Assembly: GCA_016125215.1 (NCBI GenBank) | Contig: WGMF01000041.1 | Span: 1-64,000, forward strand | Origin: Phycisphaera sp. | GTDB lineage: Bacteria; Planctomycetota; Phycisphaerae; Phycisphaerales; Phycisphaeraceae | Reading direction: 5' to 3' | DNA: 64,000 bases | In this document: positions 1 to 64,000 of the stretch, one piece after another | Layout of the letters: each line of letters starts with the position of its first letter | Position numbering within the stretch: the first letter of the stretch is position 1 | Made by a program: the position numbers and the translations under genes | The notes under the pieces: generated by a model | Databases searched by the model: none | The model's input: the letters and a program-made list of their open reading frames with translations, nothing else | What the model was told of the DNA's origin: nothing

Positions 1-141
1 ACTTTAGATCGATCACACCCGCTCGACTTGCACGTGTCGAGAAGATGCTCAACAATCGCCCCCGCAAGTGCCTCAAATACCGCACCCCCGCCGAGGTCCT
101 CAACCGCTTGCCCGGTGTTGCGCTTCGGATTTGAATCCGCC
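1..141 (+). mobile_element. Right end of an IS30-family insertion sequence, cut by the window edge
   Basis: The last part of an IS30-type transposase reads rightward to a stop at 132-134, and a GGCGGATT-containing end lies at 127-141. Just outside it the opposite-strand membrane-protein gene loses its expected C-terminus, so the element boundary is placed near position 141. The rest of the element and its other end lie outside the window, so target duplication cannot be checked here. Confidence 0.7.
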
Positions 142-880
142 TCTTAAAGTTGCCGCCGACCTGCATAATTAGCTCAATAGTTTGTGCTGTGTAGATGACT
201 TGATAATCGCTTTTTTCCACTTTAAAATTAAGTGCTTCGTCTGCCACCGAACATACTGTTGATGGTCCAAACAAGAATTGTTCACCGTACCATGTGTTAC
301 CACAGGCGTACTTAAGTCGATACGTACCGGGTGGAATGTGAACAGTCGCCGTCATGCCCGAATGAATGAAGAGCGTAGCTATAGGAGCTCTTGTTTGCCA
401 TTTTTCGATCTTGACAAAGTGATGTCCCTCTTTTTCATTCGTTATCACGGTTAGTTCGGGTTCAGCTATGCCTGCGTACCAGTATTTACTGGAGCCATTT
501 GTTGGTAACGGGAGGGCGGGCTCGTTGAAAATGGGTGCGGGTGGCGGGGGTGTGGCACGAGTGGAGGGCTGTTCTGTTGTGCTGTGTTCGTAGACCAGAG
601 ATTGAACGATAGCGATGAGGATCACAACACACATCACGATCAAACCCACAATCGGTACGTACTGATGGCTCTTTGATTTAGGCGGCTCTTGGATCGGCCT
701 GGATTCTGTAACAGCGTCTGCATCGACTCGATAAACATCAACATGAACCGGATGAGTGCTGGAGTCAGGCGACCAGTCGAATGACTCTCGGCACTTCGGG
801 CACGTAACACGTAACGTGCCTCGATTTCTAGGCACTCTGAGCTTGTGACCGTTTCGACACGCGATCGTGGTAGAATCCAT
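1..880 (-). CDS. Zinc-ribbon, single-pass membrane protein of unknown function, 3' end replaced by IS30 insertion
   Basis: The frame is open from ATG at 880 to the window edge without a stop. Residues 8-33 hold two Cys-containing knuckles (ACRNGHK and TCPKC), a zinc-ribbon-like head. Residues about 80-102 (PIVGLIVMCVVILIAIVQSL) form one transmembrane helix, followed by a Pro-rich linker. The C-terminal ~120 residues contain IPPGTYRLKYACGNTWYGE and FLFGPST, a conserved domain I associate with small secreted or membrane hypotheticals of unknown role. The family normally ends about ten residues after VGGNFK; here that point is position ~142, and the frame continues into antisense IS30 sequence. 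So the native protein is about 246 residues with a foreign tail. The gene is visibly AT-richer than the rest of the window. Confidence 0.75.
   Translation of the reverse strand, partial: MDSTTIACRNGHKLRVPRNRGTLRVTCPKCRESFDWSPDSSTHPVHVDVYRVDADAVTESRPIQEPPKSKSHQYVPIVGLIVMCVVILIAIVQSLVYEHSTTEQPSTRATPPPPAPIFNEPALPLPTNGSSKYWYAGIAEPELTVITNEKEGHHFVKIEKWQTRAPIATLFIHSGMTATVHIPPGTYRLKYACGNTWYGEQFLFGPSTVCSVADEALNFKVEKSDYQVIYTAQTIELIMQVGGNFKRRIQIRSATPGKRLRTSAGVRYLRHLRGRLLSIFSTRASRAGVIDLK
3..134 (+). CDS. IS30-family transposase, C-terminal fragment (runs in from the left edge)
   Basis: Forty-three codons are open from the window edge to a TGA. The translation contains VEKMLNNRPRKCLKYRTPAE, the hallmark C-terminal block of IS30-family DDE transposases (family pattern: two Asn, RPRK, then YRTPxEV). 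This part follows the catalytic glutamate helix, so the enzyme's active site is not visible. The gene ends about seven bases before the inferred end of the element, which is normal for compact insertion sequences. Whether the full transposase is intact cannot be judged from this window. Confidence 0.85.
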   Translation, partial: FRSITPARLARVEKMLNNRPRKCLKYRTPAEVLNRLPGVALRI

Positions 881-897
881 GATCACACTCCTGTAAA

Positions 898-948
898 TCC
901 CCAACAATCGACCTGAACCGGTTTAAACCGCTTGTAGATCGTCGGGGA
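898..948. promoter_or_regulatory. Nested palindrome upstream of the zinc-ribbon gene
   Basis: A perfect 12-bp palindrome CGGTTTAAACCG (919-930) sits between near-complementary arms TCCCCAACAATC (898-909) and GATCGTCGGGGA (937-948; 10 of 12 pair). It lies 18-68 bp upstream of the start at 880, where an operator would be expected. No regulator is identified. Confidence 0.4.
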
Positions 949-1150
949 CGTATTACCTCAATTCATCGTGGCTTACCCGAATTGACATTGTCACGGGTAC
1001 GTCACCCCCAGTCGGTCATAAATCAGGGCCCGCCTCGAAATGCCGGCGCATTTATATCATATCAATACCGCTCGATGCCCCTGACCCCTTCCCATTCTTC
1101 GTGAGATCAATCCTCGACGAATTTAAGCTTGCCACTATATGACGACAATA

Positions 1151-1225
1151 CCCCCCCGTCCATTATTGGGGGGTGGGGGGTAAATCCGAAGGTCGCGCGC
1201 AACACCCCCCCCTCCCCCCCTCCCC
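1151..1225 (-). terminator. G/C-tract hairpin, possible terminator
   Basis: Reading leftward, G4AG7AG8 is followed 24 nt later by C6AC6 and then by G7. The G and C tracts can pair in alternative registers. It starts 10 nt past the stop of the DUF5681 gene. There is no clean U-tract, so termination is an inference; the G tracts could equally form a quadruplex. Confidence 0.35.
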
Positions 1226-1234
1226 GTCAATCGG

Positions 1235-1744
1235 TTACTGCTCATTGGGCTTTGTCGCGTCTGCTTCGGCCTGTTGATGGGCCAATCGCTCGTCGTGCGC
1301 GGCGTGTATTTTCTCCAACTGCCGAAGCTCCTCCACCGTCAAGAGGTCCAGGTCCATTTTGGCCGGGCCGGTCTTTGGGTCTTGTGGGCTAACCACCTCC
1401 AACGGTTGACAGGCCTTACCCTCGGCACGTTCAATCAACACCCGCCACGCATTGCGTCGCACGTTGGGATCGGGGTCGGCTGTGTCGAGCCACAAGTGGG
1501 CGCATGCCTTGGCGGACATTGACGCACGGGGATCGTCGAGCACCCGCTGCAATTCGTCGGTGGTCATGTCACCGTGAACCAAAATCCAGCGTCCGGGCTT
1601 CTGGCCACCGACGGCCGTCCCGCCCGGGTTGCCGCTCTCCCCGGGCTTGAACCGTGTCGTAACGCCGACGCTATGGCCGGGCATGAGGCGTCCGTCTGTG
1701 TCGCGGTCCCCCTGCTGCTGTGGGCGTTTGTTGTCGTCTGTCAT
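1235..1744 (-). CDS. DUF5681 domain-containing protein (phage/mobile-element associated)
   Basis: The 169-residue product contains RFKPGESGNPGG near residue 31, the signature of DUF5681, a domain found in phage small-terminase-like and other mobile-element proteins. Downstream is a helical, charged stretch (MSAKACAHLWLDTADPDPNV) and an acidic C-terminus. The start at 1744 is preferred over one further upstream because AGGGGG lies eight bases before it and because its ATGA overlaps the stop of the upstream small ORF. Function is not established for the family; a DNA-packaging or DNA-binding role is only a guess. It is probably a leftover of an integrated element. Confidence 0.65.
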   Translation of the reverse strand: MTDDNKRPQQQGDRDTDGRLMPGHSVGVTTRFKPGESGNPGGTAVGGQKPGRWILVHGDMTTDELQRVLDDPRASMSAKACAHLWLDTADPDPNVRRNAWRVLIERAEGKACQPLEVVSPQDPKTGPAKMDLDLLTVEELRQLEKIHAAHDERLAHQQAEADATKPNEQ

Positions 1745-1980
1745 GGGTTGGCCCCCTGTGAAGAAGTGTTCACCAATGCCATCATCCTCGCCCGGGTGGT
1801 CGCGTCCAGTGTCGGCCACGCCGCGACAATTTGGGCGAGTTCGGCGTCCAACTGCGCGCGAATCTGCGTACAGCCGGGTGAGATAGGCTGTTTATCCCGT
1901 GTATTTGGGGAAAGTTCGAATCCCGTCGGGGTCACTTGGCTTGTCCTGCAAACGCGCACGGCGGTTGCGGCGGACCGCAT
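1741..1980 (-). CDS. Small ORF, probable tail of an integrase-type mobile gene
   Basis: Seventy-nine codons, stop overlapping the DUF5681 start by four bases (ATGA), which argues for translational coupling. The middle contains TPTGFELSP, the peptide that arises when a tRNA 3' end is read antisense; such GFEP-like tails are common behind integrases that use tRNA genes. The C-terminal half (AELAQIVAAWPTLDATTRAR) resembles short helical proteins seen next to planctomycete integrases. There is an in-frame stop 14 codons upstream and no clear ribosome site, so the gene may be a truncated remnant. Confidence 0.45.
   Translation of the reverse strand: MRSAATAVRVCRTSQVTPTGFELSPNTRDKQPISPGCTQIRAQLDAELAQIVAAWPTLDATTRARMMALVNTSSQGANP
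1914..1934 (+). other. tRNA 3'-end fragment, candidate attachment (att) site
   Basis: GTTCGAATCCCGTCGGGGTCA has exact tRNA spacing: T-loop TTCGAAT (1915-1921), 5-nt T-stem strand, 7-nt acceptor strand, discriminator A (1934). The sequence to its left cannot complete a tRNA (no matching T-stem). Tyrosine integrases commonly leave such copies, and the neighbours are mobile-type genes. Confidence 0.55.
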
Positions 1981-2134
1981 GCACGGCCCGATTGTGCGGT
2001 GACCTGAATCCTTTCCCTTCTACCCACCTGACATGTTTGACCCGGGCCCGGTGCCGGTCGCCGCGGTGAATTTTGTGTGGGGATGCTGTGCGGGTCTCGG
2101 GCGGTCGGTGTCGGGTTCGTGTATCGATCAGGCT

Positions 2135-3139
2135 TCACTCGTGTGGGTTGACGTGGGCCGAGCCCTGTTTGGCGTAGGTCTCGACGATCTTCTGCACGAG
2201 GCTGTGACGGACGATATCCGTTCCGTCGAGCGTGACCATGCCGACCCCCGAGAGTTTTCTCAGTCGGCGGGCCGCGTCGATCAGGCCCGACTCGCGCGGG
2301 TCTTCGAGGTCGATCTGTGTCGTGTCACCGGTGACGACCATCTTGCTGCCGTGGCCCAGGCGTGTGAGGAACATGAGCATCTGCATCTTCGTGGTGTTCT
2401 GCGCTTCGTCGAGGATGATGACCGCTTCGTTGAGCGTGCGGCCGCGCATGAACGCCAGGGGGATGACCTCGATCACGTCCACGGCCATGAGTCTTTGGAT
2501 CTGCTCGAAGTCCATCATGTCGTGCAGCGCGTCGAGCAGGGGACGGAGGTAGGGGTTGACCTTCTGCTGCATGTCCCCAGGGAGAAAGCCGAGCTTTTCA
2601 CCGGCTTCCACCGCCGGCCGCACGAGCACGAGCTTGCGCGCCTGCCCGCGCTTGAGCATCGACGCCGCGACGGCGACGGCGAGGTAGGTCTTGCCCGTGC
2701 CCGCCGGTCCTGTGCAGAGGGTCAGGTCGTGTTGCTGGATGGCGTGGACGTAACGCGACTGGCCGTCGGTCATCGGGCGGACACGCCTGCCGCGCAGGTA
2801 GGCCTCGATGCCCGGGTCGTGGGATTCGTGCGGGCTTTCGTGGCTGTGGGCGTGGGGTTCACTCACCGAGTCGTGTTCAACGTGTGCGTGGGCGGTGGCG
2901 ATCTCATCGAGCAGGGCCTGGTGGGTGAGCGGTCGGTTTCGTTTGGCAGCGGACTGCAGTTTTTCGACCACACGGGCTGCGCGACCGACCGCGTGACTCT
3001 CGCCGGAGATGCGCAGCGACCCGTCGCGCGCGGTGATCGACACGCCCAGGCTCTCGCGGATCACCTTGAGGTTGCGCTCGGCCGTGCCGACGGTGGCTAA
3101 CCGTTCGTCGCCGTGGGGCAGGAGGATGGTCAGTTCCAA
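2135..3139 (-). CDS. PhoH-like ATPase
   Basis: The 334-residue protein has an N-terminal nucleic-acid-binding-like region (residues 1-65), then a His-rich linker (eight His in residues 84-107), then a P-loop ATPase with Walker A GPAGTGKT (144-151), Walker B ILDEAQNTT and TGDTTQIDL, diagnostic of the PhoH/YbeZ family. These cytoplasmic ATPases are linked to RNA metabolism and ribosome maturation. I chose a TTG start at 3139: GGAG lies eight bases upstream, and the residues that follow (ELTILLPHGDER) match the usual beginning. An upstream in-frame ATG at 3298 would overlap the divergent gene at 3186. ybeY, the usual partner, is not adjacent. Confidence 0.9.
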   Translation of the reverse strand: MELTILLPHGDERLATVGTAERNLKVIRESLGVSITARDGSLRISGESHAVGRAARVVEKLQSAAKRNRPLTHQALLDEIATAHAHVEHDSVSEPHAHSHESPHESHDPGIEAYLRGRRVRPMTDGQSRYVHAIQQHDLTLCTGPAGTGKTYLAVAVAASMLKRGQARKLVLVRPAVEAGEKLGFLPGDMQQKVNPYLRPLLDALHDMMDFEQIQRLMAVDVIEVIPLAFMRGRTLNEAVIILDEAQNTTKMQMLMFLTRLGHGSKMVVTGDTTQIDLEDPRESGLIDAARRLRKLSGVGMVTLDGTDIVRHSLVQKIVETYAKQGSAHVNPHE

Positions 3140-3185
3140 TACGGTTTCTCCAACGGGGCCGTTTGGCCGGTAAACTTGTCGAACG

Positions 3186-3632
3186 ATGCCGACCCGTCTG
3201 TCACGTACCTGTCTGCCGCTGATTTTACTCGCTTTGCCCCTCTTCCGGGGGTGCGTGGGGATCGAGTCGCACGCCATCCCCGGGCCGGCGAGCGTCACCG
3301 ATCAAGGCAGCACCGCACGGTTCCTGGCGCAGGCATCACGATTAAAAGGGGACATCGAGCGCACGGTCGAGTGGTGCCACTGGGGATTGCTGCACATCAG
3401 GCAAGATGGCCAGACGCTTCGGGCCGCGGCGGTGCTGCCCAATTCACGCGATGCCCAGGTCACGGTGGAACTTGGGGCCGGCCCCGACACACAACGCGAT
3501 GTTGCCGTCACCGTCAAGGTCGGCCCGTTTGGTGACCCCGAATGGGAACGGGTCTTCCTCGACAACTTCCGGGGGTCGTTGCGTGAAAAGGCCAGACCGG
3601 TCCGTGATCGGGGGTTCACGTTACCCGATTGA
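3186..3632 (+). CDS. Small exported protein of unknown function
   Basis: 148 residues. The N-terminus (MPTRLSRTCLPLILLALPLF) is a basic-hydrophobic export signal; the Cys after it (FRGC) is only a weak lipobox. The remainder is a compact domain with no motif I recognise. It is divergent from phoH, with 46 bases between the two starts, so the promoters overlap. No Cys pair or catalytic signature is visible. Confidence 0.6.
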   Translation: MPTRLSRTCLPLILLALPLFRGCVGIESHAIPGPASVTDQGSTARFLAQASRLKGDIERTVEWCHWGLLHIRQDGQTLRAAAVLPNSRDAQVTVELGAGPDTQRDVAVTVKVGPFGDPEWERVFLDNFRGSLREKARPVRDRGFTLPD

Positions 3633-3691
3633 AAGTCAAGGGGGCGTTATCCGCAGATGACGCGGAATCCGCAGATGATGTGCCCGATGTT

Positions 3692-4621
3692 TTATGACGA
3701 GACAGGCAGCGTACGTGTTTGTACCGCGTGCAAGCCGGTCTGCCTGCGGACGTGGTCGGCCAGGTCTTTTGCGTGATTGTCATCGTGTGCGACCGTGTAG
3801 AGTGTCGAGCCCGAACCCGTGATGTGGACGGGTTGGTGCAGCGCGTTTTCGATTTTGATTTTGATCTCGCGCAGCACGGGTTGAACGGTACAGGCCGCGT
3901 CGGTCAGGTCGTTGAAGGGGCCTTCGGGCGGCAGGGGCGGATGTTGTGCAAGTGTTCGCACCCCGGTTTCATCGGCGGTCTTGTTTGCGATGTCGGGCGT
4001 GATGCGGTCGAAGGTTTGGAAGACCGCGCGGGTCGGGCAGGCGGCGTCGGGGCCGGGGAAGATCAGTACGAGATGGACATCGGCTGTGTTGGCACAGGGT
4101 TCCAACACTTCCCCCGTGCCGGTCACGATGGCGGAGGGTTTGCCCATCAGCGCCGCGACCGCGAAGGAGACATCGCTCCCCAACGTGCGACCGATCCGGA
4201 CCAGTGTGGCTGTGTCCAATCCGAGATCAAACAACTTGTTAGTTGCCACCATGACCCCGGCCGCGTCGCTCGAACCGCCCCCTAATCCCGCGCCGGTGGG
4301 GATACGCTTGCGCAGCGTCACCGCGATGGGCAATTGCCCGCGTGTATGCGACTGCATCAGGCCGTGCGCGCGATACGCCAGGTCTTTTTCCAGTGGCCAG
4401 TCCACGCCGCCGCGCGGGGGGGCCGGTGCGTCGTGTGCGAATGCAAGATCAAACCTCGACTCACCGCCGTCGAGCCGATCAACGGTCAATTGATCCGAAA
4501 AATCCACCGCCACCATCCAACTCGCAATCGGGTGCATCCCCTCCCCGTTGGGCCCACCAAACGACAAAGCCAGATTCACCTTGGCCGGGCACGCCAGTTC
4601 CACTCGTAGATCATCAATCAT
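3692..4621 (-). CDS. ispE: 4-diphosphocytidyl-2-C-methyl-D-erythritol kinase
   Basis: A GHMP-family kinase that phosphorylates CDP-methylerythritol in the non-mevalonate isoprenoid pathway. The opening ACPAKVNLAL matches the family (PAKINLxL), the ATP loop PTGAGLGGGSSDAAG is at residues 108-122, and the C-terminal glycine motif is HITGSGSTLY. Length (309) is normal. The start is ambiguous: the ATG at 4621 lies inside a 7-nt tandem repeat, and GTG at 4603 would give a start closer to the family norm. The repeat occupies the position where a ribosome site should be. The gene is followed convergently by the small exported protein, and comM lies upstream on the same strand. Confidence 0.93.
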   Translation of the reverse strand: MIDDLRVELACPAKVNLALSFGGPNGEGMHPIASWMVAVDFSDQLTVDRLDGGESRFDLAFAHDAPAPPRGGVDWPLEKDLAYRAHGLMQSHTRGQLPIAVTLRKRIPTGAGLGGGSSDAAGVMVATNKLFDLGLDTATLVRIGRTLGSDVSFAVAALMGKPSAIVTGTGEVLEPCANTADVHLVLIFPGPDAACPTRAVFQTFDRITPDIANKTADETGVRTLAQHPPLPPEGPFNDLTDAACTVQPVLREIKIKIENALHQPVHITGSGSTLYTVAHDDNHAKDLADHVRRQTGLHAVQTRTLPVSS

Positions 4622-4690
4622 AAATCATCAATCATCAAGGGTTCGCTCAAACATCAGACATCAAACATCAGACATCAGACATCAGACATT
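4610..4690. repeat. Two-block heptamer repeat (ATCATCA / ACATCAG)
   Basis: The block 4610-4637 is built from TCATCAA/TCATAAA units and 4650-4690 from ACATCAG/ACATCAA units, both with 7-nt period. An inverted copy with the same two blocks in the same order lies at 63301-63360. It fills the 77-nt space between comM and ispE and runs into the ispE start codon. Confidence 0.8.
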
Positions 4691-4698
4691 CCTCTGCC

Positions 4699-6213
4699 TC
4701 ACGTCACCCGGTCGAGCAGCCGATACCCGATCGCCTCGGCCACGTGGTGTACCTGAAGCACCTCCTGACCCTCGATGTCGGCGATGGTGCGGGCGACCCG
4801 TCGGACCTTGTCGTATGCGCGGGCGCTCAGGCCCAGCTCCGAGACGGCCTGTTTCATCAGCTCCGCACAGCCCTCGGCCATCGGGGCGAGTTTGTCGAGC
4901 ACCCGTCCCGAGAGCGTGCTGTTGGGCTTGGTGGTTGAGCCGTTGCGTTGCCACTGGACGTTGCGTGCGTCGTGGACGGTCTTGCGCATCGTGGCGGTAT
5001 CGGTGCCCCTCGACAGGCCGGCTAACAGGTTGTAAGGCACGGGCGGCACTTCGACGTGGATGTCGATGCGGTCGATGAGCGGCCCGGAGATGCGCGAGAG
5101 GTAGCGTTCCATCTCGCGCTGGCTGACTTCGTCGGTGGGTTTGTCGCCTTTGGGTGTGGGGTTCATGGCGGCCACGAGCATGAAGCGTGCGGGGAAACGG
5201 ATCGCGCTGTGCGAGCGGGCGATGGTGACGCAGCCGTCTTCGAGCGGTTGACGCAGGGTTTCGAGCACCGGGCGTGGAAACTCGGGCATCTCGTCGAGAA
5301 AGAGCACGCCGTGGTGCGCGAGGCTGACCTCGCCGGGTTTGGGGATCGTACCGCCGCCGATGACCGCGACGCTCGAGGCGGTGTGGTGGGGCGTGCGCAC
5401 GGGGCGCTGCGTCATGAGGGCCTGTCCCTTGGGGACTTGGCCGACACTCGAGTAGATGCGTGTGACCTCGAGAGCCTCGTCACGCGAGAGGGGCGGGAGG
5501 ATACCCGCCAGCGCACGGGACATGAGTGTCTTGCCCGTGCCCGCCGGTCCGATCATCAGGATGTTGTGCGCGCCGGCCGCCGCGATCACCATCGCCCGCT
5601 TGGCCGCCTCCTGTCCCTTCACGTCGCCGAAGTCCACCCCCGGGGGTTGCGATTCGAGCAGCGCCTCGGCGTCGATATCGGGGTAGGGTTCGATCTCGTA
5701 TTGTTCGTTGAGGAACCCGACCACGGAGGCCAGCGTGTCAGCGGGATAGACGCTCACCGCGTTGACCGCCGCGGCTTCACTGGCGTTTTCGGTCGGGACG
5801 ATGATGCCGTCGAGTTCCAACTTGCGCGCGAGGATGGCCAGGTTGATCGCGCCGTGGATCGGGCGCAGCCGACCGTCGAGCGCCAGTTCGCCTGCAAAGA
5901 GCAGCCGTTTGTGCCTCTGCGACCGGATGACCTGGCCGGCGAGCAAAAGACCCACCGCGATGGGCAGGTCGAAGCTCGGCCCCTCTTTTCGGATGTCGGC
6001 CGGGGCCAGGTTGATGAGCAGCCGCGACATCGGGAACGGGTAGCCCGAATTGACGATGGCGGACCGCACACGCTCGATGGACTCTTTGACGGCTGCGTCG
6101 GGGAGGCCGACGATGGTTGTTTTGGCCAGGCCACGGTCTGCCACGTCGACCTCGACCTCGCACGCCAGGGGATCGATGCCTTGGAGGACGAAGCTGTGTA
6201 CCTGCGCGAGCAT
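4699..6213 (-). CDS. comM: YifB/ComM family Mg-chelatase-like AAA+ ATPase
   Basis: 504 residues, typical for the family. In order: N-terminal ChlI-like fold (MLAQVHSFVLQGIDP onward), Walker A GPAGTGKT, Walker B LFLDEMPEF, sensor region FMLVAAMNPTP, and the C-terminal Mg-chelatase helical domain (SARAYDKVRRVARTIADIEG). ComM proteins are hexameric helicases that promote branch migration during natural transformation, so this suggests competence, although no other competence gene is in the window. The start at 6213 matches the family's usual MLA-x-VHS opening; the frame extends 14 codons further upstream without support. Divergent from 6-phosphogluconolactonase. Confidence 0.92.
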   Translation of the reverse strand: MLAQVHSFVLQGIDPLACEVEVDVADRGLAKTTIVGLPDAAVKESIERVRSAIVNSGYPFPMSRLLINLAPADIRKEGPSFDLPIAVGLLLAGQVIRSQRHKRLLFAGELALDGRLRPIHGAINLAILARKLELDGIIVPTENASEAAAVNAVSVYPADTLASVVGFLNEQYEIEPYPDIDAEALLESQPPGVDFGDVKGQEAAKRAMVIAAAGAHNILMIGPAGTGKTLMSRALAGILPPLSRDEALEVTRIYSSVGQVPKGQALMTQRPVRTPHHTASSVAVIGGGTIPKPGEVSLAHHGVLFLDEMPEFPRPVLETLRQPLEDGCVTIARSHSAIRFPARFMLVAAMNPTPKGDKPTDEVSQREMERYLSRISGPLIDRIDIHVEVPPVPYNLLAGLSRGTDTATMRKTVHDARNVQWQRNGSTTKPNSTLSGRVLDKLAPMAEGCAELMKQAVSELGLSARAYDKVRRVARTIADIEGQEVLQVHHVAEAIGYRLLDRVT

Positions 6214-6279
6214 GGGCGAGAGTTTAACAGGCCCGGACGCGGGTTGTTGGGTCAATCATCTGATAAGTTCCCGCATTCC

Positions 6280-6291
6280 ATCCGATCGGAT
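6280..6291. promoter_or_regulatory. Perfect 12-bp palindrome before pgl
   Basis: ATCCGATCGGAT is self-complementary and ends 13 bases before the pgl start in the divergent comM/pgl gap, a plausible operator position. No regulator is known for it. Confidence 0.3.
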
Positions 6292-6304
6292 AGAGTCGTG
6301 TGCT

Positions 6305-7060
6305 ATGACACTCCTTCTGCCCGGAACAGTGATAATCAGGGACACACCCGAAGACCTCTTCGACGCGCTGGGGCATTCGTTCATGGGCGCAGCCAGACGC
6401 GCGGTGGCAGACCGGGGGGTGTTCCACGTGGCGCTCTCGGGGGGTTCGACGCCCGAGCCGTTTTACAGGTTGCTGGTCATCGATCCACGCTTCCGGGGTA
6501 TCCCGTGGGAGGCTACGCATGTGTGGGTCGTGGACGAGCGCTGCGTGCCCCCGGACGACCCCCGGCATAACTATTCAATGATTAGAGAGTCGCTGTTAGA
6601 GCACGTCCCGATCCTTCCGGGTTCGTGCCACCCGATGCCGGTGCTCGAGGGCGGGGGTGATGAGCGTTATGAACAAGAACTGCGCAGCCGGGTGGAGTGC
6701 GGCGGTGATGGATTGCCCCGGTTGGATTTCGTGTTGCTTGGGATGGGAGACGACGCCCACACCGCGAGCCTGTTCCCACGGTCGGACGCCAACCGTGTTG
6801 TTGATCGATTCATCACCTTCAACCGTGGCCCGCACGTCACGCCGCCGGACCGGATGACCATGACGTTCCCACTGCTCAACGCCGCGCGGGCGGTTGGCGT
6901 CCTTGCGGTGGGTGCCAAAAAGCGGGCGACACTCGGTCGCGTGTCGGAACACCTTTCGGAGCATCCTCCCGACCCTGTGACGCTGCCGATCACAGGCGTG
7001 CAGCCTCGGCTGGGTGAGCTGGCATGGTGGTTGGACACCGCGTCGGCGGGTGTTGAGTAA
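6305..7060 (+). CDS. pgl: 6-phosphogluconolactonase
   Basis: 251 residues of the NagB/DevB fold. Hallmarks are ALSGGSTPEP (residues 43-52), the metabolite-binding VDERCVPPDDPRHNY, and LGMGDDAHTASLFP. The enzyme hydrolyses 6-phosphogluconolactone in the oxidative pentose phosphate pathway. The start at 6305 is chosen because the frame upstream reads into the antisense of comM. Glucose-6-phosphate dehydrogenase, the usual neighbour, is absent here. Confidence 0.9.
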   Translation: MTLLLPGTVIIRDTPEDLFDALGHSFMGAARRAVADRGVFHVALSGGSTPEPFYRLLVIDPRFRGIPWEATHVWVVDERCVPPDDPRHNYSMIRESLLEHVPILPGSCHPMPVLEGGGDERYEQELRSRVECGGDGLPRLDFVLLGMGDDAHTASLFPRSDANRVVDRFITFNRGPHVTPPDRMTMTFPLLNAARAVGVLAVGAKKRATLGRVSEHLSEHPPDPVTLPITGVQPRLGELAWWLDTASAGVE

Positions 7061-7119
7061 ATACACCTATACCTGCTCCACGCATTGCACAAGGCATGGC
7101 CAACATACGTATACGATTC

Positions 7120-7152
7120 CACCCGTCACCCGTCACCCGTCACCCGTCACCG
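7120..7152. repeat. CACCCGT heptamer, four perfect copies plus a partial
   Basis: CACCCGT repeats at 7120, 7127, 7134 and 7141, followed by a degenerate fifth unit ending 14 bases before the start of the next gene. It replaces any recognisable ribosome-binding site. Confidence 0.85.
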
Positions 7153-7165
7153 TTAAACTATCCGC

Positions 7166-9370
7166 ATGGCGATGATGCTCGTCACCGCTTGGCTGCTCGT
7201 CCTCACGCTGGTCCAGGCGGTGGTGCCGATCTCCCCGCAACTCTGGTGGGATGTGGACCCCAGGCTGAATCCCGAGGGGATGCCCGTCACGAGCCTCGGC
7301 CCGACCGCGATGGCGTGGCTGCACGTGGCGATCTTGATTCTTGCCGGCGTGGCGATGGTGTTGCACGTCCGCAAGGGTGGGCTTGTGCGGTGGGGGAGTG
7401 TGGCCCTGGCGTGGGTCGGGGTGCTCTTTGCCGGCTACCACGCCTTGACGGGCGAGGCGACTAACATCCTGTTATGTGGGAACTGGATCGCTTCCGTGAT
7501 CGCGGCGCTGGCGGTGCTGCACCTGTGCGAATGGGAACGCCCACGGAAGCTGGTCACGGGTGCGCTGGCGGGGATCGTCGTCGTCATGTGCGCCCAAGCG
7601 GTGTGGTACGTCCTCGTCGAGCACGGTCAGACCGTCAGGATGTTTTATCAGGATGAGGCCAGGTTCCTTGCCTCACGCGGTTGGGTGAAAGACTCGCCGC
7701 AATACCTCATGTACGTCCGCAGGCTCACGCAGAGCGACGCGACGGGGGCGTTCGGGTTGTCGAACGTGCTCGGCTGCGTGGCGGGGGCGCTGGCGATGCT
7801 GTCGCTGGGCGTCGGGGTCTGGATGATCCGCAAGCACACCTCGCGTGGGGTGTGGCTCCTGCTTCCGGGGGTGGCAGGACTCGTGGTTGTGTTGTTGAGC
7901 CGATCCAAAGGCGCAACGGTGGCGGTAGTGCTGGCCGGGGTGGTCACGGCCCTCGCCATGATGGCGTTGCGTGACAAGCGTTGGACGCCCTCGGTCAGGC
8001 TTTCTTTGGCCGCTGGGGTGGTCCTGGCCTTGGGCGCGGTGCTGGTGCGTGGCGCGTTGGGTCCGCCGCCGACCGCCGACGGTGAACGGAGCTTACTTTT
8101 CAGAGGATACTATTGGCAGGCCGCCGCCTCGATGACCGCTGACACAGGCTCTGGGCAAGGTCTGCTCGGCCGTGGACCGGACGGTTTTCATCAGGCGTTC
8201 CCACGGTACAAACCGGAGCTCTGCCCCGAAGATGTGACGAGTACTCACAACATGTTCATCGATTGGCTCACGATGCTCGGCGTCGGGGGCGCGGGGTGGG
8301 GCGTGCTTGCGCTTTGCTGGTACATGACGGCCTGGCGTCACCTTGGTGTTCACGAATCTTCACCACCCGGGAAGCTCGACCTCGCACCCGGCGACATCGG
8401 CTATGCCTTGCTCGTGGCGATGGGGGTCTTCGGCTTCCAATTCCTGGTCCAGCGGTCGCAGTTCCTCCCGGAAACGCTGCTTCTTGGCCTCTTGTCTACA
8501 GCGATCTATCTCGTTGTCATCGCGGTGTGGTTGACGGCCGGCGTGGTCGGTGTGCGGGGCATACGGGTCGGTCTGGTGGGAGCCGTAGTGGTGCTGGTGG
8601 TTCACAGCCAGATCGAGATGACGTTCTTCCACCTCGGCTCCAACGCGGTCGCGTGGATGCTGCTGGCTTGCGCCGCTTCGGGCACACCAAGCCCCGTTAC
8701 CCGCCGGCGAGCATCAGACAATCTCCCCGCGGCGATGGCTGTGCTTGGTGGCGTGGCCTTTGCTGTGTTGATCGCGGTGCCCGTGTCGGAGCAGCAGCGC
8801 CTGCTCGCCAATGCCGCTGGATATGCTCGCACAGGCGCGGTGCCCCTTGCGATCGATGAACTCAAACACGCCATCGAGGCCCAGCCGCGCGACGCATCGG
8901 TTTATGCGGATATCGCCCGGCTGTCGATGGAGGGGGCAAGTGAGCGGGATGTATCGCGTCTAACACACAAACCAGCCGGTCCTGTGGAGGATGCATTAGC
9001 GACCATTGACGGTGGATTGGCATCGCTGCCGGACAATCCAAAGCTACTCACAGCCAAGGCGAATCTGCTGGAGTTCCACGCACACACGACCGGCCAAGCG
9101 GCGACTCTGGGGGCGGCGGATAAAGTCTGGCAACGGCTGTGTGCCCTGCAACCCTACGATGTCCAGACCCGGCTGCGCCACGGTGATCTGCTTTGGGCAT
9201 TGGGAGAAACCGATGCTGCGCTGGTGCAGTATCGAACCGCGCTGGAGGTCGACAAGAATCACGACCTCGACCCGCTTGTGAAACTGCCCGAAGTGGATCA
9301 TCATCGCATCGAGCAGCGCATCCAACAACTTCTAGACGCGATCAATCCCGCAACCCCCACCGCGCCTTGA
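7166..9370 (+). CDS. O-antigen ligase/polymerase-like membrane protein with C-terminal TPR region
   Basis: 734 residues. Residues 1 to about 530 are a polytopic membrane region of ten or more hydrophobic segments. A large periplasmic loop carries RGPDGFHQAFPRYKPE and STHNMFIDWLTMLGVGG, which match the Wzy/WaaL O-antigen ligase family. The last ~190 residues are soluble and TPR-like (ALVQYRTALEVDKNHDLDPL). It probably polymerises or transfers polysaccharide repeat units in the inner membrane and belongs with the downstream EPS genes. Its 3' end overlaps the convergent 9342-10706 gene by 29 bases. A heptamer repeat lies just before the start. Confidence 0.8.
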   Translation: MAMMLVTAWLLVLTLVQAVVPISPQLWWDVDPRLNPEGMPVTSLGPTAMAWLHVAILILAGVAMVLHVRKGGLVRWGSVALAWVGVLFAGYHALTGEATNILLCGNWIASVIAALAVLHLCEWERPRKLVTGALAGIVVVMCAQAVWYVLVEHGQTVRMFYQDEARFLASRGWVKDSPQYLMYVRRLTQSDATGAFGLSNVLGCVAGALAMLSLGVGVWMIRKHTSRGVWLLLPGVAGLVVVLLSRSKGATVAVVLAGVVTALAMMALRDKRWTPSVRLSLAAGVVLALGAVLVRGALGPPPTADGERSLLFRGYYWQAAASMTADTGSGQGLLGRGPDGFHQAFPRYKPELCPEDVTSTHNMFIDWLTMLGVGGAGWGVLALCWYMTAWRHLGVHESSPPGKLDLAPGDIGYALLVAMGVFGFQFLVQRSQFLPETLLLGLLSTAIYLVVIAVWLTAGVVGVRGIRVGLVGAVVVLVVHSQIEMTFFHLGSNAVAWMLLACAASGTPSPVTRRRASDNLPAAMAVLGGVAFAVLIAVPVSEQQRLLANAAGYARTGAVPLAIDELKHAIEAQPRDASVYADIARLSMEGASERDVSRLTHKPAGPVEDALATIDGGLASLPDNPKLLTAKANLLEFHAHTTGQAATLGAADKVWQRLCALQPYDVQTRLRHGDLLWALGETDAALVQYRTALEVDKNHDLDPLVKLPEVDHHRIEQRIQQLLDAINPATPTAP

Positions 9371-10706
9371 GTTCGCCGGGCGTGGCCGGTTCGATGGTTC
9401 GGCCCTCGGGGAGGATGCGTTTAATCAGTTCGCCGTCGGCCTTGTACCACGAGACTTGTTCACCCTGGTCGGGGGCCGGCTCACTGGTGACGACGACCGG
9501 CGCCGCGCCGCCGCGTTCGATCTTTTCCGTACGCAGCGAGATCTTGCCGGTGGCGGGGAAATAGGCGTAATACCCAAGTTCACCCGGTGGGGCATCGGCC
9601 AGGAGCGGCGCGATGAGGTAGACCTCGGCCGCGGAGACGTAGCCCTTGTCCGGGATGTCCCACTTGGCCTCGTCCCGGCCGCTGGGCGTCTGGCGCACGA
9701 CGCTCACGCTCTTGCCGTCACGCACACCGGTCTCCACCCACGACATGTTGGGCGGCGCGGACTTGTCGTTAACGGGCTTGCGGTTTTCGACGGCTCGGGT
9801 GGTGGTCTTGACGGACCAGACCTCGCTTGTGCGGTCGAGCGAGACGAAGAAATTGCTCAGCGAGTCGTAGGCGTTGTCGCCGATCTGGATGCGCGCCTGC
9901 ACGTCCACACGGATACCCTTCTTGCCCATCACTTCCTGTTCGGTCGATTGCTGCTTCATGTAGCCCACGTCCTTGTTGTTGAGGACGATGCGGTACCACC
10001 GCTCCTTTTTGTCGGCTCTGAAGATTCGGCTGTCGGGCATGGACTTGAGCCAGGCCTGTCCCGCTTCGATGAGCTTGCCGTTGCGTTCGTCGAGTTTCTG
10101 CGGTGGTTCGAGTTCGACGCTGGCCAGGATCGCTTCGTAGGTCGGCTTGACCTTGTCGAAGAGTTCTTTGGACGTGTCGAGCTGGAGCATGACGACGGTG
10201 CGCGGGTCGACGAGGACGAGGGCCTGCCCGACGACCCACTTGTGGTCCTTGTTGTCGACGACGCCGAAGTAGATCGTCGAGCCTTTGCGACCGGCCAGGG
10301 CGTTGTCGTCCTGCGAGAGGATGACCGCGTCGGGGTAGACCGTGCGGAGCTGGTCTATGGCGGTCCGCTTGATGACGGGCATCGTCAGGTCGGTCTTGCT
10401 TTTCTTGATGAAGACCTTGACGCCATAGCCCTCGGGGCTGGCCATGCGGAGCACCGCGTCGTCGGCGGTGAGTTCCTGGAGTGTCGCGCCAAGCGGCGGT
10501 CGCAGCGACAGGCCGTAGCCCCGCTCGTGCCAGCGTTCGTTGGAGAGTTTGTCGCCGGCGTCGTCGGCTGCGAAAGACGGGGTTGCACAGACGGTCAACA
10601 GCGTGGCCACGCTCAACACCCCCAGCCACGCCCTCGGCTTCGTCAGCACGCGGCGCGTGGTGGGTTTCACGAACGTCTTTTCAGGATTATGGCGAGGGTT
10701 CGTCAT
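9342..10706 (-). CDS. Secreted protein of unknown function (near EPS locus)
   Basis: 454 residues with a long n-region and signal peptide (WLGVLSVATLLTVCATPSFA, cleavage expected near residue 47). The mature part has a first domain of PsbP/lipid-carrier-like appearance (YGLSLRPPLGATLQE, then YFGVVDNKDHKWVVGQALVL) and a second one with KDVGYMKQQSTEQEVMG. I do not recognise a family with certainty. Its start overlaps the end of the next upstream gene by 20 bases, so the two are one unit. Its end runs 29 bases into the convergent ligase gene, so neither gene has room for a conventional terminator. Confidence 0.7.
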   Translation of the reverse strand: MTNPRHNPEKTFVKPTTRRVLTKPRAWLGVLSVATLLTVCATPSFAADDAGDKLSNERWHERGYGLSLRPPLGATLQELTADDAVLRMASPEGYGVKVFIKKSKTDLTMPVIKRTAIDQLRTVYPDAVILSQDDNALAGRKGSTIYFGVVDNKDHKWVVGQALVLVDPRTVVMLQLDTSKELFDKVKPTYEAILASVELEPPQKLDERNGKLIEAGQAWLKSMPDSRIFRADKKERWYRIVLNNKDVGYMKQQSTEQEVMGKKGIRVDVQARIQIGDNAYDSLSNFFVSLDRTSEVWSVKTTTRAVENRKPVNDKSAPPNMSWVETGVRDGKSVSVVRQTPSGRDEAKWDIPDKGYVSAAEVYLIAPLLADAPPGELGYYAYFPATGKISLRTEKIERGGAAPVVVTSEPAPDQGEQVSWYKADGELIKRILPEGRTIEPATPGELKARWGLRD

Positions 10707-12591
10707 CGGTGTTCCCCTGTGTCTGTGGGTCGTGTTGGATTTCGTCGGCGCTCCAGGGCATCATCGCAACGATCTGCCGCGACGTGGCGGGGTGGATGAG
10801 AAATTTCCTGCCGTTGAGCCTGTCCCACTCACCGCGGAGCTGGGCGTGACCGTTGTCGTCGAGCAACCGAACGTCGTATTCGAAAGTCAAAAGCGGCCTG
10901 ATCGCAACGCGGTAGGTTGATTTCGTGTTGTTGTCGTCGGCCCGTTGGGCTTCGATCCGGCTGGGCATGGGCGGTGCGTTGCCGATGAACACCCACGCCA
11001 GCGCGTCGATCGGCCCCGTTGCGTCTTTTATCGGCTCAATCGGCCAACGATCTTCGTTACCGGGCAGAAGCAGCGCCGCCGGCTCGGGCATCGACCATTC
11101 GAGAGGGTATTGTCGGACGGTCTGGCCCGATTCATCGCGGACCTGGGTTTCACGCGACATCTGTATCGTCCCCTCGTGCAGCACCATCCGACGGGTCGGC
11201 TCGCGCACCATCCCGGCGGGTGATTGGATGAAGTGGTTGAACTCCATCGCAAACGGGTCGCTCGAAGTCGAGACGCGCCATTGCGTGTCGAGCGTGTGTT
11301 GTAGACCGTCCCGGCTGAGCAGGTGGACCCCGGTGCGCCCCTCGACGGCAGGCGTGCCCGAGGTATGGCCGTCGTTGCCGACCGCGGCGCTGAGTTCCCT
11401 GACCCAACCCACGGGCTGGTTGTTCGATTCGATCCACGAATAGATCGTGTCGGCTAAGGGTTGCAGCAGTGAACTGCGTTGGGCGTCGGCGATCTTCTGG
11501 CCGACCTCGATCAGGGTGGGGCTGAGCTTGTTGCCCAGCGAGGGCGGCGTGACGCGGTCGAGTATGCGCTGGCCCCATTCGAGGCTCGCTTGGGCGTCCT
11601 GGGCATCGAAACAAAAATCGATCAGCACGCCGTCTTCAGCCCCGTCGTCGCCGAGGTACCAGAGCTGCCTCGACCACGGCTGGTTCGGGATGGGGTAACT
11701 CATCCGCCAGAGGGTGTGCGAACCAAAGGATGCGCGCACAATCGCGTCATCCGGGGGCGCGTGGTTGAAGAGGTTGATGTAGAGCGACGACAGCAGGGTC
11801 CTTGCGGAGAGGGGGTCTTTCGTGTCATCGAGTCCAACACATGCTTCCCTGCGGATTCGCATCGCGCAGACCGTGGGCGGGCCGTCCGTTCGGATCACTC
11901 GGAGCGTGCCCTTCGGATCGCTTTCGTCTTTGACGAGGCGTGCGTCACCGGGCAGCGCATGGGCCAGACCGACGCTCAGGCTTTGATCGGTTGTGGCGTC
12001 TTCATAGCGGTCGATGGCCAGGCCCTGTCCGAGGTTGGCAAGCAGATGCTCCGCCATGGCCGCGGTCTGGCCGCCGTCGTCGGTCGGGTTTCCGCCCATC
12101 ACGGTGATCGCCCAGTATCGGCAACCATCGAGCGTGAGCAGCGCCATCACCCACGTGTGCGAGGTCGAGGCGTCGTTGCCCTTGACCGAGACGTAGGCCA
12201 ACTGTTGACCGACGAGCTGCCCCACGCGCAGCGGCGTGGTGTTGATGCGCATGACCGCGTGTTGGGGTTCGTCGCCGAGTTTCTCCGCCATCATCGGCTT
12301 GAATAGCGCGGCCGGTGATGTGGGCGCGACGGGGTAGAGTTCATCGATCCACATCTTGGACCGTCCGTCGGAAGAGCGCAGGACGGTGGAGTTTTCGACG
12401 AGGTCGCTGCCGTGGACCGGGCCGGCGGAGACGGTCTGCCACTCGCGCGGCAGGTCCACGCTCAGGCCCCCAACGCGGACGGAGCGGGTGAGCAACACCG
12501 TCACCCCGAGCGAGAGCGCAAAGAGCACAGCCATGATGACGGTGAGCACGACGCCGCGCGTCCTGGGCGACTGGATGAGAGGGGGTTTCAT
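10687..12591 (-). CDS. Large secreted or membrane-anchored protein of unknown function
   Basis: 634 residues. A single N-terminal hydrophobic helix (VVLTVIMAVLFALSLGVTVLL) follows a short basic segment (MKPPLIQSPRTRG), so it is exported or inner-membrane anchored facing out. No catalytic motif is visible. The layout resembles the next protein downstream (a fit-like domain followed by a beta-rich half), and the reading frames overlap by 20 bases, suggesting the two proteins work together. I chose the ATG at 12591; ATG at 12603 is equally possible. Earlier in-frame ATGs read through the palindromic repeat at 12645-12722 and are unlikely. Confidence 0.65.
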   Translation of the reverse strand: MKPPLIQSPRTRGVVLTVIMAVLFALSLGVTVLLTRSVRVGGLSVDLPREWQTVSAGPVHGSDLVENSTVLRSSDGRSKMWIDELYPVAPTSPAALFKPMMAEKLGDEPQHAVMRINTTPLRVGQLVGQQLAYVSVKGNDASTSHTWVMALLTLDGCRYWAITVMGGNPTDDGGQTAAMAEHLLANLGQGLAIDRYEDATTDQSLSVGLAHALPGDARLVKDESDPKGTLRVIRTDGPPTVCAMRIRREACVGLDDTKDPLSARTLLSSLYINLFNHAPPDDAIVRASFGSHTLWRMSYPIPNQPWSRQLWYLGDDGAEDGVLIDFCFDAQDAQASLEWGQRILDRVTPPSLGNKLSPTLIEVGQKIADAQRSSLLQPLADTIYSWIESNNQPVGWVRELSAAVGNDGHTSGTPAVEGRTGVHLLSRDGLQHTLDTQWRVSTSSDPFAMEFNHFIQSPAGMVREPTRRMVLHEGTIQMSRETQVRDESGQTVRQYPLEWSMPEPAALLLPGNEDRWPIEPIKDATGPIDALAWVFIGNAPPMPSRIEAQRADDNNTKSTYRVAIRPLLTFEYDVRLLDDNGHAQLRGEWDRLNGRKFLIHPATSRQIVAMMPWSADEIQHDPQTQGNTDDEPSP

Positions 12592-12644
12592 ACGAAAAAT
12601 CATAGATCGGTCGGCGAGCCACGCCAACCGTGTGTGAATCACGG

Positions 12645-12722
12645 GGGGTGCCACTGGCGGCTCGCCCGCCAGTGAAAAAGACGAACGTTCAAAGCACAGG
12701 TGGACAAGCCGCCAGTGGCACA
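12645..12722. repeat. Palindromic GCCACTGGCGG repeat (copy 1)
   Basis: TGCCACTGGCGGCTCGCCCG with its own inverted arm (CCGCCAGTG) spans 12645-12680, and a further inverted copy AAGCCGCCAGTGGCA lies at 12706-12720. A second copy of the 36-nt core sits in opposite orientation at 51002-51037. It lies between two leftward genes. Confidence 0.75.
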
Positions 12723-12793
12723 CGATTGAACACAACCTGACACGCGGTAGGAATCCCCGGTATGAACAGATTCATCAAGAGTATTGCGGGCCC

Positions 12794-13972
12794 TCACGCC
12801 GCCCGTGCGAGCGGGCCAAGCGAGATCGTCGTCGGTCCCGCCAGTGCCGTGGCGAGCGTGTTGGATCGCAGTTGCATGGGGCAGAGCTGCTCGACAAACG
12901 CCCTGGCGTGATGGGAGATCGACAGGCGAAGAGCGCGTGACCGCAGCGCCTCGATGCAGGCGTCGGCCCAGTCACGGTCGTCTTTGGCCAGCAGCGCGTG
13001 CTCGCCGTGACGCACGCCCATGTCTTGCGTGGATTCGCTGTGTGCCACGACCGGCCGACGCATGGCCATCGCCTGCAACATCGGGAATCTTGCCAACCCC
13101 GGCTCGGCGTGAGGCGACACCACCAGCGCCGCGTCACGGTACGCACGCACCGCCTCGAAGGTCTGACCCACGATCCGCAGCGCCGCGTTGGGGACCGCCT
13201 TGGCAATGCGGGGCCAGAGTGTCCGGGCAAACCGAGCTGTCGCGCTGCGTCCGTGCTCGTGTCGGCAATCGGCGTGAACCACAACATTCACGCGAGATTC
13301 TTCCGGTCGATGTCCGAGCAGTTCTTCGTGGTAGCACGACAGGTCCACCGCCTCGGGCAGCACGAGCGTTTTGCACCGCGAGGTGAGGTAGCGGTGGCCA
13401 TACTCGGCACAACCGACGGTGAGCGTGTCGCACTCGGAGGCGACCTCGAGTTCCCAGCGCAGGTGCGCCTCTGCCCTGTGCCGATGCCACGAACGGACCG
13501 GGCGTGTGGACTCGCGCTCGGCCCGGCGGTGCAGCGCACTGCGCGGGGTCCAGAGGTCACAGATACGAACCGGCGCTTCGAGGCTCCTGGCCACGCCCCA
13601 CATCGACGGGTGCGTGCAGACAATCGCGTCGATCTCGTGCCCGCCTGCCCACGAGCGTGCCAGTCGATTGACCGCCGTCAGCCCCATGAGGCGGCCGGCC
13701 CACGAGGGCTCGGTGAGGCTCGTCAATCGCCCCAGCGCATCGGTCGTCCATGACCGCGGCTGGATCACCAGCGCATGGGCCAGTTCTTTGGCGCTGCGCC
13801 ACTGTTGCATGTGGATCGGCCCGTCCGTGACCGATGCCAGCAGGACCCGGTGCGACAGACCCGCCACACGAAGCAGTTGCCACGCCCGTGCGCGCTCGGC
13901 CTGGCCCATCGCGTCGGGCAGGCAGTGGCTGAGCATCAGCAGGCAGGGCTTGTCTTGCGTGTGTCGGGTCAT
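12794..13972 (-). CDS. Glycosyltransferase, GT4-like (exopolysaccharide)
   Basis: 392 residues with a GT-B architecture. The N-terminal half opens with LLMLSHCLPDAMGQAERARAW, resembling the exosortase-associated TIGR03087 transferases. The C-terminal half shows the GT4 pattern: AALRIVGQTFEAVRAYRDAALVV, then GLARFPMLQAMAMRRPVVAH, where family members place the donor-binding Glu (here the E-x7-E is weak). It likely adds a sugar during EPS assembly in the cytoplasm. It is the last gene of the leftward EPS run, 159 bases after the BY-kinase gene. Confidence 0.75.
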   Translation of the reverse strand: MTRHTQDKPCLLMLSHCLPDAMGQAERARAWQLLRVAGLSHRVLLASVTDGPIHMQQWRSAKELAHALVIQPRSWTTDALGRLTSLTEPSWAGRLMGLTAVNRLARSWAGGHEIDAIVCTHPSMWGVARSLEAPVRICDLWTPRSALHRRAERESTRPVRSWHRHRAEAHLRWELEVASECDTLTVGCAEYGHRYLTSRCKTLVLPEAVDLSCYHEELLGHRPEESRVNVVVHADCRHEHGRSATARFARTLWPRIAKAVPNAALRIVGQTFEAVRAYRDAALVVSPHAEPGLARFPMLQAMAMRRPVVAHSESTQDMGVRHGEHALLAKDDRDWADACIEALRSRALRLSISHHARAFVEQLCPMQLRSNTLATALAGPTTISLGPLARAA

Positions 13973-14131
13973 GCTTGCGGTGTCCGCTCTCTCAATCCCT
14001 CCGCCCCGTTGCCGTCGATCCCTCTTTCACCCTCCGCCCCGTTGTGTCCTGTGTCTCTTTCGGGCCCTGTGTGATCTTGGGTCTGGGCTTGCGTTCGACC
14101 GTCCAACGTGCGGTGATGTCCATCGTTGTGT

Positions 14132-15226
14132 TCACGCCGCTTTACGTGCGTGACTCCTTGAGTAGGTGTAACCGTAGCGGTATCGATACCCGTAGCCGTA
14201 GCGGTAGTATTGGTGCGAAGAGCGTTTCTGGTCGGTGGCAATCAGACCGGCCGCGGGCGCGTCGTAGCTCGCCAGCGTGCGGATCGCCTGCTCGACGAGG
14301 GGCCGGGGGGTCTGGTTCATGCGAGCCACGAGCAGCACCTCATCGCTCATCGCGCCGAGGATGCCCGCGTCGGCAAGTTCCACCACTGGCGGCGTGTCGA
14401 TGATGACGTGGTCGTAGGTCTGCTTGAGTGTGCGGAGGATCGACGCCATCGTGCCGGAGGTCAGGATCGAGACCGCCTTGTCGGCCACGGACTCGCCGGC
14501 GGGCAGGATGTGCAGGTTGTTGTCGCCCACACTGATGATCGCGTCGGCCAGGTCCACGCCGTCCTGGATCACGTTGACCACCCCGGGTGTCTCGCCCAGG
14601 TCCAGCAGCTTGGCAAACTGCGGCAGACGCAGGTCCGCCTCGATCACGATCGTACGCCGGTTGTGCAGTTCGGAGAAGATCAGCCCCAGGTTGAGGCTCG
14701 TGATCGTCTTGCCCTCGCGCGGCGTGGCGCTGGTGATGGTGTGGATCAGGTGGCGCCGCTGACGGTTGCGGGCGAGGATGCCCGTGCGGATGGAGCGGTA
14801 TTCTTCCGCCATCACGCTCGCCGGGTCGGTCAGGCCGACCAGACGCTCGTCTACCGTGCGCTCGACCGCGTCGCTGCCGGCCGATGATTTGCTCACGCCG
14901 GCTGCAACGGGTGCGCTGTGTTCGACAACCTCATTGACCTGACTGATCGAAACGGTTTGGTTTTCGGTGGTGTGGGTTTGCGTCGTGTCGGGTGTTTGAG
15001 TGGGGGCTTGTTGCTGCGCGGCGTCAACGAGTTGGCTGAGGTTCAGCGCGGGGTCGGGCTGGGCGCTGGCGTGGGTCGTAGGCGCAGCGGACTCGACCGC
15101 GGGTGTCGCGTCGTCGTCGCCGTTGAGCCGCAGGCCGCCGGGGGGCAGCGTGGGGGCGTTGTCCCTGCCCTTGTTGGGCGAAGGATCGTCGCCGGCCTTG
15201 TTCAGAGCGTCAAAGATGTAACCCAT
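14132..15226 (-). CDS. CpsD/BY-kinase-like ATPase of the EPS system
   Basis: 364 residues. A variable N-terminal 130 residues is followed by a MinD-like ATPase: deviant Walker A SATPREGKT, Walker A'-like IEADLRLP (the first Asp of the usual DxDxR is Glu), and Walker B HVIIDTPPV. The C-terminus is a tyrosine cluster with nine Tyr in sixteen residues, the autophosphorylation tail of bacterial tyrosine kinases. Such proteins control chain length through the Wzz partner encoded two genes upstream. Start and upstream stop overlap by one base (TAATG). Close to the TIGR03018 exosortase-associated group. Confidence 0.85.
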   Translation of the reverse strand: MGYIFDALNKAGDDPSPNKGRDNAPTLPPGGLRLNGDDDATPAVESAAPTTHASAQPDPALNLSQLVDAAQQQAPTQTPDTTQTHTTENQTVSISQVNEVVEHSAPVAAGVSKSSAGSDAVERTVDERLVGLTDPASVMAEEYRSIRTGILARNRQRRHLIHTITSATPREGKTITSLNLGLIFSELHNRRTIVIEADLRLPQFAKLLDLGETPGVVNVIQDGVDLADAIISVGDNNLHILPAGESVADKAVSILTSGTMASILRTLKQTYDHVIIDTPPVVELADAGILGAMSDEVLLVARMNQTPRPLVEQAIRTLASYDAPAAGLIATDQKRSSHQYYRYGYGYRYRYGYTYSRSHARKAA

Positions 15227-16110
15227 TAGAAGTTCCCCGCTAGGCTCAACGGCGGCCGATCTTCCTCGATCGGCGTCGGGTCGTTGAAGCTTGGGATCAT
15301 GTCCTCGACGACACGGCGAACCATCGCCGGCGTCACCTCTCGAGTCTCACGGACCATGCCCAGCAAGAGGCAGTTGTCACACGCGACGTTGATCAGTCTC
15401 GGGATCCCCCGGGTGAAATTGTGCACCTCCCGCGTGGCCTGTTCGCTGAACGAGACCTGCACGTGCTTGGGGTCCACGCTGGCGGCGGCCAGACGGTGGT
15501 GGATGTAGGCCGGCGTCTCCGAGGCGCTCATGGCACGCAACTGCTTGGCCATCACGATGCGCTGTCGCAGCGCGTTGAGCTTGGGGTTGCGGATGCGCTG
15601 GCGCAATTCGGGCTGGCCGATGAGCACGACCTGCACGGGCTTGGCGGTCGAGGTGTCAAAGTTGCTTAACAGGCGAAGCTCCTCCAGAGCCTCATCGCTG
15701 AGGGTCTGCGCTTCATCGACAAAGAGCACGACAGGCCTGCCGTCGTTGAGTTGTGCCAGGAGGTATTGCTGCACACGTTCGAGCATCCGGCCGTGGTCGT
15801 CGCCGCGGCGTGATCGGATGTTCAGGGCGCGGAGCAGTTGGCGGACGACGCCGTCGCTGTCACGGTGGCCATGCAGCACCGAAACGATCTGGGCGCGGTC
15901 GCTCAGGCGTTCGCACATGGTTCGGCCGACGGTCGTCTTGCCCGAGCCGATGTCGCCCGTCACGAGCACGAAGCCCTTGCGCAGGCGGATGGTGTATTCG
16001 ATGGCGGCCAGGGCCTCACGGTGCTGCTCGGAGGCGTAGAAGAACCGCGGGTCGGGCGTGTTCTCAAAGGGCATGGCCGCCAGGTTGTAGAACTGCTGAT
16101 ACATCGACAC
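15226..16110 (-). CDS. ExeA-like AAA+ ATPase (exosortase/EPS-associated)
   Basis: 294 residues: FENTPDPRFFYASEQHREAL opening, Walker A GDIGSGKTT, Walker B VLFVDEAQTLS, and LLSNFDTSTAKPVQVVLIGQPEL, all features of the ExeA/GspA-type ATPases that accompany EPS and exosortase loci (TIGR03015). It probably energises assembly or localisation of the export machine. It begins directly after the Wzz stop and overlaps the next gene by one base, so it is cotranscribed with both. Confidence 0.87.
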   Translation of the reverse strand: MSMYQQFYNLAAMPFENTPDPRFFYASEQHREALAAIEYTIRLRKGFVLVTGDIGSGKTTVGRTMCERLSDRAQIVSVLHGHRDSDGVVRQLLRALNIRSRRGDDHGRMLERVQQYLLAQLNDGRPVVLFVDEAQTLSDEALEELRLLSNFDTSTAKPVQVVLIGQPELRQRIRNPKLNALRQRIVMAKQLRAMSASETPAYIHHRLAAASVDPKHVQVSFSEQATREVHNFTRGIPRLINVACDNCLLLGMVRETREVTPAMVRRVVEDMIPSFNDPTPIEEDRPPLSLAGNF

Positions 16111-17799
16111 TCACTCCTGGGGCTTGTCGCCTGTGGGGGCCGGGGTCGGGCTTGCTGTCACGGATGCGGGCGCGGCTGGGTCTTGCTTGTTCACACCGAT
16201 CATCGTGGCGGACTTGTTCTTGATCTGCGCGAAGACCGCGGGCTTTTCGAGGTTGAGGTAGAGCACGCTGGCCATCGCCACGACGACCGCCGCCATGACC
16301 GCGGCGCTGCCGGGGAACAGGACATAATTGTGCAGCCTGCGGACGCGGCGCTGTTGCGAGTTGATGATCTCGCTCACCGAACCGAGCAGCGGCAGGTCGA
16401 AGGACTCGGCCAGTTTCTCGCCCTCGGAGAAGGTCTGGTCGGCCCGCTGGGCAAAGAAGACGCCAAGCACGCCGGCCACGAACGCCGCCGCGACCGCGAG
16501 CATGAGCAGTTGGATCACGTTGGGCGAGATCGGCAGACGCAGGGCGTCGCAGGGCTTGATGAACTCGAGTTGGACGCCGCGGTTGCCAAGCTCAGCGGTC
16601 TGCGCCATGCGGACCCGGCGGAGGTTGTCTTCCCAGAAGGCCAGTTGGCGCTGGACCTTCTCGACATCGCGGGAGATCTTGCGGTAGTCGGCGCGGATGG
16701 GGAAAAGCTCGTCGGATGATTTGGCCAGCTCGGCCTTGCGGGCCGTCAGGCCTTGCAACTCGCGCTCGACCGTGCGCAGGTCCGCCGTCGCCGTGGTGAT
16801 CTGCATCTCGAGGTCGGCGTACTTGGGGTTGGTCTGGTCGCTCGTCTGGCTGACGACCTCTTCGTCGGTGTTCTTGATCTGTTCATCGAGGGACGCGACG
16901 GTCTGACGCAGCGCCGCCACGTCGGGGTGCTTCTCGGTCATCTTGTACTGGTCGACGTAGAGCGAGAGCGTCTTGGCGGCGTCGCGTCGCTGGGCTTCGA
17001 GTTGAGCGAGGACGGGGTTGCGGGCGCGTGTGACCACGGGCACGGTCCTGGGCGTGTTGGCCAGGGCTTCCTGCAATGTCCCGATGCGCATCCCGGCCGC
17101 GTCACGCCTGCGGGTGGCGTCGGCGATCTGGTCCTGCAGGCTCACGATCTCGTTGGGCAGGCCGTTGGGGCTGTCGGGGAGCAGTTGGGCGTGTTCGATC
17201 TCGAAGGCGACCTGTTTGTTCTCGAGGTCTTCGATGAGAACGCGGTTGCGTTCGACCTCGTCGGAGAAGAATTTCTCAGTCTGGTGCAGGCGGTCGTCGA
17301 GTTGCTTACGTGTGCGTGTGATGTAGTTCGTGACGAGCGTGTTGACGACCTGCCGGGCGACCTGCGGGTTCTGCGCGATGAAGCTCACGCGGATGCGGTC
17401 GACGCTGTCGGAAGCGATGTCCCGCTTGACCAGGACCTTTTTGGAGAGTTCGTCGCCGATCGCCTGTTTATCGAAGAAGCTGTAGTTCTGCTCGAAGAGG
17501 GGTTTGAGGTCTTCGATGGCCTGGTCGATCGCCGGTCGGCCGGCCAACTCTTCGACGAGCGTCACACGGGGGTCCTGGTAGTTGCCCGAGACACCGCGGT
17601 TCATGATCTCGGTCAGCACCATGTCGGTCCGTCGCTCGAAGACCGCGTCGCCGCGGTACTTGCGGGGCAGGAACATGGCCACGACGAGGATGACACAGGC
17701 CGCCATGAACGCCGGGCCGATGAACCGCCAGCGGAACCTTTTGAGGGCGTCCCACGCGTCGAAGGCGGTGAACTGTTTGTCTTTGGTGTGTCGGTCCAT
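16111..17799 (-). CDS. Wzz/GumC-type polysaccharide co-polymerase
   Basis: 562 residues: first transmembrane helix at about 26-46 (FIGPAFMAACVILVVAMFLP), a long periplasmic coiled coil (about 175-400, with LEAQRRDAAKTLSLY), a second helix at about 430-450 (VIQLLMLAVAAAFVAGVLGV) and a third near the C-terminus (AAVMAAVVVAMASVLYL). Wzz proteins set polymer length and bridge to the outer-membrane exporter. Start at 17799 has GAGAGAAAG upstream. Unlike GumC fusions it has no C-terminal kinase domain; the kinase-like ATPase is the separate gene two positions downstream. Confidence 0.87.
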   Translation of the reverse strand: MDRHTKDKQFTAFDAWDALKRFRWRFIGPAFMAACVILVVAMFLPRKYRGDAVFERRTDMVLTEIMNRGVSGNYQDPRVTLVEELAGRPAIDQAIEDLKPLFEQNYSFFDKQAIGDELSKKVLVKRDIASDSVDRIRVSFIAQNPQVARQVVNTLVTNYITRTRKQLDDRLHQTEKFFSDEVERNRVLIEDLENKQVAFEIEHAQLLPDSPNGLPNEIVSLQDQIADATRRRDAAGMRIGTLQEALANTPRTVPVVTRARNPVLAQLEAQRRDAAKTLSLYVDQYKMTEKHPDVAALRQTVASLDEQIKNTDEEVVSQTSDQTNPKYADLEMQITTATADLRTVERELQGLTARKAELAKSSDELFPIRADYRKISRDVEKVQRQLAFWEDNLRRVRMAQTAELGNRGVQLEFIKPCDALRLPISPNVIQLLMLAVAAAFVAGVLGVFFAQRADQTFSEGEKLAESFDLPLLGSVSEIINSQQRRVRRLHNYVLFPGSAAVMAAVVVAMASVLYLNLEKPAVFAQIKNKSATMIGVNKQDPAAPASVTASPTPAPTGDKPQE

Positions 17800-17853
17800 G
17801 TCTGGCTTTCTCTCGCGGGGTCTTTCCTGAACGGCTGACAATCTGTGCCACAC

Positions 17854-18621
17854 TTATCGCTGTGTTTCCGCCGAGCCGTAGGGCTGGGCCCTGAAGCTCG
17901 AATAGATGTCGGTCGGGCCGGCCACGGTCGAGGCGGCGGGCTGGATGGGCAGGAGCAACTGCTGGAACGCCAGGCCGACCGCGGCGAGCGGGTTGGCGGG
18001 GACGTAGATGATGTCGCCCTCCTCGAGCACAGCGTTGAGTTCGGTGTCGCCCTGCTTGACCATCTTGTCGAGGCTGATCGTCATGCGTTTGATCAGTTCG
18101 CCCTTGCTGTTGGGGCGGAGGACCTGGATGCGGGAGGGGTCCGCCAACCGGGTGGGCTGCGCACGGGCGAGTGTTTCGAGGATCGTGTTGGCACCGTTGT
18201 AGGGGAAGGGGCCCGCCGTGCTGACCTCGCCGAACACGAAGATTTTCTTGGAGTTGAACCCGACCACGCGCACGCTCACGTCGGCGTCTTCGTAATACTC
18301 ACGGGCGGCCTGCTGGAGTTGGGCGCTGACCTCTTCACACGTTCTGCCTGCGACAAAGACGCTGCCCAGGAGCGGGAGCGTGAGCATGCCGTCGGGACGG
18401 ATGGTCTCGGAGTGGCCGTTGAGCTCACGGACGCGCTTGGAGCTGATAAGCACGACGTCGGGCGGGCTGAGGCGGTACTCGGTGCTGGTGACGAGGGGTC
18501 GTGGTTCCTTGATGAACGCGCTGTAGTCGGTGTAGGTCTTGCACCCGAACGATCCGCAGAGCACGACCGCGGCGCCCAGGATCAGGGCCAGGTTACGGGG
18601 TGTGTTGGGTTGGCGTTTCAT
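17854..18621 (-). CDS. Wza-like polysaccharide export lipoprotein
   Basis: 255 residues. Signal peptide ends in a lipobox-like GSFGC (Cys near residue 27). The polysaccharide export domain follows (EYRLSPPDVVLISSKRV, DGMLTLPLLGSVFVAGRT), then an SLBB-type beta-grasp (KIFVFGEVSTAGPFPYNG). It forms the outer-membrane/periplasmic exit for the polymer and partners with the Wzz encoded 54 bases downstream. Length is short compared with E. coli Wza, as in many single-SLBB homologues. Confidence 0.88.
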   Translation of the reverse strand: MKRQPNTPRNLALILGAAVVLCGSFGCKTYTDYSAFIKEPRPLVTSTEYRLSPPDVVLISSKRVRELNGHSETIRPDGMLTLPLLGSVFVAGRTCEEVSAQLQQAAREYYEDADVSVRVVGFNSKKIFVFGEVSTAGPFPYNGANTILETLARAQPTRLADPSRIQVLRPNSKGELIKRMTISLDKMVKQGDTELNAVLEEGDIIYVPANPLAAVGLAFQQLLLPIQPAASTVAGPTDIYSSFRAQPYGSAETQR

Positions 18622-18649
18622 GTCGTCTCTCCGTCGGTCGGTCTTGCGA

Positions 18650-19327
18650 TTACAGTGCTGAGCGGTCCCACAGCCGGGGCACGGTGCCCAGGATCAGGCG
18701 CAGCTCCCCCAGCAGGCTGCGCGTGCGCAGGTAGCGCAAGTCAAAAGCGAGCTTGCGTCGCATGCCCGCCAGGTCGTTGGTGTATCCGTTGCGCAGTTGG
18801 GCCAGACCCGTCAGCCCCGGCAAGCCGGCCAGCCGTCTGTCGATGCCCGGCAGCTTCGTTCGCAGGTCGTCCATGATCTCCGGCCGCTCGGGCCTGGGTC
18901 CCACCAGGCTCATGTCACCCGTCAGGATGTTCCAGAGCTGGGGCAGTTCATCGACGTGGCTCTTGCGCATCCACGCACATCCGGGGAGGATGCGCGGGTC
19001 GTTCTGGGAACTGAAGCGGGCCCTGCCGTCGCGCTCCGCGTCGCTGCGCATGGTGCGGAGCTTGTAGATGCGGAAGAGCCAGCCGTTGTGACCGACGCGC
19101 CATTGCGAGTAGAACGCAGGCCCGTTGTCCACGGACTTGATCCACAACACGCAGATCGCCAGCACCGGCAGCAGCATCACCAGCAGCAGCAGCGACACGA
19201 CGAAGTCCATCACCCGCTTGCCCGCGTGGTAAAAGGCTCCCGTGTGCGGTGTCCTGCCCGGAGCAGACGCGTCCCTGTCGGGCGTGAGCGCCGGGAGTGC
19301 AACAGGTTGTAAGGTGGCTTGCGTCAC
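18650..19327 (-). CDS. Undecaprenyl-phosphate sugar phosphotransferase (WcaJ/RfbP type)
   Basis: 225 residues: one hydrophobic helix (MDFVVSLLLLVMLLPVLAIC), then the catalytic core with FRIYKLRTM, WMRKSHVDELPQLWNIL and MSLVGPRPERPE, the signature of bacterial sugar transferases that load the first sugar-phosphate on undecaprenyl phosphate. It starts the EPS repeat unit. I use GTG at 19327, which gives the usual short form. The frame stays open to an ATG at 19597, but that extension is Pro/Arg-rich and without conservation. First gene of the leftward EPS operon, 28 bases before the Wza gene. Confidence 0.87.
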   Translation of the reverse strand: MTQATLQPVALPALTPDRDASAPGRTPHTGAFYHAGKRVMDFVVSLLLLVMLLPVLAICVLWIKSVDNGPAFYSQWRVGHNGWLFRIYKLRTMRSDAERDGRARFSSQNDPRILPGCAWMRKSHVDELPQLWNILTGDMSLVGPRPERPEIMDDLRTKLPGIDRRLAGLPGLTGLAQLRNGYTNDLAGMRRKLAFDLRYLRTRSLLGELRLILGTVPRLWDRSAL

Positions 19328-19584
19328 GGTTCTTTTCCCTGCGGCCCTGTCAAGTGACGGGGCGGTCAAGGGTCGTATCGTCGTGATGGTGATTCCACTT
19401 AAGCACGGTGTGCGGATTGTGTGGTGTGCGGGGTATTGGGGGGGCGTGACAGCCGCGCGGGCTGATCGGGCGTTGACAGGCGTGGGGGATTTGAGCCGTG
19501 TAACAACCGTGAGGCGCTTCGGTGCGATAATCGCGTGCGTCTCCCGTGCGGGCTTGGGATATTCGCGGACAATCAGGGTCCGCT

Positions 19585-19612
19585 TTGACGCGGACACCGC
19601 GCCGTGTACGAT
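19585..19612 (+). promoter_or_regulatory. Sigma-70-type promoter of tRNA-Arg
   Basis: TTGACG (19585-19590), a 16-nt spacer and TACGAT (19607-19612), ending ten bases before the tRNA. Both hexamers match consensus at five and four positions. Confidence 0.6.
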
Positions 19613-19622
19613 GTCAAGCGTC

Positions 19623-19696
19623 GCGCCCGTAGCTCAATTGGATAGAGCGGCTGACTTCGGATCAGCAGGTTGGGGGTTCGAGCCCCTCCGGGCGTA
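19623..19696 (+). tRNA. tRNA-Arg (anticodon TCG)
   Basis: A full 74-nt cloverleaf: acceptor GCGCCCG pairs with CGGGCGT (one G-U), D-arm AGCTC/GAGC, anticodon stem GCTGA/TCAGC with loop CTTCGGA giving anticodon TCG (reads CGA), T-arm GGGGG-TTCGAGC-CCCTC, discriminator A. CCA is not encoded. A run of T starts a few bases after the gene (19701-19708) and may end transcription. Confidence 0.95.
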
Positions 19697-19811
19697 TTAC
19701 ATTTTTTTTATCAGCCCCTGATATCTGGTCCCGCGGCGGCAGCGGCGAGGGCCATGTTGTACACAGCGTAGTCAGCGTCCGGGTTGCGTGGCGTTCGGGT
19801 ACGGGGGGTGC

Positions 19812-22439
19812 TCAGGGCTTCGTGACGATCCGCAATCGGTGCGACCCGGGGCCGAGGTTGCGATCGGTCGCTCCCGGTGTCCCGCTGAAGACCGCTTCAT
19901 TGCCGGTCAAATCCATTCGCTGGATGTTGAGCGAACCCTCGATGATCTCGAGGACCACGTCCACGTGTTCCGCGTAGCGTTGTTGTGTCACCGAGCCGAA
20001 TGTTTGGCCCGTGGACCAGAACCACTTCGTGTTTGAGTCCACGTCGGCTAACCGGAAACGCATCACGCCCGCCACAGCGGAGTAATGAAAGCCCGTCCAC
20101 GCGAGCAGGCAGCCCCACGCGGCCATGGCTCGGATGTAGTGGTGGCCGCACTCCGCTTCGTCAAACGGGCTGCGTTTTCGGCCGTCGTAGCGCGAGCTGA
20201 TGTCGCTTACAACCCGCAGGCCCTCTTCGAGCTTGCCCTGTTGGATCAGGCCGATGGCCACGACATATTCAAAGCCGGTCATGACCTCGTTGTAGTAAGG
20301 CATGGGGAAGCGTGGCCGATGGCCGCGCGGGTAGCTGGCCATGAGCAGGGCGGTCTCGTCGCCGAGCACGTAGCTGCGCATGTTGTTGAAGTGCCCGCGG
20401 AAGTTGGAACGACGGTTGTGACGAAGGATACTGGCCAGTGTGGCACGAACCTTGTCACGGTCGTGGATCGCGCCCAGGCCGGCCAGGTCGGCGTACATCT
20501 GCCCGACGAGCTGGTCGACGAGGCAGCCGTTGGCAAGCTGGAAGTCGGGGTCGGCGTTGTTCTTGGCACCCATGCCGACGTTAAGGCCCTTGAGGATCGA
20601 GACCCCCTCGGACGGCGGGCGCACGTGGTGTTCGTAATACTCACCATTGAATAGGTGTTCGTCCATCCATCGGCTGCCGCGTGTGAAGAGGTCGTGGCAC
20701 GTGTCGGCAAAAGCGGTATCGCCGAGGTGACGCGCCATCTCTTCACAGGCTCGCAGGGCCGCGAGGTACCAGCCGGTCATCTGCGGGTTGGGGCCGAAGT
20801 ATTCCACGTCCATCGTGTTGTGCTGGCATCCCTCCATGACACCGTCCTTGTCCGCATCCCACCCGCCGGGGAGCCAGCAGAACTCGAGCGCTTTCTTCGC
20901 GCTGGGCCAGAGTTTGTTGAGGAAAGCGTCATCGCCCGAGAGTTGCCAATCGAGGTAGAGACGGACGAGGCAGCCCATCTGACCGTCGGCGGCGGCGGCG
21001 GAGAACTGTCGCCCCGCAGCCAGGGGCAGGTCGACACGGAAGGCCATCAGGCCCAGCTCATCCGTGGCGTGATGGAACTCAATCTCGCGTGTGCCCCTGC
21101 TCAAGTTGCCAAAGAGCAACGCCAGCGTGCTCTCGTAATTCCAGACGTGCGTACACGACCCGTGGCAGCAGCCGGTGGTGTCGCCGCAACCCTCCCATGA
21201 ATAAAAATACCCATCGGGCGTGCGGAAGCAGGTCTGCGTCCGGAGCGTCGAGACATTGAACAGGGCCGCCTCACGGACGACATCGGGCACGTCGCTCTCG
21301 ACGACGGATCGCACGAACGCGACGGTCCGCTTTTCGAGGCTTGGAAGGTTCTTTGAGGTGTGCTCGGCGGCGGCCCAGGCGTCAGGGAAACGTGCCGTGT
21401 AATGGTTGCCGATCACGGGGTACTGGCCGTCTTTCCTGCGCCACCATGTGAGGCGGTTGGGGAAGTGCCACGAGATGAAGAACGTCACCGATCTGCTTTG
21501 GCCGGGTGGCAGTTCGAGGCTCACCGCGAGGCCGGCCATCGGGTGTTGATTCTGGCCGGGGCCGTCCTGGTCGGCGATCACGCCATCCTGTGAAAACTGC
21601 GTCCAGAATTCGAGCGAACCGCCGGCCCACGGACGGGTGTTCCATTGCGTGCGTTTGCTGACGGTCTGGCTGTTGAAAGTCGACAGCGCCATCGTGCCCC
21701 TGTACGGGTGATGGGGATCAAGCGAAGTGTTCTGCATGAACAGTCCGGTGATGTTTTCACCGTCGCGCGTCTGATTGATGTTGCCGGTGCCCTCACCGTG
21801 TTTGTGTTCGATCTCGAATTCCTTGCCCAGGTCGTTGGGCCCTGTGCCGATGAAGTTGGGCACACACCCGCAGACGGAGGCTTTGACGGTTTGGCTGCCG
21901 GGGTTGTGCAGGACGTAGCGCATCACCGCGACGGGCAGGCCGCTGGCCTCTTCATCGCCGGGCACGAGCGGGTTGAAAGCTTCGAGCCGAACTTGCAGGG
22001 GCAGCTCATCATCAGACAATTGAATAGACGCAAGCGGGTAGGCCGCGTCGAAGCGTGCGGAGGCAAATCGGGGCAGGCCGTGGTTGAGGGCTCTGGAACC
22101 CGTGGGGCCCTCGTAATCTTCCCAGGGCAGGGGGCCTTCGAGGCAGCGCGAGTGCGTCGCGCCCTTTGCATCCCGACACCACAGCGCAAAGAACGGTCCG
22201 ATGCACTCGACGCCGCTGGGACGGTTGCGTGTCATGGCGGGGGTGAAGCCTTTAGCGGGGCGGTTCATCACTTCCCAGTCGCGCAGGTCGCCGCGCCCGC
22301 CGAGGCTGACGGTTCCCGTGCCGATGCCGCCGATGGGCATGGCGATGCGCGTGAGGTGGTCGCCGTCGTAACTTTTGAGCATCGGCCAAGGTGGCGAAGT
22401 GTGGGATTGAGCGGCACGGTCGGATGTTGAATGTGGCAT
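19812..22439 (-). CDS. GH116 family glycoside hydrolase (glucosylceramidase/beta-glucosidase-like)
   Basis: 875 residues. The N-terminal beta-sandwich domain carries MPIGGIGTGTVSLGGRGDLR, and the (alpha/alpha)6 barrel carries THVWNYESTLALLFG and HNTMDVEYFGPNPQMTGWY, where the family places its nucleophile Glu and acid/base Asp. The end has GHHYIRAMAAWG. Family members cleave beta-glucosides, beta-xylosides or glucosylceramide; the substrate cannot be told here. No signal peptide is visible, so it appears cytoplasmic. It lies 16 bases downstream of pabB in the same leftward unit. Confidence 0.88.
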   Translation of the reverse strand: MPHSTSDRAAQSHTSPPWPMLKSYDGDHLTRIAMPIGGIGTGTVSLGGRGDLRDWEVMNRPAKGFTPAMTRNRPSGVECIGPFFALWCRDAKGATHSRCLEGPLPWEDYEGPTGSRALNHGLPRFASARFDAAYPLASIQLSDDELPLQVRLEAFNPLVPGDEEASGLPVAVMRYVLHNPGSQTVKASVCGCVPNFIGTGPNDLGKEFEIEHKHGEGTGNINQTRDGENITGLFMQNTSLDPHHPYRGTMALSTFNSQTVSKRTQWNTRPWAGGSLEFWTQFSQDGVIADQDGPGQNQHPMAGLAVSLELPPGQSRSVTFFISWHFPNRLTWWRRKDGQYPVIGNHYTARFPDAWAAAEHTSKNLPSLEKRTVAFVRSVVESDVPDVVREAALFNVSTLRTQTCFRTPDGYFYSWEGCGDTTGCCHGSCTHVWNYESTLALLFGNLSRGTREIEFHHATDELGLMAFRVDLPLAAGRQFSAAAADGQMGCLVRLYLDWQLSGDDAFLNKLWPSAKKALEFCWLPGGWDADKDGVMEGCQHNTMDVEYFGPNPQMTGWYLAALRACEEMARHLGDTAFADTCHDLFTRGSRWMDEHLFNGEYYEHHVRPPSEGVSILKGLNVGMGAKNNADPDFQLANGCLVDQLVGQMYADLAGLGAIHDRDKVRATLASILRHNRRSNFRGHFNNMRSYVLGDETALLMASYPRGHRPRFPMPYYNEVMTGFEYVVAIGLIQQGKLEEGLRVVSDISSRYDGRKRSPFDEAECGHHYIRAMAAWGCLLAWTGFHYSAVAGVMRFRLADVDSNTKWFWSTGQTFGSVTQQRYAEHVDVVLEIIEGSLNIQRMDLTGNEAVFSGTPGATDRNLGPGSHRLRIVTKP

Positions 22440-22455
22440 AGGTCAGTCTCACGGG

Positions 22456-23844
22456 TTAATCGAGCGTCCACCGCAGCCCAAGGGCATTGAGCATGGCGGC
22501 GGCCTTGTGGCGTGTTTCGTCGTACTCGGCTTGGGGCTGTGAGTCGGCCACGATCCCGCCGCCGACGGAGAAGTCGACCCGCTGGGCGTGGGTGTCGAGC
22601 AGCATCGTGCGGATGGCGACGTTGAGCGTGGCGGTGTTTTTCGTGAGCACACCGACCGCGCCGCAGTAAGGCCCGCGCCGGACGGGTTCGAGTCCGTCGA
22701 TGACCTGCATCGCACGCACCTTGGGCGCGCCGGTGATCGACCCGCCGGGCATCGTGGCTTTGAGCAGGTCCACGACATCCATCTGGCTGTGCAGGCGTCC
22801 GGTCACGGTGGCCACGCCGTGGTGGACGGTCGGGTGCGTCTCGATGGTGCGTGGCTGCTCGACGCGCACCGAGCCGTAGTCACACACCCGGCCGAGGTCG
22901 TTGCGGAGCAGGTCGACGATCATGTTCAGTTCAGCCGTGTCCTTTTCACTGTGGAGCAGCTCGCTCACCGGGTCGGACGCGGGACGTGTGCCCTTGATGG
23001 GTCGTGTGGTGATTTTGCGCTGCGCATCCATTTCGAGGAAAAGCTCGGGCGACGTGGAGGCCAGCGCACGGTGGCCGTCGAGTTCGAGGTAAGCGCCGTA
23101 CCACGCGGGGGAGTGTGTAGCGAGTTGTTGATAGAGCGATCGCCCGGGGCGGGGCGCGTCGGCGTGAAAGTCGGCGGTGAGCCGCTGGGCAAAGTTGACC
23201 TGGAACACGTCACCCGCCGCGATGTAGTCCTTGATGCGCAAGACTCGCTGGAGGTAGTCACGCCGATCCATGTTGCTGCGCAGGGACGAGGCGGTGAAGG
23301 CGGGGCGGTCGTGCGTTTGCGCGTCCAACTTGGGGACGGTTTTGCGGTCACGCTCCGCCCACGTGCCACAGGCGCGCCACCGCGCCGTCAGCGCATCGTG
23401 GAGCAGATATCCCCCGCACCACGCCAGCGCCGCGGTCGGCCAGTCACGGTCACGCAAAGCCGTCGTCGGCAGCTTCTCGATCCATCGCCCCAGGTCGTAT
23501 CCCAGGTACCCGATCCACACGCCATCGTTTGCATCCAGGAGCGCACGCAGGTCGGCAAACGGCCGGTGAGTGAATGTCACAGGGCAAGGCACGGGCCGGC
23601 GGGGTTGTTGCGTTGCGGGCAGCCACACACCCCTGCCCCCGTGTGGGAGCGCGGGGTCTTCGATGTAGTGCCACCACGCGCAAGGCTCGGCCAGTAACGA
23701 CCAGCGTGCCCAACGGGGATCGGGCCGACCGGAGTGGAGCATCACCACGCCGCGGTCGCTTGGCCATCGGCGAAGCGCTTCGAGCGGCGTGAATTCCCAA
23801 TCCAGAGCGACACCCGTTTCGAGCATCGCGGCATGATATGTCAT
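22456..23844 (-). CDS. pabB: Aminodeoxychorismate synthase component I
   Basis: 462 residues of the chorismate-binding fold. The core ends with MPGGSITGAPKVRAMQVIDG and RRGPYCGAVG, then FSVGGGIVADSQPQAEYDET. The order FQVNFAQRL, then TRPIKGTRP, is typical of PabB rather than TrpE. It converts chorismate to aminodeoxychorismate for folate. No glutaminase (PabA) or lyase (PabC) is adjacent. TrpE cannot be fully excluded, but the N-terminal Trp-binding motif of TrpE is not evident. Confidence 0.85.
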   Translation of the reverse strand: MTYHAAMLETGVALDWEFTPLEALRRWPSDRGVVMLHSGRPDPRWARWSLLAEPCAWWHYIEDPALPHGGRGVWLPATQQPRRPVPCPVTFTHRPFADLRALLDANDGVWIGYLGYDLGRWIEKLPTTALRDRDWPTAALAWCGGYLLHDALTARWRACGTWAERDRKTVPKLDAQTHDRPAFTASSLRSNMDRRDYLQRVLRIKDYIAAGDVFQVNFAQRLTADFHADAPRPGRSLYQQLATHSPAWYGAYLELDGHRALASTSPELFLEMDAQRKITTRPIKGTRPASDPVSELLHSEKDTAELNMIVDLLRNDLGRVCDYGSVRVEQPRTIETHPTVHHGVATVTGRLHSQMDVVDLLKATMPGGSITGAPKVRAMQVIDGLEPVRRGPYCGAVGVLTKNTATLNVAIRTMLLDTHAQRVDFSVGGGIVADSQPQAEYDETRHKAAAMLNALGLRWTLD

Positions 23845-23897
23845 TTAACCGGGTAGGCCACGGGACCCGGTGAACCGCGGCCAGCAAGCGGAATGCG

Positions 23898-25175
23898 TCA
23901 CGCGGCAAGATGTGGTTGAGCATCCCCCAGCGTGGCAGCCAGGGCGCCCGCCGCGACGTAGCGTGGGTTGATCGACAGGGCCTGCGCCACTGACGAGCGG
24001 GCCGCGTCCTGTTTGCCCAGTTCACGCTGACAGATGGCAAGGTGGTAAAAGGTATCCGCGCGGTCGGGGTGGGTTTGTGCTTGTTTCGAGAGGCTCTGAG
24101 CCGACCTGGCCAGCAGCGCCCGCAACGGTGAAGAGGTCCGGGCCTGGTGTTGCGGCGCGCCGAGTTGAGCCTGTTGCAAGGCCCTGCCGATCACCGCGTT
24201 TTGAGACATGCCCAGCGCCCACTGCCGCCGTTCGCTCCGGCTCGAATGCGCAGCGATTTTTTGAGTGATTCTTTTGACCACCGACGGTCGGCCCAGTGCC
24301 ATCGCGCAGACGCACAGGCCCATGGCCGATTCGATGTCATCGTGATGTGAATGGTAGAGCGTCCACCACTCCCAGCCGGCCTCGGCGAATCGGCCCACAC
24401 GCATGAGCAGCGTTGCCAGTGCAGCCCGGGATTGCCTTCTGCAGCCCAGCGTTACCGCGCGACGCAGGCACTTGTCCGCCCGGTCCATCGCGCCGAGGTC
24501 TGAATACAAAAGCCCCATCTCGTGCCAGAGGTCCGCCTCCTCCGGGTGCTCGTTGAGCAGCAATCGCATCATCTCCACCGCGTCACGCTCACGGCCAACC
24601 GCGCGCAACAGACGGGCAACCGCCAATCGCTGTGAGGCTCCGTGCCGGTCCACCGGGTCGCTCATCAACAGGTCGATTGCGCGTTGCGGGTCTTCAAGCG
24701 CCACAAGGTGCGCAAGGGCACGTCTGGCTGCGCCGTCGGAAGGGCACAGGCGAACCACGTGCGACAGCTCCCGCGCCGCGACATCTTCATCCTGTGTCTC
24801 CAGGGCCAGGGCGGCGGCCATGCGGTGGGGGCGGACATCGTCCGGGCACATGCGACAGAGTCGATCGGCAATTTCCCTTGCCAAAGGTGATCGGCCCGAG
24901 CGCGCCAGCGCCTCGATACGCAGCAAGGCGACATGGGGGGCGTCACGCAGGTCGGGGTGGTAATGGTCGTGGGCGTCGAGCGCAAGCAGGGCCTTGTCCG
25001 GTTGGCCCTGTCGCAGCGCGGCACGGGCCTCGGTGATGCGGGCATCTCCACCGTCGGGTTCCAGTCGCAGCGATTCGCGGACATACACAGACGACCGCTC
25101 GACAAGCCCCGCGCCCAGTGCGAGTTTTGCCAGGTCCAGCGTGGAACGCGCCTTGGTGCCGCGGTCGAGTTTCAT
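23898..25175 (-). CDS. TPR-repeat protein, unknown role
   Basis: 425 residues of successive helical pairs with the TPR spacing (for example DLWHEMGLLYSDLGAMDRAD and DTFYHLAICQRELGKQDAA). No signal peptide or membrane helix, so likely a cytoplasmic scaffold. Its ATG overlaps the stop of the preceding TPR gene by four bases, indicating coupled translation. Fifty-three bases separate it from pabB, so all four leftward genes may be one transcript. Confidence 0.7.
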   Translation of the reverse strand: MKLDRGTKARSTLDLAKLALGAGLVERSSVYVRESLRLEPDGGDARITEARAALRQGQPDKALLALDAHDHYHPDLRDAPHVALLRIEALARSGRSPLAREIADRLCRMCPDDVRPHRMAAALALETQDEDVAARELSHVVRLCPSDGAARRALAHLVALEDPQRAIDLLMSDPVDRHGASQRLAVARLLRAVGRERDAVEMMRLLLNEHPEEADLWHEMGLLYSDLGAMDRADKCLRRAVTLGCRRQSRAALATLLMRVGRFAEAGWEWWTLYHSHHDDIESAMGLCVCAMALGRPSVVKRITQKIAAHSSRSERRQWALGMSQNAVIGRALQQAQLGAPQHQARTSSPLRALLARSAQSLSKQAQTHPDRADTFYHLAICQRELGKQDAARSSVAQALSINPRYVAAGALAATLGDAQPHLAA

Positions 25176-26077
25176 GCGGCGATCTCCCTTTGCAGCTTGA
25201 GCGCCATCGGGTGATCGGGTTGCGCTTCGAGCCAGAGCGTCAGGTTGTGCCCCGCTTCATCCGTCCGGCCCTCGTGGAACTGCCTGCGGATCAGGGCGGC
25301 ACGGACATCGGGGTAGCCGGGGTATCGTTCGGCAACCCGGTCCAGCACGTCCGAGGCGTTGGGGCCGATCATGGCGTCGTCTTCGATCTTCGCAAGCACA
25401 AGCGCCAGTTGCGCGTTGTAAGGGTTGTGTCGCAGGCCACGGTGCGCCCAGCGTCGCGCATCGTCCGTGTCGTTTGCCAGGAGGGCCAGTTGCGCCTGTG
25501 CCCTGCAGATCATTTCGTGGTGATCCGCGTCGCGCAGGTTTTTGACCACGGTCGACAGGGCTTTGCGTAACAGGGCGATTGCCCACGGGTCCGCGTCAAC
25601 GCTCTGCGCCGTGACAAGCGTCGGGATCACGCCGGGGCTGATCGTCAGTTCACAAGCCAGTTGCTCGGCCTGTGCCGTGGTGACCGTCGGCAGGTTGCCC
25701 GCTTCGACGATGTCCACAAGGTTGAGCCACTGGGCCACCAGGTCGTCCTGCCCGTGTTCGTCGTGCAGACGCAGGGCGATTTTCCTTGCGCTCTGGGTCA
25801 GGTCGAGCTGCATGAGCACGATCATGTGAATGACCATGACCAGTCGATCGTCCGCCACACCCAGGCGCTGGGCCTGACGGAGCGTCGCCAGCGCGTGGTC
25901 GTGTTTCCCACGTCGTGCCAACAGGGCGGCGAGCATCACCACCGCCGTTGCGGGGCAGTGATCGGAGCGGACCCATTCACTCAGGGCCAGCTCGGCACCG
26001 GCCAGGTCGCCTTGCGTGCATTGCGCCGCAATGCGCTCCAGCCGATCGGCGTCCGGGTTGTGGCGTAGCGCCTCCAT
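25172..26077 (-). CDS. TPR-like helical-repeat protein, unknown role
   Basis: 301 residues of degenerate TPR-like helices (AMLAALLARRGKHDHALATLRQ is the clearest region). Start at 26077 is supported by AGGAGA nine bases upstream; an ATG 12 codons earlier lacks one. It is coupled to the following TPR gene by an ATGA overlap, so the pair probably forms a complex. I do not recognise a named family. Confidence 0.65.
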   Translation of the reverse strand: MEALRHNPDADRLERIAAQCTQGDLAGAELALSEWVRSDHCPATAVVMLAALLARRGKHDHALATLRQAQRLGVADDRLVMVIHMIVLMQLDLTQSARKIALRLHDEHGQDDLVAQWLNLVDIVEAGNLPTVTTAQAEQLACELTISPGVIPTLVTAQSVDADPWAIALLRKALSTVVKNLRDADHHEMICRAQAQLALLANDTDDARRWAHRGLRHNPYNAQLALVLAKIEDDAMIGPNASDVLDRVAERYPGYPDVRAALIRRQFHEGRTDEAGHNLTLWLEAQPDHPMALKLQREIAA

Positions 26078-26196
26078 GGCGCAGTGTCTCCTATGGGTTT
26101 CTGACCACGACAACTATCGGAAATCCGACGCGGGGGGATAACCCGCCTGTATCGGTCAGGTAAAACATGAGGGGCAGCCGTGTTATCGGTCGATCC

Positions 26197-26226
26197 CGTG
26201 TTGAGTACCCCAAAAGCTTCAACACG
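26197..26226. promoter_or_regulatory. Inverted repeat in divergent promoter region
   Basis: CGTGTTGA (26197-26204) and TCAACACG (26219-26226) are perfectly complementary with a 14-nt spacer. They lie between the leftward TPR operon and the rightward secreted-protein gene, so they could be an operator for either. Confidence 0.35.
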
Positions 26227-26343
26227 CCTTCGCACCGTGAACGACGATAAGGCATAATTCCCTCACCCATGCTCAACAAGCCACCAGGGCCTCTCCAGCA
26301 ACAAAACCACTTCTCGGGCGTTGGATTCCCAGGAGCGAATCTC

Positions 26344-27330
26344 ATGAACACGCATACCAACCGCAATCGTCCCTCCCTACGGACTCCCGGTTTATGGGTT
26401 GTGACCGTATTGTGTTTGTTCACCGTGGGCTGGTCCGCCCGGGCTTACGCCGACGACGAGGTGAGCCAGGAAAACGCGCTGCGTCTTTACAACATGCACT
26501 GGCGTTCCATCGCGGCGTACTTCGTCGAGCACGACGGGGCCTATACCTGCTTCCCGAACTATAAACGCGGCACCCTGAACAGCTCGGGCCAGACACAGGA
26601 CGAATACAAGAAGTCGGACACGTACGTCCACACCTACCCCGACGCCAACGGCAAAGACCAATCGGTCACACTGACCAAACCCCAGGAAGAGATCGACGCC
26701 GCGACCCGCGCGCTGCCGTCTTTCAACCCGGGGGATTACGGTTACCTCCAGAGCGCCAAGGTTGCCAAGGTGCTCGACGACCAGACGATGATCCTCAAAG
26801 ACATCAAGCTGATCGACGCATCGAAGGCCTACAAGGATTACGAAGACGACATGGACCTCGTCCGTCTGCAGGCGCATACGGGCCGGGAAACCGTCAGGCG
26901 TTCGCGTCACGACTCACGCTACCGCGCCGACGAAGTGCCCCCGATCGCCGAGACGCGCTACGCCAACAAGGAAGCCGTCGAGTGGCGTTTCGAGCAACGT
27001 CTCAAACTCATCAAAGCCCAGCGTAAAGCCGACGAAACGGTCATCGAGGTGCACGGCTTTTCCACCAAGGGCCTGCGCGAGGGACAGAATTGGCCAACCG
27101 CAACCACCGGCATCCAGATCGCCATCGTCGAGGGCAACGGCAAGGTCAACGATAGCGCCCTGGCCGTCCCCGGCTCGACCGTCGGCAGGGGCGTCACGGA
27201 AGAGCAGTTCAAGGCAATCCTGGCCGACCACAAGCTCGACCCCATCTCCTTCGGCAGGCTGCTCTACGAGATCAAGCGCCGGGACAGCGCGGGCTGGGAA
27301 CCGCTGGCCTTGGCGGCGCTCAACGGGTAA
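26344..27330 (+). CDS. Secreted protein of unknown function
   Basis: 328 residues with a signal peptide (WVVTVLCLFTVGWSARAYA, cleavage about residue 39). The mature protein is charged and mostly soluble, with SFNPGDYGYLQSAKVAKVL suggesting a beta-rich segment around a residue-90 core. Start at 26344 has AGGAGCG six bases upstream; a frame extension of 25 codons upstream lacks support. I recognise no family. It is convergent with the UroD-like gene. Confidence 0.65.
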   Translation: MNTHTNRNRPSLRTPGLWVVTVLCLFTVGWSARAYADDEVSQENALRLYNMHWRSIAAYFVEHDGAYTCFPNYKRGTLNSSGQTQDEYKKSDTYVHTYPDANGKDQSVTLTKPQEEIDAATRALPSFNPGDYGYLQSAKVAKVLDDQTMILKDIKLIDASKAYKDYEDDMDLVRLQAHTGRETVRRSRHDSRYRADEVPPIAETRYANKEAVEWRFEQRLKLIKAQRKADETVIEVHGFSTKGLREGQNWPTATTGIQIAIVEGNGKVNDSALAVPGSTVGRGVTEEQFKAILADHKLDPISFGRLLYEIKRRDSAGWEPLALAALNG

Positions 27331-27374
27331 ACCCCACCGCAACCCCTCCATGAATCCGTCGGCAGACTCGCCGG

Positions 27375-28388
27375 TCAGGCCAACGCTTTTTGTGACAGCT
27401 TGCCCGCAACCTCGGCGTATTCCCGGAAGAGCCGCAGGTACAGACGATAATTGTCGTACGACACGCCCGGCGGGGTCTGGTGGTCGCAACTGACGAGGAA
27501 CCCCCCGCGCGCCGCTGTGGGGAGCAGCCGCTCGAATTCCGCACGCATCGCGGCTTCGCCCTTGTCCATGGTCATCTTGTCGAAGTGGCCGATGTACAAC
27601 ATCCTCGGGTGTTGACCGCGCAACACGGCGATGTCCACGCCGGCCTGTCGCTCCAGGGGCAGGATGCCGTCCAGCCCCGCGCGACCGAACCAGTGCGCCG
27701 CGGTGGTGATGTCGCCGTCCGAATCGATGATCGACTTGATCCCGTACCTGCGGAGCGTGGGGATCACCATGTCGTAGTAGGGCTTCATGAACTCATCGAA
27801 TAAATCTTCGGAGAGCATCGGGCCGTTGTTGTAGCTCATGTCCTCGGCAAAGGTCATGAAGTCGGGCGTGCAGATCGAGCAGATCGACTCGATGACATTC
27901 ACATGCCACCGCGCCAGGTCGCCATTGATGCGGTGCATGAGTTGGGGTTGATCGTAGAAAGCGTAGAGATGCCTCTCGATGCCCAGGAGCTTGCGTGCGA
28001 ACCAGAAGAAGCCGTCCAGCGTGAACCAGAGCGCAACCCCGCCGTCGGCCTGCTCGTGCTTGAGTTGCACCCAGCGCTGCGCGTTGACCGCATCGGCAGG
28101 GTAGAGCGAGGGCAGGATGCGTTCGTAATCGGATTCGTTCTCGATGATGCCCGAGCCGTGACTGCGAGGTCGTGGACAACCGGGGCCGTCCGCCCTGAAC
28201 CAGTGCTGCTTGTAGACATCAAGCCCGAAGTGTCTGCAAATGTCGTAACGGTCCGTGAGTTGTGCGGGCAACCCTTCTGTGTGCCACCGTTCGACCGTCT
28301 TGTCCCACCAGCCCGCCCACTCCAACACCGGCAGGCGGTCGAACGGCTTGAACTGCATCACCGCTTGGAATCGTTCTCGGGTGTTCAT
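27375..28388 (-). CDS. Uroporphyrinogen decarboxylase (URO-D) family protein
   Basis: 337 residues opening with MNTRERFQAVMQFKPFDRLP, the family's standard beginning. TFAEDMSYNNGPMLSEDLFD and IIDSDGDITTAAHWFGRAGLDGI follow, matching the URO-D-like methyltransferase branch (MtaA/CmuA-like) rather than haem-pathway HemE. Planctomycetes carry many such paralogues; a methyl-transfer or catabolic role is an inference. It ends convergently with the secreted protein at 27330. Confidence 0.8.
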   Translation of the reverse strand: MNTRERFQAVMQFKPFDRLPVLEWAGWWDKTVERWHTEGLPAQLTDRYDICRHFGLDVYKQHWFRADGPGCPRPRSHGSGIIENESDYERILPSLYPADAVNAQRWVQLKHEQADGGVALWFTLDGFFWFARKLLGIERHLYAFYDQPQLMHRINGDLARWHVNVIESICSICTPDFMTFAEDMSYNNGPMLSEDLFDEFMKPYYDMVIPTLRRYGIKSIIDSDGDITTAAHWFGRAGLDGILPLERQAGVDIAVLRGQHPRMLYIGHFDKMTMDKGEAAMRAEFERLLPTAARGGFLVSCDHQTPPGVSYDNYRLYLRLFREYAEVAGKLSQKALA

Positions 28389-28451
28389 GGCCCGAGATGA
28401 TCTTCGGAATAGGTTGTCTTATCAACTCCCAGCCGACCTGCCAGGCCGACT

Positions 28452-29441
28452 CTACCGCCCGTGCCGCCGCGGGAGGACGAGCATCGGCAGGCCGACGAGC
28501 ACAACCCACAGCGTGGCCGGGCTGGGGATCGGTTGGTTGAGGATGCCGTCGATCCACGCCCGGTTCGACGAGATGCGCGAGACGTAGCCCGCGGTCGGGT
28601 CGGCGGGTAAGGCGACGTAGGTATTGGTGTTGGTGTCGAAGCCGCGTTCGTAGTAACCACTGCCATCATAGAGCGCCGCGTCGATAGGGTTCACGTTGTT
28701 GATTGCATCCGAAGCCGAGGCGTAGAACGGTCCAGAGGTGGCCCAGATGACGCCGGCAAGTTTCCACGTGCCGCCGTCGTTGATGAACAAACCGCCGCCC
28801 GAATCGCGGTCCGCCAGCGCGGAGGAATCCCCCTCGGCCGGCGTGGCGTTGGGGCCGTTGGCGGTCGGCGCGGTGAAGTTGATCTTCAGCACAGGCGCGT
28901 TGTTGTTGGAGCCGATGGTCAGCGTGGTGGCTTGATCGATCGAGCCTGTGCCCCATGTTTTGTTGCCTGCTGTGGGAGTGTCGTTCCACAACCAGCCGTC
29001 CTGTTGTGCCGGGTTCATGGGGTTGTTGGCCGCCGCGCCGCGTGTCACGCCGTAGCCGAAGACGACAAAATCTTTGCCCGCTTCATTGGTTTGGGCGTAG
29101 AGGGGTGCCCAACTGGAAAAGGTTTGTTGCGTCTGGAGGATGCGCAGGTCCGTGCCGGGCTGGTCGTAGATTTGCGTGACCGTGTAGGGGTTGCCGTCGT
29201 AGGTGAAGGTCTTGCCGACCGAGCCGGCGAGGTGCTTGGCGGTGAGGACATAGTTTGAACCGACGACCGTGCCGCCCCCGACACGCCACTGACCCTCGTA
29301 TGACCAACCGCTGTTGGAAAGTCCGCCCGTCGGCGCGGTGGTGTTCACGCCGTTGCTGCCGTTGTTGATGACCGCCCGAGCGGGTGGGGCCATCAAGACC
29401 AACGCCAACAGGCCGGCACAGAGGGTCGCGGTGGTTTTCAT
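28452..29441 (-). CDS. Secreted trypsin-like serine protease with PEP-CTERM-like C-terminus
   Basis: 329 residues. Signal peptide residues 1-23 (ends in APPARA). Catalytic triad as in chymotrypsin-fold proteases: His70 (VLTAKH), Asp98 (GTDLRIL) and Ser214 (DRDSGGGLF). The C-terminus is PSP, a hydrophobic helix (ATLWVVLVGLPMLVL) and PRRHGR, which is a variant of the PEP-CTERM sorting signal processed by exosortases. No exosortase gene is in the window. The start at 29441 is chosen for the signal peptide; the open frame upstream runs through REP sequence. Confidence 0.75.
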   Translation of the reverse strand: MKTTATLCAGLLALVLMAPPARAVINNGSNGVNTTAPTGGLSNSGWSYEGQWRVGGGTVVGSNYVLTAKHLAGSVGKTFTYDGNPYTVTQIYDQPGTDLRILQTQQTFSSWAPLYAQTNEAGKDFVVFGYGVTRGAAANNPMNPAQQDGWLWNDTPTAGNKTWGTGSIDQATTLTIGSNNNAPVLKINFTAPTANGPNATPAEGDSSALADRDSGGGLFINDGGTWKLAGVIWATSGPFYASASDAINNVNPIDAALYDGSGYYERGFDTNTNTYVALPADPTAGYVSRISSNRAWIDGILNQPIPSPATLWVVLVGLPMLVLPRRHGR

Positions 29442-29576
29442 GATCGAAAGGCCTTCGGAGCGTTTAATGTGCATCGGTGATTCCAGTAAACCCAAGCCGG
29501 GATCGGATACTGACACGGAACCCATAGGATACCTTCGATATGGGCGCAAGCCAATGATAATTTTACGGGTCAATGC

Positions 29577-29646
29577 GAGGCCCATGGGCACTGAAGTGCC
29601 CAAGCCTCAACCTCGGCTCCCGGGCTTGGGCACTTAAGTGCCCATG
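29577..29646. repeat. REP pair upstream of the RAYT gene
   Basis: REP1 (29577-29606) has GCCCATGGGC overlapping TGGGCACT-GA-AGTGCCCA. REP2 (29622-29646) is its inverted partner, GGCTTGGGCACTTAAGTGCC followed by CATG. Together they form a head-to-head pair (BIME-like) 66 bases before the transposase start. Confidence 0.85.
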
Positions 29647-29712
29647 TCCCCCTAACCCATGTCCCCCCCATAAGATGTTCCCCTCAATCCCGGCTCACGG
29701 TAAACTCCCCCC

Positions 29713-30330
29713 ATGCCCCGGACCCGTATCGTCTCGAATACCCCCAACGTGACCTATCAAGGCCGACACCGCTTCGAGCACTGGTACCGGGACAACCAGG
29801 TCTACTTCATCTCCGTCAAGTGCCACGACGCGGTACACGCCCTGGCCTCCGAGCGGGCCAAGGCGATCTTCTGGGAACGCTTCGAGCACTACACCGCACA
29901 GCACGGGTTTGTCCCGTGGGTCACGTCACTGCTCGATAACCACTACCACACCCTGGGCTACCTCCGACTTGGCGAATCACTCGGCCCGATGATGCGCCAC
30001 ATCCACGGCTCGACCGCCAAGCTAATTAACGACACGCTGCCCCAGCGCCTCAAGCCTTTCTGGGCGCAGAAGGTCCGGGGTGATTACTTCGACGGTTGCA
30101 TCCGAGACGAAACCCAGTGCCGACGGGCATACGTTTACACGTTACGCCAGAGCGTTCGGCACGGCATCGTGAAGGATTGGCGCACCTACCCCCACACACA
30201 CGTCCGTGTCGAGCTCGACGCCGGTGTTAAACGCGCGCTGGATCTCAAGGCGTTTCTCGAAGGCGTGCCTTACAAGCGTTACATGCAAAGCCCAAAACAA
30301 GGTCCAAAGCCCGAGGCCCATGGGCACTGA
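29713..30330 (+). CDS. REP-associated tyrosine transposase (RAYT, IS200/IS605-like Y1 family)
   Basis: 205 residues. The Y1 fold shows the metal-binding pair His77-Tyr-His79 (LLDNHYHTLGYL) and a C-terminal helix with candidate catalytic Tyr140 or Tyr142 (RRAYVYTLRQSV). RAYTs are single-copy, domesticated relatives of IS200 transposases that cut single-stranded REP hairpins. REP pairs flank this gene on both sides, and its last codons and stop lie inside the downstream REP. No second ORF or IS end is present, which fits a RAYT rather than a mobile IS. Confidence 0.85.
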   Translation: MPRTRIVSNTPNVTYQGRHRFEHWYRDNQVYFISVKCHDAVHALASERAKAIFWERFEHYTAQHGFVPWVTSLLDNHYHTLGYLRLGESLGPMMRHIHGSTAKLINDTLPQRLKPFWAQKVRGDYFDGCIRDETQCRRAYVYTLRQSVRHGIVKDWRTYPHTHVRVELDAGVKRALDLKAFLEGVPYKRYMQSPKQGPKPEAHGH

Positions 30331-30386
30331 AGTGCCCAAGCCCTGAGTTTGATCCTGCCTTGGGCATGGGTACTTCGGTGCCCATG
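30313..30386. repeat. REP pair downstream of the RAYT gene
   Basis: REP3 (30313-30342) is a 30-nt copy of REP1 in the same orientation, with every base identical over that span. REP4 (30357-30386) is an inverted, diverged copy (TGGGTACTTCGGTGCCCATG in its core). It ends eight bases before the gyrA stop region, so it may also end gyrA transcription. Confidence 0.85.
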
Positions 30387-30394
30387 TCTTCGCA

Positions 30395-33010
30395 TCACGC
30401 CTCTTCGTCCTCTTCCGCGATGCGGGCGACGCCGGCCAGCGTGTCATCGTCCTTGAGGTTGATGACGATCACGCCCTGCGTGCCGCGGCCGGTCTGGCGC
30501 ACGTCTCCCGCGTCGATGCGGACGATCATGCCCCCGGTCGAGATAAGCATCAGGTCGTCGTCGGGCGTCACCGCCAGCAGGCCCACGACGTCACCGTTCT
30601 TGTCGGTGGTGTTCATGTCCCGCCGACCTTTGCCGCCCCGGCTCTGGGCGCGGACCGAGCCGTCCTCGGAATGCACGAGATATTCATCCAGCGGCGTGCG
30701 TTTGCCAAAGCCGCCGGACGTGACGGTGAGCAGGTCGAGCTTGTCGTCCTTGAGACACCGCACCAGCCCGACGACCTCATCGTCATCAGCCAGGTCGATG
30801 CCCTTGACGCCGGTGGCGTTGCGTCCCATGGCACGGGCGTCGTCTTCGTGGAAACGGATGGCCATGCCGGACTTCGTGCCCAGGAGGATGTGGTCTTCGC
30901 CGGTGGTCCAGGTGACGCCGATGAGCGAGTCGTCCTCACGCAGGTTCAGCGCGATGATGCCGGACTTGTTGACGTTGCGGTAGTCCTTGAGCGCGGTGCG
31001 TTTGACGATGCCCTTGGCGGTGGCGAACACGAGGAAGTTCTCGCTCTTTTCAAAGTCCGTGATGGGCATGAACTCGCAGACGCGCTCGCCCTCGCGCAGG
31101 TCGATGAGATTCACAATCGCCCGTCCCCGGCTCGTGCGTGGGGCCTCGGGGATTTCGTAGACCTTGATCTTGAACACGCGCCCGGTGTTGGTGAAACACA
31201 GAAGGTCGTCGTGCGTGGAGGAGACAAACAGTTGTTGGGTAAAGTCCTCGTCCTTAAGGCTCGCGCCGATGACGCCCACACCCCCGCGACCCTGCGTGCG
31301 GTACTCGTCGACGGGCTGGCGTTTTACGTAGCCCGCGTGGGTGATGGTGACGATCACCTGCTGCTCGGGCGTCAGCGCCCCCAGGTCAAACGCCTCGACC
31401 TCGCGTTCGTCGAACCGCGTCCTGCGCTTGTCCGCAAAACGCTGCTTGAGGTGCGTGGTCTCGTCTTCGATGATCTGCTTGACGCGCTCGTCGCTGGCCA
31501 GGATCGACTCGTACTCCTCGATCTGCGACAGCAGCTTGGCGTAGTCCGCCACGAGGGTCTCGATGGCCAATCCAACGAGCTGGATCAGTTGCAGCCGACC
31601 GATCGACTCGGCCTGCACGCGCGTGAGTTTCGCATCGCCCCCGGAAGTCTGGTTCAGGAAACGCTGGGGGATCTGCGGCGCGTAAGGGTGATCCGGCGGG
31701 ATGCGGAAGCCCCTCGCGATGAGTTTCTCGATGGCCTCCTCGCGCGTCCGTGACGAGCGGATGAGCCTGATGACCTCGTCGATATCGCATACCGCGTAGA
31801 TCAACCCCTCGATCCGGTGGGCCTCCTGCTGTGCCTGCTTCAAACGGTGGGCGGTCCGCCTGCGGATCACGTCGATGCGGTGCTCGATGTAGAGCTCAAT
31901 GAGTTCCTTCAGGCTCAACGTGCGCGGCTGACCCTTCACCAGCGCGATGTTGATGATCGAGTAGGTCGATTGCAACGGCGTGAGCTGGTAGAGCTGGTTC
32001 TCGACCGTGACGGGGTCCGCCCCACGCTTGAGCTCGATCACCAGACGCATCCCGCCGCGGTTGGACGACTCGTCCACCACGTCGCTGATGTCGGGCAGGC
32101 GGTCGCTCTTTCGGCACTCGACGATCTTGCTGATGACACCATCGTTCTTGGAAACTTGATATGGCAACTCGGTAACAACGAGCAGGTCGCGGTTGCCCTT
32201 GGTTTCCTGGTGGATTTTGGCACGGACGAAGATTCGGCCACGCCCGGTGGCGTAGGCGTGCACGATGCCGGAGCGGCCACAGATCACCCCCCCCGTCGGG
32301 AAGTCCGGGCCTGGCACGATCGCCATGAGTTCGGATAAGTGGATCTCGGGCTTGTGCAGCGTGGTAATGATCGCGTCGCAGATTTCGCCGAGGTTGTGCG
32401 GCGGCATCGAACTGGCCATGCCGACGGCGATACCGGTCGAGCCGTTGACGAGCAGGTTGGGCAACCGCGCGGGGAGGTAGGCCGGCTCGTCGTATTGCTC
32501 GTCGAAGTTGGGTTGCCACTTGACGGTGTCGAGCTTGAGGTCGTCGAGCATCTCCATCGCGTGGGCGTGGAGGCGGGCCTCGGTGTAACGCATGGCCGCC
32601 GGCGGGTCGGGGTCGATCGAGCCGAAGTTGCCCTGCTTATCGATGAGCAGGTAGCGCGTCTTCCAGTCCTGCGCGAGATTGACGAGCGTGGGGTAGATCG
32701 CCTGGTCGCCGTGGGGGTGGTACTTCTTCATCGTCTCGCCCACGATGCCGGCACACTTGGAGTGCTTGCGACCGGGAGAGAGGTTCAGGTCGTTCATGGC
32801 GACGAGGATGCGACGCTGCGAGGGCTTGAGGCCGTCACGCACGTCGGGCAGCGCACGGTCGATGATCGTGCTCATCGCGTAGGTGAGATACGAATCGGAC
32901 AGCTCGCGCTCGATGGCCAGGTCGACGGCTTTACCCACGACGGGCGGGCCATCGTTCTGCGGGGCTTCGGGGACGGGTGGCACCGGGGGATTGGGGGGCG
33001 TGTTTTCCAT
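30395..33010 (-). CDS. gyrA: DNA gyrase subunit A (type IIA topoisomerase)
   Basis: 871 residues. In order: winged-helix core with catalytic Tyr142 ([10 protein letters not shown]), tower and coiled-coil gate, then a beta-pinwheel with six blade repeats ending in an acidic tail (AEEDEEA). The GyrA box that drives wrapping is QSRGGKG. In the quinolone-contact region, [10 protein letters not shown] replaces the usual GDSAVYDTIV, so the Ser and Asp/Glu that anchor fluoroquinolones are Gln103 and Pro107. The start at 33010 is chosen; the frame upstream enters a repeat. ParC is possible, but the GyrA box favours gyrase. gyrB is not adjacent. Confidence 0.9.
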
Positions 33011-33375
33011 GAAATGGAGTGTTCCGGGGTTGTGTGCGGTCATCCCCGGATGAGCGGTGAAGCCCAGCTTTGGGGAAAAGAAAATTATAGCTTTTTTCGG
33101 GGTGGTTTGCGCGCTGTCGTGGCCGGTTTCCACAGGTGAAATAGGGCTAAAATTGCGGCGAATCATCGCGGCAATTCAGGGCGTATTCACCACAGAGGAC
33201 ACAGAGAAGAACCGATGCGAGGGAAAACCGCAGATGACACAGATTTTGCAGATACGTTCCGGAATGATTGCCGCAGAGAACGCAGAGAACGCAGAGCGCG
33301 ATCAAATACAACAACCAGGCTTTGCCTTGTCTTCTCTGCGATCTCTGCGATCTCTGCGGTGAATGATTGGATGTA
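33011..33375. other. 365-nt gap upstream of gyrA
   Basis: The segment 33011-33187 has no clear gene and should hold the gyrA promoter. 33188-33361 is filled with 9-nt-period repeats, and the end is the 3' end of the next leftward gene. Confidence 0.6.
33188..33361. repeat. 9-nt-period palindromic repeat, locus 1
   Basis: Three related units occur in series: CACAGAGGACACAGAGAA (33190-33207), CGCAGATGACACAGATTTTG (about 33229-33248) and CCGCAGAGAACGCAGAGAAC (33271-33290). Only the third has its inverted arm, at 33331-33361 (CTCTGCGATCTCTGCGATCT and GGT). Confidence 0.8.
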
Positions 33376-36306
33376 TCAAGGCTTGTCAGTGATGAAGGGC
33401 TTGTCGGACTGATAGAGCGCGATGCGAGCGTCGATCTCGTGGGCCAGGTCGGTGCGTTTGAGTTGTTCGGCCAGCGCCTTGGCCTCTTGTGCGGTGGTGA
33501 CGGCCCGCGTGAATTGCCCGTCGGCGGCCAGCGCGATGGCAAGGGTGTCGAGGGTCGTGGGTTCTTTGTTATGCGTCAGTTCACAGGCACGCTGCGCCAT
33601 AGCCAGGGCCTGTGCGGGGTTGCGGTAAGCGTCATCGGGGCAGGCGGCAAGGGTGCGTGCGAGCAGATCGAGCGCCGCCGGCCAGTTGGGTTGCCGGCCA
33701 AGACTCACATTCAGTAAGTCCACGCCTCGCCGGACCTGTCCGCTGTGGACCCACGCCCTGGCCAGTCGCAGGATCGCCTCGCCCCGACCGGGTTGGAGCT
33801 TGAGCACCTGCGTGAACTGCTCCGCGGCCTGGGCGTATCGGGACAGGTGCATCATCGCGTCACCGAGGTTCATCCGTGCATCGGTGTACGACGGGTTGAT
33901 CTCGACAGCCCGTTGCAGGTGGGCAGACGCTTCCTCGTAACGCCCGCTGTCCATGAGCAGGACGCCGAGGTTGTTGTGGGCGTCTGCGAAATCGGGGTTG
34001 AGTTCGAGCGCTCGGCGGTAATGTTCAATGGCCTTATCGCTTTGACCGGCCATGGCGAGGATCGCGCCGAGGTTGCCGTGCGCGGTGGCGTCTTGATCGT
34101 TGATCTTGAGCGCGAGGGTGTATTGTTTAGCGGCGTCTTCGAGTCGGCCGGCCTGGGCGTAGGTCGAGGCCAGCGTAAGCAGGTGCTCGGGCTTGTCGGG
34201 TTCGAGTTCGACGCAGCGTTTCATCTGCGCAATCGCGTCGTCGAGCTTGCCCATCGATAGCAGGGCGGTGCCCAGCCCCACGTGGGCATCGAGGTTGTCG
34301 GATACGAGCGCGAGGGCTTTTTCATACTGCGTCACCGCGTCGGAAGGCTTGTTGTCGAGCACGAGCGCGTCGGCGAAATGGACGAGCAGGTCGGCGTCGC
34401 CGGGGTAAAGCGCCAGGGCCTGGCGATAGGCTGTGATGGCTTCGTCGATATGGCCGAGCCGGGCCATCACGCGGGCCCAGCGGGCGTGGGCGTCCACACT
34501 GTCGGGGTGGTTCTGGCACGCAAGCCGGTAGAAGGCCGCGGCTCGCTGGTCGTCACCCACGAGCGTGCAGGCGTCCCCCGTGAGCAAGGCGACTTCGAGA
34601 TCATTGGGCTTGAGCTTGATGGCCTGTTGCGCGTGGTCGATCGCGCCGCGCGTGTCGTGTTGCTTGGCCAGCACCACGGCCAGCCGGGCGTGCGCCAGCG
34701 GTTGGTCGGGCAGAAGCTTGAGCGAATACTCGAAGCTCTTGGCCGCCTGTTCACGGTCGCCGCCCAGCTCGTACGCCCAACCGATCCCGGTGTAGGTCTT
34801 CACCGCCCGGGGCGCGAGCTTGAGGGCCTTGCGGTAAAGCTCCACCGCGCCGGCGTAATCCTTTGCCCGCATGCGCAGGTACGCCAGGTTGTTCACCGCG
34901 AGGTAGTTTTTGGGGTCGGCTTCGAGCGCCTTGTTGAACAGCTCAAGCGAACGGGCGTCGTCGCCTTGATTCAGCGTGTAGACGCCGAGGTTGTTGTAGG
35001 CGATTGATGCATCCGGGTTGCGGGCGATCACGCTCTGCCACAGCGTCGGGATGTCGAAGTAACAGTGTGTTTGATTAAACGTGAGCACCGCCAATCCCAG
35101 AACGATGCAGGCCGGCACTCCGCTGCGCAGCACGGTGGGGACCCCCGGAAGGTCAAGGCATGCGATCACCGCCGCGCTCAGAAGCACAATCAGCCCGAGG
35201 CTTGCGTGGTATTGAAAATGGTCCGCCACGAAGGAGTAGATGAACGGGTAGACGTTGAGAAACCCGATGGCCGGCAGGAGAGTCCCGCCGAAGAAAAGCA
35301 GCGCGACGAGCACCCCCCGTCGGTTTTGCGCTTGATGCGGGCTCACCGTGTTCAAACGCCGACGATGCCAGAGCAAAACAATCACCACCAGTGCCAGCGC
35401 AGCGCCGGGGTAGAGGTACGCCCACGCATCCGCCGCATCGATGGCCCACCGCGTGTAAATGAAAATCAAGGGGTGCGGCCAGACGATCTTGCCGGCGTAG
35501 AACCACACCGCGCGCCCGGCGATGAGGCAGCGCTCGAGAATTGAAAAATCAAACTCCGCGCCCCGTGCGCCGACGTGCGTCTGTTCCAGGTGCGCGGTGT
35601 AGATGCCAAACGCCGCTCCGATGACAAAAAAGGGCAGCACCGCAAGCACGTCACGACGGGTGATGCGCCCGCGTTGCCAGTAGACGAGCAGCAACACCGC
35701 CGCCGGCCAGGAAGCCGTGACGGATTTACTCAGCAGGGCCATGACAAACAACAAGAGGGCCAGCCACCACCAGCGCCCGTGCCCGGTCGCGCGGGGCGAG
35801 CCGAGCGTGTCGTAGTGAAGATAGGCCCACAGCGCAAGCAGGTAACACAACCCAGAAAGCACGTTCTTGCGTTCGGTGACCCACGCGACGGATTCGACGT
35901 GGACTGGGTGCAGCGCGAAGATAGACGCCGAGAGCAGCGCGACGCTCCAAGGCAGCCGCAGCCGCTTGAGGATCAGCCAGAGCGCCACGGCACTCAGCGC
36001 GTGGATCATCACGTTGACCACGTGGTAGCCCGTGGGGTGCAGGCCCCAGAGCTGGTACTCGGCCCAGAACGTGGTGTGGACGAGCGGGTAATACTGCGGC
36101 AGCGACTGCGGCTCGAACCACGTGCGGTAAAGCCCGCCCCGGTCACGCAGGTTTTCGTTCTGTGTGACGTAGTCGTCGTCGTCCCAGATGAAGCCCGATC
36201 GCAGCGCGGGGAGGTAAGCCAGGAAGGTCGCTGCGATGAGAAGGCCCGCGACCACGGCGGGGCGTTTGTCGATCAGGCGCTGGATGAGCGGGGTGGTATC
36301 GGGCAA
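33376..36306 (-). CDS. TMTC/PMT-like membrane protein with long TPR array
   Basis: About 976 residues. The first ~420 residues form ten or more membrane helices opening with VVAGLLIAATFLAYLPALRS and GFIWDDDDYVTQN, the acidic first loop typical of GT-C glycosyltransferases of the PMT/TMTC type. LHPVHVESVAWVTERKNVLS is the characteristic TMTC signature. The remaining ~550 residues are some fifteen TPR units (for example ADAHNNLGVLLMDSGRYEEA). A protein O-glycosylation role is inferred from the family. Start: TTG at 36306 is preferred, because upstream ATGs overlap the divergent hrpB start. Confidence 0.8.
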   Translation of the reverse strand: MPDTTPLIQRLIDKRPAVVAGLLIAATFLAYLPALRSGFIWDDDDYVTQNENLRDRGGLYRTWFEPQSLPQYYPLVHTTFWAEYQLWGLHPTGYHVVNVMIHALSAVALWLILKRLRLPWSVALLSASIFALHPVHVESVAWVTERKNVLSGLCYLLALWAYLHYDTLGSPRATGHGRWWWLALLLFVMALLSKSVTASWPAAVLLLVYWQRGRITRRDVLAVLPFFVIGAAFGIYTAHLEQTHVGARGAEFDFSILERCLIAGRAVWFYAGKIVWPHPLIFIYTRWAIDAADAWAYLYPGAALALVVIVLLWHRRRLNTVSPHQAQNRRGVLVALLFFGGTLLPAIGFLNVYPFIYSFVADHFQYHASLGLIVLLSAAVIACLDLPGVPTVLRSGVPACIVLGLAVLTFNQTHCYFDIPTLWQSVIARNPDASIAYNNLGVYTLNQGDDARSLELFNKALEADPKNYLAVNNLAYLRMRAKDYAGAVELYRKALKLAPRAVKTYTGIGWAYELGGDREQAAKSFEYSLKLLPDQPLAHARLAVVLAKQHDTRGAIDHAQQAIKLKPNDLEVALLTGDACTLVGDDQRAAAFYRLACQNHPDSVDAHARWARVMARLGHIDEAITAYRQALALYPGDADLLVHFADALVLDNKPSDAVTQYEKALALVSDNLDAHVGLGTALLSMGKLDDAIAQMKRCVELEPDKPEHLLTLASTYAQAGRLEDAAKQYTLALKINDQDATAHGNLGAILAMAGQSDKAIEHYRRALELNPDFADAHNNLGVLLMDSGRYEEASAHLQRAVEINPSYTDARMNLGDAMMHLSRYAQAAEQFTQVLKLQPGRGEAILRLARAWVHSGQVRRGVDLLNVSLGRQPNWPAALDLLARTLAACPDDAYRNPAQALAMAQRACELTHNKEPTTLDTLAIALAADGQFTRAVTTAQEAKALAEQLKRTDLAHEIDARIALYQSDKPFITDKP

Positions 36307-36370
36307 GCGTGGTGAGTATCGCGCCCCGGGGGTGATGGAGCAAGGCGGGCGTGGGCGATACGCTGTGGTG

Positions 36371-38878
36371 ATGGACGTTGACCGCTTGCCCATCCACGGT
36401 GTGCGTGACCGGATCGTTGCCGCGGTGGCGGGCGACGGGCGGTTGACACTGCGTGCGCCGACGGGTTCAGGCAAGAGCACCCAGACGCCCGGGTTCTTGC
36501 TGGAATCGGGCGCGGTCAAGGGTCGGATCGTCGTGCTCCAGCCGCGCAGGCTGCCGACGCGCGTGCTGGCGCACCGTGTGGCCGGTGAGATGGGCACGCC
36601 GGTGGGTCACGTTGTGGGCTACCGCACACGGCACGAGTCGGTGGTGAGCGACGCGACCCGGATTGTGTTTATGACGGAGGGGTTGTTGTTGCGTCTGATG
36701 GTGAACGGATCGGGGGCCGGCGCCGGGGTTACGTTGGCAGGCGTCGGGGCGGTGGTGCTCGATGAGTTCCACGAGCGAAGCCTGAATAGTGACATGTTGT
36801 TAGGGTTGGTCCGGGGGATCCGATCAGGCGCAAGACCCGACCTCAAGATTGTGGTGATGAGCGCGACGCTCGACACGCGCGCCGTGTCGGATTACCTGGG
36901 CGGCGAAGTGGTCGAGGCGGGTGGGCGGAGCTACCCGGTGGAGGTGGGGTATCTCGATAAATCGACGCACAGACCCGTGTGGGACCTTGCGACCGACGCG
37001 GTGGGAAGCGTGCTGCGCACGCACTCCGAGGGCGACGTGCTGGTGTTCATGCCGGGCGTGTATGAAATCCGCAGGGCGGTCGCGGCGTTAAGAAGCCGGT
37101 TCAGCAACATCACGGTGCATGCGTTGCACGGGCAGATGACGCCCGGCGAACAGGACGCGGTGATGCGAGAGGGTGAGGCGCGTCGTGTGATCGTCTCGAC
37201 CAACGTCGCGGAGACATCGCTGACGATCCCGGGTGTGCGTCACGTGGTGGACAGCGGGCTGGCCAGGACGCCGCGTTTCGATGTTCGGCGGGGCATCAAC
37301 GTGCTGCTGGTCGGGCCGATCAGCAAAGCCTCCGCCGACCAACGCGCCGGCCGCGCCGGTCGCACCGCGCCCGGGACCTGCACGAGGCTCTGGACGAAGT
37401 TCGAGGACAAGGGCCGCACCGAGCACACGGCTCCGGAGGTGGAGCGTCTGGATATGTGCGAAGCGTCTTTGTTGCTCAAGTCGATGGGTGTGACCGACGT
37501 GGCTGCTTTTGACTGGATCACGCCACCCCCTCCGCGTTCGCTCCAGCAGGCTCACGAGGTGTTGCAACTCATCGGCGCGGTGGACGAGATGGGCGGTCTC
37601 ACGCCGACCGGTCGGGAACTTACGCGCCTGCCGATCCATCCACGGCTTGGGCGTGTGTTGTTCGAAGCCCGTCGTCGTGGCTGTGCGCATCGGGCGGCGC
37701 TGTGGGTGGCACTGGCGTCGGAGCGACCGATCACGCTGACAAACTCAACCCGGGGCGGTGAGGGAAAACAGACCGGCACAAGCGATTTCGAGTCGCTTGA
37801 ACACAAGGTCGCCGCCGCGGTGTCCGCCCGGTTTGACGAGTCGCGTTGTGCGTCGTTGGGTGTGAGCGGCAGCGCCTGCCGTGAGGTTGTGGCCACACGC
37901 TCGCGCCTGCTCGACGCTTTGGACAGGCCGGGGCGCGACACCAGCGACGACCCGCGCGATACGGCTCGGTGTCTGCTCGCCGGTTTCCCCGATCACCTGG
38001 CGGTGCGACGCAACCGCTCGAATCTGTCCTGCGCCCTGAGCGGGCAACGCGGCGCCGAACTGGACCGCCACAGCGCTGTGCATGACGCCGACCACCTGAT
38101 TGCCCTGGACATGCGAGAGGTGTCGGTCGGCAAGGGCGTGAAGAGCGTCCTTTCATTGGCGGCCGCCGTGGAGATGGATTGGTTAACCCACGATCTGCCG
38201 GGCGGGGTGGTCATACAACCTGTTACCCGGTGGGACGAAGAGAGCAAGGCGGCACAGACTTACGAACAGACCCGGTGGCGTGACCTCGTGCTCGGCGAGC
38301 GTTTGCTGCACCAGACCGATCCCGACGCCGCGGCGCAGGTTTTAGCCGACCGCGTCCACAAAGGCCTGCTCAAGCTGGAAAAATGGGACGAGAAGTGCGA
38401 CCAGTGGATTGCGCGCGTGCGCTGCGTCGGTGCGTGGTTCCCCGAGCGCTCTTTGCTCATGTATGACGAGTCGGACCTGTCGGTGATCGTGCTCGAGCTC
38501 TGCACCGGCTGCACCCGCGCGAGCCAGTTGCGGGACAAGCCCGTGCTTGATGCGCTGCGTAGCGCGTTGTCGTGGGAAGACCAACGGCACGTGGACCAGA
38601 TGGCGCCGACGGAGTTGCCCTTGCCCAGCGGTCGCAAGATGAAGATCGAATACGCTGCGGGCTCACCGCCTCGTGGCCGGGGCAAGATTCAGGATTTTTA
38701 CGGTCTGACTCAGACGCCGCGCGTCGCCGGTGGCCGCGTGCCGGTGTTGCTCGAAATCCTCGGCCCGAACTTCAGGCCCGTTCAGGTCACCGAAGACCTC
38801 GCGGGCTTCTGGGTCAATCTCTACCCCACGCTCAAGAAGGAACTGCAGCGGCGTTACCCCCGGCACAAGTGGTTGTAG
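36371..38878 (+). CDS. hrpB: ATP-dependent RNA helicase HrpB
   Basis: 835 residues of the DEAH/RHA superfamily: Walker A PTGSGKST (about residue 35), Walker B LDEFHERSL (DEFH, the HrpB form of DEAH), motif III VMSATLD, motif VI SADQRAGRAGRT, then the helicase-associated and HrpB-specific C-terminal domain ending RRYPRHKWL. Bacterial HrpB is a cytoplasmic RNA helicase of unsettled target. The start at 36371 is divergent from the TPR membrane gene; an ATG at 36335 in the same frame is possible. Confidence 0.9.
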   Translation: MDVDRLPIHGVRDRIVAAVAGDGRLTLRAPTGSGKSTQTPGFLLESGAVKGRIVVLQPRRLPTRVLAHRVAGEMGTPVGHVVGYRTRHESVVSDATRIVFMTEGLLLRLMVNGSGAGAGVTLAGVGAVVLDEFHERSLNSDMLLGLVRGIRSGARPDLKIVVMSATLDTRAVSDYLGGEVVEAGGRSYPVEVGYLDKSTHRPVWDLATDAVGSVLRTHSEGDVLVFMPGVYEIRRAVAALRSRFSNITVHALHGQMTPGEQDAVMREGEARRVIVSTNVAETSLTIPGVRHVVDSGLARTPRFDVRRGINVLLVGPISKASADQRAGRAGRTAPGTCTRLWTKFEDKGRTEHTAPEVERLDMCEASLLLKSMGVTDVAAFDWITPPPPRSLQQAHEVLQLIGAVDEMGGLTPTGRELTRLPIHPRLGRVLFEARRRGCAHRAALWVALASERPITLTNSTRGGEGKQTGTSDFESLEHKVAAAVSARFDESRCASLGVSGSACREVVATRSRLLDALDRPGRDTSDDPRDTARCLLAGFPDHLAVRRNRSNLSCALSGQRGAELDRHSAVHDADHLIALDMREVSVGKGVKSVLSLAAAVEMDWLTHDLPGGVVIQPVTRWDEESKAAQTYEQTRWRDLVLGERLLHQTDPDAAAQVLADRVHKGLLKLEKWDEKCDQWIARVRCVGAWFPERSLLMYDESDLSVIVLELCTGCTRASQLRDKPVLDALRSALSWEDQRHVDQMAPTELPLPSGRKMKIEYAAGSPPRGRGKIQDFYGLTQTPRVAGGRVPVLLEILGPNFRPVQVTEDLAGFWVNLYPTLKKELQRRYPRHKWL

Positions 38879-39039
38879 CCCGACGCGTCGCGTTCAAGAC
38901 TTGCCGATCGTTATCGGGCGGGCCCCGATCTGCGTGTCCTATGCCAAGGGTGTGGTGTGTTAATTGGAATTGCGGTATCGACGATAACGACTTTGTCTTT
39001 GGGAGTTTTTTAAGGCACCGGCTCGCGGCACGGAGGGTT

Positions 39040-41868
39040 ATGAAGCAGCCGCTGAATATCGTCCGTCTACTTATTGAGATCATCGCCGCCGTGGCTTTGG
39101 CAGAGGTGGGGGTGATGTTTGTCCTGCCGGTGTTGGCGCCGGACGCCACGGGTGCGTTTGAAGCGATGCTCGACGCGGGGATGCTCTCGCTTGTCGCCGG
39201 GCCGATGATCCTCTGGCGCGTGACCGCGTCGGTCGGTCGAGCGATTACCGATCCTTTGGTGGATGAAACCCGACAGAGCCGCGGTGTCGTGGCCGCTACA
39301 TCGGTTGCCGTTCTCGCGGGTGTGGTGATCGCTGTGCTTGCGGTTCTCCAGACCCGTCACAGCATCCACGCCGACGCCTTGCACCGTTTTGAATCGATGG
39401 CCGACCTCATCAAGTTTGAGGCTCAGTCCCGCGCGAACAGGGTGATCTACGGGCTCAAGGGCGCGCGGGGCACGTACGCCGCGAGCAAGTCGGTCGAGCG
39501 TATGGAGTTCCGCGGTTACGTCACGTCGCGCGACCTGCCCGCCGAGTTCCCCGGCACGCAGGGCATGGGGTTTATCAAGAAGGTCCCCCGCGCCGAGCTC
39601 GAGTCTTTTATCCAAAAGCAGCGGCTCGACGACGCTCCCGATTTCGATGTCTACACCCAGGGACACAACAGCGTGTTGTATGTTGTGACTTTTATCGATC
39701 CGCTCGAAGAGAACCTGACCTATTGGGGCATGGACCTGTCCAACGATGCCCGGGTCTCGTCCGCGATCACCAAAGCCATCGACAGTGGGCAATCGACCGT
39801 TACGGACAATCGACTGGTTGTCAGCCGGGGCCGAGATGACCCGGGGTATCTTTATTTCGTGCCGGTCTACAGGAATGGGACCAAACCCACTACGCCCGAG
39901 CAAAGACGGGCGAACCTTGACGGGGTATTGTTCGCGCCGATCCGATATCGGGGGGTCTTCGCCGGTTTGACCGACCCGTTCGACGGCATGGTCGAGATGC
40001 GTCTGTCTGAAGCGGGGGATGGTCGTGTGGATGCGGGGCAACGGGGTGACGCGTTGAGAGTCACACCCAGGCCAGTCACCGCGGTTCAGTCTTCCTCGGA
40101 CACACCGTTGTTTATGACCGAGCGATCGATCCGTGTCGCCGACCAGACCTGGTCGATCCAAGTCCAAAGCACAGCGGCCTTCAAAACCACGGTCAACCAG
40201 GGCCTGCCTTTGTTGGTCGGGATCGGGGGTGGGATTCTCTCGACACTCGGTGGGCTCGTGATCTGGTCACTGGCGACCAGCCGTGCAAGGGCGCAGCGGC
40301 TGGCCCATACGATGACCCGTGACCTTGTTGCCGCGAAGCAGGCGGCCGAGACCGCGATGCGCGACAACGCCGCTCTGCGGTCGGGTCTTGACAACCACGC
40401 GATCCTTTCCATCACCGATGCGACGGGTCACATCATCGACGTCAACGACGGCTTCTGTCAGATCAGCGGCTACAACCCCTCTGAATTGATCGGCCGCGAC
40501 CACCGCATGTTCAGCTCGGGCCACCACCCCAAGGGTTTCTTCACCCAGATGTGGAAGACCATCAAGTCGGGACGATCCTGGCGGGCCGAGGTCTGCAACC
40601 GGGCCAAAGACGGCGGTCTTTACTGGGTCGATACCACCATCGTGCCTTTCGTCAATGCGCAGGGGCGGATCGAGAAGTTTGTTTCGATCCGGTTCGACAT
40701 CACCCACAAGAAGCGGGCCGAGGAGGAGAACGCCCGGATGGGGGCGATCATCGCTTCGACCAACAGCGCCGTGGTCAGCGTCACGACCACCGGCCGTATC
40801 ACGACCTGGAACCGCGGCGCGGAGGAACTTTTCGGGTACACCGCCGACGAAGCGGTCGGCATGACGATCGGAAAGCTCATGCCGCATGAACGCCGACATG
40901 AGGAGGCGATGATCCTCGAGGCGATCTCCAAGGACAAGGTCGTCGAGAACCTCGAGACCCAACGGCTGCACAAGGACGGTCGGCCGGTGGATCTCTCGGT
41001 GACGGCTTCGCCGATCCACGACAAGACCGGTCAGGTCGTGGGCGCCGCGATGATCGCCACGGATATCACGCAACAGAAAAAAGCCCGGGCGGAGCTGCTT
41101 GCCGCGCGTGAGCAGGCCGAGGCCGCCAACAGGAGCAAGAGCGAGTTCCTGGCCAACATGAGCCACGAGATCCGCACACCCATGACCGCGATCCTCGGTT
41201 ACACCGAACTGCTCAAACGCGAGGGCGACATGAGCAAAGCCCCGCCGACACGGCTGGAATACCTCGACACCATCCAACGCAACGGGGAACACCTGCTCTC
41301 GATCATCAACGACATCCTCGATCTTTCGAGGATCGAAGCGGGGCAGATGGAGATCGATTGTCAGGAGACATGCCCGCGCCAGGTCATCGATCAAACGCTC
41401 GCGGCGTTACGCGTCAGGGCCGGGGAAAAGTCACTGGCGTTCGGCGTGGAATACGTCGGACGGGTCCCCCAGATCATCCAGACCGACCCCGTCCGTTTCA
41501 GGCAGATCCTGACCAACATCGTCTCCAACGCCATCAAGTTCACGGACAACGGCGGCGTCCGTCTGGTCATCACACACGATGAAATCCAGCAACGACTGCG
41601 GATCGAAGTCCACGACACCGGCATCGGCATGACCCGTGAACAGATCGACAAACTCTTTAGCGCTTTTGTCCAGGCCGACGGCACGATGACGCGGCGGCAC
41701 GGCGGCAACGGGCTGGGCCTGAACATCAGCAAACGATTGGCCAAGATGCTCGGCGGCGACATCACCGTCAAGAGCACGCACGGCGTTGGCAGCGTCTTCA
41801 CCATCCTCATCCCCACCACGCAACCGGCCGAACGCAACACCACCAAGGGTGAAGCCCGCGCCGCGTGA
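39040..41868 (+). CDS. CHASE-PAS-PAS sensor histidine kinase
   Basis: 942 residues. Two membrane helices near the N-terminus, with a third ([20 protein letters not shown]) before the CHASE domain (about 114-300: [21 protein letters not shown]). A further helix near 400 leads to PAS1 (about 450-560), PAS2 (about 568-690), HisKA with phospho-His709 ([16 protein letters not shown]) and HATPase ([23 protein letters not shown]). CHASE domains bind small external ligands. There is no receiver domain, and no response regulator gene lies nearby, so it is an orphan. It starts 162 bases after hrpB. Confidence 0.88.
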
Positions 41869-41964
41869 GGGCACACAGGCTAGCGGGCACGGCGGGCTGA
41901 TCACACGGCTACGCACCGGTCCGTACACCGTACGACAACAGGGCCGTCGGCTATAATCTCCGCA

Positions 41965-42939
41965 ATGGGTAAGCGTCTGATCGTGATTGTCGTGCTGGCC
42001 TCGGCCCTGGCGGGCTGGCTTTTCTATAACCAGTCACGTCAGGAGCCGCCCAAGGTCTCGGGCTTTATCGAAGCCGACGAGGTCCGGTTGGCGTCCCGCG
42101 TCGGCGGCAGGGTGTCGGCCGTCCACATCCAAGAGGGCGACACGGTCAAGACCGGTGATGGGCTGATCGAACTCGAGCCTTTCGACTTGTTGGAGAAGAA
42201 AGCCCAGGCCGCCGCCGATCGCGCCGCGCGTCAGGCCGAGTTGGATGCGCTGATCGCAGGGCCCCGCAAGGAAGAAATCGCCGCTGCGCAGGCCGGGCAA
42301 CGCCACGACGAAGCCATGGTCGGTCTTGCCCAGCTCAAATACGACAGGCTTAAGGAGATGTTCCAGCGCAGCGCCGCAACGCCCGATGAGCGCGACACCG
42401 CCCAGCAGGACCTCAAAGCGGCTCTGGCCACGCTCGAAGCCCAGCAGCAGGTCGTCGCCGAGATGCTGGCCGGCTCGCGTGCCGAGGATATCGAACGCGC
42501 CCGCGCCGCGGTCAACGCCGCGGAGGCTGCGCTCAAGGTTATCGATGCTCAGATCGCTGAACTGACGATCACCGCGCCGGTCGATGGTGAGGTCGAAGCG
42601 CTCGACCTGCAGGTCGGCGACATGGTCGCGCCCAACGCCCCGGTCATGGCACTGCTCATCACCCGATCCCTCTGGGTCAGGGCCTACGTGCCCGAAGATC
42701 GGCTGAATCTTCAGGTCGGCCAAACGCTGCCCGTGACGGTGGATAGTTACCCGGGCAAGTCATTTAGTGGCCACATCACCTTCATTGCAAGGCAGGCCGA
42801 GTTCACGCCCGGCAACGTCCAGACCCCTGAGGACCGTGCCAAGCAGGTCTTCCGTATCAAGGTCACGCTCGACGAGGGCCTCGACGTGCTCCGGCCGGGA
42901 ATGAACGCCGACGTCTGGCTCAACGGCAAGGTCGAATGA
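41965..42939 (+). CDS. HlyD-family membrane fusion protein
   Basis: 324 residues: signal-anchor helix (LIVIVVLASALAGWLFYN), biotinyl-lipoyl hairpin (SGFIEADEVRLASRVGGRVS), a long alpha-helical hairpin (about 75-195), and beta-barrel (LWVRAYVPEDRLNLQVGQ). Closest in architecture to E. coli YbhG. It links the ABC exporter encoded three bases downstream to the outer membrane. No TolC-type gene lies nearby. Confidence 0.88.
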   Translation: MGKRLIVIVVLASALAGWLFYNQSRQEPPKVSGFIEADEVRLASRVGGRVSAVHIQEGDTVKTGDGLIELEPFDLLEKKAQAAADRAARQAELDALIAGPRKEEIAAAQAGQRHDEAMVGLAQLKYDRLKEMFQRSAATPDERDTAQQDLKAALATLEAQQQVVAEMLAGSRAEDIERARAAVNAAEAALKVIDAQIAELTITAPVDGEVEALDLQVGDMVAPNAPVMALLITRSLWVRAYVPEDRLNLQVGQTLPVTVDSYPGKSFSGHITFIARQAEFTPGNVQTPEDRAKQVFRIKVTLDEGLDVLRPGMNADVWLNGKVE

Positions 42940-42942
42940 GCC

Positions 42943-45192
42943 ATGACCCACGCAGGCCCCGTCATCGACGTCAGGAATATCTCGCGCCATTTTGGTGAGC
43001 TGCGCGCGGTCGATGGCGTGAGTTTCCAGGTGCAGCGCGGTTCGATCTTCGGCCTGCTCGGGCCCAACGGCAGCGGAAAGAGCACCATGATCCGCATGTT
43101 GTGCGGCGTGCTCGGACCGACCGCCGGCAGCGCGACCGTGCTCGGTTACGACGCGGCCTCGCAGTCCGAAGCGATCAAGCCCCGCATCGGGTACATGTCG
43201 CAACGGTTCAGCCTTTACGGAGACCTGACCGTCGAAGAAAACCTCGATTTCTACGGTCGCATCTACGGGCTATCCAACCAGCGACTCGAAGAACGCAAGC
43301 AAGCGGTGCTCGAGCTGACCGGTATCGGAGACAGGCTTGAACAACTGGCCGACCACCTCTCGGGCGGGTGGAAGCAACGGCTGGCGCTGGCGTGCGCGCT
43401 CATCCACGAACCCGACCTGGTCTTTCTCGATGAACCGACCGCCGGCATCGACCCCGTGGCACGAAGGCAACTCTGGGACCTGCTCTTTGATCTTTCGAGC
43501 AGGGGCGTCACGCTGCTGGTCACCACGCACTACATGGACGAAGCCGAGCGGTGCAGCCACGTGGGTTACATCTCCAACGGCAAACTGCTCGTGTGCGGGT
43601 TGCCGGAGGACCTCAAGAAACTCCCGCAGGTCACGCCCGAAGGCTCGACACGTTACGAGATCGACGTGCCCGACCCCGCGCACCAACTTGCAAAACTGCG
43701 CGAGCTTCCGGGGGTCATCGACGCCACGCTCTTTGGCCAGAATATTCACGCCCTGATCTCGGATGACGTGGGCGCAGACGCGGTGATGCAACAGCTCGAC
43801 GTGCCACCCGATCACGCCGAGGTCCGACCGATCACACCGACACTGGAAGATGTCTTTGTCACACTCACCAAGGCGCAGGGACAAAACGGTAAGACCCCAA
43901 GTGAATCGCAGACGGCAACCGATTCGGACACCCCGGCTTCTTCAGAAGGGGGGGCAGGGGGGGATGCCAAAGCAAGCGGGGATGCCGATCAACCCGAGGC
44001 TTCAAACAACCCCACCGCCAGACCCGCCGTCAAACGCCAGCGCAGCCTCAGCGGCTTTTTCGCCATCGCCCGCAAGGAGTTCATGCACATCCGTCGCCAA
44101 CCGACGACGCTCTTTTTCATGTTCTTCATCCCGGTGTTGCAGTTGACCATCTTCGGCTTTGCCATCGACACGCAGATCGAGCACATCCCGATGGTGGTCT
44201 ACAACCTCGACGGTCGGAGCCAGAGCCGGGAGCTCGTCGACGCCTTCGTGAACACTCGGACGTTCGACGTGGTCGACAACGTCCACAGCGACTGGGCTTA
44301 TCAGGAGGCTTTGCTCTCGGGCGACGCGAAGGTCGGCCTGCGGATCGGGCCGGATTATTCGGACAAGTTGCTGCACGGCGAGCAGGCGCAGGTGCAGGTG
44401 CAGATCGACGGGAGCGATTCGCAGGTGGCCACCACGGCGTTGCAGGCGTCGAGGCTCATCGGGTTGATGCGGTCGATGGGGATCGCGCGGGGCGCCGCCG
44501 AGTCCGCCCGCTTCGGCCCGGCGCGGGACGCCCGTGGTGAGGTCGCGCTACCTATCGACGTGCGCCCCCGTTTGCTTTACAACCCCGACCTTCAGAGTTC
44601 GCACTTTTTCGTGCCGGGGCTGGTGGGCATCATCTTACAACTTGTCACACTCTTCCTGACCGCCTTTGCCGTGGTGCGTGAGCGGGAGATGGGCACGCTC
44701 GAACAGCTCTTCGTCACGCCCGTGGGCAAGTCTGGGCTGCTCATGGGCAAGCTCGCGCCCTACGCGGTGGTTGGCATGATCGAATCGCTTTTGGTGCTTA
44801 CGATCATGACCGCCGTCTTCCGGGTGCCGATACGGGGAAGCATCCCACTGCTGCTGGGTTTAGCGTCCATTTTCATTGTGTGCGCATTGAGCCTGGGGCT
44901 GCTCATCTCGACGATCGCCAAGACGCAGATGTCGGCGATGCAGATAGCCTTTGGCATCATGCTCCCGAGTATCCTCCTGTCGGGTTTCGTCTTCCCCCGC
45001 GCCCAGATGCCCGGGCCGATCTGGCTGGCGACGTTCTCCATCCCCGTGACCTACTTCCTCGAAATCCTGCGCGGCATCATCCTCCGCGACGCGGGGTTCT
45101 TCGACCTGATCCCGTGGGTCTTTGGGTTGAGCGTGTGCTGCGTCGTGCTGATCACACTGAGCGTCTCACGCTTCGACAAACACCTGGCGTGA
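42943..45192 (+). CDS. ABC exporter, ATPase fused to ABC-2 permease
   Basis: 749 residues. ATPase domain (about 1-300): Walker A GPNGSGKST, signature LSGGWKQRL, Walker B LVFLDEPTAG. A Ser/Asp/Ala-rich linker (about 310-365) connects it to an ABC-2 permease (about 366-749) with FFMFFIPVLQLTIFGFAID, a periplasmic domain and five further helices. This is the YbhF-YbhS arrangement joined in one chain. A second permease (YbhR) is not adjacent, so the pump would be a homodimer. Substrate unknown; efflux of drugs or lipids is an inference. Confidence 0.87.
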   Translation: MTHAGPVIDVRNISRHFGELRAVDGVSFQVQRGSIFGLLGPNGSGKSTMIRMLCGVLGPTAGSATVLGYDAASQSEAIKPRIGYMSQRFSLYGDLTVEENLDFYGRIYGLSNQRLEERKQAVLELTGIGDRLEQLADHLSGGWKQRLALACALIHEPDLVFLDEPTAGIDPVARRQLWDLLFDLSSRGVTLLVTTHYMDEAERCSHVGYISNGKLLVCGLPEDLKKLPQVTPEGSTRYEIDVPDPAHQLAKLRELPGVIDATLFGQNIHALISDDVGADAVMQQLDVPPDHAEVRPITPTLEDVFVTLTKAQGQNGKTPSESQTATDSDTPASSEGGAGGDAKASGDADQPEASNNPTARPAVKRQRSLSGFFAIARKEFMHIRRQPTTLFFMFFIPVLQLTIFGFAIDTQIEHIPMVVYNLDGRSQSRELVDAFVNTRTFDVVDNVHSDWAYQEALLSGDAKVGLRIGPDYSDKLLHGEQAQVQVQIDGSDSQVATTALQASRLIGLMRSMGIARGAAESARFGPARDARGEVALPIDVRPRLLYNPDLQSSHFFVPGLVGIILQLVTLFLTAFAVVREREMGTLEQLFVTPVGKSGLLMGKLAPYAVVGMIESLLVLTIMTAVFRVPIRGSIPLLLGLASIFIVCALSLGLLISTIAKTQMSAMQIAFGIMLPSILLSGFVFPRAQMPGPIWLATFSIPVTYFLEILRGIILRDAGFFDLIPWVFGLSVCCVVLITLSVSRFDKHLA

Positions 45193-45240
45193 GGCGGGCC
45201 GGTCGTCGTGCCACTTGGATTTAGAGCAGCCATCAAAATG

Positions 45241-45464
45241 AACCACAGAGGAACAGAGGCACAGAGAAAAACAGCGAGATGAGCACGCCAGGAATGAACA
45301 TCTCACTATTTGCCGCAGAGAACGCGGAGTTCGCGGAGAAGACCCTCTTAAATCCGTGTTATTCCGAAATGTCTTCTCAGCGTTCTCTGCGATCTCTGCG
45401 GTGATGCTTTGAGGTTCGATGTCCGAATACTCGGTCCCCGTTTTCTCTGTGTCTCTGTGGTTAT
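45241..45464. repeat. 9-nt-period nested palindrome, locus 2
   Basis: Outer arms: CCACAGAGGAACAGAGGCAC at 45243-45262 (extending to 45272), mirrored at 45440-45462 as TTCTCTGTGTCTCTGTGG. Inner arms: CCGCAGAGAACGCGGAG from 45313, mirrored at 45372-45401. It fills the convergent gap between the ABC exporter and purK. Confidence 0.85.
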
Positions 45465-45478
45465 TCAGTTAGGTGTTC

Positions 45479-46657
45479 TTAGCTCTTAAGCGTGAGCGCT
45501 TCACGCGCCGCGAGGGCCTTGGCGCGGGCCTCTTCGGGCGTGGTGCCCAGGACGGTCAGGTGGCCCATCTTTCTTCCCTTCCGGGGGTCGTTCTTGCCGT
45601 AGAGGTGGAGCTTGACATCGCGGTGATCGAGCAGGGCGTGCCAGTTGGGTTCGCCGTGCTGCCAGAGGTCGCCGAGCAGGTTGGCCATCGCGGCGGGGGC
45701 GTGGAGTCGGGTGGAGCCCAGGGGCAGGCCACAGATGGAGCGGACCTGTTGCTCGAACTGGCAACTGACGTGCGCGTCGATGGTGAGGTGGCCCGAGTTG
45801 TGCGGGCGGGGGGCCAGCTCGTTGATGAGCAGCTTGCCCGACCGGGTGAGGAAGAACTCGACACAGAGGACGCCGACGACGTTGAGTTTTTCCACGGTGG
45901 CACGGGCGATGTCGATCGCCTGGCGTTCGATCTTGTCGCCGAGCATCGTGGGCGTGACGCTGGTGTCGAGGATGTGGTGGACGTGGGTGTTGAGCATCGG
46001 GCCGAGGCTGGTGAACGAGCCGTCCATCCCGCGCACCGCGACGACGGAGAGTTCGCACTCGAAATCGATGAAGTCTTCGAGGATGGCTTCGTCGGTCTTG
46101 AGGGATGCCCACGCATCGCCGGCGTCGGTGGGTTTGCGGATCACGCTCTGGCCCTTGCCGTCGTAACCCCACGAGGCGGTCTTGAGGACGCCGATCGGGG
46201 TGGGGGATGCAGCGCCGCGCTGCACGAGGGTGCGGTTAAGTTCTTCAAGTGAACGGACGGGGGCAAAGGGCGTGACGGGCAGGCCGGCGTCGCGGAGGAA
46301 GGTTTTCTCGCGCAGGCGGTGCTGGGTGGTGTGCAGCACGGAGCCGGCCGGTCGGACGGGGGCGTATTTAGCGGCGGTATCGGTGGCCGCGGCGCTGACG
46401 TTTTCAAACTCGAACGTGACGACGCTCACGCCCTTGGCAAACCTGGCCACGGCGTCGAGGTCTTCGTAGTCGGCGTTGATTTCGAGGTCGGCCACCTGGC
46501 CCGTGGGCGTGTCGTTGCCGGGGACGAGGACGTGGACACGGTAGCCCAGGCGACGCGCAGCGATGGTGAACATGCGCCCGAGCTGGCCGCCGCCGAGCAC
46601 GCCGAGCGTCTGACCGGGGAGGATGGGGGCGATCGCAGGGGAACTACGCGTGGTCAC
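45479..46657 (-). CDS. purK: N5-carboxyaminoimidazole ribonucleotide synthase
   Basis: 392 residues of the ATP-grasp family: nucleotide fold [21 protein letters not shown]-grasp core with GYDGKGQ and [17 protein letters not shown], and [12 protein letters not shown]. It carboxylates AIR with ATP and bicarbonate in purine synthesis, passing the product to PurE. It overlaps purE by four bases (ATGA). It ends convergently with the ABC exporter, with a repeat between them. Confidence 0.93.
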
Positions 46658-47139
46658 TCGAGAGTGTCCCCGAGGACGCGCTGCGTCTGTTGTTCACGGT
46701 ATTTGTGGAGTTTTTGGCGCAGTTCGGGGCGGGAGTTGGCCAGGATGGAAGCGGCAAGCAGCGCCGCGTTTTTGGCGCCGGACTCGCCGATCGCCAGCGT
46801 GCCCACGGGCACCCCGCCGGGCATCTGCACGATGGACAAAAGCGAGTCCATGCCCGAGAGCGCCTTGCTCTGCACCGGGACGCCGAGCACGGGTAAAACG
46901 GTTTGCGATGCCACCATCCCCGGCAGGTGTGCGGCGCCGCCCGCGCCGGCGATGATGACCTCCAGACCGCGCGACTCGGCGGTCTGTGCGTATTCGTTCA
47001 TCCTCCCGGGGGTGCGGTGGGCCGAGACGATCTTGCACTCGTGTTCGACGCCCAGCGAGTTGAGCACGTCCGACGCGTGGCGCATGGTGTCCCAATCGCT
47101 CTTGCTGCCCATGATGATGCCGACGAGAGGCCTGGTCAT
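46654..47139 (-). CDS. purE: N5-carboxyaminoimidazole ribonucleotide mutase
   Basis: 161 residues. [27 protein letters not shown] and [16 protein letters not shown] are the class I PurE signatures (the catalytic His lies in the AHRTP/AAHLPG motifs). It moves the carboxylate from N5-CAIR to CAIR. First gene of a purE-purK pair; divergent from ppc with 120 bases between. Confidence 0.95.
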
Positions 47140-47259
47140 AGTTCGGATCCGGTTGCGAGTAGTTTATGACATCGCTGTGACGATGGCGAGTGGGCACGGG
47201 TACGATTCGGAGTGGCCCGTCCCAACACGCGGCACACGGGGTGCTAAGATTCTCGTCCC

Positions 47260-50052
<2,793 letters not shown>

Positions 50053-50064
50053 ACTCGCTGCGCC

Positions 50065-50940
50065 ATGTCTTCCTACAACGCCCCCAAGCTCTCGGCTGTG
50101 CCCTTTGACAAGATGCCCCCGGCGTTTCACGCGCGGGCGTTCGGCGTCGAATACATCCGCCTCGAAGAGCCCGACGGCGGCGAGTTGTATGTCACGCGCT
50201 ACGGCTGGCCGGTGCTCGAACACCTGATGGCCGACCAGTGGTACCTCCACAACGCCTACGCGGTCAGGGGCACGAAGCTGCCGGGTGCCACGGGCAGTGT
50301 CTACCGTGTGCCGACGATCAATAGGCGTGGCAGGCGGCGCGACCTGGTGGTCAAGTTCTCGCGCTTTGCCCAGGACGTGCCGATCTACGTGGCGACCAAC
50401 GCGCTGGACATGGTGCCCCCCGAAGCTTTGGCCAACGCCGAGTTCAACGGCCCGTTCGAGGAGTTCGGCCAACTCATGCGTCTGCGTCGCCCGCACCCCA
50501 CGCTGCCGGCGGTGCGCACCAAGCGGCCTTTGGCCATCTACTCCCCGCCGCGCGAGTACCCGCTCTGGCAGCTCGGCCGAACCAAGGGTCGGTTCATCCA
50601 TTACCAGAAAGACCAGATCGACTCGCAGCAGCAGGACCCGGGCACCAGCGCGATCAACCTCAACATCCAGAGGCAGTACGTGCTGCTCTATCAGTGGGTG
50701 CGCGGCGAGAATGCGGAGTATTACTTCGATCAGGGGTTGCTGACGAAGGATGAGCTTCACAGCCTGACGCAGCGCGTGGTCGATGCGTTGTCGGCCAGGG
50801 GCTTGGTGGTGCTGGACAACAAGCCGCGCCACTTCATCCTGCGTCCGAGGCACGGCGGTGATGAGCCGATGCGTCGCAACGGTGAGTTGGTTTACAACCT
50901 GGTGGACTTTGAGCTGCTCAAACCCAAGGCCACGCTGTGA
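50065..50940 (+). CDS. Divergent protein kinase-fold protein cotranscribed with ppc
   Basis: 291 residues of unnamed family. Features in kinase order: a Gly-rich loop (GTKLPGATGSVYRV, residues 69-82), a VVKF lysine (Lys97), a Glu-rich helix (FNGPFEEFG, 127-135), a catalytic-loop-like LDNKPRHFILR (Asp251, Lys253, Pro254), and VDFE (Asp281) where DFG is expected. The usual catalytic-loop Asn is His256. It could be a weak or pseudo-kinase. I do not know its substrate. It begins 12 bases after the ppc stop, so a link to PEP carboxylase is suggested by position only. Confidence 0.65.
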   Translation: MSSYNAPKLSAVPFDKMPPAFHARAFGVEYIRLEEPDGGELYVTRYGWPVLEHLMADQWYLHNAYAVRGTKLPGATGSVYRVPTINRRGRRRDLVVKFSRFAQDVPIYVATNALDMVPPEALANAEFNGPFEEFGQLMRLRRPHPTLPAVRTKRPLAIYSPPREYPLWQLGRTKGRFIHYQKDQIDSQQQDPGTSAINLNIQRQYVLLYQWVRGENAEYYFDQGLLTKDELHSLTQRVVDALSARGLVVLDNKPRHFILRPRHGGDEPMRRNGELVYNLVDFELLKPKATL

Positions 50941-51001
50941 GCGAGTGTGTCGAGACTGGGGTGCGCTGCTGGCGAGGTGTGAGTCTGTGATTCAAACAAA
51001 G

Positions 51002-51037
51002 GCTTTTTCACTGGCGGGCAAGCCATCAGTAGCACCC
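51002..51037. repeat. Palindromic GCCACTGGCGG repeat (copy 2)
   Basis: GCTTTTTCACTGGCGGGCAA then GCCATCAGTAGCACCC; the reverse complement of 12645-12680 with a handful of changes. The T5 after the hairpin arm (reading leftward copies) gives it terminator character. Confidence 0.75.
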
Positions 51038-51119
51038 AAACGAAAGTGATTTTTGAACAGAACCCCTAACAGAATGATCCCCGACGCCAGCATGGAAATA
51101 TCTTGAGCGTCGATACAGA

Positions 51120-51210
51120 AACCGCAGATTTCGCAGATGGCACAGATTCAAGGCAGGTATTCCCGATCTTCAATCTGTATCGATCTGTGAAATCTGCGCA
51201 ATCTGCGGTA
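51120..51210. repeat. 9-nt-period palindrome, locus 3
   Basis: Left arm ACCGCAGATTTCGCAGATGG then CACAGATT (51121-51148); right arm AATCTGTATCGATCTGTGAA then ATCTGCGCAATCTGCGGT (51172-51209), an inverted copy with one extra unit. Confidence 0.85.
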
Positions 51211-51274
51211 ACTTCCCCGCTGCCGATGTTTCTGATGCACCCGTCAGGATTCATTTTGATGGGTGTTCAAACAC

Positions 51275-51901
51275 TCACGCCGCGGGGCGGGGGGTGTTGT
51301 CCGGGTCGGGGCGGGTGAAGTGGTAGCTGTCGCCTCGGGTGGCGGGGGCGCTGCGCAGCGGGCGCGGGGGGTGTTGGCGCTGGAGGATCGCGCTGATCGA
51401 TTCGGGGATGGTCGAGATGTTGATCGGCTCGGTCGCTTCGGGATCGATCAGTTCGACGGTGGCGTTTTCGTTGTGCCTGGGCATGGGGGTGTTCTCCCGC
51501 TTGGGGGCTTGTTTGGGTTTGGACTTACGCAAGAGTTGATCGGAGAGCGACTCGGCTTTGGGCCCGACGCAGACGTGGCCGTCCACCATCGCGCCGTCGG
51601 CGACGGTCAGGCGGGGGGTGAAGACCTGTCCGATCACCGCCGCGCCCGGCAGGAGTTCGAGGCCGTCACGTGCGACGACATCCGCTTCGACGCGGCCGGC
51701 CACACGCAGCATCCCCGCGACGACGCTGCCCTTGATCCTGGCCGACGAACCGAGCTCGAGCATCCCCGTGACGCGCAGCGTGCCGTCGAATTGCCCGAGC
51801 ACGAGCGCGTCGTTGTCGAGGTTGAGTTCGCCTGCGATCGTGCAGTCAGCCCCGAGGGTGGTGCGGTGTCGCGTGATCTGGGCGGCGGCGTGCTCGTTCA
51901 T
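51275..51901 (-). CDS. Bactofilin
   Basis: 208 residues. Residues ~15-110 are a right-handed beta-helix of short hydrophobic turns (LGADCTIAGELNLDNDALVL, then KGSVVAGMLRVAGRVEADVV), the DUF583 bactofilin core. Unstructured tails flank it; the C-terminal one (about 95 residues) is Pro/Arg rich. Bactofilins polymerise without nucleotide and position cell-envelope proteins. Start at 51901 has GGGAG seven bases upstream. No peptidase (M23) partner is adjacent. Confidence 0.85.
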   Translation of the reverse strand: MNEHAAAQITRHRTTLGADCTIAGELNLDNDALVLGQFDGTLRVTGMLELGSSARIKGSVVAGMLRVAGRVEADVVARDGLELLPGAAVIGQVFTPRLTVADGAMVDGHVCVGPKAESLSDQLLRKSKPKQAPKRENTPMPRHNENATVELIDPEATEPINISTIPESISAILQRQHPPRPLRSAPATRGDSYHFTRPDPDNTPRPAA

Positions 51902-52065
51902 GGAGTGGCTCCCGTTTGGGGGGGTATGGGTCGTGTGGTCCATAACATCGGCCAGCCGGGGGCGGGAAGCGGAAATCTTGAGCGGTTCTTTCCGGAATCG
52001 CATGACAAGAGGTGTTATCGGGCGTATCCGGACGCGACTTGAGCGATGCGGTAAGCTTGTGAACC

Positions 52066-52917
52066 ATGGACGACGCACAGAGGCGCAGGATTCTCCGTCA
52101 ACACGTGCAGACCGACGCGCTGCTCGGTGTGGACGCGGTGCCGATGGGCCTGGAAAGGGCTGGGGATGCGACAGAAACCGGTGGGCTTGAACCACGGTCG
52201 GCCCGGGCCTCGACCCCGCCCGTCGCTGCACAAGCGACGCAACCGGCACAACCGGCACAACCCTCTGCGCCGCGTGGTGAGGAGCTATTCCCTCAGCCGA
52301 CTCGCCATTCCAAACTCGACCGCTCCGCCAAGCTCGAATTGTTCCGGTCGATGGACGAGCACGAGGTCCGTGTCTGCACGAAGTGCGAACTTTGCCGTGC
52401 CAGGACGAACACGGTTTTTGGCGAGGGCGATGTCGATGCGCGGTTGATGTTCATCGGCGAGGGGCCGGGGCAGAACGAAGACGAGCAGGGCCGACCTTTT
52501 GTGGGCAGGGCGGGGGAATTGCTGGACAAACAGATCACGGCAATGGGGCTTGAGCGTGGGCAGGTTTTCATTGCCAACGTGGTGAAGTGCCGACCGCCCA
52601 ACAACCGGACGCCGACGCCTGTGGAGGTCGATGCGTGCTTCGATTACCTGCGTCGCCAGATCAGGGCGATCGGGCCGGAGGTGATTGTGACGCTCGGCGG
52701 TCCCGCGACGAAAAAGATCGCCCAGACCGACCGGGGCATCACCTCGATACGCGGCACGTGGCACCGCTACGAGGATCAGGGCCTGGTCATCCCCGTCATG
52801 CCGACCTTCCACCCGGCTTACCTCCTTCGGGCGTACAACCTGGACAACCGCAAGAAGGTCTGGTCAGACCTGCAGAAGGTCATGGCGGTGCTCGCGGGTG
52901 AAGAACGGCCCGGATAA
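52066..52917 (+). CDS. Uracil-DNA glycosylase, family 4 (iron-sulfur)
   Basis: 283 residues. An unstructured N-terminal ~85 residues precede the catalytic domain. Motif 1 GEGPGQNEDEQGRPFVG (131-147) and motif 2 (MPTFHPAYLLR) match family-4 UDG. The 4Fe-4S cysteines are Cys107, Cys110 (CELC), Cys175 (VKCRPP) and Cys191 (ACFDYL). It removes uracil from DNA in base-excision repair. The N-terminal extension includes AQATQPAQPAQPSAPR, a low-complexity linker seen in related proteins of the SPO1 DNA-polymerase-related group. Confidence 0.9.
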   Translation: MDDAQRRRILRQHVQTDALLGVDAVPMGLERAGDATETGGLEPRSARASTPPVAAQATQPAQPAQPSAPRGEELFPQPTRHSKLDRSAKLELFRSMDEHEVRVCTKCELCRARTNTVFGEGDVDARLMFIGEGPGQNEDEQGRPFVGRAGELLDKQITAMGLERGQVFIANVVKCRPPNNRTPTPVEVDACFDYLRRQIRAIGPEVIVTLGGPATKKIAQTDRGITSIRGTWHRYEDQGLVIPVMPTFHPAYLLRAYNLDNRKKVWSDLQKVMAVLAGEERPG

Positions 52918-53066
52918 TTATCGGCCCTTGGCTGAATTTGACGATTTCACTTCCGGATTTCATTTCCGACCCAAGTCGCCCCTGAAAAAAGTCGATGGCG
53001 AACCTGAGGCTTGCCCTGCGCGCAGGCCCGGTGTCCGACCATCCCTATCCCGAGGCGTTCTCAAGC

Positions 53067-53390
53067 ATGAAAGCTCACAAGGTCGATAACTCACAAGTGA
53101 CCGCGCTGACCACCCTCCCCCTTGCTGTGGACGGGTTCGAGCCTCCGCTTCGCCGGGGGGGTCGGTCTCTCGACACCCGGCCCGCCGGTGTGCGGGAGAA
53201 GAAGATGTTCGGTCGTATGTTGGCCATGTGGGCACAGGGGACTTTAGCCGGCCCGGTCAAACTCGAATGGGATGCGGAACAGGACGCCACAACCCCGGTC
53301 AACAAGCCGGGCAAACGCAAAAGCGGGATCGAGGCGCTGCTCAAGAACGATTGGAAGAGCATGTACCGCGGCAGCGTCCTGGATGATTGA
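53067..53390 (+). CDS. Small ORF upstream of fliD, unknown
   Basis: 107 residues, ending 50 bases before fliD. The C-terminal half (GIEALLKNDWKSMYRGSVLD) is plausible protein. The position matches that of flaG in many flagellar operons, but no FlaG motif is visible. No hydrophobic segment. It may be an unrelated small gene. Confidence 0.45.
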   Translation: MKAHKVDNSQVTALTTLPLAVDGFEPPLRRGGRSLDTRPAGVREKKMFGRMLAMWAQGTLAGPVKLEWDAEQDATTPVNKPGKRKSGIEALLKNDWKSMYRGSVLDD

Positions 53391-53440
53391 CTGATTGATT
53401 GAATGATCGAATCGAGTCGTTTCGCCGGAAGGTCCAGGGT

Positions 53441-56197
53441 ATGGGTACGATCACCAGTGGCGTCGGATTGATCAGCGGCATCAACACCGCGCAGTTGATC
53501 GATCAACTGTTGCAGATCGACGCACGCCCCAAGACCCTCGTCCAGAACAACATCGCGGTCCTCCAGAGCCAGTCCGTTGCGTTCCAGGACGTCAACGCCA
53601 AGCTCCTGTCTCTCAAACTCACTACCGGCAGCTTCTCGAGCGCCAAAACATTCAGCGCCACGACCGCCACCTCCTCCAACGAGAACGTCTTCACCGCCAG
53701 CACCTCCGCCTCGACCGTGCCGGGCAACTACGCCTTCACGGTATCACGGCTCGTCTCCACCCAACAGGTCATCACCAACGGCTTCAAGGACCGTGCCAGC
53801 GACCCCGTCGCACCCTCGGGCGGCACGCTCACCTTCGAGTTCGGCGACGCGCGACTCGACACCGATACCGAGCTCTCCACGCTCAACGGCGGTGCCGGCG
53901 TGACACGCGGAAAAATCCGCATCACCGACCGCTCCGGCGCCTCGGCTGTGGTCGACCTCTCCAAAGTCCTCACCGTCAACGACGTGCTCGATACCCTCAA
54001 CGAGGCCTCGGGCATCAGCGTCACCGCATCGATCAACAGCTACGGCATCACCCTCACCGACAACACCGGCCTGGGCAGCGGCAACCTCACAGTGGCCGAC
54101 GTCGGCTCCACCGGCACCGCCACAAGCCTCAAGATCGCCGGCACCAGCGCAACCGGTGTCATCGACGGCTCCGCGCTGAACACCATCACTCGTGACACCC
54201 TGCTCTCCGACCTCAACGACGGGCTGGGTGTGCGCACCGCCGGCACGGGCACAGCCGACTTCCGCATCCAACGCGCCAACGGCAACACGCGCGACATCAC
54301 GCTCGCCGGTGCCGAAACCGTCGGCGACGTCATCGACCTCATCAACGCCGCTTACCCCAGCGGTTTCTCCGCACAGATCAACACCGAGGGCACCGGCATC
54401 GACCTGGTCGACGCCTCGCCGGGCGTGGGGTTCAACCTCAGCGTCACCGCGCTCAACAGTTCCAAAGCCGCAAGCGATCTGGGCATCCTGGGCACCGGCG
54501 CGACGACCTCGCGTCTCTCGGGCCAGGAGGTCGTCTCCACGCTCAACTCCAAACTCCTGCGCAACCTCCAGGGCGGCACGGGCGTGTCGCTGGGTTCGGT
54601 GGACTTCACCAACCGCGCGGGCGTCACGTCGAGCGTCAATCTCACCGGGCTGACGTCCGTCCAACAGGTCATCGACGCCATCAACGACGGCGCCACGGGC
54701 ATCACCGCTTCGCTCAATTCCTCGGGCAACGGCCTGCTCATCACCGACACCACCGGTTCGACCGCGAGTAACCTCACCATCGCCGGCGCCGCCGCGACGA
54801 GCCTGGGCATCGCCGGCGACGTGGCAGACACAAAAATAGACTCGGGCAACCTCCAGGTCCGCTACCTCTCCGAAGCGACACGACTCGACAGCCTCAACGG
54901 CGGCGCGGGGGTCGCCAGTGGCAAGTTCATCATCACCGACTCGGCGGGCGTCAGCGCCACCGTCGACCTCTCACAGGGCAACGAGGTCACGCTCCAGGAT
55001 GTCATCGCTGAGATCAACTCGCGCGGCATCGCTGTCAACGCTCGCATCAACGACAACGGCGACGGCCTGATTATTGAAGACACCGGACCGGGCACCAGCG
55101 CAATCAAGATCGTCGAGTCCGGCTCGACCACCGCGGCGGATTTAGGCATCCTCGGCGAGGCCGCCAGTGCAGGTGAAAACATCGACGGTTCGTTCGAGCG
55201 CACCGTCACCCTCGAAGCCACCGACACGCTCAACGACGTGGTCGACAAGATCAATTCCGCCGGCTACAAGGTCAAGGCCACCGTCATCAACGACGGCTCA
55301 GCGCAGAACCCGTATCGCCTGAGCCTTTTGTCCACGAAAGCCGGCAAGCAGGGGGCGTTCGTCTTCGACGACGGCGGCTTGGGATTCGGGTCCACCGTCC
55401 TCAACGAAGCCAAGGACGCGGTGCTTTTCTACGGCTCGACCGACCCGGCCAAGTCCATTGCGATCACCAGCACCACCAACACCCTCACCACGCTCATCCC
55501 CGGCGCGACCATCAACCTCAAGGGCACAAGCTCTTCTCCCGTCCAACTCGTCGTCAGCCGAAACGACGACAGCATCGTCGAGGCGGTCAGCAGTTTCGTC
55601 GATGACTTCAACTCGGTCATCGACTCGATCAACAAGTACGACAAGTACGACTCCGACACCCAGCAGCGCGGCCTGCTCCTGGGCGATTCGACTCTGGCCA
55701 CCGTACGCTCGTCGCTCTACCGGCTGGTCAATACACGCAATGCCGACCTGACCTCTCGGTTCACCGCGCTGACGCAGGTCGGCGTCAAGATCGGCAGCGG
55801 TGCCAAGCTCTCCTTCGACGAAGCCAAGTTCCGCGAAGCCCTCGACGCCGACCCCGACGCCGTCCAGTCGCTCTTTACCTTCAAAGAAACCTCGACCGAC
55901 GAGACCACCGGGGATACGACCATCACCAAAGCGGGCGTCGGTGTGAGGATCGACGAGCTTTTGGGCAACCTCACCGACAGCACGAGCGGCACCGTGCAGG
56001 TGCGCCTCGACGCCATCGACAAGCAGATCACGCTCGGCAACGACCGCATCGCCAAGCTCGACGACCAACTGGCCGCAAAAAAAGCACGCTACCAGGCCCA
56101 GTTCGCCGCGATGGAGACCGCCCTGGCGCAGATCCAGTCGCAGAGCTCGGCGCTCACTTCGCTCTCACAGTTGGCCGCCTCGGTCGGCAGTGGTTAA
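53441..56197 (+). CDS. fliD: Flagellar filament cap protein FliD
   Basis: 918 residues. N-terminal domain (residues 1-110, SGINTAQLIDQLLQIDARP) and a C-terminal domain (about 640-918, VSSFVDDFNSVIDSINKYDK onward) match FliD/HAP2. Between them lie four or five tandem copies of a ~90-120 residue unit (LNGGAGVASGKFIITDSAGV then VDLS, and NSRGIAVNARINDNGDGLI), so the cap is about twice the usual length. It caps the filament and guides flagellin folding outside the cell. Start at 53441 has GGAAGG nine bases upstream. fliS follows 78 bases later. Confidence 0.93.
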   Translation: MGTITSGVGLISGINTAQLIDQLLQIDARPKTLVQNNIAVLQSQSVAFQDVNAKLLSLKLTTGSFSSAKTFSATTATSSNENVFTASTSASTVPGNYAFTVSRLVSTQQVITNGFKDRASDPVAPSGGTLTFEFGDARLDTDTELSTLNGGAGVTRGKIRITDRSGASAVVDLSKVLTVNDVLDTLNEASGISVTASINSYGITLTDNTGLGSGNLTVADVGSTGTATSLKIAGTSATGVIDGSALNTITRDTLLSDLNDGLGVRTAGTGTADFRIQRANGNTRDITLAGAETVGDVIDLINAAYPSGFSAQINTEGTGIDLVDASPGVGFNLSVTALNSSKAASDLGILGTGATTSRLSGQEVVSTLNSKLLRNLQGGTGVSLGSVDFTNRAGVTSSVNLTGLTSVQQVIDAINDGATGITASLNSSGNGLLITDTTGSTASNLTIAGAAATSLGIAGDVADTKIDSGNLQVRYLSEATRLDSLNGGAGVASGKFIITDSAGVSATVDLSQGNEVTLQDVIAEINSRGIAVNARINDNGDGLIIEDTGPGTSAIKIVESGSTTAADLGILGEAASAGENIDGSFERTVTLEATDTLNDVVDKINSAGYKVKATVINDGSAQNPYRLSLLSTKAGKQGAFVFDDGGLGFGSTVLNEAKDAVLFYGSTDPAKSIAITSTTNTLTTLIPGATINLKGTSSSPVQLVVSRNDDSIVEAVSSFVDDFNSVIDSINKYDKYDSDTQQRGLLLGDSTLATVRSSLYRLVNTRNADLTSRFTALTQVGVKIGSGAKLSFDEAKFREALDADPDAVQSLFTFKETSTDETTGDTTITKAGVGVRIDELLGNLTDSTSGTVQVRLDAIDKQITLGNDRIAKLDDQLAAKKARYQAQFAAMETALAQIQSQSSALTSLSQLAASVGSG

Positions 56198-56275
56198 GAC
56201 CGCCCGACAACGTCCGCTCGGAGTTATCCCCCGCTCACGACAGATACGGTCACTGACCGATACTAATCAGCCACG

Positions 56276-56731
56276 ATGATCCCCAACGCACCCAACCCCT
56301 ACCTGCGGACCAAGATCCTCACCGCCAGCCCGACCGAGCTGCGGCTGATGCTCTACGAGGGCGCCATCAAGTTCTGCAGGCAAGGCGCGGACATGTTGGC
56401 CAAGAAGGATTTCGAAGCCAGTTACAACGCCATCATGCGGGCCCAGAAGATCGTCCTCGAACTCTCCACCAGCCTCAACCACGACATCGCCCCCGAGCTG
56501 TGCGACAAGCTCTCGGCCCTGTATACCTTCATCTACAAGAAGCTCGTCGACGCCAACATGAACCGCCAGCCCGCCCCGATCGAGGAGTCCATCAAGCTCC
56601 TGGAATACGAGAAGGAAACCTGGCAACTTCTGATGAAGAAGCTCAACGACACCCACGCCGCCTCGGGCGACGGCCACGCCATCACCGGCGCCCAGCAGAC
56701 GGCCATCAGCAGCCTCTCGCGCTCGGCCTGA
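56276..56731 (+). CDS. fliS: Flagellin export chaperone FliS
   Basis: 151 residues: PYLRTKILTASPTELRLMLY opening, followed by the four-helix FliS fold (GAIKFCRQGADMLAKKDFEA). FliS binds the flagellin C-terminus and prevents early polymerisation in the cytoplasm. Adjacency to fliD is the standard order. The flagellin gene is not in the window. Confidence 0.93.
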   Translation: MIPNAPNPYLRTKILTASPTELRLMLYEGAIKFCRQGADMLAKKDFEASYNAIMRAQKIVLELSTSLNHDIAPELCDKLSALYTFIYKKLVDANMNRQPAPIEESIKLLEYEKETWQLLMKKLNDTHAASGDGHAITGAQQTAISSLSRSA

Positions 56732-56752
56732 GCGCATCAAACGCAAACGTCA

Positions 56753-57415
56753 TCAGGCTTTCTCGACCTGAATCTTCTGCGCCGCCGACGTGCCCACGGT
56801 GATGGCCCCTCCGCCGTCACGATGGACCGTCACGCTGTCCGCCACAGCGTCACGACGCAGCACGCTCAACGACACGCCCGGCGTCAGCCCCTGCGCATCG
56901 ACAAACCTCAAAAAGTCCGGCTGCTGGTCCGCCACACGCGCCACGCGCACCGGCGTGTCCACCGCGCAGTCCGCCAGCGTCGCGCGGGGCGGCCGGGTGT
57001 ATTTGCCCTCGGCCGACGGGATCGGGTCCCCGTGCGGGTCGTTCGTCGGGTAGCCCAGCAGCGCGTCGATGCGGTCTAACACATTGTCGGAGATCGCGTG
57101 TTCGAGTTCCTCCGCCTCGTCGTGGACCTCGGACCAGTCGAGCTTGAGCACCTCGACGAGGAACAGCTCGATCAGGCGGTGACGGCGGAGCACGCGCAGG
57201 GCAAGCCTGCGTCCCGGGCGCGAGAGGCCCACGCCGGTGCGCGGTTCGTAATCGACCAGCCCCGCCTCGGACAGCGCCTTGACCATCGTCGTCGCCGTGC
57301 CGGGCGTGACACCCAGCGCCGACGCCAGACGCCCCATGGCCACGAGCGGGCCGTCCGTCCGCTGCTGGAGCGCGTAGAGTTCCTTGAGGTAGTTTTCAAC
57401 GGTCTTCGTGGGCAT
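56753..57415 (-). CDS. DtxR/MntR-family metal-dependent repressor
   Basis: 220 residues: winged helix (about 1-75), dimerisation domain and a FeoA/SH3-like C-terminal domain (about 145-215). Metal ligands align with DtxR numbering: His79, Glu83, His98, Glu102, Glu105, His106. DtxR has Cys at 102, so the Glu here points to Mn rather than Fe, though this is inference. It is divergent from the metal-uptake operon (96 bases between its start and the likely start of the binding protein), so it probably represses it. It is distinct from the DtxR domain fused to the permease. Confidence 0.9.
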   Translation of the reverse strand: MPTKTVENYLKELYALQQRTDGPLVAMGRLASALGVTPGTATTMVKALSEAGLVDYEPRTGVGLSRPGRRLALRVLRRHRLIELFLVEVLKLDWSEVHDEAEELEHAISDNVLDRIDALLGYPTNDPHGDPIPSAEGKYTRPPRATLADCAVDTPVRVARVADQQPDFLRFVDAQGLTPGVSLSVLRRDAVADSVTVHRDGGGAITVGTSAAQKIQVEKA

Positions 57416-57436
57416 GGCGTGCCGCCGGGGAGTGTT

Positions 57437-57464
57437 TTGACAGAGTGTACCAGTTTATTATGAT
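57437..57464 (+). promoter_or_regulatory. Sigma-70 promoter of the metal-uptake operon
   Basis: TTGACA (57437-57442), a 16-nt spacer, TATGAT (57459-57464). A start of transcription near 57471 would place it at or just before the candidate start codon at 57472. Confidence 0.65.
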
Positions 57465-57471
57465 AATGCCA

Positions 57472-58428
57472 ATGTTGAATTTTGATTATTCAAAATACGG
57501 GCGGCGGATGGTCGTGGCGGGGGGGCTGTTCGCGGCGCTGTGGGCGGCGGCGGGGTGTGGGCCGGCGGACAATCCTGACAGCACGCAACCTGCTGATAAA
57601 ACAAGAGTAACCGTCGTCTGCACCACGACGATGATCGCCGACCTCGCACGCCAGATCGCCGGCGATAACGCCGAGGTATTGGGCATCATGCGCCCCGGTG
57701 AAGACCCGCACATCTACGAAGTCCGCCCGCGCGACGCCCAGACGATCAACCGGGCCGACCTCGTCCTGGCCAACGGCCTGCACCTCGAAGCCACGCTCGG
57801 CGAAGTGATCGAGCACCACAAGGGCAAGGCCCGCGTCGTCTATCTTGCCCAGGACGAACGCATCACGCCGCTCGAAAGCCAGGCAACCAAAGGCGCACCC
57901 GACCCGCACTGCTGGTTCAACGTGCAATACTTCAGGGTCTACGCCCAGCGCACCACGGACGCCTTGGCCCAGACCGACCCCGCCCACGCCGAGGCCTACC
58001 GCACGCGCGGCCGGGCTTACATGGATCAACTCGACGCGCTCGACACGTGGGTGCGGGAGCAACTCGCCACCGTCCCGCGCGATCGACGGGTCATGGTCAC
58101 CAGTCACGACGCCTTCCACTACTTCGGCAAGGCCTACGACATCGACGTGTACGCCATCATCGGTATCAGCACCGAGCAGCAGCCCCGGCCGCGCGATGTC
58201 GAGACGCTGACCGCACTCGTCAAGGACCGCAACGTCCGCGCCCTGTTCATCGAGACGAGCGTGAGCAAGACGCTCAACGACCTGGTCAGACGCATCGCCG
58301 ACCAGAGCGGCGCGAAGATCGGCGGCACGCTCTACAGCGATTCGCTGGGCGATGCCGGCAGCCCCGCGCCGACCTACCTCGACATGCTCCGCCACAACAC
58401 CACGACCATCGTGGACGCCCTGCGATGA
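57472..58428 (+). CDS. Metal ABC transporter substrate-binding lipoprotein (ZnuA/MntC/YtgA-like)
   Basis: 318 residues of the cluster A-I solute-binding family. Signal region KYGRRMVVAGGLFAALWAAA ending in a Cys (AAAGC), followed by VTVVCTTTMIADLARQIAGD. Candidate metal ligands: His in GEDPHIYEVRP, His in PDPHCWFN, and Glu/Asp in the C-lobe (FIETSVSKTL). There is no His-rich loop, as expected for Mn/Fe rather than Zn. The start is uncertain: 57472 is next to the predicted transcription start; GTG at 57445 and ATG at 57508 are alternatives. It overlaps the ATPase gene by four bases. Confidence 0.85.
   Translation: MLNFDYSKYGRRMVVAGGLFAALWAAAGCGPADNPDSTQPADKTRVTVVCTTTMIADLARQIAGDNAEVLGIMRPGEDPHIYEVRPRDAQTINRADLVLANGLHLEATLGEVIEHHKGKARVVYLAQDERITPLESQATKGAPDPHCWFNVQYFRVYAQRTTDALAQTDPAHAEAYRTRGRAYMDQLDALDTWVREQLATVPRDRRVMVTSHDAFHYFGKAYDIDVYAIIGISTEQQPRPRDVETLTALVKDRNVRALFIETSVSKTLNDLVRRIADQSGAKIGGTLYSDSLGDAGSPAPTYLDMLRHNTTTIVDALR
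57475..57493. promoter_or_regulatory. Candidate DtxR/MntR operator
   Basis: TTGAATTTTGATTATTCAA is a 19-bp inverted repeat (TTGAAT and ATTCAA around a 7-nt centre), AT-rich in a GC-rich genome and just downstream of the promoter. Size and position fit a metalloregulator site, unproved. Confidence 0.5.
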
Positions 58429-59207
58429 ACGCGACCCAGCCCCAAACGCCCGCGCTGTCCGTGCACAACCTCTCGGTCTCTTACGAGTCCAACCCGGTGC
58501 TGCGCTCGATCGCGTTTTCCGTTGAGCCGGGCCTGCTCGTGGGGATCATCGGCCCCAACGGCGCGGGCAAGAGCACGCTGCTCAAGGCCACGCTCGGCCT
58601 GATCCGGATCGACAACGGACAGGTGCGCGTCTTCGACCAACCCATCGACGCGGTCCGCAGGCGCGTGGCCTACGTCCCGCAGACCGGCGCGGTGGACTGG
58701 GACTTTCCCGTCACGGTGCTCGACGTGGTGCTCATGGGTCGATCGACCGAGTTGCGGTGGAAGCTCTGGCCCGGCGCACGCGACAGGGAAAAAGCCTTTG
58801 CGGCGCTTGAGCGTGTGGGCATGGCGGATTATTCACGCAGGCACATCCGAAGGTTGTCCGGCGGGCAGCAGCAGCGCGTCTTCCTGGCACGGGCGCTGTG
58901 CCAGGGGGCGGACCTGATGCTGTTGGACGAGCCCTTCGCGGGGGTTGACGCCGCCACTGAACGCGCCATCTTCAACCTCATCGACGCGCTGACCAACGAG
59001 GGCCGAACCGTCATCGTCGTCAACCACGACCTGTCGATCCTAAGCCGTTTCGACCGCGTTGTGATGGTCAACCAGCGTCTGATCGCGTTCGGCCCGCCGG
59101 AAGTCGTGGTCAACGAGGACAACCTTAAGCTCACCTACGGCGGTCGGCTCTCGCTGCTCGACCGTGCCGAGGCGGCGCTGCGGCCCGAGGAGGTCGTCAA
59201 GGCATGA
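58425..59207 (+). CDS. Metal ABC transporter ATP-binding protein (MntB/YtgB-like)
   Basis: 260 residues with Walker A GPNGAGKST, signature LSGGQQQRV, Walker B LMLLDEPFAG and switch His (VVNHDLS). It powers the permease encoded downstream. It overlaps both neighbours by four bases (ATGA), so all three are translationally coupled. Confidence 0.92.
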   Translation: MNATQPQTPALSVHNLSVSYESNPVLRSIAFSVEPGLLVGIIGPNGAGKSTLLKATLGLIRIDNGQVRVFDQPIDAVRRRVAYVPQTGAVDWDFPVTVLDVVLMGRSTELRWKLWPGARDREKAFAALERVGMADYSRRHIRRLSGGQQQRVFLARALCQGADLMLLDEPFAGVDAATERAIFNLIDALTNEGRTVIVVNHDLSILSRFDRVVMVNQRLIAFGPPEVVVNEDNLKLTYGGRLSLLDRAEAALRPEEVVKA

Positions 59208-60517
59208 CCCTGACACTGGCATCGACAATCGCGGAATGGTCGCAGTGGTCCCGACCCTTTACATCCGAGTGGTGGCTGACGGCCGCGTGCGCGGCGCTGG
59301 TGGGCACGGCCTGCGGCATCCTGGGTTGTTTTGTCGTGCTGCGACGCATGGCGTTGATCGGCGACGCGCTGTCGCACGCCGTCCTCCCGGGGGTGGTGAT
59401 TGCGTTTTTGCTCATGGCGCACTTCGGGATCGATGTCGCTTCGCCCACGGGCGTGGTCGGCCTGATGGCCGGGGCGCTCGTCGCCGGGTTGACGACTTCC
59501 GTGCTCGTCTCGGTCGTCTCGCGTCAGAGCCGGAGCAAGGAGGACTCGGCGATCGGTATTGTGTTCACCGCGCTCTTTGCGGTGGGGGTGATCCTCATCA
59601 GTTTCCTGCCGCGCGGCACGCACTTCGACCTCAAGTGTTTTCTCTTCGGCGATTTCCTGGCGGTGGGGGCGGCGGATTTTGTGATGCTGCTCATCGTGAC
59701 CGCGGTGGTGGTGGCCTCCACGGCTGTGCTGTATCACCCGTTGAAGGTCGTGAGTTTCGACCCGACACTCGCGGCGGCGCTGGGGCTGCCGGTGATGCTG
59801 GTGCATTACGTGATGATGGGCGTGTTGTCTGCCACGGTCGTCGCGGGGTTGACCACGGCAGGCGTCGTGATGGTGGTGGCGATGGTCATCACCCCGGCGT
59901 CGGCGGCCTATCACCTGACCAACCGATTGTGGGTGATGCTCGTGCTTGCGGCGATATTCGGCGCGGTGAGCGGGGTGGTGGGGATGTCGCTGGCGTTTGT
60001 GTTCAACGCGCCGACGGGGCCGATGATGGTCGTGATCGCGTCGGGAATTTTTGCCATGGCGGCGCTGTTCTCCCCGAGCCACGGCCTGGTGTTTGATCGG
60101 CTGCGTCGCCGGAGGATGAGTCGTCACTTCGCGGGGGAGGACGTGCTCAAGGCGGTGTATCGGCTCGGTGAGATGGGTCAGCCGACGGATGTGCCCGGTG
60201 TGGCGCAGGCGGCGGGGCTTTCGCTGGGCAGGACGCACACACTTGCCGAAGCGCTCGGGCGTGAGGCGCTGCTAAAGGTGGTCAATGGTGAGCTTTCCTT
60301 GACCCAAGCCGGTCGGCAGCGCGCCAGCGAGATGGTGCGTGCGCATCGGTTGTGGGAGTCGTACCTCGCTTCGCAGACGGCGGTGGGATACGATTCGTTG
60401 CACGATCAGGCGGAACGCCTCGAACACGCGCACACGCTTTCCGATGAACTGAGCAGGGAACTGGGCGACCCGACGCTCGACCCGCAGGGCAAACCGATCC
60501 CCCCGGCGTCGGGATGA
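59204..60517 (+). CDS. Metal ABC permease fused to a C-terminal DtxR-type repressor (YtgCR-like)
   Basis: 437 residues. Residues 1 to about 295 are an ABC-3 permease with eight or nine membrane helices (VVLRRMALIGDALSHAVLPG is the coupling motif region). From about residue 308 the chain has a winged helix (HFAGEDVLKAVYRLGEMGQP) and a DtxR dimerisation domain (VRAHRLWESYLASQ, SLHDQAERLEHAHTLSDEL, PTLDPQGKPIP). The six DtxR ligand positions are present: His381, Glu385, His400, Glu404, Glu407, His408. The chain stops there, with no FeoA-like domain. This is the layout of chlamydial YtgCR, where the repressor half is released by cleavage. The chlamydial operon has a second permease (YtgD); none is seen here. 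Confidence 0.88.
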   Translation: MTLTLASTIAEWSQWSRPFTSEWWLTAACAALVGTACGILGCFVVLRRMALIGDALSHAVLPGVVIAFLLMAHFGIDVASPTGVVGLMAGALVAGLTTSVLVSVVSRQSRSKEDSAIGIVFTALFAVGVILISFLPRGTHFDLKCFLFGDFLAVGAADFVMLLIVTAVVVASTAVLYHPLKVVSFDPTLAAALGLPVMLVHYVMMGVLSATVVAGLTTAGVVMVVAMVITPASAAYHLTNRLWVMLVLAAIFGAVSGVVGMSLAFVFNAPTGPMMVVIASGIFAMAALFSPSHGLVFDRLRRRRMSRHFAGEDVLKAVYRLGEMGQPTDVPGVAQAAGLSLGRTHTLAEALGREALLKVVNGELSLTQAGRQRASEMVRAHRLWESYLASQTAVGYDSLHDQAERLEHAHTLSDELSRELGDPTLDPQGKPIPPASG

Positions 60518-60525
60518 AAACGTGT

Positions 60526-60543
60526 GGCGGATTCAAATCCGCC
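60526..60543. repeat. 18-bp palindrome resembling the IS30 end
   Basis: GGCGGATTCAAATCCGCC, eight bases after the permease stop. Fifteen of its bases equal the inferred outer end of the IS30 element at position 141 reading leftward. IS30 elements are known to target palindromes, often like their own ends. Confidence 0.5.
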
Positions 60544-60554
60544 TGTATCAATAG

Positions 60555-60676
60555 CCCCTACCCTTTGAAGGGGAGGGGTTGGGGAGGGGATGTGCCGCAC
60601 GGCCAATCAATAGATTTCCATTTGCGGTGACTCGGAACACCCTCCCCCGGCCCCTCCCTCTGAAGAGGGAGGGGGG
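60555..60676. repeat. Inverted repeat of C/G-rich hairpins
   Basis: Left arm 60555-60590 (CCCCTACCCTTTGAAGGGGA then GGGG, GGGGAGGGG) and right arm about 60638-60676 containing CCCCTCCCTCT-GA-AGAGGGAGGGG, a perfect 11-bp hairpin. The arms are inverted relative to each other around a ~45-nt centre. Confidence 0.75.
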
Positions 60677-60707
60677 TATCCATGCATGTTCGCAGAGGCT
60701 CGCCGGC

Positions 60708-61124
60708 TTGGAACAAAACCCCGCCCAGCACAACGTGATTTTTTACGACGGCTCGTGCGGTGTGTGCCACCGGTTTGTGCGTTTTGTGGCGACGCATGAT
60801 CGGGAGGGGCGGTTTCATTTTGCGCCGCTGGGTGGGGCCACTCACGGTGCGCTTCTGCCGGGGGATGCGGAGGGTGCGCCACGCGGTGTGGTGCTGCGAT
60901 TATCGACAGGCAAGGTCTTTCGGCGCAGCGACGCGTCGCTGCGTGTGATGGCGCAACTCCCGCAACCCTGGCCACGCATCGCCGGGGTGTTGCGGTGGTT
61001 GCCGCGCGTGTTGCGTGAGTGGGGTTACACGGCTGTGGCGGCGGTGCGACGGTCGGTCCTGCGCAAGCCCGACGGGGTGTGCCCGCGTGTGGCGGATGAC
61101 CTTGCCCACCGTTTTCATCCGTGA
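60708..61124 (+). CDS. DCC-family thiol-disulfide oxidoreductase (DUF393/YuxK)
   Basis: 138 residues from a TTG start. The DCC motif YDGSCGVCHRFVRF (Cys17-x-x-Cys20) heads a thioredoxin-like domain, followed by LSTGKVFRRSDASLRVM and WGYTAVAAVRRSVLR. These are small predicted redox proteins. No in-frame ATG exists closer than the repeat at 60555-60676, and translation from there would run through the repeat, so TTG at 60708 (AGAGG upstream) is preferred. Confidence 0.8.
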   Translation: MEQNPAQHNVIFYDGSCGVCHRFVRFVATHDREGRFHFAPLGGATHGALLPGDAEGAPRGVVLRLSTGKVFRRSDASLRVMAQLPQPWPRIAGVLRWLPRVLREWGYTAVAAVRRSVLRKPDGVCPRVADDLAHRFHP

Positions 61125-61139
61125 GGGCTTTGCGGTAGC

Positions 61140-61712
61140 ATGTCGGTCATGCGTGTGATCGCCGATGCCGACAAGGTCAAGTCGCTCAGCGACGAGCTGT
61201 GCCGATCCATTGCCCAGGGTCTGTCGCCCAAGTCGGGTCAGCCGTGGGCGCTGGTGGGCCTGCGAAGCCGGGGCGATCTGCTCGCTCAAAGACTGGCCAA
61301 AACGCTCAAGCCCGAGCACGTCGGGTCCATCGACATCACGCTCTACCGGGACGACCTTTCCGAGATCGGGTCGCAGCCGCTCGTGCGCACGACGGAGATC
61401 GACTTTGCCATCGACGGGCTGAACGTGGTGCTCGTCGATGACGTGCTGATGACGGGGCGTTCGATCCGTGCGGCGATGCAGTCGCTCATCGACCTGGGCC
61501 GACCGCGTAGGGTGTGGCTGGCGGTGCTGGTGGACCGGGGCGGGCGTGAGCTGCCCATCTCGCCGGACTTCGCGGCTTTGGACCTCACGGGCAAGAGCCG
61601 ACGCAACGCGGTGGGTGAGGACGAACTGGTCGAGGTCTATCTCGAACCGGCCGACCCGTGCGACGCCATCGTCGTGCGAAACCGAACGGAACAGGGAAAC
61701 GCGATCCCGTGA
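61140..61712 (+). CDS. pyrR: Bifunctional pyr operon regulator / uracil phosphoribosyltransferase
   Basis: 190 residues with the PRPP motif VVLVDDVLMTGRSIRAA and the PyrR-type SLIDLGRPRRVWLAVLVDRG and LPISPDFAALDL. PyrR binds UMP and mRNA to attenuate pyr genes in Gram-positives, and also makes UMP from uracil. Here it overlaps pyrB (GTGA). No attenuator loop is seen upstream of it. Confidence 0.92.
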   Translation: MSVMRVIADADKVKSLSDELCRSIAQGLSPKSGQPWALVGLRSRGDLLAQRLAKTLKPEHVGSIDITLYRDDLSEIGSQPLVRTTEIDFAIDGLNVVLVDDVLMTGRSIRAAMQSLIDLGRPRRVWLAVLVDRGGRELPISPDFAALDLTGKSRRNAVGEDELVEVYLEPADPCDAIVVRNRTEQGNAIP

Positions 61713-62689
61713 GCAGACCCGACGACGACTACCGCTGGCCTCACAAGCACCTGTTGGGGTTGGAAGACCTCACACCCGCGGACCTGCGTCACATCCTGCG
61801 GACGGCCAGGGGCCTTGAGGATGTCAGCACACGCAGCGTGAAGAAGGTGCCCGCCCTGCGCGGGAAGGTCGTGGTGAATCTTTTCTTTGAAGACTCGACC
61901 CGCACGCGCGCGAGTTTCCACCTGGCCGCCAGCCGCTTGTCCGCCGACGTGCTCGAGTTTTCTGCCAAGGGTTCGAGCGTGGCCAAAGGCGAGACGCTGC
62001 GCGACACCGCGCGCAACATCGAAGCGATGGGCATCGACGCCATCGTGGTCCGACACCAGCAAAGCGGCGCGCCGCACCAGTTGGCCAGGTCGGTCCAGTG
62101 CAGCGTCATCAACGCCGGCGACGGCCAGCACGAACACCCGACGCAGGGCCTGCTCGATATCTACACCGTGGCACGACGGCTCGGGCGCGACGACTTTGAC
62201 CTCACCGGCATCACCGTAGCCATCGTCGGCGACATTGCCCACTCGCGTGTGGCGCGCTCGAACGTGCACGGTCTTCGCAAGCTCGGCGCCGGCGTGGTGC
62301 TCGTCGGGCCGACGACGCTCCTGCCCCGCGGTTTTGCGGACATGGGCTGCGAGCTGTCGCACGATCTTGATGAGGTCCTGCCGCGCGTGGACGTGGTGAA
62401 CATGCTGCGTGTGCAGTTCGAGCGCTTGCAGAGCCAGGCGTTCCCGAGCGTGCGCGAGTATTCGCGGTTCTTCGGGTTGACTGTGAAGCGGATGGAAAAG
62501 GCCAAGCGCGAGGTGATCGTGATGCACCCCGGGCCGATCAACCGGGGCATCGAGGTGGAATCCGCTGTGGCGGACGGCCCCAACAGCGCGGTGCTCGCGC
62601 AGGTGGCCAACGGTCTGGCGGTGCGGATGGCGGCGCTCTATCTCACCACCGGTGTGAACGCGGGTGTGAACACGGGGGGAAACGCATGA
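61709..62689 (+). CDS. pyrB: Aspartate carbamoyltransferase catalytic subunit
   Basis: 326 residues: carbamoyl-phosphate loop NLFFEDSTRTRASFHLAA, GDGQHEHPTQGLLDIYTVAR and MHPGPINRGIE near the end. It makes carbamoyl aspartate, the first step unique to pyrimidines. GTG start at 61709 overlaps the pyrR stop, with AGGGAAA upstream. No pyrI or adjacent pyrC; a dihydroorotase would be needed elsewhere. Confidence 0.94.
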   Translation: MSRPDDDYRWPHKHLLGLEDLTPADLRHILRTARGLEDVSTRSVKKVPALRGKVVVNLFFEDSTRTRASFHLAASRLSADVLEFSAKGSSVAKGETLRDTARNIEAMGIDAIVVRHQQSGAPHQLARSVQCSVINAGDGQHEHPTQGLLDIYTVARRLGRDDFDLTGITVAIVGDIAHSRVARSNVHGLRKLGAGVVLVGPTTLLPRGFADMGCELSHDLDEVLPRVDVVNMLRVQFERLQSQAFPSVREYSRFFGLTVKRMEKAKREVIVMHPGPINRGIEVESAVADGPNSAVLAQVANGLAVRMAALYLTTGVNAGVNTGGNA

Positions 62690-63312
62690 ACACCCGGACA
62701 CCACCCGATACCCCAACGAAACTTCCGGGGGGGGCGGGGTTGTTGCTTGTGATCTCCGGGCCGTCGGGCGTCGGGAAGACGACGATCACCCACCACGTCG
62801 AGCAGCAACTCGACGGCGTCTTCAGTGTGTCGGTTACCACGCGGCCCAAGACCGAGACCGACGTGGACGGCAGGGATTACACGTTCATTACGGTCGACGA
62901 TTTCAAGCGCAGGCGCGACGCGGGTGAGCTGCTCGAATGGGCTGAGGTGTTTGGTAATTTCTACGGCACCCCCCGCAAGCCCGTGGACGAGGCGATTGCA
63001 AACGGCCGGTTGATGATCCTGGAGATCGACGTCGAGGGCGCGGTGCAGATCAAGCGGATCCTGCCCGAGGCGTTTTGCGTCTTCGTGCTCCCGCCCAATG
63101 AACAGGTCCTGCTCAAGCGATTACGCAAGCGTGCCCGTGAAGACGAGGCGGTGATCCAGAAGCGTTTTGCCAAGGCCAAGTTCGAGATCATCCGAGCCTG
63201 GGAGTGCGGGGCGTACGACCAGTTCATCGTCAACCGGGATTTGGATCACGCGGTGAAAGAGGCAATCTCGCTCGTGCGGGAGAGGATGGAGCGGGGAATG
63301 TCTGATGTTTGA
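62686..63312 (+). CDS. gmk: Guanylate kinase
   Basis: 208 residues: P-loop SGPSGVGKTTI, SVTTRPKTETDVDGRDYTF for GMP binding, and the lid AREDEAVIQKRF. It phosphorylates GMP to GDP. It overlaps pyrB by four bases, so a purine kinase is coupled to the pyrimidine genes. Its stop lies at the edge of a heptamer repeat. Confidence 0.93.
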   Translation: MNTRTPPDTPTKLPGGAGLLLVISGPSGVGKTTITHHVEQQLDGVFSVSVTTRPKTETDVDGRDYTFITVDDFKRRRDAGELLEWAEVFGNFYGTPRKPVDEAIANGRLMILEIDVEGAVQIKRILPEAFCVFVLPPNEQVLLKRLRKRAREDEAVIQKRFAKAKFEIIRAWECGAYDQFIVNRDLDHAVKEAISLVRERMERGMSDV

Positions 63313-63360
63313 TGTCTGATGTTTGATGTAAAGAATCGATCCATTGATGATTGATGATCT
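63301..63360. repeat. Two-block heptamer repeat, inverted copy
   Basis: TCTGATG/TTTGATG units (63301-63329) and TTGATGA units (63345-63360). The reverse complement repeats the order and spacing of the 4610-4690 copy. Confidence 0.8.
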
Positions 63361-63395
63361 CAGAGTACTCGCGTTTATCGAAATCAAATAGCATT

Positions 63396-63433
63396 CTCAC
63401 CAGTCACCCTTCCGGGGGTCACCAGTCACCACC
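63396..63433. repeat. TCACCAG heptamers before gmhB-like gene
   Basis: TCACCAGTCACCCT, a short interruption, then TCACCAGTCACCAC ending next to the ATG at 63434. It takes the place of a ribosome-binding site. Confidence 0.7.
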
Positions 63434-64000
63434 ATGCAACGTGCGATTTTTCTTGACCGAGACAACACGATCATCCCCAACGACGGGGACCTGGGCGATC
63501 CTGCGCAGGTACGACTCTTACAGGGCGCTGCATCGGCCATTGCGTCGCTGCAGGGCTTGGGCTACCGCATCGTGGTCATCACCAACCAGGGCGGCGTGGC
63601 ACGTGGCAAGTACACCCCTCATGATGTCGAAGCCTGTCACGAGCGTCTTAGCGAACTCGTTCGTCAGACTTCGGGCGGGGTCATCGACCGTTACTACTAT
63701 TGCCCGTACCACCCCGAGGGCACGGTGAAGGAGTATCGACGCGAACACCCCTGGCGCAAGCCGCAGCCGGGCATGATCCTTCAGGCTGCCAAGGACCTTG
63801 ATCTGGACCTTGAGCAATGCTGGACGATCGGCGACCAGTTGCGCGACGTGGCGGCAGGGAAAGCCGCGGGGACGCGGACGATCCTGCTCCACCCCGATGC
63901 GCGGGAGCGTCCGCCGTTGGACGCCGGTCACGTTGAGCCGGCTGTGTCCACGAGCCATGGCGGTGACGATTTGTCGAAACCGGACTTCGAAGCCAGGAAC
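63434..64000 (+). CDS. HAD-family D,D-heptose 1,7-bisphosphate phosphatase-like (GmhB), runs off right edge
   Basis: 189 codons are visible without a stop. HAD motif I FLDRDNTII (Asp8, Asp10), motif II VVITNQGGVARG, motif III/IV region KPQPGMI and TIGDQLRDVAAGK. The zinc loop starts as CPYHPEG but the second Cys pair of GmhB (usually CxC) is EHPWRK, so the zinc site appears incomplete. It would make heptose 1-phosphate or act as another histidinol/sugar phosphatase. No ribosome site; a heptamer repeat abuts the ATG. Confidence 0.87.
   Translation, partial: MQRAIFLDRDNTIIPNDGDLGDPAQVRLLQGAASAIASLQGLGYRIVVITNQGGVARGKYTPHDVEACHERLSELVRQTSGGVIDRYYYCPYHPEGTVKEYRREHPWRKPQPGMILQAAKDLDLDLEQCWTIGDQLRDVAAGKAAGTRTILLHPDARERPPLDAGHVEPAVSTSHGGDDLSKPDFEARN

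Follow-up and report, generated by a model that had tools for sequence, protein, structure and literature searches.

A patchily distributed family of atypical kinase-like proteins, encoded at some loci beside enzymes of the PEP/oxaloacetate node

The interconversion of phosphoenolpyruvate (PEP) and oxaloacetate sets the fate of carbon, which either enters the citrate cycle or returns to sugars. Plants are known to have a dedicated kinase for this step: their PEP carboxylase kinase (PPCK) is a complete Ser/Thr kinase domain, and the phosphosite motif of plant PEP carboxylase (PEPC) is SIDAQLR; to our knowledge, no dedicated bacterial kinase for the same step is known. Other kinase groups are also relevant here: WaaP is a family of LPS sugar kinases, and the UbiB/ABC1 kinases are characterized by a KxGQ extension and an Ala-rich nucleotide loop. 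PRPK/Bud32 and Rio2 lack an activation loop, retain helix F and display ATPase plus autophosphorylation activity (PMC7864929). Our literature searches on bacterial or planctomycete PEPC kinases, PEPCK phosphorylation, atypical kinases and the genomic context of planctomycete ppc, which left most subscription journals outside their coverage, retrieved no protein of the kind described below, and the matches listed for the phosphorylation of bacterial-type PEPC were plant work by title.

The gene, its motifs and its family

The window analysed here is a stretch of 64,000 nucleotides from a Phycisphaera sp. contig (WGMF01000041.1, positions 1 to 64,000). It contains an intact ORF at 50065-50940 (+), with an ATG start and 291 codons, which encodes a kinase-like protein of 291 aa (P0001), a single-domain member of the family delineated below by family search and residue conservation. 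As the first-pass annotation had stated, this ORF starts 12 bases past the stop codon (50050-50052) of ppc, and this upstream gene (47260-50052, +) encodes a full PEP carboxylase (PF00311, E 1.8e-275; the Pfam PEPcase match exceeds the cut-off at 47314-50049). On the other side of ppc, purK and purE are divergently oriented (45479-47139, -). Downstream of the P0001 gene there is an imperfect inverted repeat (51121-51209), whose arms of 27 nt are 89% complementary and 35 nt apart.

The same annotation had read a glycine loop, VVKF, LDNKP and VDFE in the order expected for a kinase, and all four motifs are indeed found in this order between residues 72 and 283. The glycine-loop-like LPGATGSVY (residues 72-80; 50278-50304, +) is followed by VVKF (residues 95-98; 50347-50358, +) with its beta-3-type lysine K97, by an alpha-C-type glutamate that had gone unnamed (E133; 50461-50463, +), by LDNKP (residues 250-254) within the catalytic-loop-like DNKPRHF (D251, K253 and H256; 50815-50835, +), and by VDFE (residues 280-283) within VDFELL (50902-50919, +), which holds the DFG-equivalent D281 and lies six residues before the C-terminus. 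In an alignment with a bacterial Ser/Thr kinase, the counterpart of the DNKPRHF segment is the HRDIKPxN loop. In an alignment of 39 family sequences, E133, D251, K253, H256, D281, E283 and L284 are invariant, as are T44 and G47 in the N-terminal region; position 97 is Lys in 37 sequences and Arg in two, T76 is kept in 37/39, Y80 is Tyr in 36 and Phe in three, and residue 282 is always F or Y. Conservation of the loop glycine G77 is lower, with Gly in 21 sequences, Ser in 16 and Ala in two. A chance match to kinase motifs was rejected on the basis of this conservation across 39 sequences.

The family comprises 39 loci in 38 genomes and its distribution is patchy, with 32 loci in the phylum of the window (Planctomycetota). 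A search of 101 related genomes revealed relatives in 11, and the GTDB collection yielded five loci (Phycisphaeraceae, Elusimicrobia, Omnitrophota, Acidobacteriota and Planctomycetota). Profile searches, whose genome samples overlap, gave matches in 13 of the 392 genomes sampled from the phylum of the window (true family members in 11), in 19 of the 298 from its class (true members in 16) and in two of 193 from the phylum of the Omnitrophota genome (a true member in one), the genomes with weak kinase matches (two, three and one, respectively) being excluded from the family counts; the family was also present in two of 247 genomes in the phylum of the Acidobacteriota genome and in three of 16 in that of the Elusimicrobia genome. 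Second-domain matches of the same proteins (e.g. L073-L083, L104) were not counted as loci, and G239 and G701, which are one genome, as well as G028 and the genome of L012, were counted once. P0001 had no match in the plasmid collection, and a role as a defence gene was rejected, since four members gave no PADLOC match.

Two architectures are found. Fifteen of the 39 loci are single-domain, with lengths of 289-324 aa for the twelve whose start was chosen (L085, L087 and L111 were taken as open frames). The other 24 are tandem, a degenerate second copy following the first; the 22 of these proteins whose second copy is complete (some counted as open frames) measure 566-706 aa, the second copy of L045 ending at the contig end and that of L047 being broken by an in-frame TGA. 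In every one of the 22 complete second copies, the catalytic Asp, the DFG-type Asp or both are missing (pattern matching read 19 and 20 of the 22, and the remainder were read by eye), so that the second copy resembles a pseudokinase. It keeps a PFE(E/K) motif in the alpha-C region in 22/22 and the loop His in 19/22. In seven loci (L015, L018, L020, L021, L024, L051 and L084) the profile matches the second region in two distinct places, the last match covering approximately positions 216-287; this is a further partial C-lobe repeat, weakest in L051.

An atypical kinase-like protein with a short C-terminus

P0001 had no match in Pfam or NCBIfam at E up to 10, no Pfam kinase family exceeded its cut-off in 23 members, the eight matches of P0001 among PDB sequences (E up to 10) included no kinase, and of two family profiles searched against PDB sequences one retrieved only RNase HII (E 1.6) and the other nothing. 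All profile matches outside the family with E below 1e-3 were examined (the searches of the Acidobacteriota and Elusimicrobia phyla gave none), and six out of six, weak as they are, correspond to kinases or kinase-like sequences: L052, L053, L097, L098 and L099 carry HRDIKP or HADMKP loops and are Ser/Thr kinases, L097 and L098 being near-identical and from one genus, and L114 is a kinase-like stretch inside a 4025-aa frame. When the family was aligned by hhalign with the five Hanks-type kinases, which had been pre-picked by the profile, a probability of 94 was obtained (E 1e-7, 128 columns), with a register that is convincing only for the C-lobe half, residues 204-263, which includes the catalytic loop. 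The protein-kinase-like signature is moreover present in order, with the Lys in 37/39 sequences and the Glu, the catalytic Asp and the DFG-type Asp each in 39/39.

Structure prediction points in the same direction. An AlphaFold2 model of P0001 built with six sequences (pLDDT 63.4, pTM 0.65) places K97 in a strand (91-99) and E133 in a helix (131-139, where pLDDT is below 50). The best 50 of its 1721 Foldseek matches are all titled kinases or kinase complexes, from PknA at the top (E 4.4e-5) to Rio2 (4gyi) in row 50. Among the 50 VIA matches listed, 41 name a protein kinase and the other nine are Rv3197 (four), MSMEG_1954 (three), WaaP and PVX_084705, all of which we take to be kinase-fold proteins; Rv3197 is presumably an ABC1/UbiB-type protein and MSMEG_1954 likewise a member of the UbiB/ABC1 family (PF03109). 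The Z scores of the matches listed are close, Rv3197 (7.2) being tied with Wee1 (7.0), DAPK1 (6.8), WaaP (6.6) and PknB (6.5), and according to the tool a Z of 7.2 may reflect merely a common arrangement. For a second model, of another family member (pLDDT 53.6), the matches listed were mostly kinases, with none at E 0.001 and a best value of 2.3e-3. With Foldseek TM values of about 0.3 and Z below 8, structure alone would not settle the fold. Residue conservation, the profile matches and the fold searches nonetheless agree, with kinase matches for both models and few exceptions, and the kinase-like fold proposed in the first-pass annotation thus holds up, on models of medium-low confidence (pLDDT 63 and 54) and middling scores; taken together, these residues, profile matches and structures make a kinase-type fold very probable.

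The way in which these proteins end is unusual. P0001 stops six residues after DFELL, and the residues following the DFG-equivalent number 5-10 in nine of the 15 single-domain members and 15-38 in the other six, and in the 22 second copies that are complete 3-19 residues follow the corresponding point. An activation segment with helices F-I thus cannot be accommodated; judging from these lengths, helix F would not fit in P0001 and may be possible in the six members with tails of 15-38 residues. An ordinary kinase that had been truncated or frame-shifted was rejected, since the 15 single-domain members and the 22 second copies share such short tails. The position of the Mg-binding Asn in the catalytic loop is His in 39/39. 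The same D-x4-H-F loop is seen in WaaP-like proteins from this phylum (L150, L152, L155 and L157), and hence this His alone does not indicate inactivity. The family is an atypical kinase-like protein.

Genomic association with the PEP/oxaloacetate node

The first-pass annotation had coupled the protein to PEPC, and in this narrow form the link is not conserved: ppc lies directly upstream of the family gene only in the window (12 bp) and in L026 (42 bp to the first ATG, with ppc running into the contig end), that is, at two of 39 loci and in two of the nine carrier genomes having ppc. Since strict adjacency is so rare, "coupled to PEPC" is too narrow. What stands is a broader link to the PEP/oxaloacetate reaction, with GTP-PEPCK at three loci and DUF4914 (PF16260) at three. 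GTP-PEPCK is upstream of the family gene by 106 bp in L048, where it runs into the contig end, and by 58 bp in L051. In L046 it lies 221 bp downstream and in L043 approximately 5 kb away; it was identified by PF00821 and PF17297 in L046 and by homology in the other loci. DUF4914 is directly upstream in L013 (3998-5944) and L014 (4079-5968), both with a 1-bp overlap, and in L111 (1726-3630; 43 bp), and lies about 4 kb off in L025 (1157-3067). Altogether, 8/39 loci adjoin ppc, GTP-PEPCK or DUF4914, all on the same strand and with the family gene just downstream in seven, and 31 flank none of the three. Most members of the large tandem clade have none of them in the analysed stretch, and a tblastn search of the neighbour proteins over all 39 stretches, some of which end at contig ends, revealed no further case. 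Loci with the linkage occur on both sides of a split with 98/98 support, which is the deepest one when the tree is rooted at its midpoint. At greater distance, PEPCK is 13 kb from the family gene in G071 (one contig) and 42 kb in G700 (Acidobacteriota), and a malic enzyme gene is directly upstream of the family gene in L024.

A rough binomial estimate, which assumes a 4.4 Mb genome and one gene per 1.05 kb, gives about 3e-11 for five of 39 loci being flanked by ppc or PEPCK by chance, and 1.5e-6 or 2e-4 when three or two independent lineages are counted. A proximity test combined over the 38 genomes gives p 1.3e-6 with DUF4914 included, and is weak (p 0.015) for ppc and PEPCK only, with 29 genomes set to p=1. 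The co-occurrence of genes is consistent with this association. In the class sample of 298 genomes (taken as the same draw for family and PEPCK presence; the listed members agree), 15/16 carriers have GTP-PEPCK, as against 147/282 of the other genomes (p 0.001, uncorrected for descent). GTP-PEPCK is present in 35 of the 38 carrier genomes and the remaining three have DUF4914, so that at least one of ppc, PEPCK and DUF4914 occurs in 38/38; 29 of the 38, several of them incomplete, show no ppc.

In an annotation-free clustering of neighbour ORFs, PEPCK, DUF4914 and one ABC-transporter-like family lead with four loci each, followed by purE, purK and two unannotated families with three loci each. 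The underlying gene calls are crude (the family gene was missed in L019 and some ORFs are spurious), and Pfam annotation covered 50 neighbour proteins; the 20 neighbours annotated for later loci have no common theme. Purine genes recur, purE-purK following the family gene in L014 and being divergent to it in L044, with purC after the family gene in L111, and a second link of the family, to purine synthesis, is possible. Other direct neighbours include argininosuccinate synthase, tRNA synthetases, SulP-type transporters with a STAS domain (L049, 5519-7237; L024, 8274-10136) and a carbonic-anhydrase-like gene (L021).

DUF4914 is encoded in 12/38 carrier genomes and adjoins PEPCK in G006. A collinear alignment with GTP-PEPCK spans 186 columns (25% identity) and takes in the P-loop as well as an Asp-Asp motif. 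This alignment is weak, with P 0.032 and an HH probability of about 2 (1.6) for 16 versus 12 sequences, and P 0.0058 and an HH probability of 6 for a smaller set of four versus three; the controls gave P 0.57 (DUF4914 and ppc) and 0.53 (PEPCK and ppc). DUF4914 is thus a possible, unproven relative of PEPCK. A literature search, with most subscription journals outside its coverage, found no paper naming DUF4914.

Possible function and comparison with known systems

Because the association is with the PEP/oxaloacetate reaction rather than with PEPC itself, we predict that the family is an ATP-dependent kinase-like regulator of the enzymes interconverting PEP and oxaloacetate, with a probability of roughly 0.5. 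By analogy, such a regulator is perhaps a kinase, provided that the conserved Asp and Lys carry the same significance here as in other proteins. The family protein would be made together with the enzyme encoded beside it and would bind Mg-ATP; in the window, P0001 would then phosphorylate PEPC, or bind it in an ATP-dependent manner, and so tie PEP carboxylation to the energy state. Without an activation segment or C-lobe helices, the protein would need its conserved N-terminal ~70 residues and region 102-152 to recognise a substrate. In the tandem proteins, the degenerate copy may serve as an inactive partner controlling the first. A more specific version, in which minimal kinases that end after the DFG site and are often fused to a degenerate copy phosphorylate PEPC, GTP-PEPCK and DUF4914 across lineages, as an independent counterpart of the plant PEPC kinase, is more doubtful. 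A bacterial PEPC kinase in the strict sense is possible for the window and L026, and cannot be general because 29 of the 38 carrier genomes show no ppc.

Beyond the weak PEPCK-DUF4914 signal, ppc, PEPCK and DUF4914 show no common origin, and no shared phosphorylation site is therefore evident. A metabolite common to the PEP node would explain this set of neighbours more easily than a protein target, and the family could accordingly be a small-molecule, eukaryotic-like kinase; the absent activation segment and the D-x4-H-F loop shared with the four WaaP-like proteins fit this idea. It appears quite unlikely, however, since no extra substrate-binding subdomain follows the DFG site, the WaaP-like comparison yields an HH probability of 0.5 (rough), and K253 is kept in 39/39, a basic catalytic-loop residue being associated with peptide phosphorylation in PMC4702295. 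With His in place of the Mg-binding Asn and no C-lobe, phosphotransfer may be lost. Regulation by binding, through an ATP-binding switch or ATPase comparable to Bud32 or UbiB or through a pseudokinase, would agree with this His in 39/39, with the nine single-domain members ending 5-10 residues past the DFG-equivalent, with the ATPase activity described in PMC7864929 for PRPK/Bud32 and Rio2 without an activation loop, with Rv3197 as the best VIA match listed (tied), and with the degenerate copy that tandem members already include. The full conservation of a catalytic-type Asp and Lys argues instead for catalysis, and the WaaP-like proteins with D-x4-H indicate that the His need not mean inactivity, so that regulation by binding without phosphotransfer is unlikely.

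Finally, the neighbours might be incidental and the role of this kinase-like protein unrelated to PEP metabolism. The 31 loci that flank none of the three genes could be taken in this sense, as could purE/purK near the family gene in the window, L014 and L044, purC in L111, and the SulP transporters, argininosuccinate synthase and tRNA synthetases that also adjoin it. The chance estimates, the co-occurrence with PEPCK, and the clustering, which puts PEPCK and DUF4914 on top, level with one ABC-transporter-like family, without recourse to annotation, make this quite unlikely. A kinase-like protein encoded beside PEP-node enzymes suggests an unrecognised regulator of a central metabolic junction; if the family exerts this control, the adjacent genes would constitute a testable regulatory pair encoded side by side, and DUF4914 would gain a likely place in metabolism. 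If true, this would also reduce the minimum portion of the kinase fold known to suffice for a functional protein.

When compared with known groups, the family shares with the bacterial Hanks-type Ser/Thr kinases (PknA/PknB, PF00069) the succession of beta-3 Lys, alpha-C Glu, Asp with a Lys two positions on, and DFG-type Asp; of the six weak matches that the profile gave outside the family, five are kinases of this type. P0001 differs in lacking the His-Arg of HRD, in having His for Asn and in its DFE (DFE/DYE in the family) for DFG; it has no activation segment, no APE and no space for helices F-I, and possesses an extra N-terminal module. Membership in this class was rejected, given the loop VLDNKPRHF rather than HRDxKPxN and the lack of any PF00069 match in 23 members. 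Bud32/PRPK and RIO likewise have a kinase core without an activation loop and, in contrast, keep helix F (PMC7864929), whereas P0001 and eight other single-domain members end at most ten residues past the DFG-equivalent. The WaaP/Kdo kinases (PF06293) share the D-x4-H-F catalytic loop, and 6dfl is among the VIA matches listed (Z 6.6), but they have DLH where the family has DFE. Membership in the WaaP class was rejected: PF06293 had no match in 23 members at E up to 10, and a rough hhalign comparison with WaaP-like proteins, for which seven of 12 loci were used, the other five failing a motif-and-length filter, gave a probability of 0.5 over 40 columns. Since PF06293 matches 143 of 149 genomes of the phylum, it is useless for a presence/absence contrast. 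UbiB/ABC1 proteins (PF03109) provide the best VIA matches listed (Z 7.2, tied), and PF03109 matches one of 15 members at E 0.037, far too weakly for membership; P0001 has no KxGQ and its loop is GATGSVY, not Ala-rich, and this class was also rejected. As for PPCK, the parallel that the first-pass annotation had drawn with plants finds no support as kinship beyond the general fold, because P0001 has no activation segment and SIDAQLR is absent from the PEPC of the window. If our best reading holds for the window, P0001 would act on the same enzyme as PPCK, which is a complete kinase domain; the P0001 gene directly follows ppc.
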